Assembly: GCA_015689645.1 (NCBI GenBank)
Contig: WVSM01000016.1
Location: forward strand, 1 to 38,801
From: Rhodobacterales bacterium HKCCE4037
GTDB lineage: Bacteria > Pseudomonadota > Alphaproteobacteria > Rhodobacterales > Rhodobacteraceae
Direction: 5' to 3'
DNA: 38,801 nt
This document shows, in pieces, positions 1-38,801 of this stretch (its first letter is position 1; each line of letters starts with the position of its first letter). The position numbers and the translations under genes were made by a program. Under the pieces are notes generated by a model. That model was not told the origin of the DNA and ran no database searches. It was given only the letters and a program-made list of their open reading frames with translations.

Positions 1-1028
1 ACCCGGCGCCCGCGCCCGACCCGACTCCCGCGCCTGCGCCGCAGGAAGTGCCCGCCCCCGCGCCGGACCCCGAACCCGCGCCGACGCCGGTGGAGATGCC
101 GAAGATGGAGGCTATCGCCCCGGACCTGGCGACGGGACCGGCGCAGAAGACCGGGCTGTTCGGGCGGCTGATGGGACGTTCCTCCGAACCCCGTCGCGCG
201 CTCGACGATGACATGCTGGAGCAGCTGGAAGAATTGCTGATCGCCTCGGACATGGGCGTGGATATCGCGCTGCGCGTGACATCCAACATGGCCGAAGGGC
301 GCTATGGCAAGCTGATGTCGGCGCGCGAGATCAAGGAATTGCTGGCGGGCGAGGTGGCCCGCGTGATGGAGCCGGTGGCCCGGCCGCTGCCGATCTATCC
401 CAAGACGCCGCAGGTGGTGCTGGTCGTCGGCGTGAACGGGTCGGGCAAGACCACGACCATCGGCAAGCTCGCCAGCCAGTTCAAGGCGGCGGGCAAGAAG
501 GTGGTGATCGCGGCGGGCGACACGTTCCGCGCGGCGGCGGTCGAACAGCTGCAGGTCTGGGGTGAGCGCGCAGGCGTGCCGGTGCTGACCGCGCCCGAAG
601 GCTCGGACCCGGCGGCGCTGGCCTTCGACGCGATGACAAAGGCGGAGGCCGAGGGCGCGGACCTTCTGATGATTGACACGGCGGGCCGGCTGCACAACCG
701 CGCCGACCTGATGGAGGAACTCGCCAAGATCGTCCGGGTGATCCGCAAGAAAGACCCCGACGCGCCGCACAACACGCTTCTGGTTCTGGACGCCACGACA
801 GGGCAGAACGCGCTCAACCAGGTGGAGCTGTTCGGCAAGATGGCCGATGTCTCGGGCCTCGTGATGACCAAGCTCGACGGCACGGCCAAGGGCGGCGTGC
901 TGGTGGCGCTGGCCGACAAGTTCGGCCTGCCGATCCATGCGATCGGCGTGGGGGAGCAGATTGACGATCTGCAACCGTTTGACCCGGGTGACTTTGCCGA
1001 CGCGCTGGTCGGGCTTGACCGTTCCTGA
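1..1028 (+). CDS. ftsY: Signal recognition particle receptor FtsY (5' end missing)
   Basis: FtsY is the SRP-receptor GTPase that docks ribosome-nascent chain complexes at the inner membrane for co-translational insertion. The frame is open to the left window edge, so the N-terminus is cut; a GTG at 48 is internal, not a credible start. The visible N-terminal part is a proline/alanine-rich linker (PAPAPDP, PAPAPQE). It is followed by the NG domain: a helical N domain, the G1 P-loop GVNGSGKTTT (about bases 430-460), DTFRAAAVEQL, the G3 motif DTAGRLHN and the G4 motif TKLDGTAKGG, ending with the family-typical GVGEQIDDLQPF. All GTPase motifs are intact. It converges on the mgtC gene, with 47 bp between the two stop codons. 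Confidence 0.97.
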   Translation, partial: PAPAPDPTPAPAPQEVPAPAPDPEPAPTPVEMPKMEAIAPDLATGPAQKTGLFGRLMGRSSEPRRALDDDMLEQLEELLIASDMGVDIALRVTSNMAEGRYGKLMSAREIKELLAGEVARVMEPVARPLPIYPKTPQVVLVVGVNGSGKTTTIGKLASQFKAAGKKVVIAAGDTFRAAAVEQLQVWGERAGVPVLTAPEGSDPAALAFDAMTKAEAEGADLLMIDTAGRLHNRADLMEELAKIVRVIRKKDPDAPHNTLLVLDATTGQNALNQVELFGKMADVSGLVMTKLDGTAKGGVLVALADKFGLPIHAIGVGEQIDDLQPFDPGDFADALVGLDRS

Positions 1029-1033
1029 CATTC

Positions 1034-1054
1034 ATCCACAGGCCCTGTGGATAA
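1034..1054. other. Palindrome containing a DnaA-box sequence
   Basis: Between the convergent stops of ftsY and the MgtC gene lies the dyad ATCCACAGG-C-CCTGTGGAT (1034-1052). Its right arm continues to 1054 and forms a perfect DnaA box (TTATCCACA) on the minus strand at 1046-1054. The hairpin begins 6 bp after the ftsY stop and could act as a short terminator, but the following bases (AACTTTGC) are a poor T-tract. Whether DnaA binds here is unknown. Confidence 0.5.
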
Positions 1055-1075
1055 CTTTGCGGCCGGGCAAATGTC

Positions 1076-1594
1076 CTAGTCGTCAGCTTCGGGCGCGGTG
1101 TTCTGGGGCCGGTGGGTGCCCATCCAGACCTCGATATGGCTCAGGACGAACAGGACGAGAAGCACGATCACCGTGGCCATCGCGGCCAGCGGCACCTGAC
1201 CCGACCCGCAGGCCAGCCCTATGGCACCGGCCAGCCACATCGACGCGCCGGTGGTGATGTTCTTCACCTCGCCGCCCGAGGTGAAGATGATCCCCGCGGC
1301 GAGGAAGGCGACGCCCGCCGTCACCGCCTCGATCAGGCGCAGGGGATCGACGCGCATGTTGTCGCCGCCCATCCCGAAATCGAGCGCGGCAAGCTGCTGG
1401 CTGACGATGATGAAGGTGCAGGCCGCCATCGACACCAGCATGTGCGTGCGCAGGCCGGCGGGCTTGGCCTTGCGTTCCCTCTCGAACCCGATCGCACCGC
1501 CGAGCACCAGCGCCACGAATAGCCGGACGAAGGCGACCTCGGGCGGCACGACGTTGAAGGTGCCGTTCAATTCATCGAGGATCGTGTTCCACAT
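1076..1594 (-). CDS. MgtC/SapB family membrane protein
   Basis: This 172-residue protein belongs to the MgtC/SapB family. It has about five membrane segments and the conserved stretch GGAIGFERERKAKPAGLRTH after the first helix, then FLAAGIIF and GASMWLAGAIGLACG. MgtC relatives are linked to survival at low magnesium and in some pathogens to inhibition of the F-ATP synthase; the role of this short, environmental type is not known. The start at 1594 (MWNTIL) is preferred over a longer reading because the extra upstream residues are Pro/Ser/Gly-rich and the frame upstream overlaps the neighbouring transporter's leader. A purine-rich GGGGAGGGG lies upstream of this ATG. Confidence 0.85.
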   Translation of the reverse strand: MWNTILDELNGTFNVVPPEVAFVRLFVALVLGGAIGFERERKAKPAGLRTHMLVSMAACTFIIVSQQLAALDFGMGGDNMRVDPLRLIEAVTAGVAFLAAGIIFTSGGEVKNITTGASMWLAGAIGLACGSGQVPLAAMATVIVLLVLFVLSHIEVWMGTHRPQNTAPEADD

Positions 1595-1671
1595 AACTTG
1601 CCCATCCCCTCCCCATGACGGATACGGAGAAGGAACGGGCCGCGGCCCGACCGGTTCCATGGGGCAGAGAG

Positions 1672-2574
1672 ATGAGCAGCTGGATCACGTCCGTGGAAGG
1701 GACGCCCACGGGTGCGACCGTCGCGTTGATCCTTGCGCTGCTGGCGGCGGTGCTGCACGCGGTCTTCGGGGCGCTGCAGAAGGGCCGCCATGACCCGCTC
1801 CTGGCACGCGGCGTGATCGACGCGAGCTACGGGCTGATGGCCGCGCCCTTCGCGCTGTTCGTCGTGCCGTGGCCCGAGCCGCATATGTGGCCGATCTTCG
1901 CGGGCGCCTTCGTCATCCACTCCCTCTACAAATGGGCGGTGCTCGCCTCCTACCGGCGCGGGGCCTACACGGTCGTCTACCCGGTGATGCGCGGCACCGG
2001 GCCGCTGTTCACCGTGATCGGCGCGTGGCTGATCTTCGACGAGACGTTCAGCCCGGTGCAATGGATCGGCGTGGCGGTCCTGCTGTCGGGCCTTTACGGG
2101 CTGGCGGCCTACAATATGGCCAAGATCACCGTGGCGCGCGACACGCTGGTGCCCGCGCTGTGGTTCGCGGTGCTTACGGGGCTGTTCGTGGCGCTTTACA
2201 CCACCTACGACGCCTATGGCATCCGCGCGACGGCCGACCCGTTCACCTTCCTCGCGTGGTTCTTCTTCATCGACGGGCTGCTCTACCCGGTGCTTGCCGC
2301 GCGGTTCTACGCCCGGCTGGAGGACAAGCCGACCCTCGGCCCGCTGGCCCTGCGCGGGGTGGGCGGGGGGCTTGTGGCCTTTGCCTCGTTCGGGTCGATC
2401 ATGCTGGCCACGCGGCTTGACCAGGTCGGCGAAGCGGCGGTGTTGCGCGAAACCTCGACCGTGTTCGCCGCGCTGATCGGCTGGCTGTTCCTGAAGGAAA
2501 GCGTCGGGCCGCGACGGCTGGTCCTGATGGGGTTGATCGCAGCGGGGGCGGTGATAGTTGAGGTGGGCGGCTGA
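1672..2574 (+). CDS. EamA/DMT family transporter
   Basis: An inner-membrane transporter of the drug/metabolite (EamA) superfamily, 300 residues with about ten predicted membrane helices arranged as two halves. The second-half signature ETSTVFAALIGWLFLKESVG is clear, as is the first-half YPVMRGTGPLFTVIGAWLIFDE. The substrate cannot be predicted from sequence. The start at 1672 (MSSWITS) has GGGGCAGAG just upstream; an in-frame ATG at 1615 would add 19 charged residues and has no ribosome binding site. It is followed 25 bp later by yciB and may be co-transcribed with it. Confidence 0.88.
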   Translation: MSSWITSVEGTPTGATVALILALLAAVLHAVFGALQKGRHDPLLARGVIDASYGLMAAPFALFVVPWPEPHMWPIFAGAFVIHSLYKWAVLASYRRGAYTVVYPVMRGTGPLFTVIGAWLIFDETFSPVQWIGVAVLLSGLYGLAAYNMAKITVARDTLVPALWFAVLTGLFVALYTTYDAYGIRATADPFTFLAWFFFIDGLLYPVLAARFYARLEDKPTLGPLALRGVGGGLVAFASFGSIMLATRLDQVGEAAVLRETSTVFAALIGWLFLKESVGPRRLVLMGLIAAGAVIVEVGG

Positions 2575-2599
2575 GAGGCCACCAAACAGGAAAGACGTG

Positions 2600-3217
2600 A
2601 TGGCCGAAGAACGCTCGATCAACCCGTGGCTGAAGAACGCGCTGGAACTGGGACCGCCGATCCTGTTCTTCATCGCCTACTTGCGGCTGGAAGACACGAC
2701 AATTGCGGTCGGCGGCACCGAGTATGACGGGTTCATCATCGCCACGGCGGTTTTCGTGCCGATCCTGCTGACCACCACGGCGATCCTGTGGAAGCTGACC
2801 GGCGTCATCTCCCGCATCCAGGTGTTCACCGCGATCCTCGTGGTGTTCTTCGGCGCGCTCACGGTGTGGTTCAACGATGACCGGTTCTTCAAGATGAAGA
2901 CGACGATCGTCTATGCCTTCTTCGCGCTGATGCTGGGGATCGGGCTGGCGCGCGGCCAGTCCTACCTGAAGTTCCTGATGGGCGACCGTCTGCCGATGGC
3001 GGACGAGGGCTGGATGATCATGACCAAGCGGCTGGCGCTGGCCTTCGTGGCGATGGGTATCGCGAACGAGGTCATCTGGCGCACCCAGACAGACCGCTTC
3101 TGGGTCACCTTCGAGACCTTCGTGCTGCCCGCGTTCCTGTTCGTCGTCTTCATGTCGCAGGCCCCGCTGATCGAGCGGTTCAGCCTCGACGAGGAGGACG
3201 AGGAGTCTTCTTCCTGA
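2600..3217 (+). CDS. yciB: Inner-membrane septation protein YciB/IspZ
   Basis: YciB (IspZ, septation protein A) is a small polytopic inner-membrane protein linked to cell envelope synthesis and division in enterobacteria. This copy has 205 residues and about five to six membrane segments, with the family-typical [11 protein letters not shown] near the N-terminus and the block [19 protein letters not shown]. The C-terminus is acidic and serine-rich (DEEDEESSS). The start at 2600 is preceded by AGGAAAG, a good Shine-Dalgarno; an in-frame ATG at 2558 lies inside the preceding transporter gene. Its last 38 bp overlap the 3' end of the convergent pseudouridine synthase gene. In alphaproteobacteria it is often near ftsY, as here. 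Confidence 0.93.
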
Positions 3218-4016
3218 GCGACTGCCCCGGCTTCGCCGCGCCCGCCGGCTTCTTGCGGCGGTTGGACTTTGGCTTGGCCTCGGCGTGGCCCTCGGTCGCG
3301 GCCTCCAGCCCCAGCTGATCGCGCAGAACGCGGGGGCGGACTTCCTCCACCTCGCTCGGTTTCAGCTGGTTCAGCCGAAACGGCCCGTAAGAGATCCGGA
3401 TCAGCCGGTTCACCACCAGCCCGATTTCCTGCATCGCGCGGCGAATCTCGCGGTTCTTGCCCTCGCGGATGCCCACGGTGACCCAGGCATTCGCGCCCTG
3501 CTGGCGGTCGAAGGTGACATCCATCGGTTGGAATTTCTCGCCATCGGCGACGATGCCCTGCCGGAGTGGTTCGAAATCCTCCGGCTTGGGCGTGCCCTTC
3601 ACCCGGACACGATACTTGCGCACCCAGCCGGTGGAGGGCAGCTCGAGCCTGCGCTTGATGCCGCCGTCGTTCGTCAGCAGCAACAGCCCCTCGGAGGTCA
3701 GGTCGAGCCGCCCGACGCTCATCACCCTTGGCATCCCCTCGGGCAGGTCGTCGAAGACGGTCTTGCGGCCCTTCTCGTCGGACGCGCTGGTCACGAGGCC
3801 CGAGGGCTTGTGGTAGAGCCACAGGCGCGGACGCTCGACCTCCGGCAGCGGCGCGCCGTCGACGAGGATCGTGTCCCGGTCCGTGACGTTCAGGGCGGGG
3901 CTGTCGATGACCTTGCCGTTCACCGACACGCGGCCTTCGCCGATCATGCGCTCGGCCTCCCGGCGCGAAGCGACGCCGGCGCGGCTGAGGACTTTTGCTA
4001 TGCGATCTCCATCCAT
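3180..4016 (-). CDS. rluB: 23S rRNA pseudouridine synthase, RluB/RsuA family
   Basis: This 278-residue enzyme isomerises a specific uridine to pseudouridine in rRNA. An N-terminal S4 RNA-binding domain (about residues 3-60, with [20 protein letters not shown]) precedes the RsuA-type catalytic domain, in which the catalytic aspartate is D105 in [32 protein letters not shown] is the other family signature. The last 40 residues are a Lys/Arg/Pro-rich tail, probably for RNA contact. RluB (23S U2605) is the most likely assignment; RluE or RsuA specificity cannot be excluded from sequence alone. The gene is divergent from tadA with 54 bp between starts, and its 3' end overlaps yciB by 38 bp. Confidence 0.92.
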
Positions 4017-4070
4017 GGGACGGAGTTACAGGTTTGACAGGCAGCGCGAAAGCGGCAAAGCCTGCGCGCC

Positions 4071-4532
4071 ATGAGCCAATTCACCGATTTCATGCCCGAT
4101 GCGCTCGCCGAGGCGCGTGCCGCCGCCGCGCGCGGCGAGGTGCCGGTGGGCGCCGTGGTGGTGAAGGACGGTGCGGTCATCGCGCGGGCGGGCAACCGCA
4201 CGCGGGAGATGAACGACCCCACGGCCCATGCCGAGATGCTGGCGATCCGCGCGGCCTGCGCCGCGCTTGGTTCCGAACGGCTGACCGGCTGCGCGCTCTG
4301 GGTCACGCTGGAGCCGTGCCCCGCCTGTGCCGGTGCCATCGCCGCGGCGCGCGTGGAAAGACTCTACTACGCTGCCCCGGACCCGAAATCGGGTGGCGTG
4401 GCACAGGGCCCGCGCGTCTTCGACCACAGCCAGGCCCACCACCGGCCCGAGGTCTACACCGGGCTGCACGAAGGCGAGGCCGCCGCCCTGCTGCGCGAGT
4501 TTTTTGCCGGAAAGCGCCAGGCCCCGCGGTAG
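4071..4532 (+). CDS. tadA: tRNA-specific adenosine-34 deaminase TadA
   Basis: TadA converts A34 to inosine in the anticodon of tRNA-Arg(ACG), which lets the tRNA read CGU, CGC and CGA. The 153-residue protein has the complete cytidine-deaminase-like active site: HAE in TAHAEMLAI (zinc ligand and catalytic Glu) and PCxxC in LEPCPACAGAI. GEVPVGAVVV near the N-terminus and YYAAPDPKSGG are also family-typical. It is divergent from the rRNA pseudouridine synthase gene, so two RNA-modification genes share a promoter region. A GC-rich 3'-end repeat starts one base after its stop codon. Confidence 0.96.
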   Translation: MSQFTDFMPDALAEARAAAARGEVPVGAVVVKDGAVIARAGNRTREMNDPTAHAEMLAIRAACAALGSERLTGCALWVTLEPCPACAGAIAAARVERLYYAAPDPKSGGVAQGPRVFDHSQAHHRPEVYTGLHEGEAAALLREFFAGKRQAPR

Positions 4533-4594
4533 TGGGGGGCGCTGCCCCCGTCGCCCATGGGCGACTCCCCCGGCATATTTCGGGAACAAAGAGG
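4533..4594 (+). repeat. GC-rich 3'-end repeat, copy 1
   Basis: Directly after the tadA stop is an element made of a GGGGG-CGCTG-CCCCC hairpin, then GTCGCCCATGGGCGAC, then CTCCCCCGG followed by an A/T-rich tail (CATATTTCGGGAACAAAG). The outer G-run can also pair with the second C-run. A second copy with the same order of parts lies after the UbiH gene at 23811-23876 on the minus strand. In both cases the element is in sense orientation right after a stop codon, which suggests a role in 3'-end formation or mRNA stability. My recollection is that similar elements are common in Rhodobacteraceae. Confidence 0.7.
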
Positions 4595-4707
4595 GATGGG
4601 GCGCGCAACCTGACCATCTTTGTTTCATGAAAATGCAAATTCCGGCAGGAGACGCCCGCGCTGCCGCCAGCAGGTTGGGCGAGACGTCGAAACAGAATTG
4701 TTGAATA

Positions 4708-5083
4708 TGCGCGGAGGGCCTGTAAGCCGGATTCTGTCCAAGGGGCGGACCCCTCTGGATGACCATTCCTCTCGACGTGCCGTTGCCGACACGTTCCAGC
4801 TGCCAACCCGGACCGCGGGGTGAAGCCCCCGTAGCGCGGTCCCTATTCGGCATTGCTCCCGGTGGGGCTTGCCATGCGAGCCCTGTTGCCAAGGCCCCGG
4901 TGGGCCTTACCCCACCGTTTCACCATCACCATGCAAGCATGGCTGTCTGTTCTCTGTGGCGCTGTCCGTCGGATTGCTCCGCCCGGGCGTTACCCGGCAC
5001 CGTTTCTTCAGGGAGTCCGGACTTTCCTCGGTGCGATCCTTGCTGCGCAAAGTCGCGCCGCGGCCATCCAGCCCTCCGCGCGA
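4708..5083 (-). ncRNA. rnpB: RNase P RNA (bacterial class A)
   Basis: The catalytic RNA of RNase P, which removes 5' leaders from pre-tRNAs. On the minus strand the 5' half contains the universal GAGGAAAGTCCGGACTCC (about 5011-5032), and the 3' end contains GACAGAATCCGGCTTACAGG. The terminal P1 helix is visible: GCGCGGAGGGC at 5081-5071 pairs perfectly with GCCCTCCGCGC at 4719-4709, which sets the ends to within a few bases. The length of about 375 nt is normal. The 5' end lies only about 10 bp after the stop of the AmpD-like gene on the same strand, so its promoter must be inside that coding region, or the RNA is processed from a longer transcript. Confidence 0.95.
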
Positions 5084-5091
5084 GCGAGGAC

Positions 5092-5772
5092 CTATGCGCA
5101 GGCCGCGCCCGGATCAAGCCCGAACCGCTGCGCAAGGTCGGCCATCCGCGCGCAATCCGTGCCGTCGAGCGGGCCGCGCGCCCAGGGGCGAAAGCGCATC
5201 CGCACGACCTCCAGCAGCAGGGCGTCGTCCATCTCGCCATAGCCGAAGGCGGTGGCATCGCGGCGGAAGGCGTCCGCGTCGACCGCGTCGCCCGCCGCCT
5301 CGGACCAGACCGACAGGCCGCTGCGCGCAAGGCGCTTCCAGTCGAATCGGGCGCCGGGGTCGATCTTGCGGCCCGGGGCCATGTCGGAATGGCCGATGAC
5401 GCCCTCCGGCGCGATGCCGTGATCGGACAGGAGGCGGGGCAGAAGCCGTTCGAGCGAGGCCATCAGCGGCGCGGAGAAGGGCGTGCGCCCGTCGTTGTCC
5501 AGCTCGATCCCGATGGAGCGGGAGTTCACGTCATACCGCCCCTGCCACCAGCCCTTGCCGGCATGCCAGGCGCGCATCTCCGGGGCGACCAGTTCGAACA
5601 CCGTGCCGTCCCGGCCGATCAGGTAATGGGCCGAAACCTCGCGCTCCGGGTCGCAGAGCGCCTTGGCCGCACCCGCGCAATCCTGCATCGCCGTGTAATG
5701 CAACACCACGAGTTCGGGCCTGAGCCCGTCGCGCCGCTCCCCGAAATTCGGGCTTCTTATGGAGCGGTCAAT
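5092..5772 (-). CDS. N-acetylmuramoyl-L-alanine amidase, AmpD-like (Amidase_2)
   Basis: A zinc amidase that cleaves the bond between N-acetylmuramic acid and L-alanine, in cell-wall recycling or turnover. The domain begins almost at the N-terminus (PNFGERR, then VVLHYTAM with the first zinc His). It continues with HYLIGRDGTVFELV and RAWHAGKGWW, and has the other zinc ligands in GHSDMAPGRKIDPG. No signal peptide is visible, so a cytoplasmic (AmpD-like) location is inferred. The start is uncertain: no ATG, GTG or TTG occurs where homology should begin. I place it at the ATT that overlaps the upstream lipoprotein stop (ATTGA, 5772); CTG at 5778 or ATG at 5841, inside the upstream gene, are alternatives. 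It ends 9 bp before rnpB. Confidence 0.85.
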   Translation of the reverse strand: MDRSIRSPNFGERRDGLRPELVVLHYTAMQDCAGAAKALCDPEREVSAHYLIGRDGTVFELVAPEMRAWHAGKGWWQGRYDVNSRSIGIELDNDGRTPFSAPLMASLERLLPRLLSDHGIAPEGVIGHSDMAPGRKIDPGARFDWKRLARSGLSVWSEAAGDAVDADAFRRDATAFGYGEMDDALLLEVVRMRFRPWARGPLDGTDCARMADLAQRFGLDPGAACA

Positions 5773-6385
5773 TTCCAGTGTAATCCGGGTATTGCTCGGT
5801 TTCGCCGAAATTCGGCGCGGGCTGGTTGGCCGCGGCCGCATCGGCGCGGTAGCCCGCCGGGTCGAAGCCGCAGACGAAGCCATCGCCATCGGGGTCGAGG
5901 CCCATCGGGTCCCGCTCCGGCCCGCCTTCGCGCAGGAAGGCATCCTGGGCGAGGTCGCGGCTTTCGTAGGCCGCGCAATTGGCGGCGTTGTTGCGGCGGA
6001 ACGGGTTGCGGCGCCACTGGCGCTGGCCCGGTGCATGGGTGGTGCGGATCGCGAAGGCCGCCACGCGCGGGATAATCGGGGGCGGAAGGACGTCGGCCGC
6101 GTTCTGCGGCTGGATGTTGTCGAACACGCCGCCACCGCCGCTTCCAGCGCCCCGCTCGGCCTCGTCAATGGCACCCGCCGCGATCTGCTCGATGCTGTTC
6201 GGAGCGAATTCACCGGAGGGCGCGGCCCCGCCGTCAAACGGCGTGGCCGAAATCTGGCCGTTGAGGGGGCGCTGCCCCACGGGGCCGAAATTGTCCGGCT
6301 GAAGACCCGGCGACACGTCGTTCGGCGGGTTGGAACAGGCCGAAACGGCGAGAAGGGCAAGGGCAATTATACGCTTCGAAAACAT
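5768..6385 (-). CDS. Lipoprotein with Excalibur-like calcium-binding motif
   Basis: A 205-residue predicted lipoprotein. The start at 6385 (MFSKRIIALALLAVSAC) gives a lipoprotein signal with lipobox AVSAC. The middle is low complexity (Gly/Pro/Ala-rich). The C-terminal part, from about residue 140, resembles an Excalibur domain: NCAAYESRDLAQDAFLREGG followed by the acidic loop DPDGDGFVCGFDP, which probably binds calcium and carries paired cysteines. The protein would sit in the envelope, attached by its lipidated Cys. It lies between gatA and the AmpD-like amidase on the same strand, and its stop overlaps the amidase's likely start, suggesting translational coupling. Its exact function is unknown. 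Confidence 0.82.
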   Translation of the reverse strand: MFSKRIIALALLAVSACSNPPNDVSPGLQPDNFGPVGQRPLNGQISATPFDGGAAPSGEFAPNSIEQIAAGAIDEAERGAGSGGGGVFDNIQPQNAADVLPPPIIPRVAAFAIRTTHAPGQRQWRRNPFRRNNAANCAAYESRDLAQDAFLREGGPERDPMGLDPDGDGFVCGFDPAGYRADAAAANQPAPNFGETEQYPDYTGN

Positions 6386-6422
6386 CACGTCACGCGACTC
6401 AGGGGGTTGATGGTTGCGCTGC

Positions 6423-7910
6423 CTACCACCAACGCGCGGGCTTTTCCACAAAGCCGGCGGCGGATTCCAGCGCATAGGCGGTGTTCAGCAATTCCGCCTC
6501 CTCCCAGGGCCGTCCGATGAGCTGCAATCCGAGCGGCAGGCCGTTGCGGTCGATGCCGGTGGGCACCGCCACGCCGGGCAGGCCGGCAAGGTTCACCGTC
6601 ACCGTGAAGACGTCGTTGAGATACATCTGCACCGGATCGGAGACGTCCTGCCCAAGCTCGAACGCCGCCGAGGGCGTCGCAGGCGTCAGGATCGCGTCGA
6701 CCCCTTCGTGGAACACCTCGTCGAAGTCCCGCTTGATGAGCGCACGCACCTTGCGGGCGCGGTTGTAATAGGCGTCGTAGAAGCCCGCCGACAGCACGTA
6801 GGTGCCGACCATGACGCGGCGCTTGACCTCGTCGCCGAAGCCTTCGGCGCGGGTTTTCTCGTACATCTCGGTGATGCCGTCGCCCTGGGCGAGTTTCGCA
6901 CGGTAGCCGAAGCGCACGCCGTCGTAGCGCGCGAGGTTCGACGAGGCCTCCGCCGGTGCGATCACGTAATAGGCGGGTAGGGCGTATTTCGTGTGCGGCA
7001 GGGAGATATCGCGGATCTCGGCGCCCGCGTCTTTCAGCATCGCGGTGCCCTCGGACCAGAGCTTTTCGATCTCCTCCGGCATGCCGTCCATGCGGTATTC
7101 GGCGGGGATGCCGATGACCTTGCCCTTGATGTCGCCGGTCAGCAGGGCCTCGAAATCGGGCACGGGCAGATCGGCGGAGGTGCTGTCTTTCGGGTCATGG
7201 CCCATCATCGCCGCGCCCATGATCGCCGCATCGCGGACGGTCTTGGTCATCGGGCCGGCCTGGTCCAGCGACGAGGCGAAGGCCACGATGCCCCAGCGCG
7301 AGCAGCGCCCATAGGTGGGCTTCAGCCCCACGGTGCCGGTGAAGGCGGCGGGCTGGCGGATCGAGCCGCCGGTGTCGGTCCCGGTCGCGGCAAGGCAGAG
7401 GTCGGCGGAGACGGCAGCGGCCGAGCCACCGGAGGAGCCGCCCGGCGTCAGCGCCGCGTCGGAATTGCCCGCGCGCCAGGGGTTCACGGCATTGCCGTAG
7501 GTCGAGGTCTCGTTCGACGAACCCATGGCGAATTCGTCCATGTTCAGCTTGCCGAGCATCACCGCGCCCGCGTCGCGGAGCTGGCCCGAGACGGTCGATT
7601 CGTATTCCGGTTTGAAGCCTTCGAGGATCTTCGAGGCGGCCTGTGAGGGCACGCCCTCGGTGCAGAACAGGTCCTTGATGCCGACGGGAATGCCGCACAT
7701 GTCGGGCGCGTCCCCGGCCTTGATCCGGGCATCGGCGGCCTTGGCGCGGTCCATGGCGATCTCGGGCGTCTTGTGGACGAAAGCGCCGAGCGCGTCCGCC
7801 GCGTCGATGGCCGAAAGGCAGGCCTCGGTCAGTTCGACGGAGGTGACGTCGCCCTTGCGCAGCGCGTCGCGGGCCTCGGCGATGGTCAGCTTGTTGAGAT
7901 CGGACATCAT
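6423..7910 (-). CDS. gatA: Asp-tRNA(Asn)/Glu-tRNA(Gln) amidotransferase subunit A
   Basis: GatA is the glutaminase subunit of GatCAB. It releases ammonia from glutamine to amidate misacylated Glu-tRNA(Gln), and in some species Asp-tRNA(Asn). The 495-residue length is typical. The amidase-signature triad is complete: K79 in [11 protein letters not shown]159 in [15 protein letters not shown] and the nucleophile S183 in [15 protein letters not shown]; the 24-residue spacing between the serines is the same as in other amidase-signature enzymes. The start overlaps the gatC stop: the first of two consecutive ATGs (7910) forms ATGA with the gatC TGA, so the two genes are translationally coupled. gatB is not adjacent, which is common in alphaproteobacteria. 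Confidence 0.97.
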
Positions 7911-8194
7911 TCCACCACCTTCGGAACCGAGAAGAAGCCTTCGCGCGCGTCCGGCGCATTGGACAGGACCTTGGCCGCCTGGTTGCCGTCGGTGACGACA
8001 TCCTCGCGGCGCTTCAGGCGCATCGGCGTGACCGAGACCATCGGCTCCACGCCGTCGACATCGACCTCTTCGAGTTGCTCGATGAAGCCGAGGATGGCGT
8101 TGAATTCCTGGGCCAGGGCGGGAAGATCCTCTTCCTCGACCTTGATCCGGGCGAGTTTCGCAACCTTGGCGGCGGTGGCACTGTCGATGGACAT
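7907..8194 (-). CDS. gatC: Asp-tRNA(Asn)/Glu-tRNA(Gln) amidotransferase subunit C
   Basis: GatC is the small clamp subunit that wraps around the GatA-GatB interface of the GatCAB amidotransferase and stabilises it. The 95-residue length is normal. Family features are the N-terminal helix [31 protein letters not shown], the VDVDGVEPM segment, the RREDVV motif and a C-terminal [11 protein letters not shown] that inserts next to GatA. It is first in a minus-strand run, gatC-gatA-lipoprotein-amidase-rnpB. The promoter should lie in the 123-bp gap to the divergent hydrolase gene. Confidence 0.96.
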
Positions 8195-8317
8195 GGGGGC
8201 CGTTTCCTCTGTCAGAACGCGGGCTGGGTTTAGCGGGCGGGCGCTGGGGCTTCAAGCATGCTTGCACCGGGACGGGCGGGCGCTAGGCTTGAAGCAGAGG
8301 AAAAACGGAGAGTGACG

Positions 8318-9010
8318 ATGCGATATACGTGGTTGGGCCATTCCGGCATCCGGCTGGAGATCGGTGGCGAGGTGCTGCTGATCGACCCTTGGCTGGAGGG
8401 CAACCCGGTGTTCCCGGAGGACAAGCGGGCCGAGGCGCTGGAGGGCGCGACGGCGATCCTTGTGACCCATGGGCACGGCGATCACACCGGTGGCGTGCCG
8501 GAGCTGGCCAAGGAACTGGGGCTGACGGTTCATGGCATCTACGACCTGATGGGCCATTGGGAAGAGGCCCATGGTATCGAGGTCGTGGGCTTCAACAAGG
8601 GTGGCACGGTGCGGATCGGCGATGTCGCCGTGACGATGGTGAACGCGGTGCATTCCTCGTCCTTCGCGGGGGAGGACGGGCCGCGCTATGCCGGGGCCGA
8701 GGCGGGCTTCATGATCGAAGGCGAGGGCCGCACTATCTATGTCTCGGGCGATACGGACGTGATGGCCGACATGGGCGTGTTGCAGGAATTGCATGCGCCG
8801 GAGATCGGGATTCTCTGCGCTGGCGGGCATTTCACCATGGACATGACGCGCGCCGCCTTCGCGGCGTCGAAGCTGTTCAGGTTCCAGACCGTGATCCCGG
8901 TGCATTACAAGACCTTCCCGCTGCTGGAGCAATCGGCGCAGCCGCTGAAGGATGCGCTGCCGGGCGTGCGGGTGCTGGACCCCGGCGTGATGGAGCCGGT
9001 GGAGTTGTAA
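8318..9010 (+). CDS. Metal-dependent hydrolase, UlaG/UPF0173 family
   Basis: A 230-residue metallo-beta-lactamase-fold hydrolase of the UPF0173 (YtkL/UlaG-like) group. The metal motif HGHGDHTGG is at residues 51-59, preceded by LIDPWLEGNP (residues 21-30), and further ligand regions are NAVHSSSF, VSGDTDV and PVHYKTFP near the C-terminus. The physiological substrate of this group is not established, so no pathway can be assigned. The start at 8318 follows GAGGAAAAACGGAGAG; a longer frame from 8258 has no supporting homology. It is divergent from gatC. Confidence 0.9.
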   Translation: MRYTWLGHSGIRLEIGGEVLLIDPWLEGNPVFPEDKRAEALEGATAILVTHGHGDHTGGVPELAKELGLTVHGIYDLMGHWEEAHGIEVVGFNKGGTVRIGDVAVTMVNAVHSSSFAGEDGPRYAGAEAGFMIEGEGRTIYVSGDTDVMADMGVLQELHAPEIGILCAGGHFTMDMTRAAFAASKLFRFQTVIPVHYKTFPLLEQSAQPLKDALPGVRVLDPGVMEPVEL

Positions 9011-9039
9011 GCGCCTTGGGCGGCCAGACGGCGGACCTG

Positions 9040-9498
9040 TCAGGAGATCGGCACCGCCGTGTCGCACAGTGACAGGCCGGTGCCCGCGCCCCCGTCCCGG
9101 GTCGCGGCCCAGATGCCAGGCGCGCCATCGAGCCAGACGCCATCGACGATCCGCGTCCCATCGGGCGTGAGCTGCCCCTCGTACCGGGAGACAACGATGG
9201 ACGCGGAGCCATCCTCGATGATGCTTCCCTGCAAGGTCAGGGCGCCCTCGGGTGTGACGAGACCGGAGACGAGTTCCCGGCCCCAGTGCCCGCCGGAGCT
9301 TTGCCAGTCGAAATGGCCTTCCAGCCGGGTGCCGTCGGCGGTCTCGGTCTGGACGGTGAACATCAGGCGGGTGTCGTGCCAGGTGTCGATCCCGTCGTCG
9401 CCGCACACCGACCAGAGCGTGCCCGTGAGGTCGGGGGTCTCGGCCGATGCGGCCCCGCTGAGGGCAAGGGCGAGCGTGCAGAGGGCAAGGCGGATCAT
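9040..9498 (-). CDS. Secreted hypothetical protein
   Basis: A 152-residue protein that I do not recognise. It starts with a clear Sec signal peptide (MIRLALCTLALALSGAASAE, cleavage probably after ASA). The mature part of about 132 residues is rich in short Gly-, Thr- and Asp-containing segments that look like beta strands (GTLWSVCGDDG, GHFDWQSSGGHW, VDGVWLDGAPGIW). It has two cysteines, one near each end of the mature chain, which could form a disulfide in the periplasm. It converges on the UlaG-like gene. The start at 9498 is chosen because it is where the signal peptide begins; an upstream ATG at 9546 would bury the signal. Confidence 0.7.
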   Translation of the reverse strand: MIRLALCTLALALSGAASAETPDLTGTLWSVCGDDGIDTWHDTRLMFTVQTETADGTRLEGHFDWQSSGGHWGRELVSGLVTPEGALTLQGSIIEDGSASIVVSRYEGQLTPDGTRIVDGVWLDGAPGIWAATRDGGAGTGLSLCDTAVPIS

Positions 9499-9579
9499 GG
9501 CGCGAGGGTCCTTTTTCGAAGCCGGAGCAGTGAGAAAGGCTTGCATCCGAAACGCGGCGACAACAACCGGAGGAATCCA

Positions 9580-9624
9580 CGCATCGCACCGACCCGGCGG
9601 GAGAGGACCGGGCGGTGCGATGCG
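9580..9624. other. Long GC-rich hairpin between two minus-strand genes
   Basis: CGCATCGCACC (9580-9590) pairs with GGTGCGATGCG (9614-9624), and inside it CCCGG (9593-9597) pairs with CCGGG (9608-9612). This gives a 16-bp interrupted stem around a 10-base loop. It lies 25 bp after the GNAT stop and upstream of the secreted-protein gene, both on the minus strand. There is no T-tract on either strand, so it is not a classic intrinsic terminator; it could block exonucleases or structure the leader of the next gene. Confidence 0.6.
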
Positions 9625-9649
9625 GACCCGTGGGCGAGAGGCGGCGACC

Positions 9650-10156
9650 TCAGAGGGCGCGGATCATCTCGACCGCCGGGAAGGCGATGCCGGGGCGCAG
9701 GAGAATGTCGATCTCGCCGCGCCGCTGGAAGCCCATGGCGGTGTAGAAGGGCTCGGCCGTGCGGGTCGACTGGCACATCATCCAGCGCACGCCCGAGGCC
9801 TTCGCCGCGCCGAAGCTGCGTTGCAGGATCGAGCGCGCCAGCCCGCGCCGCGTGGCCGACGGATGCGTCACCACGTGGCGGATATGGCCCACGTCGCGCG
9901 GGCCGACGCCGCCCTGGGGCGCGCCGTGGGTCCAGCCGCCGGCGGCGAGTGCCTGGCCGTCGGCATCCTCGGCCATGTAGTAAGAGCCGCAGCGCAGAAG
10001 CTCGGGTCGCGCGCGGGAGATGATCGGCAGGCAGGTGACGAGGATCGAGGCCGGGTAATCGGCTTTCAGCAGCGCCGGGTAGGACGCGCCTAGAAGCGCG
10101 TCGATCGCGGGCAGGTCCGCGCCGCTGGTGGGTCTTATGACAATCTCGTCAACCAT
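9650..10156 (-). CDS. GNAT family N-acetyltransferase
   Basis: A 168-residue acetyl-CoA-dependent acyltransferase of the GNAT fold. The acetyl-CoA-binding region is HIRHVVTHPSATRRGLARSI, in which the usual Q/RxxGxG/A loop appears as ATRRGLA, and the C-terminal part ends with the typical AEPFYTAMGFQRRGEIDI. The acceptor substrate is not predictable. The start at 10156 (MVDEIVIRP) is the first ATG upstream of the beta-1 strand. It lies downstream of rpmG on the same strand but is separated from it by a strong terminator, so it probably has its own promoter or depends on read-through. Confidence 0.85.
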   Translation of the reverse strand: MVDEIVIRPTSGADLPAIDALLGASYPALLKADYPASILVTCLPIISRARPELLRCGSYYMAEDADGQALAAGGWTHGAPQGGVGPRDVGHIRHVVTHPSATRRGLARSILQRSFGAAKASGVRWMMCQSTRTAEPFYTAMGFQRRGEIDILLRPGIAFPAVEMIRAL

Positions 10157-10210
10157 GGCCCTGATCTCCTGTGCTGGGGCCGTCCGCCGCACGACTCCGC
10201 GCTTTGGACA

Positions 10211-10248
10211 AAAGAAAAGGCCGCGTCGGTATCCCGGCGCGGCCTTTT
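10211..10248 (-). terminator. Rho-independent terminator after rpmG
   Basis: Perfect 11-bp stem, AAAAGGCCGCG (10215-10225) with CGCGGCCTTTT (10238-10248), around a 12-base loop. On the minus strand it is followed by TTTTCTTTTG. It begins 25 bp after the rpmG stop. Confidence 0.88.
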
Positions 10249-10272
10249 GTCGGTCTGTCTGGAAGGGGGATC

Positions 10273-10440
10273 TTACTTGATCTTGCCTTCCTTGTATTCG
10301 ACATGCTTGCGCGCCACGGGATCGTACTTTCGTACGGTCATCTTCTCGGTCATGGTGCGCGCGTTCTTCTTGGTCACGTAAAAGTGGCCCGTGCCCGCGG
10401 ACGAGTTGAGGCGGATCTTGATGGTGGTTGGCTTCGCCAT
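10273..10440 (-). CDS. rpmG: 50S ribosomal protein L33
   Basis: L33 is a small protein of the large ribosomal subunit near the E site. The 55-residue sequence ([18 protein letters not shown], then [11 protein letters not shown]) is typical. It has no CxxC pairs, so this is the zinc-free form, as is usual for alphaproteobacteria. The start at 10440 is fixed by the family N-terminus MAKPTT. The gene stands alone between chrA and a GNAT gene and has its own strong terminator, consistent with monocistronic expression. Confidence 0.97.
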
Positions 10441-10539
10441 GCTGAGGCTCCTGCAAGTCGGGGCGGTCGGCCGGGGCCGCACACGCGATCATCTGGTAGA
10501 GACGCGCCTTTTACCGGGCCGATTGGCCGAGTCAACACC

Positions 10540-11760
10540 TCAAATCAAACTTGTTGCGATCCCGGCGGCCGCGAGGATCGGAAGAACCAGCAGAAGGTCG
10601 AGTTTCCGCCATAGCAAAAGCACAGCGGCGAGGGCCGAGAGCGCGAGGGCAGAGAGGTTCAGGGTCTCGAAGCTGACGCGCTCGGCGTCGAACCAGAGCG
10701 TCAGGGCGAACCAGACCGAGAGGTTGGCGATCACGCCCACCACCGCCGCCGTGATGCCCGAGAGCGCGCCGGTCAGCCGGGGGCGCGTGGCGATCCATTC
10801 GACGTAAGGCGCGCCTGCGAAGATCCACAGGAAGCAGGGTACGAAGGTCATCCAGAGAGTGACGAGCGCCGCCGCCAGCCCCATGCCCCAGCCGCCCGCC
10901 TGGGCGCCGGCAAGAAAGCCCACGAACTCGGTCACGAGGATCAGCGGCCCGGGCGTGGTCTCGGCCAGTCCCAGCGCGTCCATCATCTGCTCGGTCGTGA
11001 GCCAGCCGAAGCCCTGCACCACCTCCTGCACCATGTAGGCCAGAACGGCGTAGGCGCCGCCGAAGGTGACCACGGCAAGGGTGGAGAAGAAGGTGGCGAT
11101 GTCCGCGAGGAGGGCGGGACCGAAAAGCCACAGCGCCGCGAGCGGGACCAGCCAGAGCGCCAGCCACATGGCGATCGTGCCAAGGGTGCGGGCGGGGGAG
11201 ACGGCGAGCGGCGGGGCCTCTGCCGGCGCGGCGCGCATCGCGATGGCGCCTATGGCGGCAGCGGCGACGATGATGAAGGGGAAGGGAATGCCGAATGCAA
11301 AGAGGGCGAGAAACGCGGCCAAGGCCAGCCCGTAGGCCACCGGGCCTTTCAGCGCCCGGGCCGAGACCTTCAGCAGCGCCTGCACCACGATGACGACGAC
11401 GGTGGCCTTGATGCCGAGGAAGGCGGCCGCGACCCAGGGCAGGGTACCGTAGGCGGCATAAAGCGAGGCCAGAAGCAGAATCAGCGCGGCCCCGGGAAGC
11501 ACGAACAGCAGCCCCGCGAGCAGGCCGCCCGCCGTGCCCCGCAGCCGCCAGCCCGCATAGGTGGCCAGCTGCATCGCTTCGGGCCCCGGCAGCAGCATGC
11601 AGAAACTGAGCGCGTTGAGATATTGCTTTTCCGTGAGCCAGGGGCGCTGTTCGACCAGCTCCCGGTGCATCAGGGCGATCTGCGCCGCCGGTCCGCCGAA
11701 GGACAGCACGCCGATGCGCCCGAAGACGTGGAACAGCTCGCGCAGGGTTGGGCTGGTCAT
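10540..11760 (-). CDS. chrA: Chromate transporter ChrA, two-domain type
   Basis: A 406-residue CHR-superfamily membrane protein with about ten to twelve helices. ChrA proteins export chromate; some members transport other oxyanions such as sulfate, or have no known substrate. The two homologous CHR halves are both visible. The N-terminal one has RIGVLSFGGPAAQIALMH and MLLPGPEAMQLATYAGW, and the C-terminal one has AVVTFGGAYAVLAYMVQE and ETTPGPLILVTEFVGF. The paired FGG and PGP motifs are intact. No resistance partner (chrB) or other metal gene is nearby, so a role in chromate resistance is only a family-level inference. Confidence 0.92.
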   Translation of the reverse strand: MTSPTLRELFHVFGRIGVLSFGGPAAQIALMHRELVEQRPWLTEKQYLNALSFCMLLPGPEAMQLATYAGWRLRGTAGGLLAGLLFVLPGAALILLLASLYAAYGTLPWVAAAFLGIKATVVVIVVQALLKVSARALKGPVAYGLALAAFLALFAFGIPFPFIIVAAAAIGAIAMRAAPAEAPPLAVSPARTLGTIAMWLALWLVPLAALWLFGPALLADIATFFSTLAVVTFGGAYAVLAYMVQEVVQGFGWLTTEQMMDALGLAETTPGPLILVTEFVGFLAGAQAGGWGMGLAAALVTLWMTFVPCFLWIFAGAPYVEWIATRPRLTGALSGITAAVVGVIANLSVWFALTLWFDAERVSFETLNLSALALSALAAVLLLWRKLDLLLVLPILAAAGIATSLI

Positions 11761-11861
11761 GGGCGCGCCTCCTCAGCCGGGGCATGGGGCATCGGTGTAT
11801 CAGTTTCGTGACGCAGGGCGCCGCGGACAGGAACTGGAACCGTTGGCAAGGTGGTGCAACG

Positions 11862-11888
11862 AAAAAGGGCCGGGAAATCCCGGCCCTT
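11862..11888 (-). terminator. Rho-independent terminator after the Bax-inhibitor-1 gene
   Basis: AAGGGCCGGG (11865-11874) pairs with CCCGGCCCTT (11879-11888) around a 4-base loop. On the minus strand it is followed by TTTC. It begins 24 bp after the stop of the Bax-inhibitor-1 gene. Confidence 0.88.
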
Positions 11889-11912
11889 CCGAAAAACCTG
11901 TCAGCCCTAGGC

Positions 11913-12671
11913 TTACTCGCGATTGCCGAGGAAGCTGAGGATGATCATGAACATGTTGATGAAGCTCATGTAGAGGTTCAGCGCGCCCATGATCGCGGAT
12001 TTCGCCAGCCACTCGCTGTCGCCATACTGGGCGTGGTCGACATACTCCTGCTTGATCGCCTGCGTGTGGTAGGCGGTGAGGCCTGCGAAGACCAGCAGCA
12101 GGAGCAGCGACAGGGCGATGTCGAAGCCGGGGATGACGATGCCGAAGAAGGCGCTCATCACGAGGCTCAGGATCATCAGGACGATGCCGCCGATCAGGCC
12201 CATCATCAGGAACGCGCCCCAGCCCGAGATGTCACGCTTGGTCACGTAGCCGAAGAGGCTGAGCGACGCGAAGGCGATCGAGGTCACGAGGAACGCCTGC
12301 ACGATCGACGCGCCGGTGAACACCGCGAAGATGTAGGCGATGGATGCGCCCATCACGGCCGAGAACACGTAGAAGAACAGCTGTGCCGCCGCTGCCGAGG
12401 CGCGGGTGATGATGGCCCCGAAGGCGAAGACCATGCCGAGCGGTGCGAACATCACGATCCAGCCGAGGATCGTGGGTTGCAGCGTCGCCGGGTCGCGCAG
12501 CACCTGCAGCAGTGCCGGGTTGGACCCGAAAGCCCATGCCGTTGCGAAGGTCACCAGCAGACCAATCGACATGGTCGCGTAGACCTTGTTCATGTGGGCG
12601 CGCAGGCCCTGGTCGATCTCCGCAGCGGAGGTCGCGATGCCTTGGGCGCGCATCGTGCGATATTCAGCCAT
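11913..12671 (-). CDS. Bax inhibitor-1/YccA family membrane protein
   Basis: A 252-residue polytopic protein of the BI-1 (TMBIM, YccA/YbhL) family, with seven predicted membrane helices after an N-terminal cytoplasmic segment of about 40 residues. The C-terminal block LLLVFAGLTAYHTQAIKQEY and the following ALNLYMSFINMFMIILSFLGNRE are family signatures. Bacterial members include calcium-leak channels and, in E. coli, a partner of the FtsH protease; the role here is inferred only at family level. The start at 12671 (MAEYRTMRAQG) fits the family. It has its own terminator. Confidence 0.92.
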   Translation of the reverse strand: MAEYRTMRAQGIATSAAEIDQGLRAHMNKVYATMSIGLLVTFATAWAFGSNPALLQVLRDPATLQPTILGWIVMFAPLGMVFAFGAIITRASAAAAQLFFYVFSAVMGASIAYIFAVFTGASIVQAFLVTSIAFASLSLFGYVTKRDISGWGAFLMMGLIGGIVLMILSLVMSAFFGIVIPGFDIALSLLLLLVFAGLTAYHTQAIKQEYVDHAQYGDSEWLAKSAIMGALNLYMSFINMFMIILSFLGNRE

Positions 12672-12750
12672 TTTGTCCTCCAAAAAAGGCATGGCCCCGA
12701 AACCGGGCCCGTCTGGGGGGAATATCGGTGAGTTGGAGGTGCTTTTCAAG

Positions 12751-12790
12751 CTATCGACCCCTAACGAAACCGCTGGAGTCGATAGTTTTT
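12751..12790 (+). terminator. Terminator-like inverted repeat pointing to the plus strand
   Basis: CTATCGAC (12751-12758) and GTCGATAG (12778-12785) form an 8-bp stem with a 19-base loop. On the plus strand it is followed by TTTTT. Both neighbouring genes run on the minus strand, so if it terminates anything it would be an antisense or short plus-strand transcript. It may instead be the 3' structure of the DUF1127 mRNA. Confidence 0.4.
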
Positions 12791-12816
12791 AGCTATTGGC
12801 CTTCCCGTAACGGCGA

Positions 12817-13041
12817 TCAGAGCCGCCAGGAGGCCGGAACATCCCACATCGGGCGGCTGACCTCGGCGCGGACCTGTGCTTCGGTGACGCCGATGTCACG
12901 GCGCATGCGGGTGTCGAGGCGACCGAGATGCTGGCGCTGGCGCCAGGTGCCGAAGATGCGCTTGAGGACAGTCAGGCGGACCTCGGGCGCCGGTTGTGCG
13001 CCATGTCCGATCGAGGGGCGGGACAGGGTGAGGTCTGCCAT
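12817..13041 (-). CDS. DUF1127 domain small basic protein
   Basis: A 74-residue basic protein with a C-terminal DUF1127 (YjiS-like) domain: LTVLKRIFGTWRQRQHLGRL, then DTRMRRDIGVTEAQVRAEV and a terminal RPMWDVPASWR. Small DUF1127 proteins in alphaproteobacteria are often stress-induced, and one from Rhodobacter sphaeroides (CcaF1) binds RNA, so an RNA-related role is possible here. The start at 13041 has a strong Shine-Dalgarno (GAAAGGAAAGAAG). It is divergent from a LysR regulator gene with 122 bp between starts, and that gap holds repeated CGAAATG motifs. Control by that regulator is therefore likely. Confidence 0.9.
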   Translation of the reverse strand: MADLTLSRPSIGHGAQPAPEVRLTVLKRIFGTWRQRQHLGRLDTRMRRDIGVTEAQVRAEVSRPMWDVPASWRL

Positions 13042-13064
13042 CTTCTTTCCTTTCTGAATTGTGA

Positions 13065-13121
13065 CGAAATGGGGAGAGGTCATTTCGATACGTGATCTAT
13101 GGACCGGCGAAATGCATTTTG
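13065..13121. promoter_or_regulatory. CGAAATG repeats in the DUF1127-LysR divergent promoter
   Basis: CGAAATG occurs at 13065-13071, inverted (CATTTCG) at 13081-13087, and again at 13108-13114, where it abuts CATTTTG (13115-13121) to make the near-perfect palindrome CGAAATG|CATTTTG. Four arms of one motif in 57 bp between divergent genes is the expected form of an operator. The LysR protein is the natural candidate to bind it. Confidence 0.6.
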
Positions 13122-13163
13122 CTATTGAATGTTATTGAAGATTGTCATCACGGGGCTTGATGA

Positions 13164-14018
13164 ATGCCGAGGAACCTCGATCTCACCGCGCTGCGCGCTT
13201 TCGTTGCCGTCGTGGACGCGGGGGGAGTTACGAAAGCGTCGGGCTTTCTCAACCTCACGCAATCGGCCGTATCGATGCAGCTCAAGCGGCTGGAAGAGGC
13301 GCTGGACGTGGCGCTGTTCAACCGGGCCGAACGCAAGCTGAACCTGACCGGCGCAGGGCAGCAGATGCTCAGCTATGCGCGGCGCATGCTGGAACTGAAC
13401 GACGAGGTGCTGGGGCGGCTCACGGCCAAGGAATACGAGGGCGAGATCTCGCTCGGCGTGCCCGGTGACGTGGTGTACCCGGCCATCCCGGAGGTGCTTC
13501 AACGCTTTTCGAAGGCCTATCCCCGGATGCGGGTGCAGCTGCTGTCGATGGGGACGATCAACCTTAAAGCGGCGTTCAAGCGCGGCGATGTGGACGTGAT
13601 CCTGACCACCGAGGAGGATCTCGACCGGGGCGGCGAGACGCTGCTGGAGCGGCCGATGGTCTGGGTCGGCGCGAAGGACGGGCAGATGTGGCGCCAGCGT
13701 CCGTTGCGGCTGGCGCTTGAGGATGCCTGCATCTTCCGCGGCCCGGCGCTCGCGGCGCTGGATGCGGCGGGGATCAGCTGGGAGCTTGCGGTCGAAGCGG
13801 ATTCGTTCCGCACCGTCGAGGTCACGGTCAGTGCCGACCTGGCCGTGCATGCGATCATCGAGGGCACCGAATCCTCCTACGCCGAGAAGATCGAGCACAA
13901 CGGCGCGCTGCCCGCGCTGCCACGCATCCAGATCAACATGTACCGGACCGAGCTGAAACGGAACGAACCGCTGGACGCGCTGGTGGAGTTCATCCGGCAG
14001 GCCTACCGGGTGATCTGA
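13164..14018 (+). CDS. LysR family transcriptional regulator
   Basis: A 284-residue LysR-type regulator. The N-terminal winged helix-turn-helix covers about residues 4-63 (LDLTALRAFVAVVDAGGVTK, then LTQSAVSMQLKRLEEALDV), and the rest is the periplasmic-binding-protein-like effector domain beginning near EISLGVPGDVVYPAIPEVL. The inducer is not predictable. Its divergent partner is a DUF1127 gene, and CGAAATG repeats in the shared gap are likely binding sites. The start at 13164 gives the usual short N-terminal extension before the helix-turn-helix. It converges on the quinone oxidoreductase gene. Confidence 0.93.
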   Translation: MPRNLDLTALRAFVAVVDAGGVTKASGFLNLTQSAVSMQLKRLEEALDVALFNRAERKLNLTGAGQQMLSYARRMLELNDEVLGRLTAKEYEGEISLGVPGDVVYPAIPEVLQRFSKAYPRMRVQLLSMGTINLKAAFKRGDVDVILTTEEDLDRGGETLLERPMVWVGAKDGQMWRQRPLRLALEDACIFRGPALAALDAAGISWELAVEADSFRTVEVTVSADLAVHAIIEGTESSYAEKIEHNGALPALPRIQINMYRTELKRNEPLDALVEFIRQAYRVI

Positions 14019-14025
14019 ACGGGGG

Positions 14026-14067
14026 CGGAAAACTGCAGTCTTCCGTTCGGAAATCTCGAGATTTCCG
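14026..14067. repeat. Two adjacent palindromes between convergent genes
   Basis: The imperfect 20-bp palindrome CGGAAAACTGCAGTCTTCCG (14026-14045, one mismatched pair) is followed two bases later by the perfect one, CGGAAATCTCGAGATTTCCG (14048-14067). Each has a six-base palindromic core (CTGCAG, CTCGAG) flanked by A/T runs and GG/CC ends. They lie between the convergent stops of the LysR and quinone oxidoreductase genes. No T-tract follows. A bidirectional 3'-end structure is the simplest reading. Confidence 0.65.
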
Positions 14068-14080
14068 GCCCGCCCGGATG

Positions 14081-15043
14081 TCAGTCCATCGTCACCACGA
14101 CCTTGCCGGACACTTTCCGTTGCCGCAGCAGGTCCATCGCTTCGCCCGCCTTGTCCAGCGTCCGTGTCGCGCCGATGTGCGGCTTGAGGTCGCCCGCGCG
14201 ATACATCTCCATCAGCGCCGCAAGGCTCGCCGACAGCCGCTCCGGCGCCCAGGCGAGGTAGCCGCCCCAGTAGAAGCCCATCGCGTCGATGTTCTTGACC
14301 AGCAGGTGGTTGGCGGGAATGCGCGGCACGTCCCCGCTGGCGAAGCCGATCACGAGGATGCGCCCGCCCGCGTTGGTGCAGCGCATCGCGGATTTGAAGC
14401 CTTCGCCGCCGACCGCGTCATAGACCACGTCGGCGCCGCCAAGTGCCTTGACCTCGGCGCGGATGTCCGCCGTGTCGCTGTCCAGCAGATGACGCGCCCC
14501 GGCCGCCTGCGCCACCGCCAGCTTGTCGGCACCACGGGCGACGGCGATCACCTCGGCCCCCATGGCGGCACCCAATTCCACAGCCGTCAGGCCGACGCCG
14601 CCCGCCGCACCCAGCACCAGAAGCCGCTCGCCCGGTTGCAGGCGCGCCCGGTCGGTCAGCGCAAGATGCGACGTGCCGTAGGCCACGAGGAACCCGGCGG
14701 CCACGTCGAAGGGCATCTCGTCGGGGATTTCGACGCAGCGCGAGGCGTCGAACACGCCCGCCTCGGCTAGTCCGCCGGAGCCCGCGAAGACCGCGACGCG
14801 CGTGCCGACGGCGGGCGCGGTGACGCCCTCGCCAAGCGCCTCGACAACGCCCGCGATCTCCAGCCCGAGGGTAAACGGCAGGGGGGGCGTTTCCTGGTAG
14901 GTGCCCTTCGCCATCAGCAGGTCGGCGAAGTTCAACCCGCAGGCCTTGATCCGGACCTTGACCTGACCGGGACCCGGCGCCGGTTCGTCCAGCGAAATGA
15001 CGCTTGGCGCAAGGCCATGATCCGACACCACGAATGCCCGCAT
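14081..15043 (-). CDS. NADPH:quinone oxidoreductase family protein (zinc-free MDR)
   Basis: A 320-residue medium-chain dehydrogenase/reductase of the quinone oxidoreductase type, which would reduce a quinone or enone with NADPH. The GroES-like N-terminal domain contains IKACGLNFADLLMAKGTYQ, with no catalytic or structural zinc ligands, as expected for this branch. The nucleotide-binding motif is LVLGAAGGVGLTAVELGAAMG, and DVVYDAVGGEGF follows. The natural substrate is unknown. The start at 15043 (MRAFVV) is the standard N-terminus; upstream in-frame ATGs add unsupported residues. It is divergent from the XRE regulator gene, with a 214-bp gap in which I see no clear operator. Confidence 0.9.
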   Translation of the reverse strand: MRAFVVSDHGLAPSVISLDEPAPGPGQVKVRIKACGLNFADLLMAKGTYQETPPLPFTLGLEIAGVVEALGEGVTAPAVGTRVAVFAGSGGLAEAGVFDASRCVEIPDEMPFDVAAGFLVAYGTSHLALTDRARLQPGERLLVLGAAGGVGLTAVELGAAMGAEVIAVARGADKLAVAQAAGARHLLDSDTADIRAEVKALGGADVVYDAVGGEGFKSAMRCTNAGGRILVIGFASGDVPRIPANHLLVKNIDAMGFYWGGYLAWAPERLSASLAALMEMYRAGDLKPHIGATRTLDKAGEAMDLLRQRKVSGKVVVTMD

Positions 15044-15257
15044 CTTGCTGTCCCCTGGTTGTTGTTTGACATGGCCTACCGCGTCCCCGGGGGCTTGGCC
15101 AGCCTTCCGGGGCGTCGCGGCCCGGCGCATTTTATTGCGGGTCCGCCATTGCCGCCGGTCGGTGCAACGCTACCCTTCCGGTTGTACGGTGTGCGTTCGT
15201 GCATAGGTGAGTCTTCAGGACAAGCTCCGTTTACCTTGGCTTGAGAGGGGTCCAGCC

Positions 15258-15665
15258 ATGCCACATCCCATTGACCTGCACGTCGGCCAGCGGATTCGCG
15301 AACGCCGCTGGACGGTGGGCATGACCCAGCAGCAGCTTGCGGGGCATGTCGGCATCAAGTTCCAGCAGATCCAGAAATACGAGACCGGCGCGAACCGCGT
15401 ATCGGCCTCGCGCCTGTGGGACATGGCGATTGCCCTGTCGGTGCCGGTGTCGCATTTCTTCGAGGGTATGGAGGACGACACCTCCGACGCGGACGCGGGG
15501 GATGATGTGCTCCACGATCTCTTCGCCGACAAGGCGGCGGTGGAGCTGGTTCGCACCTATTACACGATCCCGGAAGATCAGCGCGGCCGCCTGTCGGATC
15601 TGGTGCGTGACCTGTCCGATGGCGATGACAGGCCGCAGCCGCCGTCTGGGACACACCCCGCTTGA
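15258..15665 (+). CDS. XRE family helix-turn-helix regulator
   Basis: A 135-residue Cro/CI-type DNA-binding protein. The HTH spans about residues 10-65, with VGQRIRERRWTVGMTQQQLA and the recognition helix in HVGIKFQQIQKYETGANRVS, followed by LWDMAIALSVPVSHFFEGM. The C-terminal half is acidic and ends in a short Pro-rich tail. Proteins of this architecture are common in Rhodobacterales and related orders, but I cannot name its targets. The start at 15258 (MPHPIDL) has GAGAGGGG upstream; an in-frame ATG at 15207 is less likely. It is followed 51 bp later by the hisN-like gene. Confidence 0.88.
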   Translation: MPHPIDLHVGQRIRERRWTVGMTQQQLAGHVGIKFQQIQKYETGANRVSASRLWDMAIALSVPVSHFFEGMEDDTSDADAGDDVLHDLFADKAAVELVRTYYTIPEDQRGRLSDLVRDLSDGDDRPQPPSGTHPA

Positions 15666-15716
15666 CGCCGCTTCCGCACCGGTGCACCCCAAGGGCCAAC
15701 CGGACGGAACAGGGCG

Positions 15717-16529
15717 ATGTCGGACATCTCGAGCACTCTTCAGATTGAGCTTCGGGCCTGTGCCCATGCCATGGCCGACGCCGCCCGCGCGGCGATCCTG
15801 CCGCATTTCCGGGGCACCGGCCTCGGCACCGTTTCCAAGGAAAGCGACCGGTATGACCCGGTGACTGTGGCCGACCACGCGGCGGAGGCGGCGATGCGCG
15901 CGGTTCTGGCCGAGCGGCGGCCGCACGACGCGATCCTGGGTGAGGAAGAGGGCGCGCAGGCAGGCACCAGCGGCCTGACCTGGGTGCTCGACCCGATCGA
16001 CGGGACGCGCGGCTTCGTCTCCGGCACGCCGACCTGGGGCGTTCTGATTTCACTGAACGATGCCGACGGACCCGCCTACGGCATCATCGACCAGCCCTAT
16101 ATCGGCGAGCGGTTCGAAGGCGGCTTCGGCTATGCCCGGCTGACCGGTCCGCACGGCGAGCGCGCACTGCGGGTGAACCCGGCCGGAAGCCTCGCAGAGG
16201 CCACGCTTTTCACCACCTTTCCGGAAGTCGGAACGCCCGAGGACCGCATGGCCTTCGAGGCCGTCCGCGACCGCGTGCAGCTGGTCCGCTACGGCTGCGA
16301 TTGCTACGCCTACGCGCTGCTGGCGGCGGGGCAGATCGACATGGTGATCGAAGCGGGCCTGAACGCCTACGACATCGCCGCCCCGATCGCGGTGATCGAG
16401 GCGGCGGGCGGGATCGTCACCGACTGGGACGGCAACAAGGTGCACGAGGGCGGGCGCGCCATCGCGGCATCCTCTCCCGCGTTGCATGCCGAGGCGCTGG
16501 CCTTGATCCGGGGGGCGCTCGATGGCTGA
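15717..16529 (+). CDS. hisN: Histidinol-phosphatase HisN (inositol monophosphatase family)
   Basis: A 270-residue magnesium-dependent phosphatase of the IMPase superfamily. The metal-binding motifs are complete: the Glu in GEEEG, DPIDGTRGF and the C-terminal AYDIAAPIAVIEAAGG. KESDRYDPVTVADHAAE near the N-terminus is typical of the HisN-type branch, which removes phosphate from L-histidinol phosphate in histidine synthesis. Specificity for inositol phosphate or another sugar phosphate is not excluded. Its last 8 bp overlap the start of the deaminase gene, so the two are likely co-translated. Confidence 0.87.
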   Translation: MSDISSTLQIELRACAHAMADAARAAILPHFRGTGLGTVSKESDRYDPVTVADHAAEAAMRAVLAERRPHDAILGEEEGAQAGTSGLTWVLDPIDGTRGFVSGTPTWGVLISLNDADGPAYGIIDQPYIGERFEGGFGYARLTGPHGERALRVNPAGSLAEATLFTTFPEVGTPEDRMAFEAVRDRVQLVRYGCDCYAYALLAAGQIDMVIEAGLNAYDIAAPIAVIEAAGGIVTDWDGNKVHEGGRAIAASSPALHAEALALIRGALDG

Positions 16530-17856
16530 GATTGTCCTGAAGAACGTCAGCCTCGCGCTCAGCATGAACGATGCGGGCGACGAATGGGCCGACACAGATA
16601 TCCTGTTGAAAGACGGGCAGATATCCGAGGTGGGGCGGGGGCTTTCCGCGTCCGAGAGCCTCGATTGTTCCGGCTGCCTCGTGACGCCCGGCCTCGTGAA
16701 CACGCACCACCATCTCTACCAGACGCTGACCCGCGCGGTGCCCGGCGCACAGGATGCGGCGCTGTTCGGCTGGTTGCAGACGCTCTACCCGATCTGGGCG
16801 CGCTTCACGCCCGATCACATGCGGGTTTCTGCGACCATCGGGCTGGCGGAACTGGCGCTGTCGGGCTGCACGACCTCGTCCGACCACCTCTACCTCTACC
16901 CGAACGGATCGCGGCTCGATGACACGATCGAGGCGGCGTCGGAAATCGGGATGCGCTTCCACCCGACGCGCGGGGCCATGTCCATCGGCGTCTCGGACGG
17001 GGGCCTGCCACCCGACAGTCTTGTGGAGGACGAGGCCGCGATCCTGGAGGATTGCATCCGCGTGATCGACACCTTCCACGACCCGTCCCCGGCGTCGATG
17101 TGCCGGGTCGGCGTCGCGCCCTGTTCGCCCTTCTCGGTCAGCCGCGAATTGATGCGCGACGCGGCGCTGCTGGCCCGCGACAAGGGCGTGATGCTGCACA
17201 CCCACCTCGCCGAGAACGAGGAGGATATCGCCTATTCACTGGAGAAATTCGGCTGCCGCCCGGGCCAGTACGCGGAGGACCTCGGCTGGACTGGCGATGA
17301 TGTCTGGCACGCCCATTGCGTGAAACTGGACAGCGCAGAGATCGACCTCTTCGCCCGCTCCGCCACCGGGGTCGCCCATTGCCCCTGCTCGAATTGCCGC
17401 CTTGCCTCGGGCATCGCGCCGATCCGCGCCATGCGGGATGCTGGCGTGAAGGTGGGGCTTGGCGTCGACGGATCGGCCTCGAACGATGCGGGCTCGCTGG
17501 TGGACGAGGCGCGGCAGGCGATGCTGCTGCAACGGGTGGCCTCCGGCCCCTCGGCCATGTCGGCGCGCGAGGCGCTGCGCATCGCGACGCGCGGCGGGGC
17601 CGAGGTTCTGGGGCGTGGGGCGGAGTTGGGGCAGATCACGCCGGGCTTCCGCGCCGATCTGGCGATCTGGGATATGACGGGCGTCGCGGCGGCGGGGTCG
17701 TGGGACATGGCGGCGCTGCTGCTCGCCGGGCCACGGCAGGTGCGGGACCTGTTCGTCGAAGGCCGCCGCGTGGTGGTAGAGGGCCGCATCGCCACGCTGG
17801 ACATGGCCGCACCCTTGGCGCTCCAGCGGCGCCTGGCGCGGGAGCTTGCCGAGTAG
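16522..17856 (+). CDS. 8-oxoguanine deaminase-like amidohydrolase
   Basis: A 444-residue amidohydrolase of the TrzN/AtzB/guanine deaminase-like group. Metal ligands are HxH in GLVNTHHHLYQ (residues 57-67), the His of HTHLAEN, the His in WHAHCV and the Asp in GVDGSASND. The SSDHLYLYPNG segment matches enzymes characterised as 8-oxoguanine deaminases, which turn 8-oxoguanine into urate, and older annotation as hydroxydechloroatrazine ethylaminohydrolase refers to the same group. Cytoplasmic, with no signal peptide. Its 8-bp overlap with hisN suggests shared translation, although no metabolic link between them is obvious. Confidence 0.88.
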   Translation: MAEIVLKNVSLALSMNDAGDEWADTDILLKDGQISEVGRGLSASESLDCSGCLVTPGLVNTHHHLYQTLTRAVPGAQDAALFGWLQTLYPIWARFTPDHMRVSATIGLAELALSGCTTSSDHLYLYPNGSRLDDTIEAASEIGMRFHPTRGAMSIGVSDGGLPPDSLVEDEAAILEDCIRVIDTFHDPSPASMCRVGVAPCSPFSVSRELMRDAALLARDKGVMLHTHLAENEEDIAYSLEKFGCRPGQYAEDLGWTGDDVWHAHCVKLDSAEIDLFARSATGVAHCPCSNCRLASGIAPIRAMRDAGVKVGLGVDGSASNDAGSLVDEARQAMLLQRVASGPSAMSAREALRIATRGGAEVLGRGAELGQITPGFRADLAIWDMTGVAAAGSWDMAALLLAGPRQVRDLFVEGRRVVVEGRIATLDMAAPLALQRRLARELAE

Positions 17857-17951
17857 GGCGGTTGTCCATTCTGGATGCTGTTTCGCGATTCTCATGCCAT
17901 TACCTGCCGGATATTGCACTTTTCCTGCAATCGCAGAATTTATACCAAATT

Positions 17952-17960
17952 TTATCCACA
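17952..17960 (+). promoter_or_regulatory. Perfect DnaA box upstream of the CAP-domain gene
   Basis: TTATCCACA occurs in the A/T-rich part of the 194-bp gap before the CAP-domain lipoprotein gene, 91 bp upstream of its ATG. A single 9-mer can occur by chance, so this is only a candidate. Confidence 0.3.
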
Positions 17961-18050
17961 AGCGATTCAACGGCCCCACGCATGACGCTTGCCGAGGAGT
18001 CGCGCCTCGGGCATTCTATCGACAATCGAGCAAACATAAGGATCGGGACC

Positions 18051-18539
18051 ATGAAGATCCGCACCCTGGCCCTCGTGGCCACCATCGGGTTGGCTCTTGC
18101 CGCCTGCTCTCCCACCGTCAGCCGCGACACCGGCGGTACTCCGGGCCGCCTGAGCTTCGGGCAAAGCGTCGATATCGCCGCCGTGGGCGCGCGGGTTTCG
18201 GCCCTGCGTGCCCAGAACGGACTGGTGCGCCCGTTGGGTCATTCCTCGGCGCTTCAGGCGGCGGCGCAGGCCCATGCCGACGACATGGCGCGCACCGGCA
18301 ATTTCAGCCACACCGGCTCGGGCGGTTCCACCATCAGCACCCGGGCGCGGGCGGCAAGCTACAATGCGTGTTTCATCGCCGAGAATATCGCCAACGGGCA
18401 GGCCAGCGTCGCGCAGGTCTTTTCCGACTGGATGGGGTCGAGTGGCCATCGCCGCAACATCCTCGCCCCGCAGGCCACGCAATACGGCTTTGCCTCCAAC
18501 GGCGGCTATTACGTCCTTGTCCTCGGGCGCAGCTGCTGA
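18051..18539 (+). CDS. CAP-domain (SCP/PR1) lipoprotein
   Basis: A 162-residue predicted lipoprotein: the signal MKIRTLALVATIGLALAAC has an ALAAC lipobox at the end. The mature part is a CAP domain with the expected motifs ALQAAAQAHADDMARTGNFSH, AENIANG and WMGSSGHRRNIL, which include the conserved His and Glu residues of the CAP cavity. Bacterial CAP proteins are secreted and their biochemical role is mostly unknown. The start at 18051 is fixed by the lipoprotein signal. Its 3' end overlaps the convergent DMT transporter gene by 31 bp. Confidence 0.9.
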   Translation: MKIRTLALVATIGLALAACSPTVSRDTGGTPGRLSFGQSVDIAAVGARVSALRAQNGLVRPLGHSSALQAAAQAHADDMARTGNFSHTGSGGSTISTRARAASYNACFIAENIANGQASVAQVFSDWMGSSGHRRNILAPQATQYGFASNGGYYVLVLGRSC

Positions 18540-19426
18540 AGCAGCGCCCGTGACTGGCTGATCCCGATCCCGGCAAGGATGATGCCGAGCGCCCAGAACA
18601 GCTGCGGCGGCAGGTCCTCGCCCATGATCGTCACGCCGAACACCACCGCCCAGAGTGGCACCATGTAGCTGGTCAAAGACATGAACAGCGACCCGGCGGT
18701 GGTGATGACCAGAACCCGGATGATCGCCGCGACGCCGGTCGGAAACAGCGCCACGTAGATCAGCGCCCAGAGGGCGGAAGGACGCGTCAGCACCGGCGCG
18801 CCTTCCAACGCGTAGGCCAGTGGCAGCAGGATCAGCGCGCCGATCGCCATGCTTCCGGCGGCAAAGGCCACGGGCGGGATCGACGGGGCGCGCCGGGTGA
18901 CGACCGAACCGACTGCATAACACGCCGCCGCGCCAAGGCAGGCCAGCCGCCCCGCCATTGTGCCATCTTCCAGCGCGCCCGGCCCGACCAGCAGCACCAA
19001 CCCCACGAAGCCAAGGGTCACACCGACGATCCGGCGCGGGCCGATCCCCTCGTCGCGCGAGAAGATCGCCACCAGCGGCAGCACCAGGAGCGGCACCGAC
19101 CCGGTCGCCACGCCCGCGAAGGCCGAGGGCACCTGCGTCAATCCCCAACTGAGCAGCGCAAAAGGCAAAGCTGTTGAAAAGACGCCGATATATCCGATGA
19201 AGATCCACGCCTTCAGGCTTCGGATCCGGCCAACGCCCTGTCCCATCAACGCCGCCACGGGCAGCAGGACAGCCGCGGCCAGTGCCACCCGGCCGGCCGT
19301 CACCCACCACGGTGTCAGACCGGTCAGCGCGGTGGAGACGCCCATGAAGGCGGTGCCCCAGATCACGCCGAGCGTAATGATCAGGATCCAGTTCAGCGCC
19401 CCCGGCGCACTCGGGGAGGGCGTCAT
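18509..19426 (-). CDS. EamA/DMT family transporter
   Basis: A 305-residue inner-membrane transporter with ten predicted helices in two EamA repeats. The N-terminal repeat contains WILIITLGVIWGTAFMGVSTAL, and the second has TSYMVPLWAVVFGVTIMGED, a family signature. The substrate is unknown; many relatives export metabolites or amino acids. Its ATG at 19426 overlaps the stop of the upstream GNAT gene in an ATGA, so the two are translationally coupled. It converges on the CAP-domain gene with a 31-bp overlap. Confidence 0.9.
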   Translation of the reverse strand: MTPSPSAPGALNWILIITLGVIWGTAFMGVSTALTGLTPWWVTAGRVALAAAVLLPVAALMGQGVGRIRSLKAWIFIGYIGVFSTALPFALLSWGLTQVPSAFAGVATGSVPLLVLPLVAIFSRDEGIGPRRIVGVTLGFVGLVLLVGPGALEDGTMAGRLACLGAAACYAVGSVVTRRAPSIPPVAFAAGSMAIGALILLPLAYALEGAPVLTRPSALWALIYVALFPTGVAAIIRVLVITTAGSLFMSLTSYMVPLWAVVFGVTIMGEDLPPQLFWALGIILAGIGISQSRALLQQLRPRTRT

Positions 19427-20034
19427 TGCTGGGAGATCATGATGACGGCGAAACAGGCCAAGATCACCGCCAGAACCGCCCATCGCCACCAGCTGTCGGT
19501 GCCGCGGTCCGGCGTCTCGCTTGCGGGTTCGAGCGGTCGCGCAGGACGGTCGGGACCGTAGCGCCAGATCGTCGAGCGCCTCTGGAACCCGGCCTCCTCG
19601 AAGAGACGCGCGGACGGCGCACCTTCCCAGACCTGCGCGGTCAGCTCGTCCCAATCCTCGGCATCGGCCAGCTCTTTCGCCGTGGCCACAAGCTCCTTCG
19701 CGATGCCCTTGCCGCGCCAATCCTCGTGCACCCAGATGTCGGAGACAGCGCCCTTGTGATAGGGCGGCGCATCGGCGCGCAAATGCCAGCTGAGCAGGAT
19801 GAACCCCACGATCTGCGTTCCGGCTTCGGCCACGTAGAGGTTTTCGGACACGGCCACCGGTTGCCCCTTCGCGTCCCGGAAGGCGATCTCGTGGTCGCGG
19901 GCCAGCAGCATGTCCCATCCGTTTTCCGGAAAGCTGTAGGGCTGGCGGGCGCGATGCTCTTCCCACGTCGCGCGGCTGGCGGCGGCGATCGTGGCGCGGT
20001 CGGCCGTTTCGGCCTGTCGGATGGTGACTTTCAT
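19423..20034 (-). CDS. GNAT N-acetyltransferase with C-terminal membrane anchor
   Basis: A 203-residue protein. Residues 1-155 form a GNAT domain with the acetyl-CoA loop in VSDIWVHEDWRGKGIAKELV and the C-terminal part EGAPSARLFEEAGFQRRS. A Pro/Asp-rich linker follows. The last 20 residues or so (WWRWAVLAVILACFAVIMIS) are a single hydrophobic helix at the extreme C-terminus, so the enzyme looks tail-anchored with the catalytic domain in the cytoplasm. It is coupled by an ATGA overlap to a DMT exporter, which suggests that acetylation and export of the same class of compound may be linked. The start at 20034 (MKVTIRQ) fits the fold. Confidence 0.85.
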   Translation of the reverse strand: MKVTIRQAETADRATIAAASRATWEEHRARQPYSFPENGWDMLLARDHEIAFRDAKGQPVAVSENLYVAEAGTQIVGFILLSWHLRADAPPYHKGAVSDIWVHEDWRGKGIAKELVATAKELADAEDWDELTAQVWEGAPSARLFEEAGFQRRSTIWRYGPDRPARPLEPASETPDRGTDSWWRWAVLAVILACFAVIMISQQ

Positions 20035-20266
20035 CGCCCAGATGTGACCCGCAGGGCAGGGGTGGTCAAGCGAGATGACGGTGCATCCCGGGTGCCGGGC
20101 AGTCGGCCCCGACACCGGTCTGGCTCACAGCGTGAAATCGACGCGAGCACGCTTCTTGCGGCGAAGCCTGTCGATGTCGCGCGCTTCTGTCGCCGGCCCG
20201 CTCCGGAACCTTGTCTGGCGCGGCCGCGTTTTCCCATCAGATCGAAAACTTTTCTGGAGACCTCAG

Positions 20267-20443
20267 ATGGAAATGTGGACCCTGCTCATAGGCCTCTTCC
20301 TCGTGACGATGCTGGCCTTCCTGGCTTGGGCATTGCTCAGCAAGAAAGAAACGGAAGAGCGCCTCGACGACCCGGCCGCGCCGAAATCGTCGCTCGCCAA
20401 AGACGGCCCCGGCCCGAACCCGGTCGGCCCCGACAAAAGCTGA
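20267..20443 (+). CDS. Small single-pass membrane protein
   Basis: A 58-residue protein with one membrane helix near the N-terminus (WTLLIGLFLVTMLAFLAWALL), then a Lys/Glu-rich stretch and a Pro/Gly-rich C-terminus (GPGPNPVGPDKS). I do not recognise a family. The start at 20267 (MEMWTLL) is preceded by CTGGAGACC, a good Shine-Dalgarno; longer in-frame starts to 20075 give basic, unsupported sequence. An inverted repeat, GTTTTC-N10-GAAAAC (20228-20249), lies 17 bp upstream and may be an operator. It converges on ilvC. Confidence 0.7.
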   Translation: MEMWTLLIGLFLVTMLAFLAWALLSKKETEERLDDPAAPKSSLAKDGPGPNPVGPDKS

Positions 20444-20462
20444 CACGACAAGCACTGAAACG

Positions 20463-20502
20463 AAAAAAGGCGCGCCCCCTCCTCCCGACGGGGCGCGCCT
20501 TT
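20463..20502 (-). terminator. Intrinsic terminator after ilvC (possibly bidirectional)
   Basis: AAAGGCGCGCCCC (20466-20478) pairs with GGGGCGCGCCTTT (20490-20502), a 13-bp perfect stem with an 11-base loop. On the minus strand the stem runs into TTTTTTCG, giving a strong terminator for ilvC. On the plus strand the tail is only TTTCG, so termination of the small membrane protein gene would be weaker. Confidence 0.9.
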
Positions 20503-20522
20503 CGAACGGGCCGGTAACGGCC

Positions 20523-21590
<1,068 letters not shown>

Positions 21591-21653
21591 TCATCCCCGC
21601 AAAGTCTCCGTTTGAATTTCCTTCCCCGCGCCGCTATCAGAGAAAATCATGCG

Positions 21654-21668
21654 CAGAATAGCATTCTG
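21654..21668. promoter_or_regulatory. Lrp-type palindrome in the ilvC-lrp gap
   Basis: CAGAATAGCATTCTG is a perfect 6-3-6 dyad. Compared with the E. coli Lrp consensus YAGHAWATTWTDCTR it matches at 13 of 15 positions, failing only at two central bases. It ends 10 bp before the ATG of the first Lrp gene, so binding there would block its translation-initiation region or promoter and suits autoregulation. Confidence 0.65.
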
Positions 21669-21678
21669 GTAAACTTCC

Positions 21679-22134
21679 ATGCTCGATGACAGCGATCGGC
21701 GATTGCTCCGCCATCTTCAGGCCGATCCCGGCCAGCCCATCGGGGAATTGGCCGAGGCCGCGCGCCTGCCGCTGGCGACCGCCTACAAGCGGCTCGACCG
21801 GCTGAAGGATGAGGGCATCCTGCGCGGCCAGCACGCGGTGATCGACTGGCAGGCGCTCGGCTACGCCGTCGAGGTCAGCCTGCGGATCACCCTCGACAAG
21901 ACAAACCCCCGCGCCTTCGACGATTTCCTCGCCGCCGCGCGCGAGGTGCCCGAGGTGATCGAGATCCAGACCTTCCTCGGCCGGGTCGACGCCCGCCTGA
22001 TGGTCATTGCCCGCGACCTGCCGGAATACCAGAAGGTCTACCGCAACCGCATCCTGACCCTGCCGCATATCGCCGATATCGAGGCGCTGATGCAGGTCGC
22101 CACGATCAAGAACACGCAGAGTCTGCCGCTATGA
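21679..22134 (+). CDS. Lrp/AsnC family regulator, first of a pair
   Basis: A 151-residue Lrp/AsnC-type regulator: an N-terminal HTH (LDDSDRRLLRHLQADPGQPI, with recognition helix LPLATAYKRLDRLKDEG), then the RAM/ASNC effector domain with VPEVIEIQTFLGRVDARLMV. Members bind amino acids and form octamers or dimers that wrap DNA. The stop overlaps the start of a second Lrp gene in ATGA, so the two are translationally coupled and may form a hetero-oligomer. An Lrp-like palindrome lies just upstream. The neighbouring ilvC and aminotransferase genes point to amino-acid metabolism. Confidence 0.92.
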   Translation: MLDDSDRRLLRHLQADPGQPIGELAEAARLPLATAYKRLDRLKDEGILRGQHAVIDWQALGYAVEVSLRITLDKTNPRAFDDFLAAAREVPEVIEIQTFLGRVDARLMVIARDLPEYQKVYRNRILTLPHIADIEALMQVATIKNTQSLPL

Positions 22135-22583
22135 CCCCCGACACCACCGATATCGCCATCCTGCGCCATCTCGCCCGCGACGCCACCCTGAAGGCGTCCG
22201 AGATCGGGCGCCGCGTGGGCCTGTCGCAGCCCGCCACCTGGCGCCGCATCCAGCGTCTGACCGAGGCCGGGATCATCGCGGGCCGCAGGCTCGACCTCGA
22301 CGCGGGAAAGCTCGGCTTCGGCGTGACGGTGTTCCTCGGCGTGAAACTCTCGACAAAGTCGCGCACCAACCTCGAGGATTTCGAACGCGCGATTTCCGCC
22401 ATCCCCGAGGTGCAGACGGTCGAACACGTCCTCGGCCTCTACGATTACCGTCTGCGCGTGACCGCCCGCGACCTGCCGGATTTCGAACGCGTCCTGCGCC
22501 GCCGCATCATGACGCTGCCCTCCGTCGGCAACGTGGAGGCCAATGTGCTGCTCTCCGAAGAACGCCGTCCCGGCCCGCTCTAG
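22131..22583 (+). CDS. Lrp/AsnC family regulator, second of a pair
   Basis: A 150-residue Lrp/AsnC-type regulator with N-terminal HTH (DTTDIAILRHLARDATLKAS, recognition helix GLSQPATWRRIQRLTEAGII) and an ASNC effector domain (IPEVQTVEHVLGLYDYRLRV). It is more like a standard Lrp than its partner: its GLSQPATWRRIQRL helix is canonical. Translation is coupled to the first gene by a 4-bp overlap. It is followed 64 bp later by a class V aminotransferase gene on the same strand, which may be its target. Confidence 0.93.
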   Translation: MTPDTTDIAILRHLARDATLKASEIGRRVGLSQPATWRRIQRLTEAGIIAGRRLDLDAGKLGFGVTVFLGVKLSTKSRTNLEDFERAISAIPEVQTVEHVLGLYDYRLRVTARDLPDFERVLRRRIMTLPSVGNVEANVLLSEERRPGPL

Positions 22584-22647
22584 CCGCGGGACTTGCCGCG
22601 CCGCGCCCCTGCGCCTATCCCTTGCCCAAAGCGCAAGGAGCCTGCCC

Positions 22648-23778
22648 ATGTCCGCCCTTCTCGATACCGTCGATCCCGATGGCCTGCTGGAATATTCCGT
22701 CGTCTTCACCGACCGCTCGCTGAACCACATGTCTTCCGCCTTCCAGGGCGTGATGACGGACATCTCCGCCATGCTGAAAGAGGTCTACAACGCCGACGCG
22801 GTGGCGCTTGTCCCCGGCGGCGGCACCTTCGCGATGGAGGCCGTGGCGCGCCAGTTCGCGCAAGGCCAGGACGTGCTGGTGGTCCGGAACGGCTGGTTCA
22901 GCTTCCGCTGGTCGCAGATCCTCGACGCCGGCAAGTTCGCGGGCGAGGTGACGGTCATGAAGGCGCGCCAGACCGGCAATTCCGCGACCTCGCCTTTCGC
23001 GCCCGCGCCGATCGAGGAGGTCACGCAGGCAATCCGCGACGCCAAACCCGGCATCGTCTTCGCGCCCCATGTCGAAACCTCCGCCGGGGTGATCCTGCCC
23101 GACGATTACATCGCGGCGCTGGCCGAGGCCGCGCACGAGGTCGGCGCGCTGATGGTGCTGGACTGCATCGCCAGCGGCACGATCTGGGTCGACATGAAGG
23201 CGACGGGCGTCGATGTCCTGATCTCCGCCCCGCAAAAGGGCTGGTCGGCGCAGCCTGCCGCGGGCCTCGTGATGATGTCGGATCGCGCAACGACTCGGAT
23301 GGACGAGACCGCGTCCAACAGCTTCGCGGGTGATCTCAAGGCCTGGTCCAACATCATGAAAGCCTATGAAAACGGTGGCCATGCCTACCACGCGACCATG
23401 CCCACCGACGCGCTGCGCGTGTTCCGCGACACCATGGTCGAGACCCGCGATTACGGCTTCGACAAGCTGAAAGACGCGCAATGGGCGCTCGGCAACGGCG
23501 TGCGCGCGATGCTGGCCGAGAAGGGCGTACAATCGGTCGCGGCGGACGGCTTCGGTGCGCCCGGCGTGGTGGTCAGCTACACCGATGACCCGGCGATCAA
23601 ATCCGGCGCGGCTTTCGCCGAACACGGCATGCAGATCGCCGCCGGCGTGCCCTTGCAGGTGGACGAACCCGAAGGCTTCATGACCTTCCGCCTTGGCCTC
23701 TTCGGTCTCGACAAGCTCTACGACGTCGATGCCGCACTCGCGCGCCTGAAAACCGTGCTCGACAAGGTCTTCCCGTAA
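22648..23778 (+). CDS. Class V aminotransferase (alanine/serine-glyoxylate type)
   Basis: A 376-residue PLP enzyme of fold type I, class V. The PLP lysine is K197 in ISAPQKGWS, the pyridine-nitrogen aspartate is D172 in MVLDCIASG, and PHVETSAGVILP (residues 140-151) is the substrate-loop motif of alanine- or serine-glyoxylate aminotransferases. The exact amino donor is not predictable; alanine, serine or ureidoglycine with glyoxylate are family options. The start at 22648 has AAGGAG 7 bp upstream. It follows the two Lrp genes and is probably under their control. Confidence 0.88.
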   Translation: MSALLDTVDPDGLLEYSVVFTDRSLNHMSSAFQGVMTDISAMLKEVYNADAVALVPGGGTFAMEAVARQFAQGQDVLVVRNGWFSFRWSQILDAGKFAGEVTVMKARQTGNSATSPFAPAPIEEVTQAIRDAKPGIVFAPHVETSAGVILPDDYIAALAEAAHEVGALMVLDCIASGTIWVDMKATGVDVLISAPQKGWSAQPAAGLVMMSDRATTRMDETASNSFAGDLKAWSNIMKAYENGGHAYHATMPTDALRVFRDTMVETRDYGFDKLKDAQWALGNGVRAMLAEKGVQSVAADGFGAPGVVVSYTDDPAIKSGAAFAEHGMQIAAGVPLQVDEPEGFMTFRLGLFGLDKLYDVDAALARLKTVLDKVFP

Positions 23779-23810
23779 CGCCCCGTCAAGGTTAACGCGC
23801 GCGCCCGCCT

Positions 23811-23876
23811 TTCATCTTGCCAGAAAAACCTCCGGGGGGAGGCGCCGAAGGCGACGGGGGGCAGCGCCCCCCCCTT
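23811..23876 (-). repeat. GC-rich 3'-end repeat, copy 2
   Basis: Read on the minus strand, directly after the UbiH stop: a G-run, CGCTG, a C-run, then GTCGCCTTCGGCGCC, CTCCCCCCGG and an A/T-rich tail (AGGTTTTTCTGGCAAG). The order of parts matches copy 1 at 4533-4594. The T-rich tail after a stable hairpin could act as a terminator for the UbiH gene. Confidence 0.72.
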
Positions 23877-23884
23877 TCAGCCCG

Positions 23885-25090
23885 TCACCCCCGCGCGCCA
23901 AGCCCGGTTCGCATCAGCGTCCGCCGCACCGGCGTGGCGCCATGGAGCAACCCAAGCGCCCGCATCCGCAAATCCCGCAAGGGCTGAATTCCCGTCATCG
24001 ACGCGCGGTTGAGCGCATCGACCCCGGCGACGCGGGCCGTGATGTCCGGCAGCCGGGCACGGTTGTAACGGTCCAGCAAGGCGGTCGCACCCGGATCGGC
24101 GCGGTGCGCCTCGGTCAGGTCCAGCAGGCAGGCGATGTCGGCGAGGCTCATGTTCAGCCCCTGCGCGCCGATGGGCGGCACGACATGGGCGGCCTCGGCC
24201 ACAAGCGCGATGCGCTCGCCGCTCAGCCGCGCGGCCTTCTGGCTGATGATCGGCCAGACGCTCCGGCGCGAGGCGAGCTTCAGCGGCCCGTAGAGATGCG
24301 CGGAGCGTTCGGTCATCTCGGCTTCAAACTCCGCCTCCGGCAACCCGGCAAGACGCTGCGCTTCCGCCCCGGTCTCCATCCAGACGATGGCCGAACAAGG
24401 CCGCCCCTCGTGATCGGGCAGGGGCACCAGCGTGAAGGGCCCGCCCGAGCGGTGGATCTCGGTGGAGACATTGCCGTGCGGCGCGTCGTGGGTGACGGCG
24501 AAGGCCAGCGCCTTCTGGCCGTAGCGCGTGGTGTGAACCGGGATGCCGGCCGCCTCGCGGACGGGCGAATTGCGGCCATCGGCGGCGACGATCAGCTTCG
24601 CGCGCAGGCGGGTGCCGTCGGTCAGCGTCACGCGCGCCTCGCTTTCACGGGTCAGAACGTGGGCGGTGCCGGTGCCGGGACGGAATTGCGCGTTGGGCAG
24701 GCTCTCCAGATGGGCCAGCATCTCGCGCCGTAGAAGCCAGTTCGGCAGGTTCCACCCGAAGGGCGCGTCCGAGATGTCGGCGGCGTCGAAATCGTGGGTC
24801 GCGCGCGCCTCGGGCTCCGGCCCGCCGGCGTCGACGATGCGCATGACCTGCAGGGGCGTGGCATGATCCGCGAGGCGCGGCCAGATGCCGATACGCTCCA
24901 GGAACGCGCGGGAGGGTTGCAGGAACGCCGTGGTGCGCAGGTCCGCGCCCGCATCCTCGCGGGCGGTGACCGGCGGCGCCGGATCGGCGCAGAGCGTGGT
25001 GAAGCCCGCCTGCGCGAAGGCGATGGTCGCCGCCAGCCCGGCCACGCCGCCGCCCGAGACGAAGATGTCGATGTCCTGCAACGCTGTCAT
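23885..25090 (-). CDS. UbiH/UbiF-family FAD monooxygenase
   Basis: A 401-residue class A flavin monooxygenase of the ubiquinone-hydroxylase group, which adds hydroxyl groups to the quinone ring. Features: the FAD dinucleotide motif VSGGGVAGLAATIAF at the N-terminus, the DG motif in VAADGRNSPVREAAG, and the second FAD motif at LVAEAAHVVPPIGAQGLNMSL. In the last motif the usual GDAAH is AEAAH, a variant I recall from alphaproteobacterial members, so it is probably active. It may correspond to the alphaproteobacterial UbiL/UbiH; the ring position it acts on cannot be told from sequence. A 3'-end repeat follows the stop directly. Confidence 0.88.
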   Translation of the reverse strand: MTALQDIDIFVSGGGVAGLAATIAFAQAGFTTLCADPAPPVTAREDAGADLRTTAFLQPSRAFLERIGIWPRLADHATPLQVMRIVDAGGPEPEARATHDFDAADISDAPFGWNLPNWLLRREMLAHLESLPNAQFRPGTGTAHVLTRESEARVTLTDGTRLRAKLIVAADGRNSPVREAAGIPVHTTRYGQKALAFAVTHDAPHGNVSTEIHRSGGPFTLVPLPDHEGRPCSAIVWMETGAEAQRLAGLPEAEFEAEMTERSAHLYGPLKLASRRSVWPIISQKAARLSGERIALVAEAAHVVPPIGAQGLNMSLADIACLLDLTEAHRADPGATALLDRYNRARLPDITARVAGVDALNRASMTGIQPLRDLRMRALGLLHGATPVRRTLMRTGLGARG

Positions 25091-25198
25091 GGGCGTGAAC
25101 CTAGGCTTTGGCGCGCCGCTGGAAAGGCGGCAGAAGGTCTCGGGGCGCGCTCGTCACAAGGGAAGGGCGGAGCGCGTCCGACACGCCTGAGGGCGCGC

Positions 25199-25837
25199 TC
25201 AGATGAGCCGCGCGAGGAACGGCGCGAGGTCGTCGGTATGGTGGTGGATATGGTCGGCTGGTTCGGCCTCGGGGGCGACGTGGATCGTGGTCAGGCCCAT
25301 GGCATGGGGCACGGCGAGGTTGCGCGGCTCGTCCTCGAACATCGCGGCGCGGGTCGGGTCGAGGCCATCGGCGGTGAAGACCGTTTCGAAGGCCTGCGCG
25401 GCGGGCTTGGGGTGATAGCCCGCGTGTTCCACCCCGTAGATCGCATCGAACAGGCCCGAAAGGCCGCGCGCGGCGGTGACCTGTTCGGCGTAGGGCGCGG
25501 TGCCGTTGGTATAGATGATCTTGCGCCCCGGCAGTGCCGCGATGGCGCGGGCAAGCTCCGGGTCGGGGGCGAGGACCGAGAAGTCGATATCGTGAACTGC
25601 AAGCAGGTAGGGCTCCGGATCGATGGAATGGTTCTGCATCAGGCCGGCCAGAGTCGTGCCGTGGTCGATGTAGTAGCTGTGGCGCAGGCGGTCCGCCTCG
25701 TCCCGGCTGACGCCAAGGGCCTGCATCACCCAATCGGTCATCCGCGCATTGACCTGCGGGAACAGCGCCATGGACGGCGGGTAGAGCGTGTTGTCGAGGT
25801 CGAAGACCCAGGTGTCGATATCGGTTAGTTGTGCCAT
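25199..25837 (-). CDS. Pyrimidine 5'-nucleotidase (HAD superfamily)
   Basis: A 212-residue HAD phosphatase of the Sdt1/YjjG-like branch that dephosphorylates pyrimidine nucleotides. Motif I is VFDLDNTLYP, motif II is YTNGTA, motif III the Lys in HPKPAAQAF and motif IV FEDEPRNL. The helical cap lies between motifs I and II and contains HSYYIDHGTTLAGLM, typical of this group. A His-rich segment (HIHHHTDD) near the C-terminus is unusual but outside the active site. It is divergent from the GntR regulator gene with 113 bp between starts. Confidence 0.9.
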   Translation of the reverse strand: MAQLTDIDTWVFDLDNTLYPPSMALFPQVNARMTDWVMQALGVSRDEADRLRHSYYIDHGTTLAGLMQNHSIDPEPYLLAVHDIDFSVLAPDPELARAIAALPGRKIIYTNGTAPYAEQVTAARGLSGLFDAIYGVEHAGYHPKPAAQAFETVFTADGLDPTRAAMFEDEPRNLAVPHAMGLTTIHVAPEAEPADHIHHHTDDLAPFLARLI

Positions 25838-25950
25838 GGGCCGGAGGTAGCTTCGCAGGCCGGGCGGAGCAAGGGGTCGCAGGGCGAGTGACTGGACAGC
25901 GGCGGCGGGCGTGGCGTAGCGTCCGGGTCTGGAAGAAAAGGACGGTTCCT

Positions 25951-26589
25951 ATGGATGAGGCCAACCAGCGCGACGCCTACGCGATGATCCTCGAAGCGAT
26001 CGATGGGGGCGTCTATCGCCCCGGGGCGCGGCTGGTGGAGAGCGAACTGGCGGAGCGGTTCGGGGTCAGCCGGACGCCGATCCGCGAGGCCTTGCAGCGG
26101 CTGGAGACGCAATCGCTTCTGACCCGCGACGGGCGCTCGCTGATCGTGGCGTCGCTCGATCACGCCCAGATGGCCGAGCTTTATGCCGTGCGGCAGGAGC
26201 TGGAGGGGCTGGCGGCACGGCTGGCCGCGAAACATGCCGCCTCCGAGGAGGTCGCGGTGCTCTACGACATGGTGGAACAGGACCATGCGCTGCTCGATGA
26301 TCCGCAGGCGCTGGCCAGGGCCAACAAGCGCTTTCACCACCAGATTCACCTGGCCTCGCACAACCGCTACCTCGTGCAGCAGCTTGATCTCGTCTACCGC
26401 TCGATGGCGCTGATGGCGCGCACGTCGCTGGCGGCGGAGGGGCGCGGCGCGGGGGCGCTGGCCGAGCACAAGGCGATTGTCGATGCGATCGCCGAACACG
26501 ACGGGGACCGCGCCGCCAACGCGCTGAAGGCGCATCTGTCGACGGCCTTCAAGGTGCGGCTCAAGGAAGAGGCGCAGCGCAAGGGCTGA
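25951..26589 (+). CDS. GntR family regulator (FadR/FCD subfamily)
   Basis: A 212-residue regulator. The N-terminal winged HTH is clear (YRPGARLVESELAERFGVSR, then TPIREALQRLETQSLL). The C-terminal helical FCD ligand domain contains the expected metal-ligand histidines (RFHHQIHLASHNRY and LAEHKAIVDAI). The effector, probably a small carboxylate, is not predictable. The start at 25951 has GAAGAAAAGGA upstream. It is divergent from the pyrimidine nucleotidase gene; I found no convincing dyad in the shared gap. Confidence 0.9.
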   Translation: MDEANQRDAYAMILEAIDGGVYRPGARLVESELAERFGVSRTPIREALQRLETQSLLTRDGRSLIVASLDHAQMAELYAVRQELEGLAARLAAKHAASEEVAVLYDMVEQDHALLDDPQALARANKRFHHQIHLASHNRYLVQQLDLVYRSMALMARTSLAAEGRGAGALAEHKAIVDAIAEHDGDRAANALKAHLSTAFKVRLKEEAQRKG

Positions 26590-26598
26590 GCGCGAAGG

Positions 26599-28611
26599 TC
26601 ACTCGGCGGCGTGCAACTGCCGGTCGCTCGTGGCGGTCCGGTCGCGGCTCGGGTCCGCGCCGCCGAACGCGCCGTGGCTGGTCTTGGCCCAGAAGAAGGG
26701 CCGGGCCAGGACTTCGGCCAATCCGATCCAGGCGGCGATGGTGCCGAACAGGTAATACGGCTCGATCAGCGGTGCGATGGGACGCAGGTGGCGCAGATGC
26801 GGCGCCCGGCAGGCATGGATCGTCACGGCCAGCGAAAGGACCAGACCCGAGAGCATGAAGCCGCCGAGGATCAGGTAGCCACGACCCGTCAGGACCGCGT
26901 CCATCGGGTGCCAAAGGCCAAACATCTTCACCCCGAAGCTCCACAGAAGCGGCGCGAGCAGGAAGCCGAGCACGGCGCCGAGGAACTGGACCTGGAGCGC
27001 CCAGAACCGTTTGGCCCCAAGCTCCCGCCAGAGGACGGAGGGTCGCCGCATCGCCGCGCCCCATGTCATGATGTAGCCCTTTAACCAACGGGAGCGTTGG
27101 CGGATCCACGGCAGGGGCGCGGCATTGGCCTCCTCGAAGGTGGTGGTGTCGACGATCTCGGTCGTGTAGCCCGCGCGCGCCAGCCTGAGGCCGAGTTCCG
27201 CATCCTCCGTCACGTTGTGGGCGTCCCACGCGCCGACCTCCTCCAGCACGTCGCGGCGCAGGAAGACGGTTGTGCCGCCAAGCGGCACGACAAGGCCGAG
27301 GCGCTGGACGCCGGGCAGAAGCACCCGGAACCACGCGGCATATTCCACGGTGAACAGGCGGCTCAGCCAGTTGTGGCGGGCATTGTAATAGTCGAGCCGG
27401 CCCTGAAGGCAGGCGACCTCGCGCGGGAGTTCGGCGAAGCGCTGCACGACACGGGCGATCTGGTCTGGTTCGGGCCGGTCCTCCGCATCGTAGATCCCCA
27501 CGATATCGCCGCGCGCATAGCTCAGCGCGTAATTCAGGGCACGGGGCTTGGTCCGGGGCGTGCCACGCGGGACCACGACGGCGCGCATCCAGGCGGGCAG
27601 GGTGCCGGTGCGCAAGGCCGACAGGGTCAGCGGGTCATCCTCTTCGATGGCGAGCAACACGTCGAGCCGTTCACGCGGGTAATCGACCTGCCGGAGCCGG
27701 TCTACCAGGGCGCCGGCCACCTCCGGTTCGCGGAACAACGGCACGATCATCGTCACGGTGGGCGGATGCAGGAAGCGGCTGCCGTGCCGGGGCGCTGCGT
27801 TCGGTGCCCCGGACCCGGCCCGTATCGCAGCGGCAAACGACGCCGTCTTCAACACCAGATTGACCGCGAAGACGAAGATCGCGAGGCCGAATGCCGCCAG
27901 GATCAGCGCCTGCGGCGCCAGCAGAAGCCCCAGAAGCAGGCCAAGTCCGAGAGCCGGGCCCCATAGGCCCATCGACGGGCCCTGCCAGTTGCGGCAGGAC
28001 TGGTTGGCGGGCGCGCGCCCCTCGGCCAGACGGGCGAGGCGGGGGCCATAGACGCGGCGCTGCGCCTCGATCACCTGGGCGCGCGATGCAAGCGCCATGA
28101 GAATGCGCGTATCCGCCGGCAGGCAGTGGCGCAGGTGTCCGATCCTGTCGGGGCGGCTGGTGGCCACGACGACCGCGGAGCCGCTGCGTTGCCAAAGGAC
28201 GGCTTCGTTCGCGATGGCGGCCTTGGCGGTCAGCAGCGTGGCGAGGGCGGGATCGGGGGCGGTCATGTCGAAATCGGCGAGGCCGACACCGTAGATATGG
28301 ACAAGGGCCGACAGCAGTTCGGCCTCGGAAACCGCACCATGGGTCATCAGGACCTGCCCGAGCGACAGCGACGTGCCCCGTTGTGCGCGTTCGGCACGTC
28401 TGAGCTGCGCCGGAGTGACCAGCCCTCGCATCAGCATAAGCGCCGCGAGCCGGCTCGCTTCATCATGCGATGTGCCCGTGGCCGGAGCGTGGGGCGATGG
28501 TGCGCCCCCTGCACCGACGCGCTGACCGTCCAGTGAGGCGATGGCCGGCGACCGCACCGGCAACCTGCGTTCAAGCGGTATGTCCCCGTCCAAGCTCTTG
28601 CCCCGTGCCAC
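26599..28611 (-). CDS. MshEN-like domain fused to GT2 membrane glycosyltransferase
   Basis: A 670-residue fusion. After a low-complexity N-terminus, residues 55-190 resemble the MshEN domain of type II secretion/pilus ATPases, a fold that binds c-di-GMP in several proteins: LMLMRGLVTPAQLRRAERAQ, then LSLGQVLMTHGAVSEAELLS. Two membrane helices follow (about 215-258). The GT2 domain covers 285-520 with the DxD-like YDAEDRP (D375, D378), TED at 468-470 and QRSRW at 505-509, the set seen in processive cellulose-synthase-like enzymes; further helices follow. It would polymerise or transfer a sugar at the inner membrane. The start is GTG at 28611. Three TTAA half-sites (CtrA-type) lie just upstream. 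XagB- or NfrB-like proteins are the nearest analogy I know. Confidence 0.85.
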   Translation of the reverse strand: MARGKSLDGDIPLERRLPVRSPAIASLDGQRVGAGGAPSPHAPATGTSHDEASRLAALMLMRGLVTPAQLRRAERAQRGTSLSLGQVLMTHGAVSEAELLSALVHIYGVGLADFDMTAPDPALATLLTAKAAIANEAVLWQRSGSAVVVATSRPDRIGHLRHCLPADTRILMALASRAQVIEAQRRVYGPRLARLAEGRAPANQSCRNWQGPSMGLWGPALGLGLLLGLLLAPQALILAAFGLAIFVFAVNLVLKTASFAAAIRAGSGAPNAAPRHGSRFLHPPTVTMIVPLFREPEVAGALVDRLRQVDYPRERLDVLLAIEEDDPLTLSALRTGTLPAWMRAVVVPRGTPRTKPRALNYALSYARGDIVGIYDAEDRPEPDQIARVVQRFAELPREVACLQGRLDYYNARHNWLSRLFTVEYAAWFRVLLPGVQRLGLVVPLGGTTVFLRRDVLEEVGAWDAHNVTEDAELGLRLARAGYTTEIVDTTTFEEANAAPLPWIRQRSRWLKGYIMTWGAAMRRPSVLWRELGAKRFWALQVQFLGAVLGFLLAPLLWSFGVKMFGLWHPMDAVLTGRGYLILGGFMLSGLVLSLAVTIHACRAPHLRHLRPIAPLIEPYYLFGTIAAWIGLAEVLARPFFWAKTSHGAFGGADPSRDRTATSDRQLHAAE

Positions 28612-28645
28612 TTTTTCTGACGGGACAAGTCTCGGGTGACGGGGG

Positions 28646-28671
28646 TTAACAACCGGTTAACAAGTGGTTAA
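28646..28671. promoter_or_regulatory. Three TTAA half-sites with 7-bp spacing (CtrA-type boxes)
   Basis: TTAA occurs at 28646-28649, 28657-28660 and 28668-28671, with exactly 7 bp between each, so two full CtrA sites (TTAA-N7-TTAA) overlap by one half. Each half-site is GTTAAC or GGTTAAC. They lie 35-60 bp upstream of the GTG of the MshEN-glycosyltransferase gene, where they would overlap its promoter. Confidence 0.7.
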
Positions 28672-28711
28672 CCGGGCCGCGAAAAATGGACGGACCGTGG
28701 AAGAGGTCCGA

Positions 28712-29869
28712 TCAGGCCGGGGTCTTGGCGTGCGCGCGGACGGCGTCCGCGAAGCGTTCGAACAGGTAGAAGCTGTCCTGCGGGCCGGGGCTGGCCTCGG
28801 GGTGATGCTGCACGCCGAAGACCGGCTTGCCATCGACGGCGATGCCGCAGTTGGACCCGTCGAACAGGCTCACATGCGTTTCGCTGACGCCCTTGGGCAG
28901 GGTCTGGCTGTCGACCGTGAAGCCGTGGTTCATCGAGGTGATTTCGACCTTGCCGGTGCTGAGTTCCTTGACCGGATGGTTGGCGCCGTGGTGGCCGTGG
29001 TTCATCTTGATGGTCTTGGCGCCGAGCGCGAGGGCGAGCATCTGGTGGCCGAGGCAAATGCCGAAGGTCGGCAGGCCCGCGTCCAGCACGCCCTGGATCA
29101 TCGGCACGGCATATTCACCGGTCGCCGCCGGGTCGCCGGGGCCGTTCGACAGGAACACGCCGTCGGGGGATTGCGCCAGAACCTCCTCCGCCGTGGCGGT
29201 GGCGGGCATCACCATGACGTCGAGACCCGCCGAGGCGAGGCAGCGCAGGATATTGCGTTTCGCGCCGTAATCGAGCGCCACGACCTTCGGCGCGGGGCCT
29301 TCCCGCTTCGTGTAGCCCTCGGGCCAGGCCCACCGCATCTCGTCCCAGCGGTAGCTCTGGGCGCAGGTCACGTCCTTGGCGAGGTCGAGCCCTTCGAGGC
29401 CCGAGAACCCGCGCGCGGCCTTGACCATCGACTCGATGTCGAAATTCCCCTCAGGGTCATGGGCCAGCGCCACGTGCGGCGCACCCTGCTGCCGGATCGC
29501 GCGGGTCAGCCGCCGCGTGTCCACGCCGCCGATGCCGATGCGTCCATTGGAGGTAAGCCAGTCGACAAGGTGCTTCTGAGCGCGCCAGTTCGACGGGTCG
29601 GTCACGTCCCACTTCACGACCATGCCCTCGGCGACCGGATCGGCGGTCTCGTCATCCTCGGCCGTGGTGCCGGTGTTGCCGATATGCGGGAAGGTGAAGG
29701 TCACAATCTGGCCCGCGTAGGACGGGTCCGTCATGATCTCCTGGTAGCCGGTCATGGCGGTGTTGAAGCACAGTTCGGCCACGCGCATCCCCGTCGCGCC
29801 GAAGCCGCGTCCGTAGAAGATGGTTCCGTCGGCAAGGACAAGGCAGGCGGTGGCATGGCTGTTCGGCAT
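28712..29869 (-). CDS. carA: Carbamoyl-phosphate synthase small subunit
   Basis: CarA is the glutaminase subunit of carbamoyl-phosphate synthase; it passes ammonia to CarB for arginine and pyrimidine synthesis. The 385-residue protein has an N-terminal CPSase small-chain domain (ACLVLADGTIFYGRGFGATG, NTAMTGYQEIMTDPSYAGQ) and a C-terminal class I glutamine amidotransferase domain. That domain holds the nucleophile Cys in FGICLGHQ and the His and Glu in HHPEASPGP. The start at 29869 (MPNSHATACL) is closer to the domain than an ATG at 29929. carB is not adjacent, as is common in alphaproteobacteria. It is divergent from the YqeY gene (147-bp gap). Confidence 0.97.
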   Translation of the reverse strand: MPNSHATACLVLADGTIFYGRGFGATGMRVAELCFNTAMTGYQEIMTDPSYAGQIVTFTFPHIGNTGTTAEDDETADPVAEGMVVKWDVTDPSNWRAQKHLVDWLTSNGRIGIGGVDTRRLTRAIRQQGAPHVALAHDPEGNFDIESMVKAARGFSGLEGLDLAKDVTCAQSYRWDEMRWAWPEGYTKREGPAPKVVALDYGAKRNILRCLASAGLDVMVMPATATAEEVLAQSPDGVFLSNGPGDPAATGEYAVPMIQGVLDAGLPTFGICLGHQMLALALGAKTIKMNHGHHGANHPVKELSTGKVEITSMNHGFTVDSQTLPKGVSETHVSLFDGSNCGIAVDGKPVFGVQHHPEASPGPQDSFYLFERFADAVRAHAKTPA

Positions 29870-30016
29870 GGGGGCGGCTCCGTTGGTGGCAGGCAAGCGG
29901 GCAAACTTCCGGGGGTTTATGGCGGGCACGGGCGGGGGTCAAGCCGCGCCTTGCGCCCGTGCCTCGCCACGCCTATCTAGGCGCCTTCGACATACCGTAG
30001 GATTGAGGGCCCGACC

Positions 30017-30475
30017 ATGGGACTGAGAGCGAAGATCACCGACGGCATCAAGGATGCGATGCGCGAGAAGGACCAGGTGCGCCTGTCCACGCTGCGCCTG
30101 ATCAATGCCGCCGTGAAGGACCAGGACATCGCCGCGCGCGGCAAGGGCAACGCCGATGGCGTGGACGACAGCGAAGTGCTGGCGATCCTTGCGAAAATGG
30201 TGAAGCAGCGCCAGGAAAGCGCGCGCGTCTACGAAGAGGGCGGGCGGCTGGAGCTGGCCGAGCAGGAGCAGGCGGAAATCGCCGTGATCGAGGAATACCT
30301 GCCGCGCCAGCTGACCGGGGCCGAGACCGAGGCGGCGGTGGATGCGGCGATCACCGAGACCGGCGCAAGCTCGATCCGCGACATGGGCCGCGTCATGGGC
30401 GTGCTGAAGGGCAAATACGCGGGCCGGATGGATTTTGGCGCCGTCGGTCCGATGGTGAAATCGCGCCTCGGCTGA
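30017..30475 (+). CDS. GatB/YqeY domain protein
   Basis: A 152-residue YqeY-type protein related to the C-terminal tRNA-binding domain of GatB. Features: LRAKITDGIKDAMREKDQVR, LSTLRLINAAVKDQDIAARG, VIEEYLPRQLTGAE and a C-terminal GRVMGVLKGKYAGRMDFGAV. Its role is not firmly established; tRNA binding or an amidotransferase-related function is inferred from the domain. It is divergent from carA and followed by a strong terminator. Confidence 0.93.
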   Translation: MGLRAKITDGIKDAMREKDQVRLSTLRLINAAVKDQDIAARGKGNADGVDDSEVLAILAKMVKQRQESARVYEEGGRLELAEQEQAEIAVIEEYLPRQLTGAETEAAVDAAITETGASSIRDMGRVMGVLKGKYAGRMDFGAVGPMVKSRLG

Positions 30476-30495
30476 GGCGCTTTGAATATGGTTTG

Positions 30496-30526
30496 AAAAG
30501 GGGCGCGGGTTCGCGCCCCTTTTTTT
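30496..30526 (+). terminator. Rho-independent terminator after the YqeY gene
   Basis: AAAAGGGGCGCG (30496-30507) pairs with CGCGCCCCTTTT (30512-30523) around a GGTT loop, and the U-tract continues to 30526. It starts 21 bp after the stop. Confidence 0.95.
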
Positions 30527-30533
30527 GCGCGAA

Positions 30534-30565
30534 GCCTGCAAATTTTCGTACGAAAATTTGCAGGC
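30534..30565. repeat. 32-bp perfect palindrome
   Basis: A perfect 32-bp palindrome centred between 30549 and 30550. The arms start GCCTGCAAATTTT and meet in the core CGTACG; A/T-rich flanks sit inside GC ends. It lies between the YqeY terminator and the stop of the small secreted-peptide gene (30575), 9 bp after that stop on the minus strand. No T-tract follows on either strand. It may be a bidirectional 3' structure or a protein-binding site. Confidence 0.8.
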
Positions 30566-30574
30566 GCGTCGAGG

Positions 30575-30739
30575 TCAGCCGTTTGTTCCCTGGGTCACGA
30601 GGTCGGGCTGGCAGAGTTGCAGCGGGCCGCAGAAGGTGCCCGGCTCGGGGAAGGTGACATTGGGCAACGTGACGCTCTGGGCGCTGGCCTGCGCGGCGAA
30701 GCCAAGGGTGATGAGGGCGGCGAGAAGGACGGGGCGCAT
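30575..30739 (-). CDS. Small secreted protein (54 aa)
   Basis: A 54-codon gene, too short for many gene finders. The start (30739) has a strong AGGAG Shine-Dalgarno with 6-base spacing. The translation begins with a Sec signal peptide (MRPVLLAALITLGFAAQASA, cleavage after ASA). The mature chain of about 34 residues has the motif FCGPLQLCQ with two cysteines five residues apart and ends in VTQGTNG. Codon usage has the high third-position GC of its neighbours, which supports a real gene. The Shine-Dalgarno is inside an 8-bp hairpin, and a 32-bp palindrome follows the stop. I know no family for it. It lies 77 bp downstream of an AraC regulator on the same strand. Confidence 0.65.
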   Translation of the reverse strand: MRPVLLAALITLGFAAQASAQSVTLPNVTFPEPGTFCGPLQLCQPDLVTQGTNG

Positions 30740-30745
30740 GGGAAA

Positions 30746-30775
30746 CTCCTGACTTGCGTTGTCGATGGTCAGGAG
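30746..30775 (-). promoter_or_regulatory. Hairpin covering the Shine-Dalgarno of the small secreted protein
   Basis: On the minus strand, CTCCTGAC (30775-30768) and GTCAGGAG (30753-30746) form a perfect 8-bp stem with a 14-base loop. The 3' arm contains the AGGAG ribosome binding site, so translation should be off when the hairpin is closed. This is the layout of an RNA thermometer or a ligand-opened switch. Confidence 0.6.
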
Positions 30776-30779
30776 AATG

Positions 30780-30805
30780 GGCGCGCGCAGCCCCGCCCGC
30801 GCGCC
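30780..30805 (-). terminator. GC-rich hairpin after the AraC gene
   Basis: GGCGCGCG (30780-30787) pairs with CGCGCGCC (30798-30805), 11 bp after the AraC-type gene's stop on the minus strand. There is no T-tract. It may be a weak terminator or attenuator between the regulator and the small secreted-protein gene. Confidence 0.45.
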
Positions 30806-30816
30806 GTATTCGAAAT

Positions 30817-31890
30817 TCAGTGCAGATTCGCGCGGATCGGCGTGACGTTTTCGGAATCGGCGGGTGGTGAAAGCTCACCCGCATCACGGCGATATTCGGT
30901 CGGGCTTTGCCCTGTCTCGGCCCGGAAGGCTCGATTGAACGGCCCGAGCGACGCGAAGCCCACGTCATAGGCGATCTCGAGTACCGTCTTGCCGCAAAGC
31001 GCCGGGTCGGCCAGTTGCGCCTTGGCCGCCGCGATCCGTTCGCGGTTGATGAAGCTGGAGAAGTTGCGGTGCCCGAGATCGGAATTGATCGCGCGGCGCA
31101 GGCGGTGTTCGGGCACGGCAAGCCGCGTGGCGAGCGCGCCGATGGTCAGCCCTTCCTCGCGCCAGATGCCCTCGGCCATCACCGCCTCGATCCGCGAGAT
31201 CAGCGCGCCGTCGCGGCGGTGGGGTTCGGATGCTGCGGGCTGCGGCGGGCTCTCGTGGGTATGACCGGGCCAGATGTTATCGTCGGCGCGCAGGAGCCAC
31301 AGGGCAAAGGCGCAGGCCACGACGAACACCCCGCCGGAGCTGAGCAGCTTCAGCGCGAGCGAGCCGGCCTCCAGCAGGCCGAGCGCCTGGACACCGGTCA
31401 GGACCAGCGCAAGCCCGGCAATGGCCGCGGCGAACCCCGGACGGGCGCGGCAGCGGCAGTCGACAAGATCGCCCCGCGCGCTCCACAGCGACAGGATCAG
31501 CAGGCCCCCGTAAAGCGCCACGGCGGTGAGCAGGCAGAGCAGATCGTAGGCGCCGGGCGCGACCATGTGCAGGTAGAAGGCCGCCGAAGCGATGGAGGAG
31601 GCCACGAACCACGGCCAGCGGCGGTGTGGCGCATCGAGGAAGATCGTCACGATCAGCCAGGTGATCGCGTTCGGGGTGAGGCTTGCCAGAAGGGTCAGGT
31701 TCGCCAGGACCGGCGCGGGCAGGTCCGGGGCGACGGCGCTGTTGATCAGCAGGTATCCGGTTTTGGATATCGCCACCGCCAGAACCGAAAGGCGTCCCTC
31801 CCAGCCGATCCGCGCCCGCAGCATCAGGATCGCCAGCAGAAACAGGATCGCGATCGTGCCGCCGCGCAGGGCCATGTCGAGATACAGCAT
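30817..31890 (-). CDS. AraC family regulator with N-terminal membrane domain
   Basis: A 357-residue protein. Residues 5-205 contain about seven hydrophobic segments and should sit in the inner membrane. The rest is a cytoplasmic AraC/XylS DNA-binding domain with two HTH units: LTIGALATRLAVPEHRLRRA, then VLEIAYDVGFASLGPFNRAF, ending in RAETGQSPTEYRRDAG. Membrane-bound AraC regulators of this kind sense an envelope or extracellular signal, but the ligand is unknown. Repeats of CCGATTTnTCGA lie about 65-100 bp upstream. The next gene on the same strand encodes the small secreted protein, a possible target. Confidence 0.9.
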   Translation of the reverse strand: MLYLDMALRGGTIAILFLLAILMLRARIGWEGRLSVLAVAISKTGYLLINSAVAPDLPAPVLANLTLLASLTPNAITWLIVTIFLDAPHRRWPWFVASSIASAAFYLHMVAPGAYDLLCLLTAVALYGGLLILSLWSARGDLVDCRCRARPGFAAAIAGLALVLTGVQALGLLEAGSLALKLLSSGGVFVVACAFALWLLRADDNIWPGHTHESPPQPAASEPHRRDGALISRIEAVMAEGIWREEGLTIGALATRLAVPEHRLRRAINSDLGHRNFSSFINRERIAAAKAQLADPALCGKTVLEIAYDVGFASLGPFNRAFRAETGQSPTEYRRDAGELSPPADSENVTPIRANLH

Positions 31891-32266
31891 GGAAAAGGCT
31901 CCGGTCCGGGTATGGTCCCGGTCGGTGTATAGCAGGCCGCCACGCGCGGCGCGCCGATTTCTCGAACTTGGCCGATTTTCGACAATCGGCGCGTTTCAGG
32001 GGCGGAATCGCCCGACGATAGAAAGAGCGGCGCCGCCCGAAGCGGACCGGTTTGCCGGGATGTCAGACCCGACGATGCGCGATGTGCCTGACCTTGGCCC
32101 GATGAGGGGGCTGTCTTCAGCCAGACGCAAACCCTCATGATCCTGTCCCGAACGCTTGTGCTTTCGCGCGCCCGGGTCTCGGTCGACCGCCGACGGTTGT
32201 GACCTGGTCAGGTTAAGAAACGGTGAAGAGTGCCGAGAGAAATTGCGCGGACCGTCCCGCCCGACA
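31891..32266. other. Intergenic region with AraC-type repeats
   Basis: This 376-bp gap upstream of the AraC gene (minus) and downstream of DUF2244 (minus) has no convincing coding sequence. It contains direct repeats CCGATTTCTCGA (31954-31965) and CCGATTTTCGA (31972-31982). The second is also the left arm of the inverted repeat GCCGATT-N6-AATCGGC (31971-31990). These fit autoregulation by the AraC-type protein. In the rest of the gap, up to 32266, I see nothing specific. Confidence 0.45.
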
Positions 32267-32764
32267 TCATGCGGGCCGAAGGTTCGCCTCGATCAGGCCT
32301 TTCAATTCGACCCGCTCCAGCGGCGTCAGGAAACGCCCCAGTTCGACCTCCCGCGCGCCACCCGTCAGGGTCAGGTAATTCGGCACCGGCCCGCCCCGCG
32401 TGTGGAGCGTCGCGCGCACCCAGTAGGGGTTGGCTTCCCAATCCTTCACGCCGCGCTTCGGCTCGTGCCGTTCGATGCGGATCAGATCGTCCCAGACGGT
32501 GACTTCCTCGTAGAGGTCCATGTCCCGCCAGGACCGTTTCAGCGCCGCCCAGACGCCCCAGATCGCGGCCAGAAGGAACGGCAACAGCGCCCAGAAGACC
32601 GAGGTGCCAAGGATCGAGAAGAGCGGCACCGAGATCAACGCCGCCGTGACCCCGATGAACCACACGAAGCCCTCGGGCGTGAGGCTCTTGTAGGGCGTCA
32701 GCACAAGATGCAGGCGCGGCGGGCCTTTGGGGGTCAGTTCGGGATCAGCGGGGCGGATCGGCAT
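32267..32764 (-). CDS. DUF2244 domain membrane protein
   Basis: A 165-residue protein with a DUF2244 domain: two adjacent membrane helices (about residues 31-73, including FVWFIGVTAALISVPLFSIL) followed by a soluble C-terminal half with GVKDWEANPYWVRATLH and a final GRFLTPLERVELKGLIEANL. DUF2244 genes are found next to ctaD in many alphaproteobacteria, so a link to cytochrome oxidase biogenesis is inferred but not proven. The start at 32764 (MPIRPADPE) is the first reasonable ATG. It is downstream of ctaD on the same strand, separated by 187 bp containing two inverted repeats. Confidence 0.88.
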   Translation of the reverse strand: MPIRPADPELTPKGPPRLHLVLTPYKSLTPEGFVWFIGVTAALISVPLFSILGTSVFWALLPFLLAAIWGVWAALKRSWRDMDLYEEVTVWDDLIRIERHEPKRGVKDWEANPYWVRATLHTRGGPVPNYLTLTGGAREVELGRFLTPLERVELKGLIEANLRPA

Positions 32765-32829
32765 GGCTCGGGTCGGTGCTGTGGAACGCTTCAAGATTAG
32801 CGGTGCGGCACGTTCCGGCAAGGGCCTTA

Positions 32830-32889
32830 CCCAAGCTGCGACGATGGTGTGCAGGTCCATACATCGGGAAGGTCGCATTGCAGCTTGGG
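32830..32889. other. Inverted repeat in the ctaD-DUF2244 gap
   Basis: CCCAAGCTGC (32830-32839) pairs with GCAGCTTGGG (32880-32889) around a 40-base loop, and inner GAC/GTC bases could extend it. It is 66 bp upstream of the DUF2244 start, so it may structure that gene's leader. Confidence 0.4.
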
Positions 32890-32905
32890 CTTTGCCTGAA
32901 ATGCA

Positions 32906-32929
32906 GAAGGCGCCCCCTAGGGCGCCTTC
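32906..32929 (-). terminator. Hairpin after ctaD
   Basis: GAAGGCGCCC (32906-32915) and GGGCGCCTTC (32920-32929) form a perfect 10-bp stem with a 4-base loop, 22 bp after the ctaD stop. The minus-strand tail (TGCATTT) is a weak T-tract, so termination may be partial. Confidence 0.6.
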
Positions 32930-32951
32930 GCGTTTGTCTTGGCTTGGCCGC

Positions 32952-34877
32952 TTAGTGATGCGGCTGACGGTCCCACATCTCGCGCGTCGGAAGCTCCTCG
33001 AAGGTGTGCTCCGGCGGCGGGTTCGGGAGGGTCCATTCCAGCGTGTCTGCGTGCTCACCCCAGTAGGCGGGCTGGGTCACACGCTTCCCGGCGCGCAGCG
33101 TGTAGGCCACGATGCCGATGAAGAACACGAAGGAGGCGAAGGACAGGAACGCCCCGATCGACGACCAGTAGTTCCAGAGCGCGAAGGCGTCCGGGTAGTC
33201 GATGTAGCGGCGCGGCATGCCCTGGCGACCCAGGAAGTGCTGCGGGAAGAACGTCAGGTTGGCGCCGATGAAGAACACCCAGAAGTGCAGCTTGCCGGCC
33301 CATTCCGGGTATTGGCGTCCGCTCATCTTGGCGATCCAGTAGTAGACGCCCGCGAAGATGCCGAACACGGCCCCGAGGCTCATCACGTAGTGGAAGTGCG
33401 CCACGACGTAGTAGGTGTCGTGATAGGCCCGGTCGACGCCAGCCTGAGACAGGATGATGCCGGTGGTGCCCCCAAGCGTGAAGAGGAAGATGAAGCCGAT
33501 CGCGAAGAGCATCGGGGTCTTGAAGCTGATCGAGCCCATCCACATCGTCGCGATCCACGAGAAGATCTTAACGCCCGTGGGCACCGCGATCACCATCGTG
33601 GCCACCATGAAGTAGGCCTGCTGGGTGAGGGTCATGCCGACCGTGTACATGTGGTGTGCCCACACGACGAAGCCCAGGCCACCGATCGCCACCAGCGCGT
33701 AGACCATCGGCAGGTAGCCGAAGATCGGCTTCCTGGAGAAGGTCGCCACGACGTGGGAGATGATGCCGAAGGCCGGCAGGATCACGATGTAGACCTCGGG
33801 GTGACCGAAGAACCAGAAGATGTGCTGGAACAGGATCGGGTCACCGCCGCCGGCCGGGTCGAAGAAGTTCGTCCCGAAGTTGCGGTCGGTCAGCAGCATG
33901 GTGATGGCACCGGCCAGAACCGGCAGCGACAGCAGAAGCAGCCATGCCGTCACGAACACGGACCATGCAAACAGCGGCACCTTGTGCAGCGTCATGCCCG
34001 GTGCGCGCATGTTCAGGAAGGTGGTGATGAAGTTGATCGAGCCGAGGATCGACGACGCCCCCGAGACGTGGATCGCGAAGATCGCGAAGTCCACGGCGCG
34101 CGAGGTCTCAACCCCCTGTGCCGAGATCGGCGGATAGAAGGTCCAGCCCGGGCCGGCCCCGCCGTCGATGAAGGTCGCGCAGAAGGCCAGCGAGGTGCCT
34201 GCGACATACATCCAGTAGCTGAGGTTGTTCAGGCGCGGGAAGGCCATGTCGGGCGCGCCGATCATCAGCGGCATGAAGTAGTTGCCGAAGCCGCCGAAGA
34301 GCGCGGGAATGACGACGAAGAACATCATCAGAACGCCGTGGCCGGTGATCATCACGTTCCACAGGTGGCCGTCGGGGTTGCCGTCAAGCTGGTCCATCGT
34401 TCCCAGCAGGGCTTGCGCCTCGGCCGGGTTGGCGGTTGCGATCATGCTTTCGAACGCGGCGATCGTGTCAGCGCGCAGGCCACCCTCGACGATGATCGCG
34501 GTCTGGTCGACCGTCTGGCCATCGCTGACGACCTGAACGGTCTGAGCGGCAGCGAGAAGCGAGCCCTCGACGCTGGAGAGCTGGTCGGCGAAGGCGTTGG
34601 TGCCGCCGCCGGCCGTGGCCAAGGCCTCGCCCAGACGCTCGAAGACCGATTGCATGGCTTCCGGAGCGGCTTCGTAGGGGATGTACATGAACTGCACACC
34701 CGGCTCCATCAGCTCCATCCGCATGTAGACGGTGAAAAGCACCGACACGAGGCCGACGAGGCCTGCGGTGAAGAGGTAAAGGATACCGATATCCTTGTGG
34801 TTGGTGGACATGAACCACCGAACGAAGAAGTTCGGACGTTCGTGGCCCTCATCGTGCGAGAGCGTCGCGTCTGCCAT
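32952..34877 (-). CDS. ctaD: Cytochrome c oxidase subunit I, aa3-type, with enlarged first loop
   Basis: Subunit I of the terminal oxidase, containing heme a and the heme a3-CuB site. The 641-residue protein has all key residues: heme a ligands H180 (ITGHGV) and H496, heme a3 ligand H494 (AHFHYVMS), CuB ligands H359, H408 and H409, the cross-linked Y363 in GHPEVY, E361 and D210 of the D pathway and K453 of the K pathway. Typical homologues are about 555 residues. The excess is an Ala-rich insertion between helix I and II, about residues 65-165, where Paracoccus-type proteins have a short loop. The start at 34877 (MADATLSHD) fits the family. It is upstream of DUF2244. Confidence 0.97.
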
Positions 34878-34928
34878 GTGCGTCTCCTGTTCGCGTCTTT
34901 TCGCGCTTCTTTGCGGTGCGGTGTCCCC

Positions 34929-34943
34929 GTTCCGCGCTTGTTC
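34929..34943. promoter_or_regulatory. LexA-like direct repeat upstream of ctaD
   Basis: GTTC-N7-GTTC, the alphaproteobacterial SOS-box pattern, lies 52 bp upstream of the ctaD start codon. The motif has only eight fixed bases, so about one occurrence by chance is expected in a window this size. Confidence 0.2.
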
Positions 34944-35118
34944 TGTGCGCATCAGGGCCGGGATAGGCCCCAGATCTCGAGTCGATTGCGCAACGGTTTA
35001 GTGCGCGCGCGAGGATGGATCAACGTGGCATCCTGCGCCAGGACTGTGGAAAGGTGGGTAATATTGGCGCAGGCGGGGATGCGGCGCTGAAAAATGCAAT
35101 ATCCTGCATGGGTTTTGC

Positions 35119-35144
35119 CATCCCGGCCTGAATTCGGCGGGATG
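35119..35144 (-). terminator. Inverted repeat after lipB
   Basis: CATCCCG (35119-35125) and CGGGATG (35138-35144) form a stem with a 12-base loop, 6 bp after the lipB stop on the minus strand. No U-tract follows, so it is only a possible 3' structure. Confidence 0.4.
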
Positions 35145-35150
35145 CCGGAC

Positions 35151-35837
35151 CTAATCGGCTGGTTCCGGGGGGCGCTCTCTTGCGCGCATGGCCCCGAAGA
35201 CCTCGTCGAAACTCCGCTTCAGCGCCACGTCGAGATCCTCCATCGACACCGGCAGGCCGAGGTCGACCAGCGACGTCACGCCGTGGCCTTCGATCCCGCA
35301 GGGCACGATGCCGTCGAAATGGCTCAGCTCCGGCTCCACGTTGATCGAGATGCCGTGGAAGCTCACCCATTTGCGCAGGCGCACGCCGATGGCGGCGATC
35401 TTGTCCTCGCGGGGGGAGCCGTCGGGCAGAGGCGGCTTCTCGGGGCGGGCGACCCAGACGCCGACGCGCCCCTCGCGGATTTCGCCCTTCACGTTGAACT
35501 CGGCCAAAGCGGCGATGATCCAGGTCTCGAGCTGCTGCACGAAACGGCGGATGTCGCGGCCACGGGTGTTGAGGTCGAGCATCACGTAAGCCACGCGCTG
35601 ACCGGGGCCGTGGTAGGTGTATTGCCCGCCGCGCCGGGTCTCATGGACCGGAAAACGGTCGGGGTCGCGCAGATCCTCGCGCCTGGCGGAGGTTCCGGCG
35701 GTGTAGAGGGCGGGATGCTCCAGCAGCCAGATCGCCTCGCCGGCCTCGCCACGGGCGATGGCGGCGGCACGGGCCTCCATCTCGGAAACGGCCGTCTCGT
35801 AGGGCACGGGGGCATCGGAGGTGATCCATTCGACCAT
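35151..35837 (-). CDS. lipB: Octanoyl-ACP:protein octanoyltransferase LipB
   Basis: LipB moves octanoate from acyl carrier protein to lipoyl domains, the first step of endogenous lipoate synthesis. The 228-residue protein has the family signature [13 protein letters not shown] (residues 68-80), the catalytic Lys K146 in [11 protein letters not shown] and the acyl-accepting Cys C180 in [13 protein letters not shown]. The start at 35837 ([10 protein letters not shown]) is the family N-terminus. It lies on the same strand as, and upstream of, ctaD, with a 273-bp gap between. Confidence 0.97.
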
Positions 35838-35889
35838 GGCGCGGTTATGGGCGAGGGCGGGGGCGCGGGCAAGAGCGACCCGGAGCGTG

Positions 35890-36663
35890 CTATCGCGGCA
35901 AGAGCCCGGCATCGCGGATGACCGGCACGTTGGCGCGGCTGACCGGGATCTCGGTTCCGTCGGACAGGGTCAGGATCGCCCGGTCGCCGTCGCGGCGCGC
36001 CGCGGTGACGGCCTTCAGCGCCACCCAATGCGAGCGGTGCACCTGAAGTCCTTGCGTCGGCGCGGCCTCGCGGATCGCATCGGCCAGGCGCAGAAGAACA
36101 AGCTCTTCACCCCGCGCTGTGCGGATCCTTGTGTAGTGATCCTCGGACGACAGCGACAAGAGCGCCCCGCGCTTGTCGAGCGCAAGCCGGTCCATCAGGG
36201 CGGGACCAGCCTCCGTCGTGGTTGTTCCGGCTGCGCCACCCGGTTCGGGCAGAACCTCGAACATCAGGGTGATGACAACGGCGCTTCCCAGGACTTGCAA
36301 AAGGAGCGGCGGCCATTCATCGGCCGAGGGGAAATATCCGAAGGTCAGCAGGTTGAGTGCCGTCACCACGGGCGTGACGGCGATGCCGGTGGCGAGGCCG
36401 ACGATCATCACGCGGGCCGTCGCATGCATCGACCGGGTCCATCTTTCCAGCACCCGATTGACGCCGAAGCCGACAAGGTAGGTCAGCACCACCATCGCCA
36501 GCCAGTAACCGAAGCGCGGCAGAAGGTGCAGGCGCATGTCCGTGCCGAACGGGCCGATGATCGTCAGCAAGGCCGCCACCCCGCCCATCACGGTTAACGC
36601 GACCGGGTTCGTCAGAAGCGCCCGCCATTCGCGATGCGTGGAATGCGATGGGGTGTCGTTCAC
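35890..36663 (-). CDS. Membrane-bound LytTR DNA-binding regulator
   Basis: A 257-residue protein. The N-terminal half has about four hydrophobic segments ([77 protein letters not shown]). The C-terminal part, from about residue 160, is a LytTR domain: [32 protein letters not shown] and [20 protein letters not shown]. So it should be a DNA-binding regulator held in the membrane. The start is GTG at 36663 (VNDTPSH); other starts cannot be excluded. It is divergent from the DUF2306 gene, and CATTG-N7-CAATG in the shared gap is a possible operator. Confidence 0.85.
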
Positions 36664-36718
36664 GAAGCAGGCCCTGCAATTGACGTAAGCACGGTTGGGC
36701 CGGCGCGGCCCGGTGGCC

Positions 36719-36735
36719 CATTGAGTAGCGCAATG
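36719..36735. promoter_or_regulatory. CATTG-N7-CAATG dyad in the LytTR-DUF2306 gap
   Basis: This inverted repeat lies between the divergent starts of the LytTR and DUF2306 genes, 33 bp before the latter. ATTGACGTAAGC about 40 bp to its left resembles its ATTGAGTAGC arm, as direct repeats bound by LytTR proteins do. Evidence is position and symmetry only. Confidence 0.35.
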
Positions 36736-36768
36736 CAATCCCACCCGCCACACCTGCCGGAGCTTCCC

Positions 36769-37260
36769 ATGACCCTGACCCCGCTTCTCGACGCCAGCCC
36801 CGCCATCCAGATCCACGTCGCCCTTGCCCTGCTCGCCATCGGGATCGGACCCTTCGCGTTGCTGCGCAAACGGCGCGACCGGCTGCACAAGACGCTCGGC
36901 TACATCTGGGTCGTCACGATGGCCGGTGTGGCGCTGTCGGCGTTCGGCATCCACGCGTTCGCGATGATCGGCCCGTTCAGCCCGATCCACCTGTTTGCCC
37001 TCTACACGCTCTGGTCCCTCTGGAGGGGGCTGCGCCATGCCCTGCGCGGCGATTACCGCGCCCACCGGGCCACCTACCAGGGACTTTACTGGTACGGTCT
37101 TCTGGTGGCGGGATCGCTGAATTTCCTGCCGGGCCGGCGGATCAACCAGATGATGTTCGGCGGCAATGACGGGTTGGGGCTGGTCCTTGTCGGCGCGCTC
37201 GCCGTGGCCCTTGCGGTCTATCACCTGAACCGGCGGTGGCGTGCGGTGCGCACCGCCTGA
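36769..37260 (+). CDS. DUF2306 membrane protein
   Basis: A 163-residue polytopic protein with about four to five helices and DUF2306 features: IQIHVALALLAIGIGPFALL, then RRDRLHKTLGYIWVVTMAGV, HLFALYTLWSLWRGLR and YRAHRATYQGLYWYGLLVAG. Function unknown. The start at 36769 has CCGGAGC upstream. It is divergent from a membrane-bound LytTR regulator and is the likeliest target of it. Confidence 0.87.
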   Translation: MTLTPLLDASPAIQIHVALALLAIGIGPFALLRKRRDRLHKTLGYIWVVTMAGVALSAFGIHAFAMIGPFSPIHLFALYTLWSLWRGLRHALRGDYRAHRATYQGLYWYGLLVAGSLNFLPGRRINQMMFGGNDGLGLVLVGALAVALAVYHLNRRWRAVRTA

Positions 37261-37283
37261 GCATGCGGCGGGGCAGGGTAGGG

Positions 37284-37302
37284 GAATCCTGCCTAAGGAT
37301 TC
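37284..37302. promoter_or_regulatory. Inverted repeat upstream of the peptidoglycan-binding protein gene
   Basis: GAATCCT (37284-37290) and AGGATTC (37296-37302), a 7-bp dyad with a 5-base centre, lie 64-82 bp upstream of the ATG and 24 bp after the DUF2306 stop. There is no T-tract, so an operator is as likely as a 3' hairpin. Confidence 0.4.
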
Positions 37303-37365
37303 GGAGATTCGCCTGTTATCGTGTAGACCAGAGAGATTACCCCTTGCTGCCCCCGGAGAGATTTC

Positions 37366-38801
37366 ATGTTCAAGACGCATTTGACGACGACGACCCTGAT
37401 CGCCGCCCTCGCCCTGACGCCCATGGCGACGGTTCCCGCGCAGGCGCAGGTCGATGACGCACGCGGCCTGATCGGCGGCCTGCTTCTGGGCGGTGCGATC
37501 CTTGGCGGGATCGCCGCCTCGCAACAGCCGCAGCCGCGCGTGATCCATCCCGCCCCGCAACAACCGCGTCCGCCGCAGGCCGGCCCCGCGCCGCAGCAGC
37601 CGCGCCCGCAGGCGACATACAATCCGCCGCGCCCGACCATTCCCGCCACCGAGGCGGGCCGCCAGGTGCAGACGGCGCTGAACTATTTCGGCTTCGATGC
37701 CGGCTTCGTCGACGGACAGGTCGGCCGCAACACCCGCGCCGCCGTGGAGCGCTACCAGGCCGCCCTGGGCTATCCCGTGAACGGCCGCTCCTTCCCCGAG
37801 CCGCAGGCGCAATACCTGATCGGCGCCTATCTCTGGGCCACCAACGGCGGCGCCGGTCAGACCGGCCTGCAGGGCACGCCCCTTCTGGTGGCGTACCGCG
37901 ACGTGCTGAACGGAACCGCCGGTCCGGTGATCGCAGGCAACCCCGGCGGTGGCTCGACCACCACCGTGATCGTGAACCCGGCCACCACCACCGTCGTCCC
38001 CGAGGGCCAGCCGCCGGTGACCACCGTCTCCGCCAGCGGCGCGCCCGTGGTGCCGAACCTTTTTGCCGGGTCGTCCGGCGCGCCCGTCCTGTCGTCGCGC
38101 TGCGATGCCGTCGCCCTGCAGGGGCAGGCCAATGGCGGGATGATGACGCTGGGCAACCTGACCAATCCCGGCTTCGCCCTGTCCGAGCAGTTCTGCACCG
38201 CGCGGGCCAGCGCCGTGAACCAGGGCCATGACCTGACCGATGCGATTACCGGGCTGACCTACGAGCAGGTCTCGGTGCAATGCGAAGGCTTCCGCGATGC
38301 CGTGTCGGCTCAGGCGAGCCTCGTGGGTGTCGTCAGCCCGCAGCAGGCCACCGCAGCCGCACAGGGCTTCGCGATCACCACCGGCATCCCGCAGGAGGAA
38401 TTGGCCGCGACCGCGCGCGTCTGCCTCGGTGTCGGTTACGGCGCCGATGACATGGACATGGCCATCGGGTCTGCCCTGATCCTCGTGGCGCTCGGCGAGC
38501 CGGCCTATGGCGAGCTTCTGGGCCACCACCTGCGTGAAGGCTACGGCCTGACCGCCGATGAGCATCGCGCCCACGAATGGTACGACGCCGCGCTGACGGC
38601 GCTGGCCGCCGGTGCGCCTGCCGTGTTCAGCCCCTCGGACGCCGGCCGCCTGCCGCTGATCCGCCAGGCCGTGGCGGTGAGCTTTGGCGGCACGTTGCAG
38701 CCGACGCAGACCTCGCTTCAGCCACAGGTTCCGGTGATCCCGGGCGCGGCCAGCTTCGCGCCGCAGGTCGTGGCCCCCGCGCCGGCCCCGGTGCCGAACA
38801 T
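37366..38801 (+). CDS. Secreted peptidoglycan-binding-domain protein (3' end missing)
   Basis: The reading frame from ATG 37366 (preceded by GGAGAG) is open for 478 codons to the window edge. It begins with a Sec signal peptide (MFKTHLTTTTLIAALALTPM, cleavage probably after AQA), then a glycine-zipper-like segment (GLIGGLLLGGAILGGIAAS) that may insert in a membrane. A Pro/Gln-rich linker follows. From about residue 95 there is a PG_binding_1 domain (VQTALNYFGFDAGFVDGQVG, then NTRAAVERYQAALGYPVNG). The following 330 residues are not recognised; they contain several cysteines and end in a second Pro/Ala/Gln-rich stretch. Envelope-located, probably bound to peptidoglycan. Enzymatic function cannot be told from the visible part. 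Confidence 0.8.
   Translation, partial: MFKTHLTTTTLIAALALTPMATVPAQAQVDDARGLIGGLLLGGAILGGIAASQQPQPRVIHPAPQQPRPPQAGPAPQQPRPQATYNPPRPTIPATEAGRQVQTALNYFGFDAGFVDGQVGRNTRAAVERYQAALGYPVNGRSFPEPQAQYLIGAYLWATNGGAGQTGLQGTPLLVAYRDVLNGTAGPVIAGNPGGGSTTTVIVNPATTTVVPEGQPPVTTVSASGAPVVPNLFAGSSGAPVLSSRCDAVALQGQANGGMMTLGNLTNPGFALSEQFCTARASAVNQGHDLTDAITGLTYEQVSVQCEGFRDAVSAQASLVGVVSPQQATAAAQGFAITTGIPQEELAATARVCLGVGYGADDMDMAIGSALILVALGEPAYGELLGHHLREGYGLTADEHRAHEWYDAALTALAAGAPAVFSPSDAGRLPLIRQAVAVSFGGTLQPTQTSLQPQVPVIPGAASFAPQVVAPAPAPVPN

Follow-up and report, generated by a model that had tools for sequence, protein, structure and literature searches.

A conserved CtrA-type promoter box between carA and a predicted membrane polysaccharide synthase gene in Rhodobacteraceae

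Cellulose synthase BcsA and the hyaluronan synthases share the processive GT2 membrane-synthase fold, which in BcsA is accompanied by a PilZ domain. The predicted glycosyltransferase (GT) considered here resembles them in fold, while having an MshEN-like domain in place of PilZ. Another relative is the c-di-GMP-activated MshEN glycosyltransferase NfrB of E. coli, likewise combining GT2 and MshEN domains and possessing DxD, TED and QxxRW-type motifs, from which our protein differs by the N-terminal instead of C-terminal location of MshEN and by the lack of the fully conserved c-di-GMP motif present in NfrB (PMC8669469). Its gene also neighbors carA instead of forming an operon with nfrA, and the protein attains 25.2 with the NfrB model, whose cut-off is 1170. 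On the side of regulation, the closest counterparts are fla2 promoters of Rhodobacter sphaeroides, described as having a CtrA site that ends 23–24 nt before the transcription start and A at −11 (PMC6180460); the locus analysed here is similar in the presumed distance (24 nt), unlike them in preceding a non-flagellar gene, in having a predicted start and in bearing three tandem half-sites. The CtrA regulon of Dinoroseobacter shibae, with TTAA-N7-TTAAC located before CtrA-relay genes, is paralleled by boxes near chpT-, cckA- and divL-like genes in the genome studied here, and the word stem “glycosyl” is absent from the main text of that regulon paper (PMC4046655).

The window, i.e., the whole analysed stretch of 38,801 bases, contains nine TTAA tetranucleotides, three of which (28646-28649, 28657-28660, and 28668-28671) are separated by gaps of exactly 7 bp. 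The sequence-only reading had taken them for two overlapping sites, and precisely these two, 28646-28660 and 28657-28671, were returned by the exact TTAA-N7-TTAA search of the window, as compared to none in 100 dinucleotide-preserving shuffles. Both are assigned to the minus strand: the gene-proximal one (28646..28660), supported by exact search and conservation, occupies the position conserved in the family, and the distal one (28657..28671), adding the third half-site, is shared within the genus only with genome G012 (locus L031). All half-sites fall into the intergenic DNA separating the end of carA, encoding the small subunit of carbamoyl-phosphate synthase (28712..29929, minus strand) and being the upstream neighbor, from the minus-strand gene of a 664-aa MshEN-GT2 membrane glycosyltransferase (26599..28593). 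TTG at 28593 is regarded as the probable start of the latter because orthologues have a common (A/G/T)TG-GA(C/T)-GG start, and the alternative GTG at 28611, first in the frame, was set aside. We assign a probability of roughly 0.85 to the reading that the three half-sites serve as an operator for CtrA in the promoter of a gene encoding a membrane polysaccharide synthase.

All 13 genomes of the genus carry the GT gene, which is interrupted in G009, and so do 221 of the 248 family genomes taken one per genus. Outside the genus, the box was searched for in 69 other genera, a sample composed of 29 loci and the next 40 by E-value with two skipped, hence of high-scoring genomes rather than random ones. 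In 65 of them carA adjoins the GT gene upstream; the exact TTAA-N7-TTAA is found between carA and GT in 56, and with at most one mismatch it is found in 67, the box being absent even at one mismatch in L080 and L127, and likewise in L179. Any other spacer from 2 to 15 bp gave at most three genera with exact and at most 16 with one-mismatch pairs. DNA between genes tends to be richer in AT than the genes themselves, and on this ground one might suppose that the pattern is accidental or a by-product of base composition, but 200 single-base shuffles of the gaps produced the exact box in 0.035 of the 69 genera on average and in two at maximum versus 56 observed, which, along with the rarity of other spacers, leaves such an origin a negligible probability. 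In 39 loci, 32 exact sites were registered within 6,485 bases of carA-GT gaps and none within 226,437 other, mostly coding, bases. Ten further named Rhodobacteraceae, possibly overlapping with other sampled genomes, contained the exact box in nine cases and, if one mismatch is permitted, in all ten. As for relatives outside the family, which are 27–49% identical and may not be orthologues, the exact box was found in 0 of 24 and the one-mismatch variant in 2 of 24; the idea that the box is a property of the GT gene wherever it is present was rejected on the absence of exact sites there. The splitting of the gene in G009 is due to an insert of about 4 kb (L018:5360-9347) leaving one GT piece on either side and containing two ORFs, a transposase-like one (6594-7562), probably of the IS1595 type, and a probably RhuM-like one.

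Conservation of the three half-sites among related genomes, by which the sequence-only reading proposed to check its claim, was confirmed for the box as such and not for the triple. With the window included, every one of the 13 genomes of the genus contains the box at no more than one mismatch; it is exact in two and represented by TTTA-N7-TTAA in 11. One-mismatch pairs with spacer 6, likewise seen in 11 of 13, are the same site, since TTTAC can be read with a one-base shift. The exact triple is limited to 2 of 13, the window itself and G012. Over the 92 upstream regions, triple half-sites were revealed in seven, two of them within the genus (the window and G012) and five in other genera (L099, L134, L137, L139, and L142), and if the 67 regions with an exact pair are considered, these seven compare with 0.27 expected from composition. 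Beyond the 92 regions, L175 has three and L147 four TTAA in register. The triple is a recurrent elaboration, and the state conserved throughout the family is the single box.

Alignment of promoter regions anchored on the proximal TTAA (77 rows from outside the genus, of 90 in total) disclosed a sole clear column apart from the box and flanking C positions, that is, A at +16, occupying 68% of the 77 rows and carrying 0.71 bits; weaker columns were represented by A at +17 and T at +20/+21. The window is off the consensus, having its own A at +17. For CtrA-activated promoters of R. sphaeroides mapped by 5′-RACE, the distance from box to start is given as 23 or 24 nt with an invariant A at −11 (PMC6180460), and the conserved A past the box fits this geometry. 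If it is taken as −11 of the −10 element (28632..28633, minus strand, where 28633 corresponds to consensus +16 and 28632 to the window’s A at +17), the start would lie 24 nt past the box end; for the window, with its A at +17, the start is predicted near 28621..28622 on the minus strand and the GT leader to be about 28 nt long. The same geometry bears on the supposition that CtrA binds here as a repressor, so that no polymer would be made in the active state of CtrA. In favor of such a role, polysaccharide and motility are commonly controlled in opposite directions. Repression by CtrA has been reported where a half-site overlaps the −10 region (PMC6180460), but the placement of the conserved box with respect to the conserved A corresponds to that of activated promoters, the box not covering −10, which makes repression improbable.

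CtrA is encoded on contig C1 of the window’s own genome (3.84 Mb in 36 contigs) as follows from the Pfam match, its best solved relative being PDB CtrA 4qpj (E=1.7e-51). The genome contains 38 exact TTAA-N7-TTAA sites versus 18 for the reversed pattern, and pairs of TTAA with all spacers from 0 to 24 taken together number 83 versus 336 for the reversed pattern, with a possible undercount of overlapping pairs; N7 is thus the dominant TTAA spacing genome-wide, accounting for nearly half of all pairs. A one-mismatch N7 site located 70 bp ahead of the ctrA ATG (L048:996-1010) is compatible with autoregulation. Among 27 candidate proteins scanned downstream of other N7 sites, 19 had a Pfam match, and the boxes neighbor genes for a ChpT-type histidine phosphotransferase, a CckA-like PAS-HisKA kinase, and a DivL-like PAS protein, which from these domains we presume to be chpT, cckA, and divL. 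Many other boxes are followed by no obvious CtrA target, some by no assigned downstream gene. Exact N7 sites at position 1801 of L069, L056, L059, and L067, adjoining a GT2_4 glycosyltransferase, an HWE kinase/pnp pair, a cold-shock gene, and a DUF1127/MFS pair, may mark further targets.

The TTAA-N7-TTAA element might be read here by some regulator other than CtrA, as the genome encodes 10 further proteins matching Trans_reg_C (one of them below the cut-off) and genome G196 has the box with no detectable CtrA; the spacing, however, coincides with the one published for CtrA and applied to D. shibae (PMC4046655), and boxes also occur near CtrA-relay genes, so that this supposition looks very improbable. 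CenR, one other envelope regulator compared, was discarded as the reader of the box by its published motif, TGA-N8-TGA (PMC9275681). The CtrA-type pattern pointed out by the sequence-only reading is, in turn, well supported by the family-wide box, the dominance of N7, the encoded CtrA, and the fitting promoter geometry. The motif, its conservation, the A at fixed distance, and the presence of CtrA are observed; binding, activation, and cooperativity at the box are inferred. Phosphorylated CtrA would bind TTAA-N7-TTAA at the −35 region and help RNA polymerase to start about 24 nt downstream, and the synthase would be made while the CckA-ChpT-CtrA relay is active. In the lineage of the window, the third half-site, placed one helical turn upstream, may admit a second, cooperative CtrA dimer.

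The distribution of both genes over the family gives weak support to the CtrA reading. CtrA was detected at E<=1e-80 in 225 of 248 family genomes, and their partition into those with GT and CtrA (215), GT only (6), CtrA only (10), and neither (17) is non-random (Fisher p=8e-15), as it is for 215 good genomes (195, 2, 4, and 14, respectively; p=1e-16), unlisted absences being deduced by elimination and genomes being non-independent. In the six GT-bearing genomes where CtrA is missing at this threshold, the exact box is found in five. One of them, G196, is 99% complete with the best CtrA match only 36% identical, yet GT and the exact box are kept (L176, L183). Fragments of CtrA are present in G018 (86% identity) and G169, and the four GT-only genomes besides G196 and G018 are 62–87% complete. 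In G178 and G228 the exact box follows carA, and the lack of GT is due only to the contig terminating shortly after carA; these are the only two with the exact box after carA among 19 rows lacking GT in the carA tree. That tree includes 22 of the 30 genomes asked, in which carA was found, and many of its rows are long branches. Its 14 rows without GT and CtrA are scattered (5 label changes versus a shuffled mean of 5.4, set against only the 6 rows of the other groups), some labels being imprecise: those of G245, marked as having CtrA with none found, of G169, which has a fragment, and of a second G196 row. G213, where neither CtrA nor GT was found, is placed near G196 at an open fork.

The product of the gene was modelled by AlphaFold2 with mean pLDDT 86.1 and pTM 0.85. 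The model contains the GT2 domain at residues ~278-515 (PF13641 match at residues 278-505; 27079..27762, minus strand), flanked on both sides by long helices which may be read as membrane helices, and an MshEN-like part that is helical in 42-101 and mixed in 115-191. The best fold matches are hyaluronan and cellulose synthases with 13–20% identity in the ten best, and, according to the model, the protein has the processive GT2 membrane-synthase fold. Synthase motifs are retained among 78 proteins almost without exceptions (DAED and TED in 77 each, Q(Q/R)xRW in all), and surface polysaccharide is a plausible product of the modelled enzyme.

That this product carries an MshEN-like domain was part of the sequence-only reading and agrees with the Pfam match to PF05157 (31.6 bits versus a cut-off of 23.1) and with the similarity to 5htl, a domain of MshE (E=2.3e-6); the domain is placed at residues 42-191 of 664 (28021..28470, minus strand). 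The same reading went on to propose that the synthase is controlled doubly, by CtrA at transcription and by c-di-GMP via this domain, for which NfrB offers a precedent of a c-di-GMP-activated MshEN glycosyltransferase (PMC8669469). The NCBIfam model of the c-di-GMP motif scores 35.9 bits, below the cut-off of 38. The ligand is described as held by a motif pair of the type RLGxx...LxxxLxxQ (PMC5013675), at the place of which a degenerate 53-residue stretch is found in the window protein (residues 48-100; 28294..28452, minus strand). Its 24-5-24 spacing is kept, and motif I retains R1, L2, and Q24, having A at position 3 and E at position 21; motif II retains L2, G3, and L21, having S at position 1 and I at position 24. 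Gly3 of motif I together with Arg1 and Gln24 of motif II are replaced in 12 of 12 proteins of the genus. Substitution of several residues of this kind is said to have cost GspE of Xcc17 its binding of c-di-GMP (PMC5013675), which speaks against c-di-GMP control here. In 42 other proteins of the family, Gln24 is kept in 21 for motif I and in 34 for motif II, Arg1 in 5 and 19, respectively, and some members, e.g., Poseidonocella L020, have a near-canonical motif. With the residues lost in the genus and partly kept in the family, control by c-di-GMP appears doubtful: it is unlikely in this genus and possible elsewhere. Sensing of c-di-GMP by the MshEN-like domain, as suggested by the sequence-only reading, is consequently not supported in this organism, and dual control of this synthase is rather unlikely; the domain probably serves regulation or assembly and would no longer bind c-di-GMP well in the genus.

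Taken family-wide, the data make it very likely that a conserved CtrA-type promoter drives an uncharacterised polysaccharide synthase, which, judging by comparison of genomes, is probably a core CtrA target in Rhodobacteraceae. The carA-linked GT is named as a CtrA target nowhere among the literature matches listed, and earlier mention may exist elsewhere, for example, in the CtrA-regulon papers PMC7167476 and PMC2876497 or in supplements. More tentatively, one may picture a nearly universal carA-linked CtrA target producing a surface polymer that goes with the CtrA-associated lifestyle of motility, gene transfer, and algal contact, with MshEN as an allosteric c-di-GMP switch operating in some genera and decayed in others, where CtrA would then be the main control. 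If true, the regulator of motility and gene transfer of a large, mostly marine family would be tied to a specific surface polymer. In D. shibae, c-di-GMP was described to rise in the cascade of CtrA and quorum sensing, with no PilZ-domain gene identified according to that report (PMC6473078). In genera retaining the MshEN motif, the MshEN-GT2 protein may be regarded as a concrete candidate for the c-di-GMP effector.
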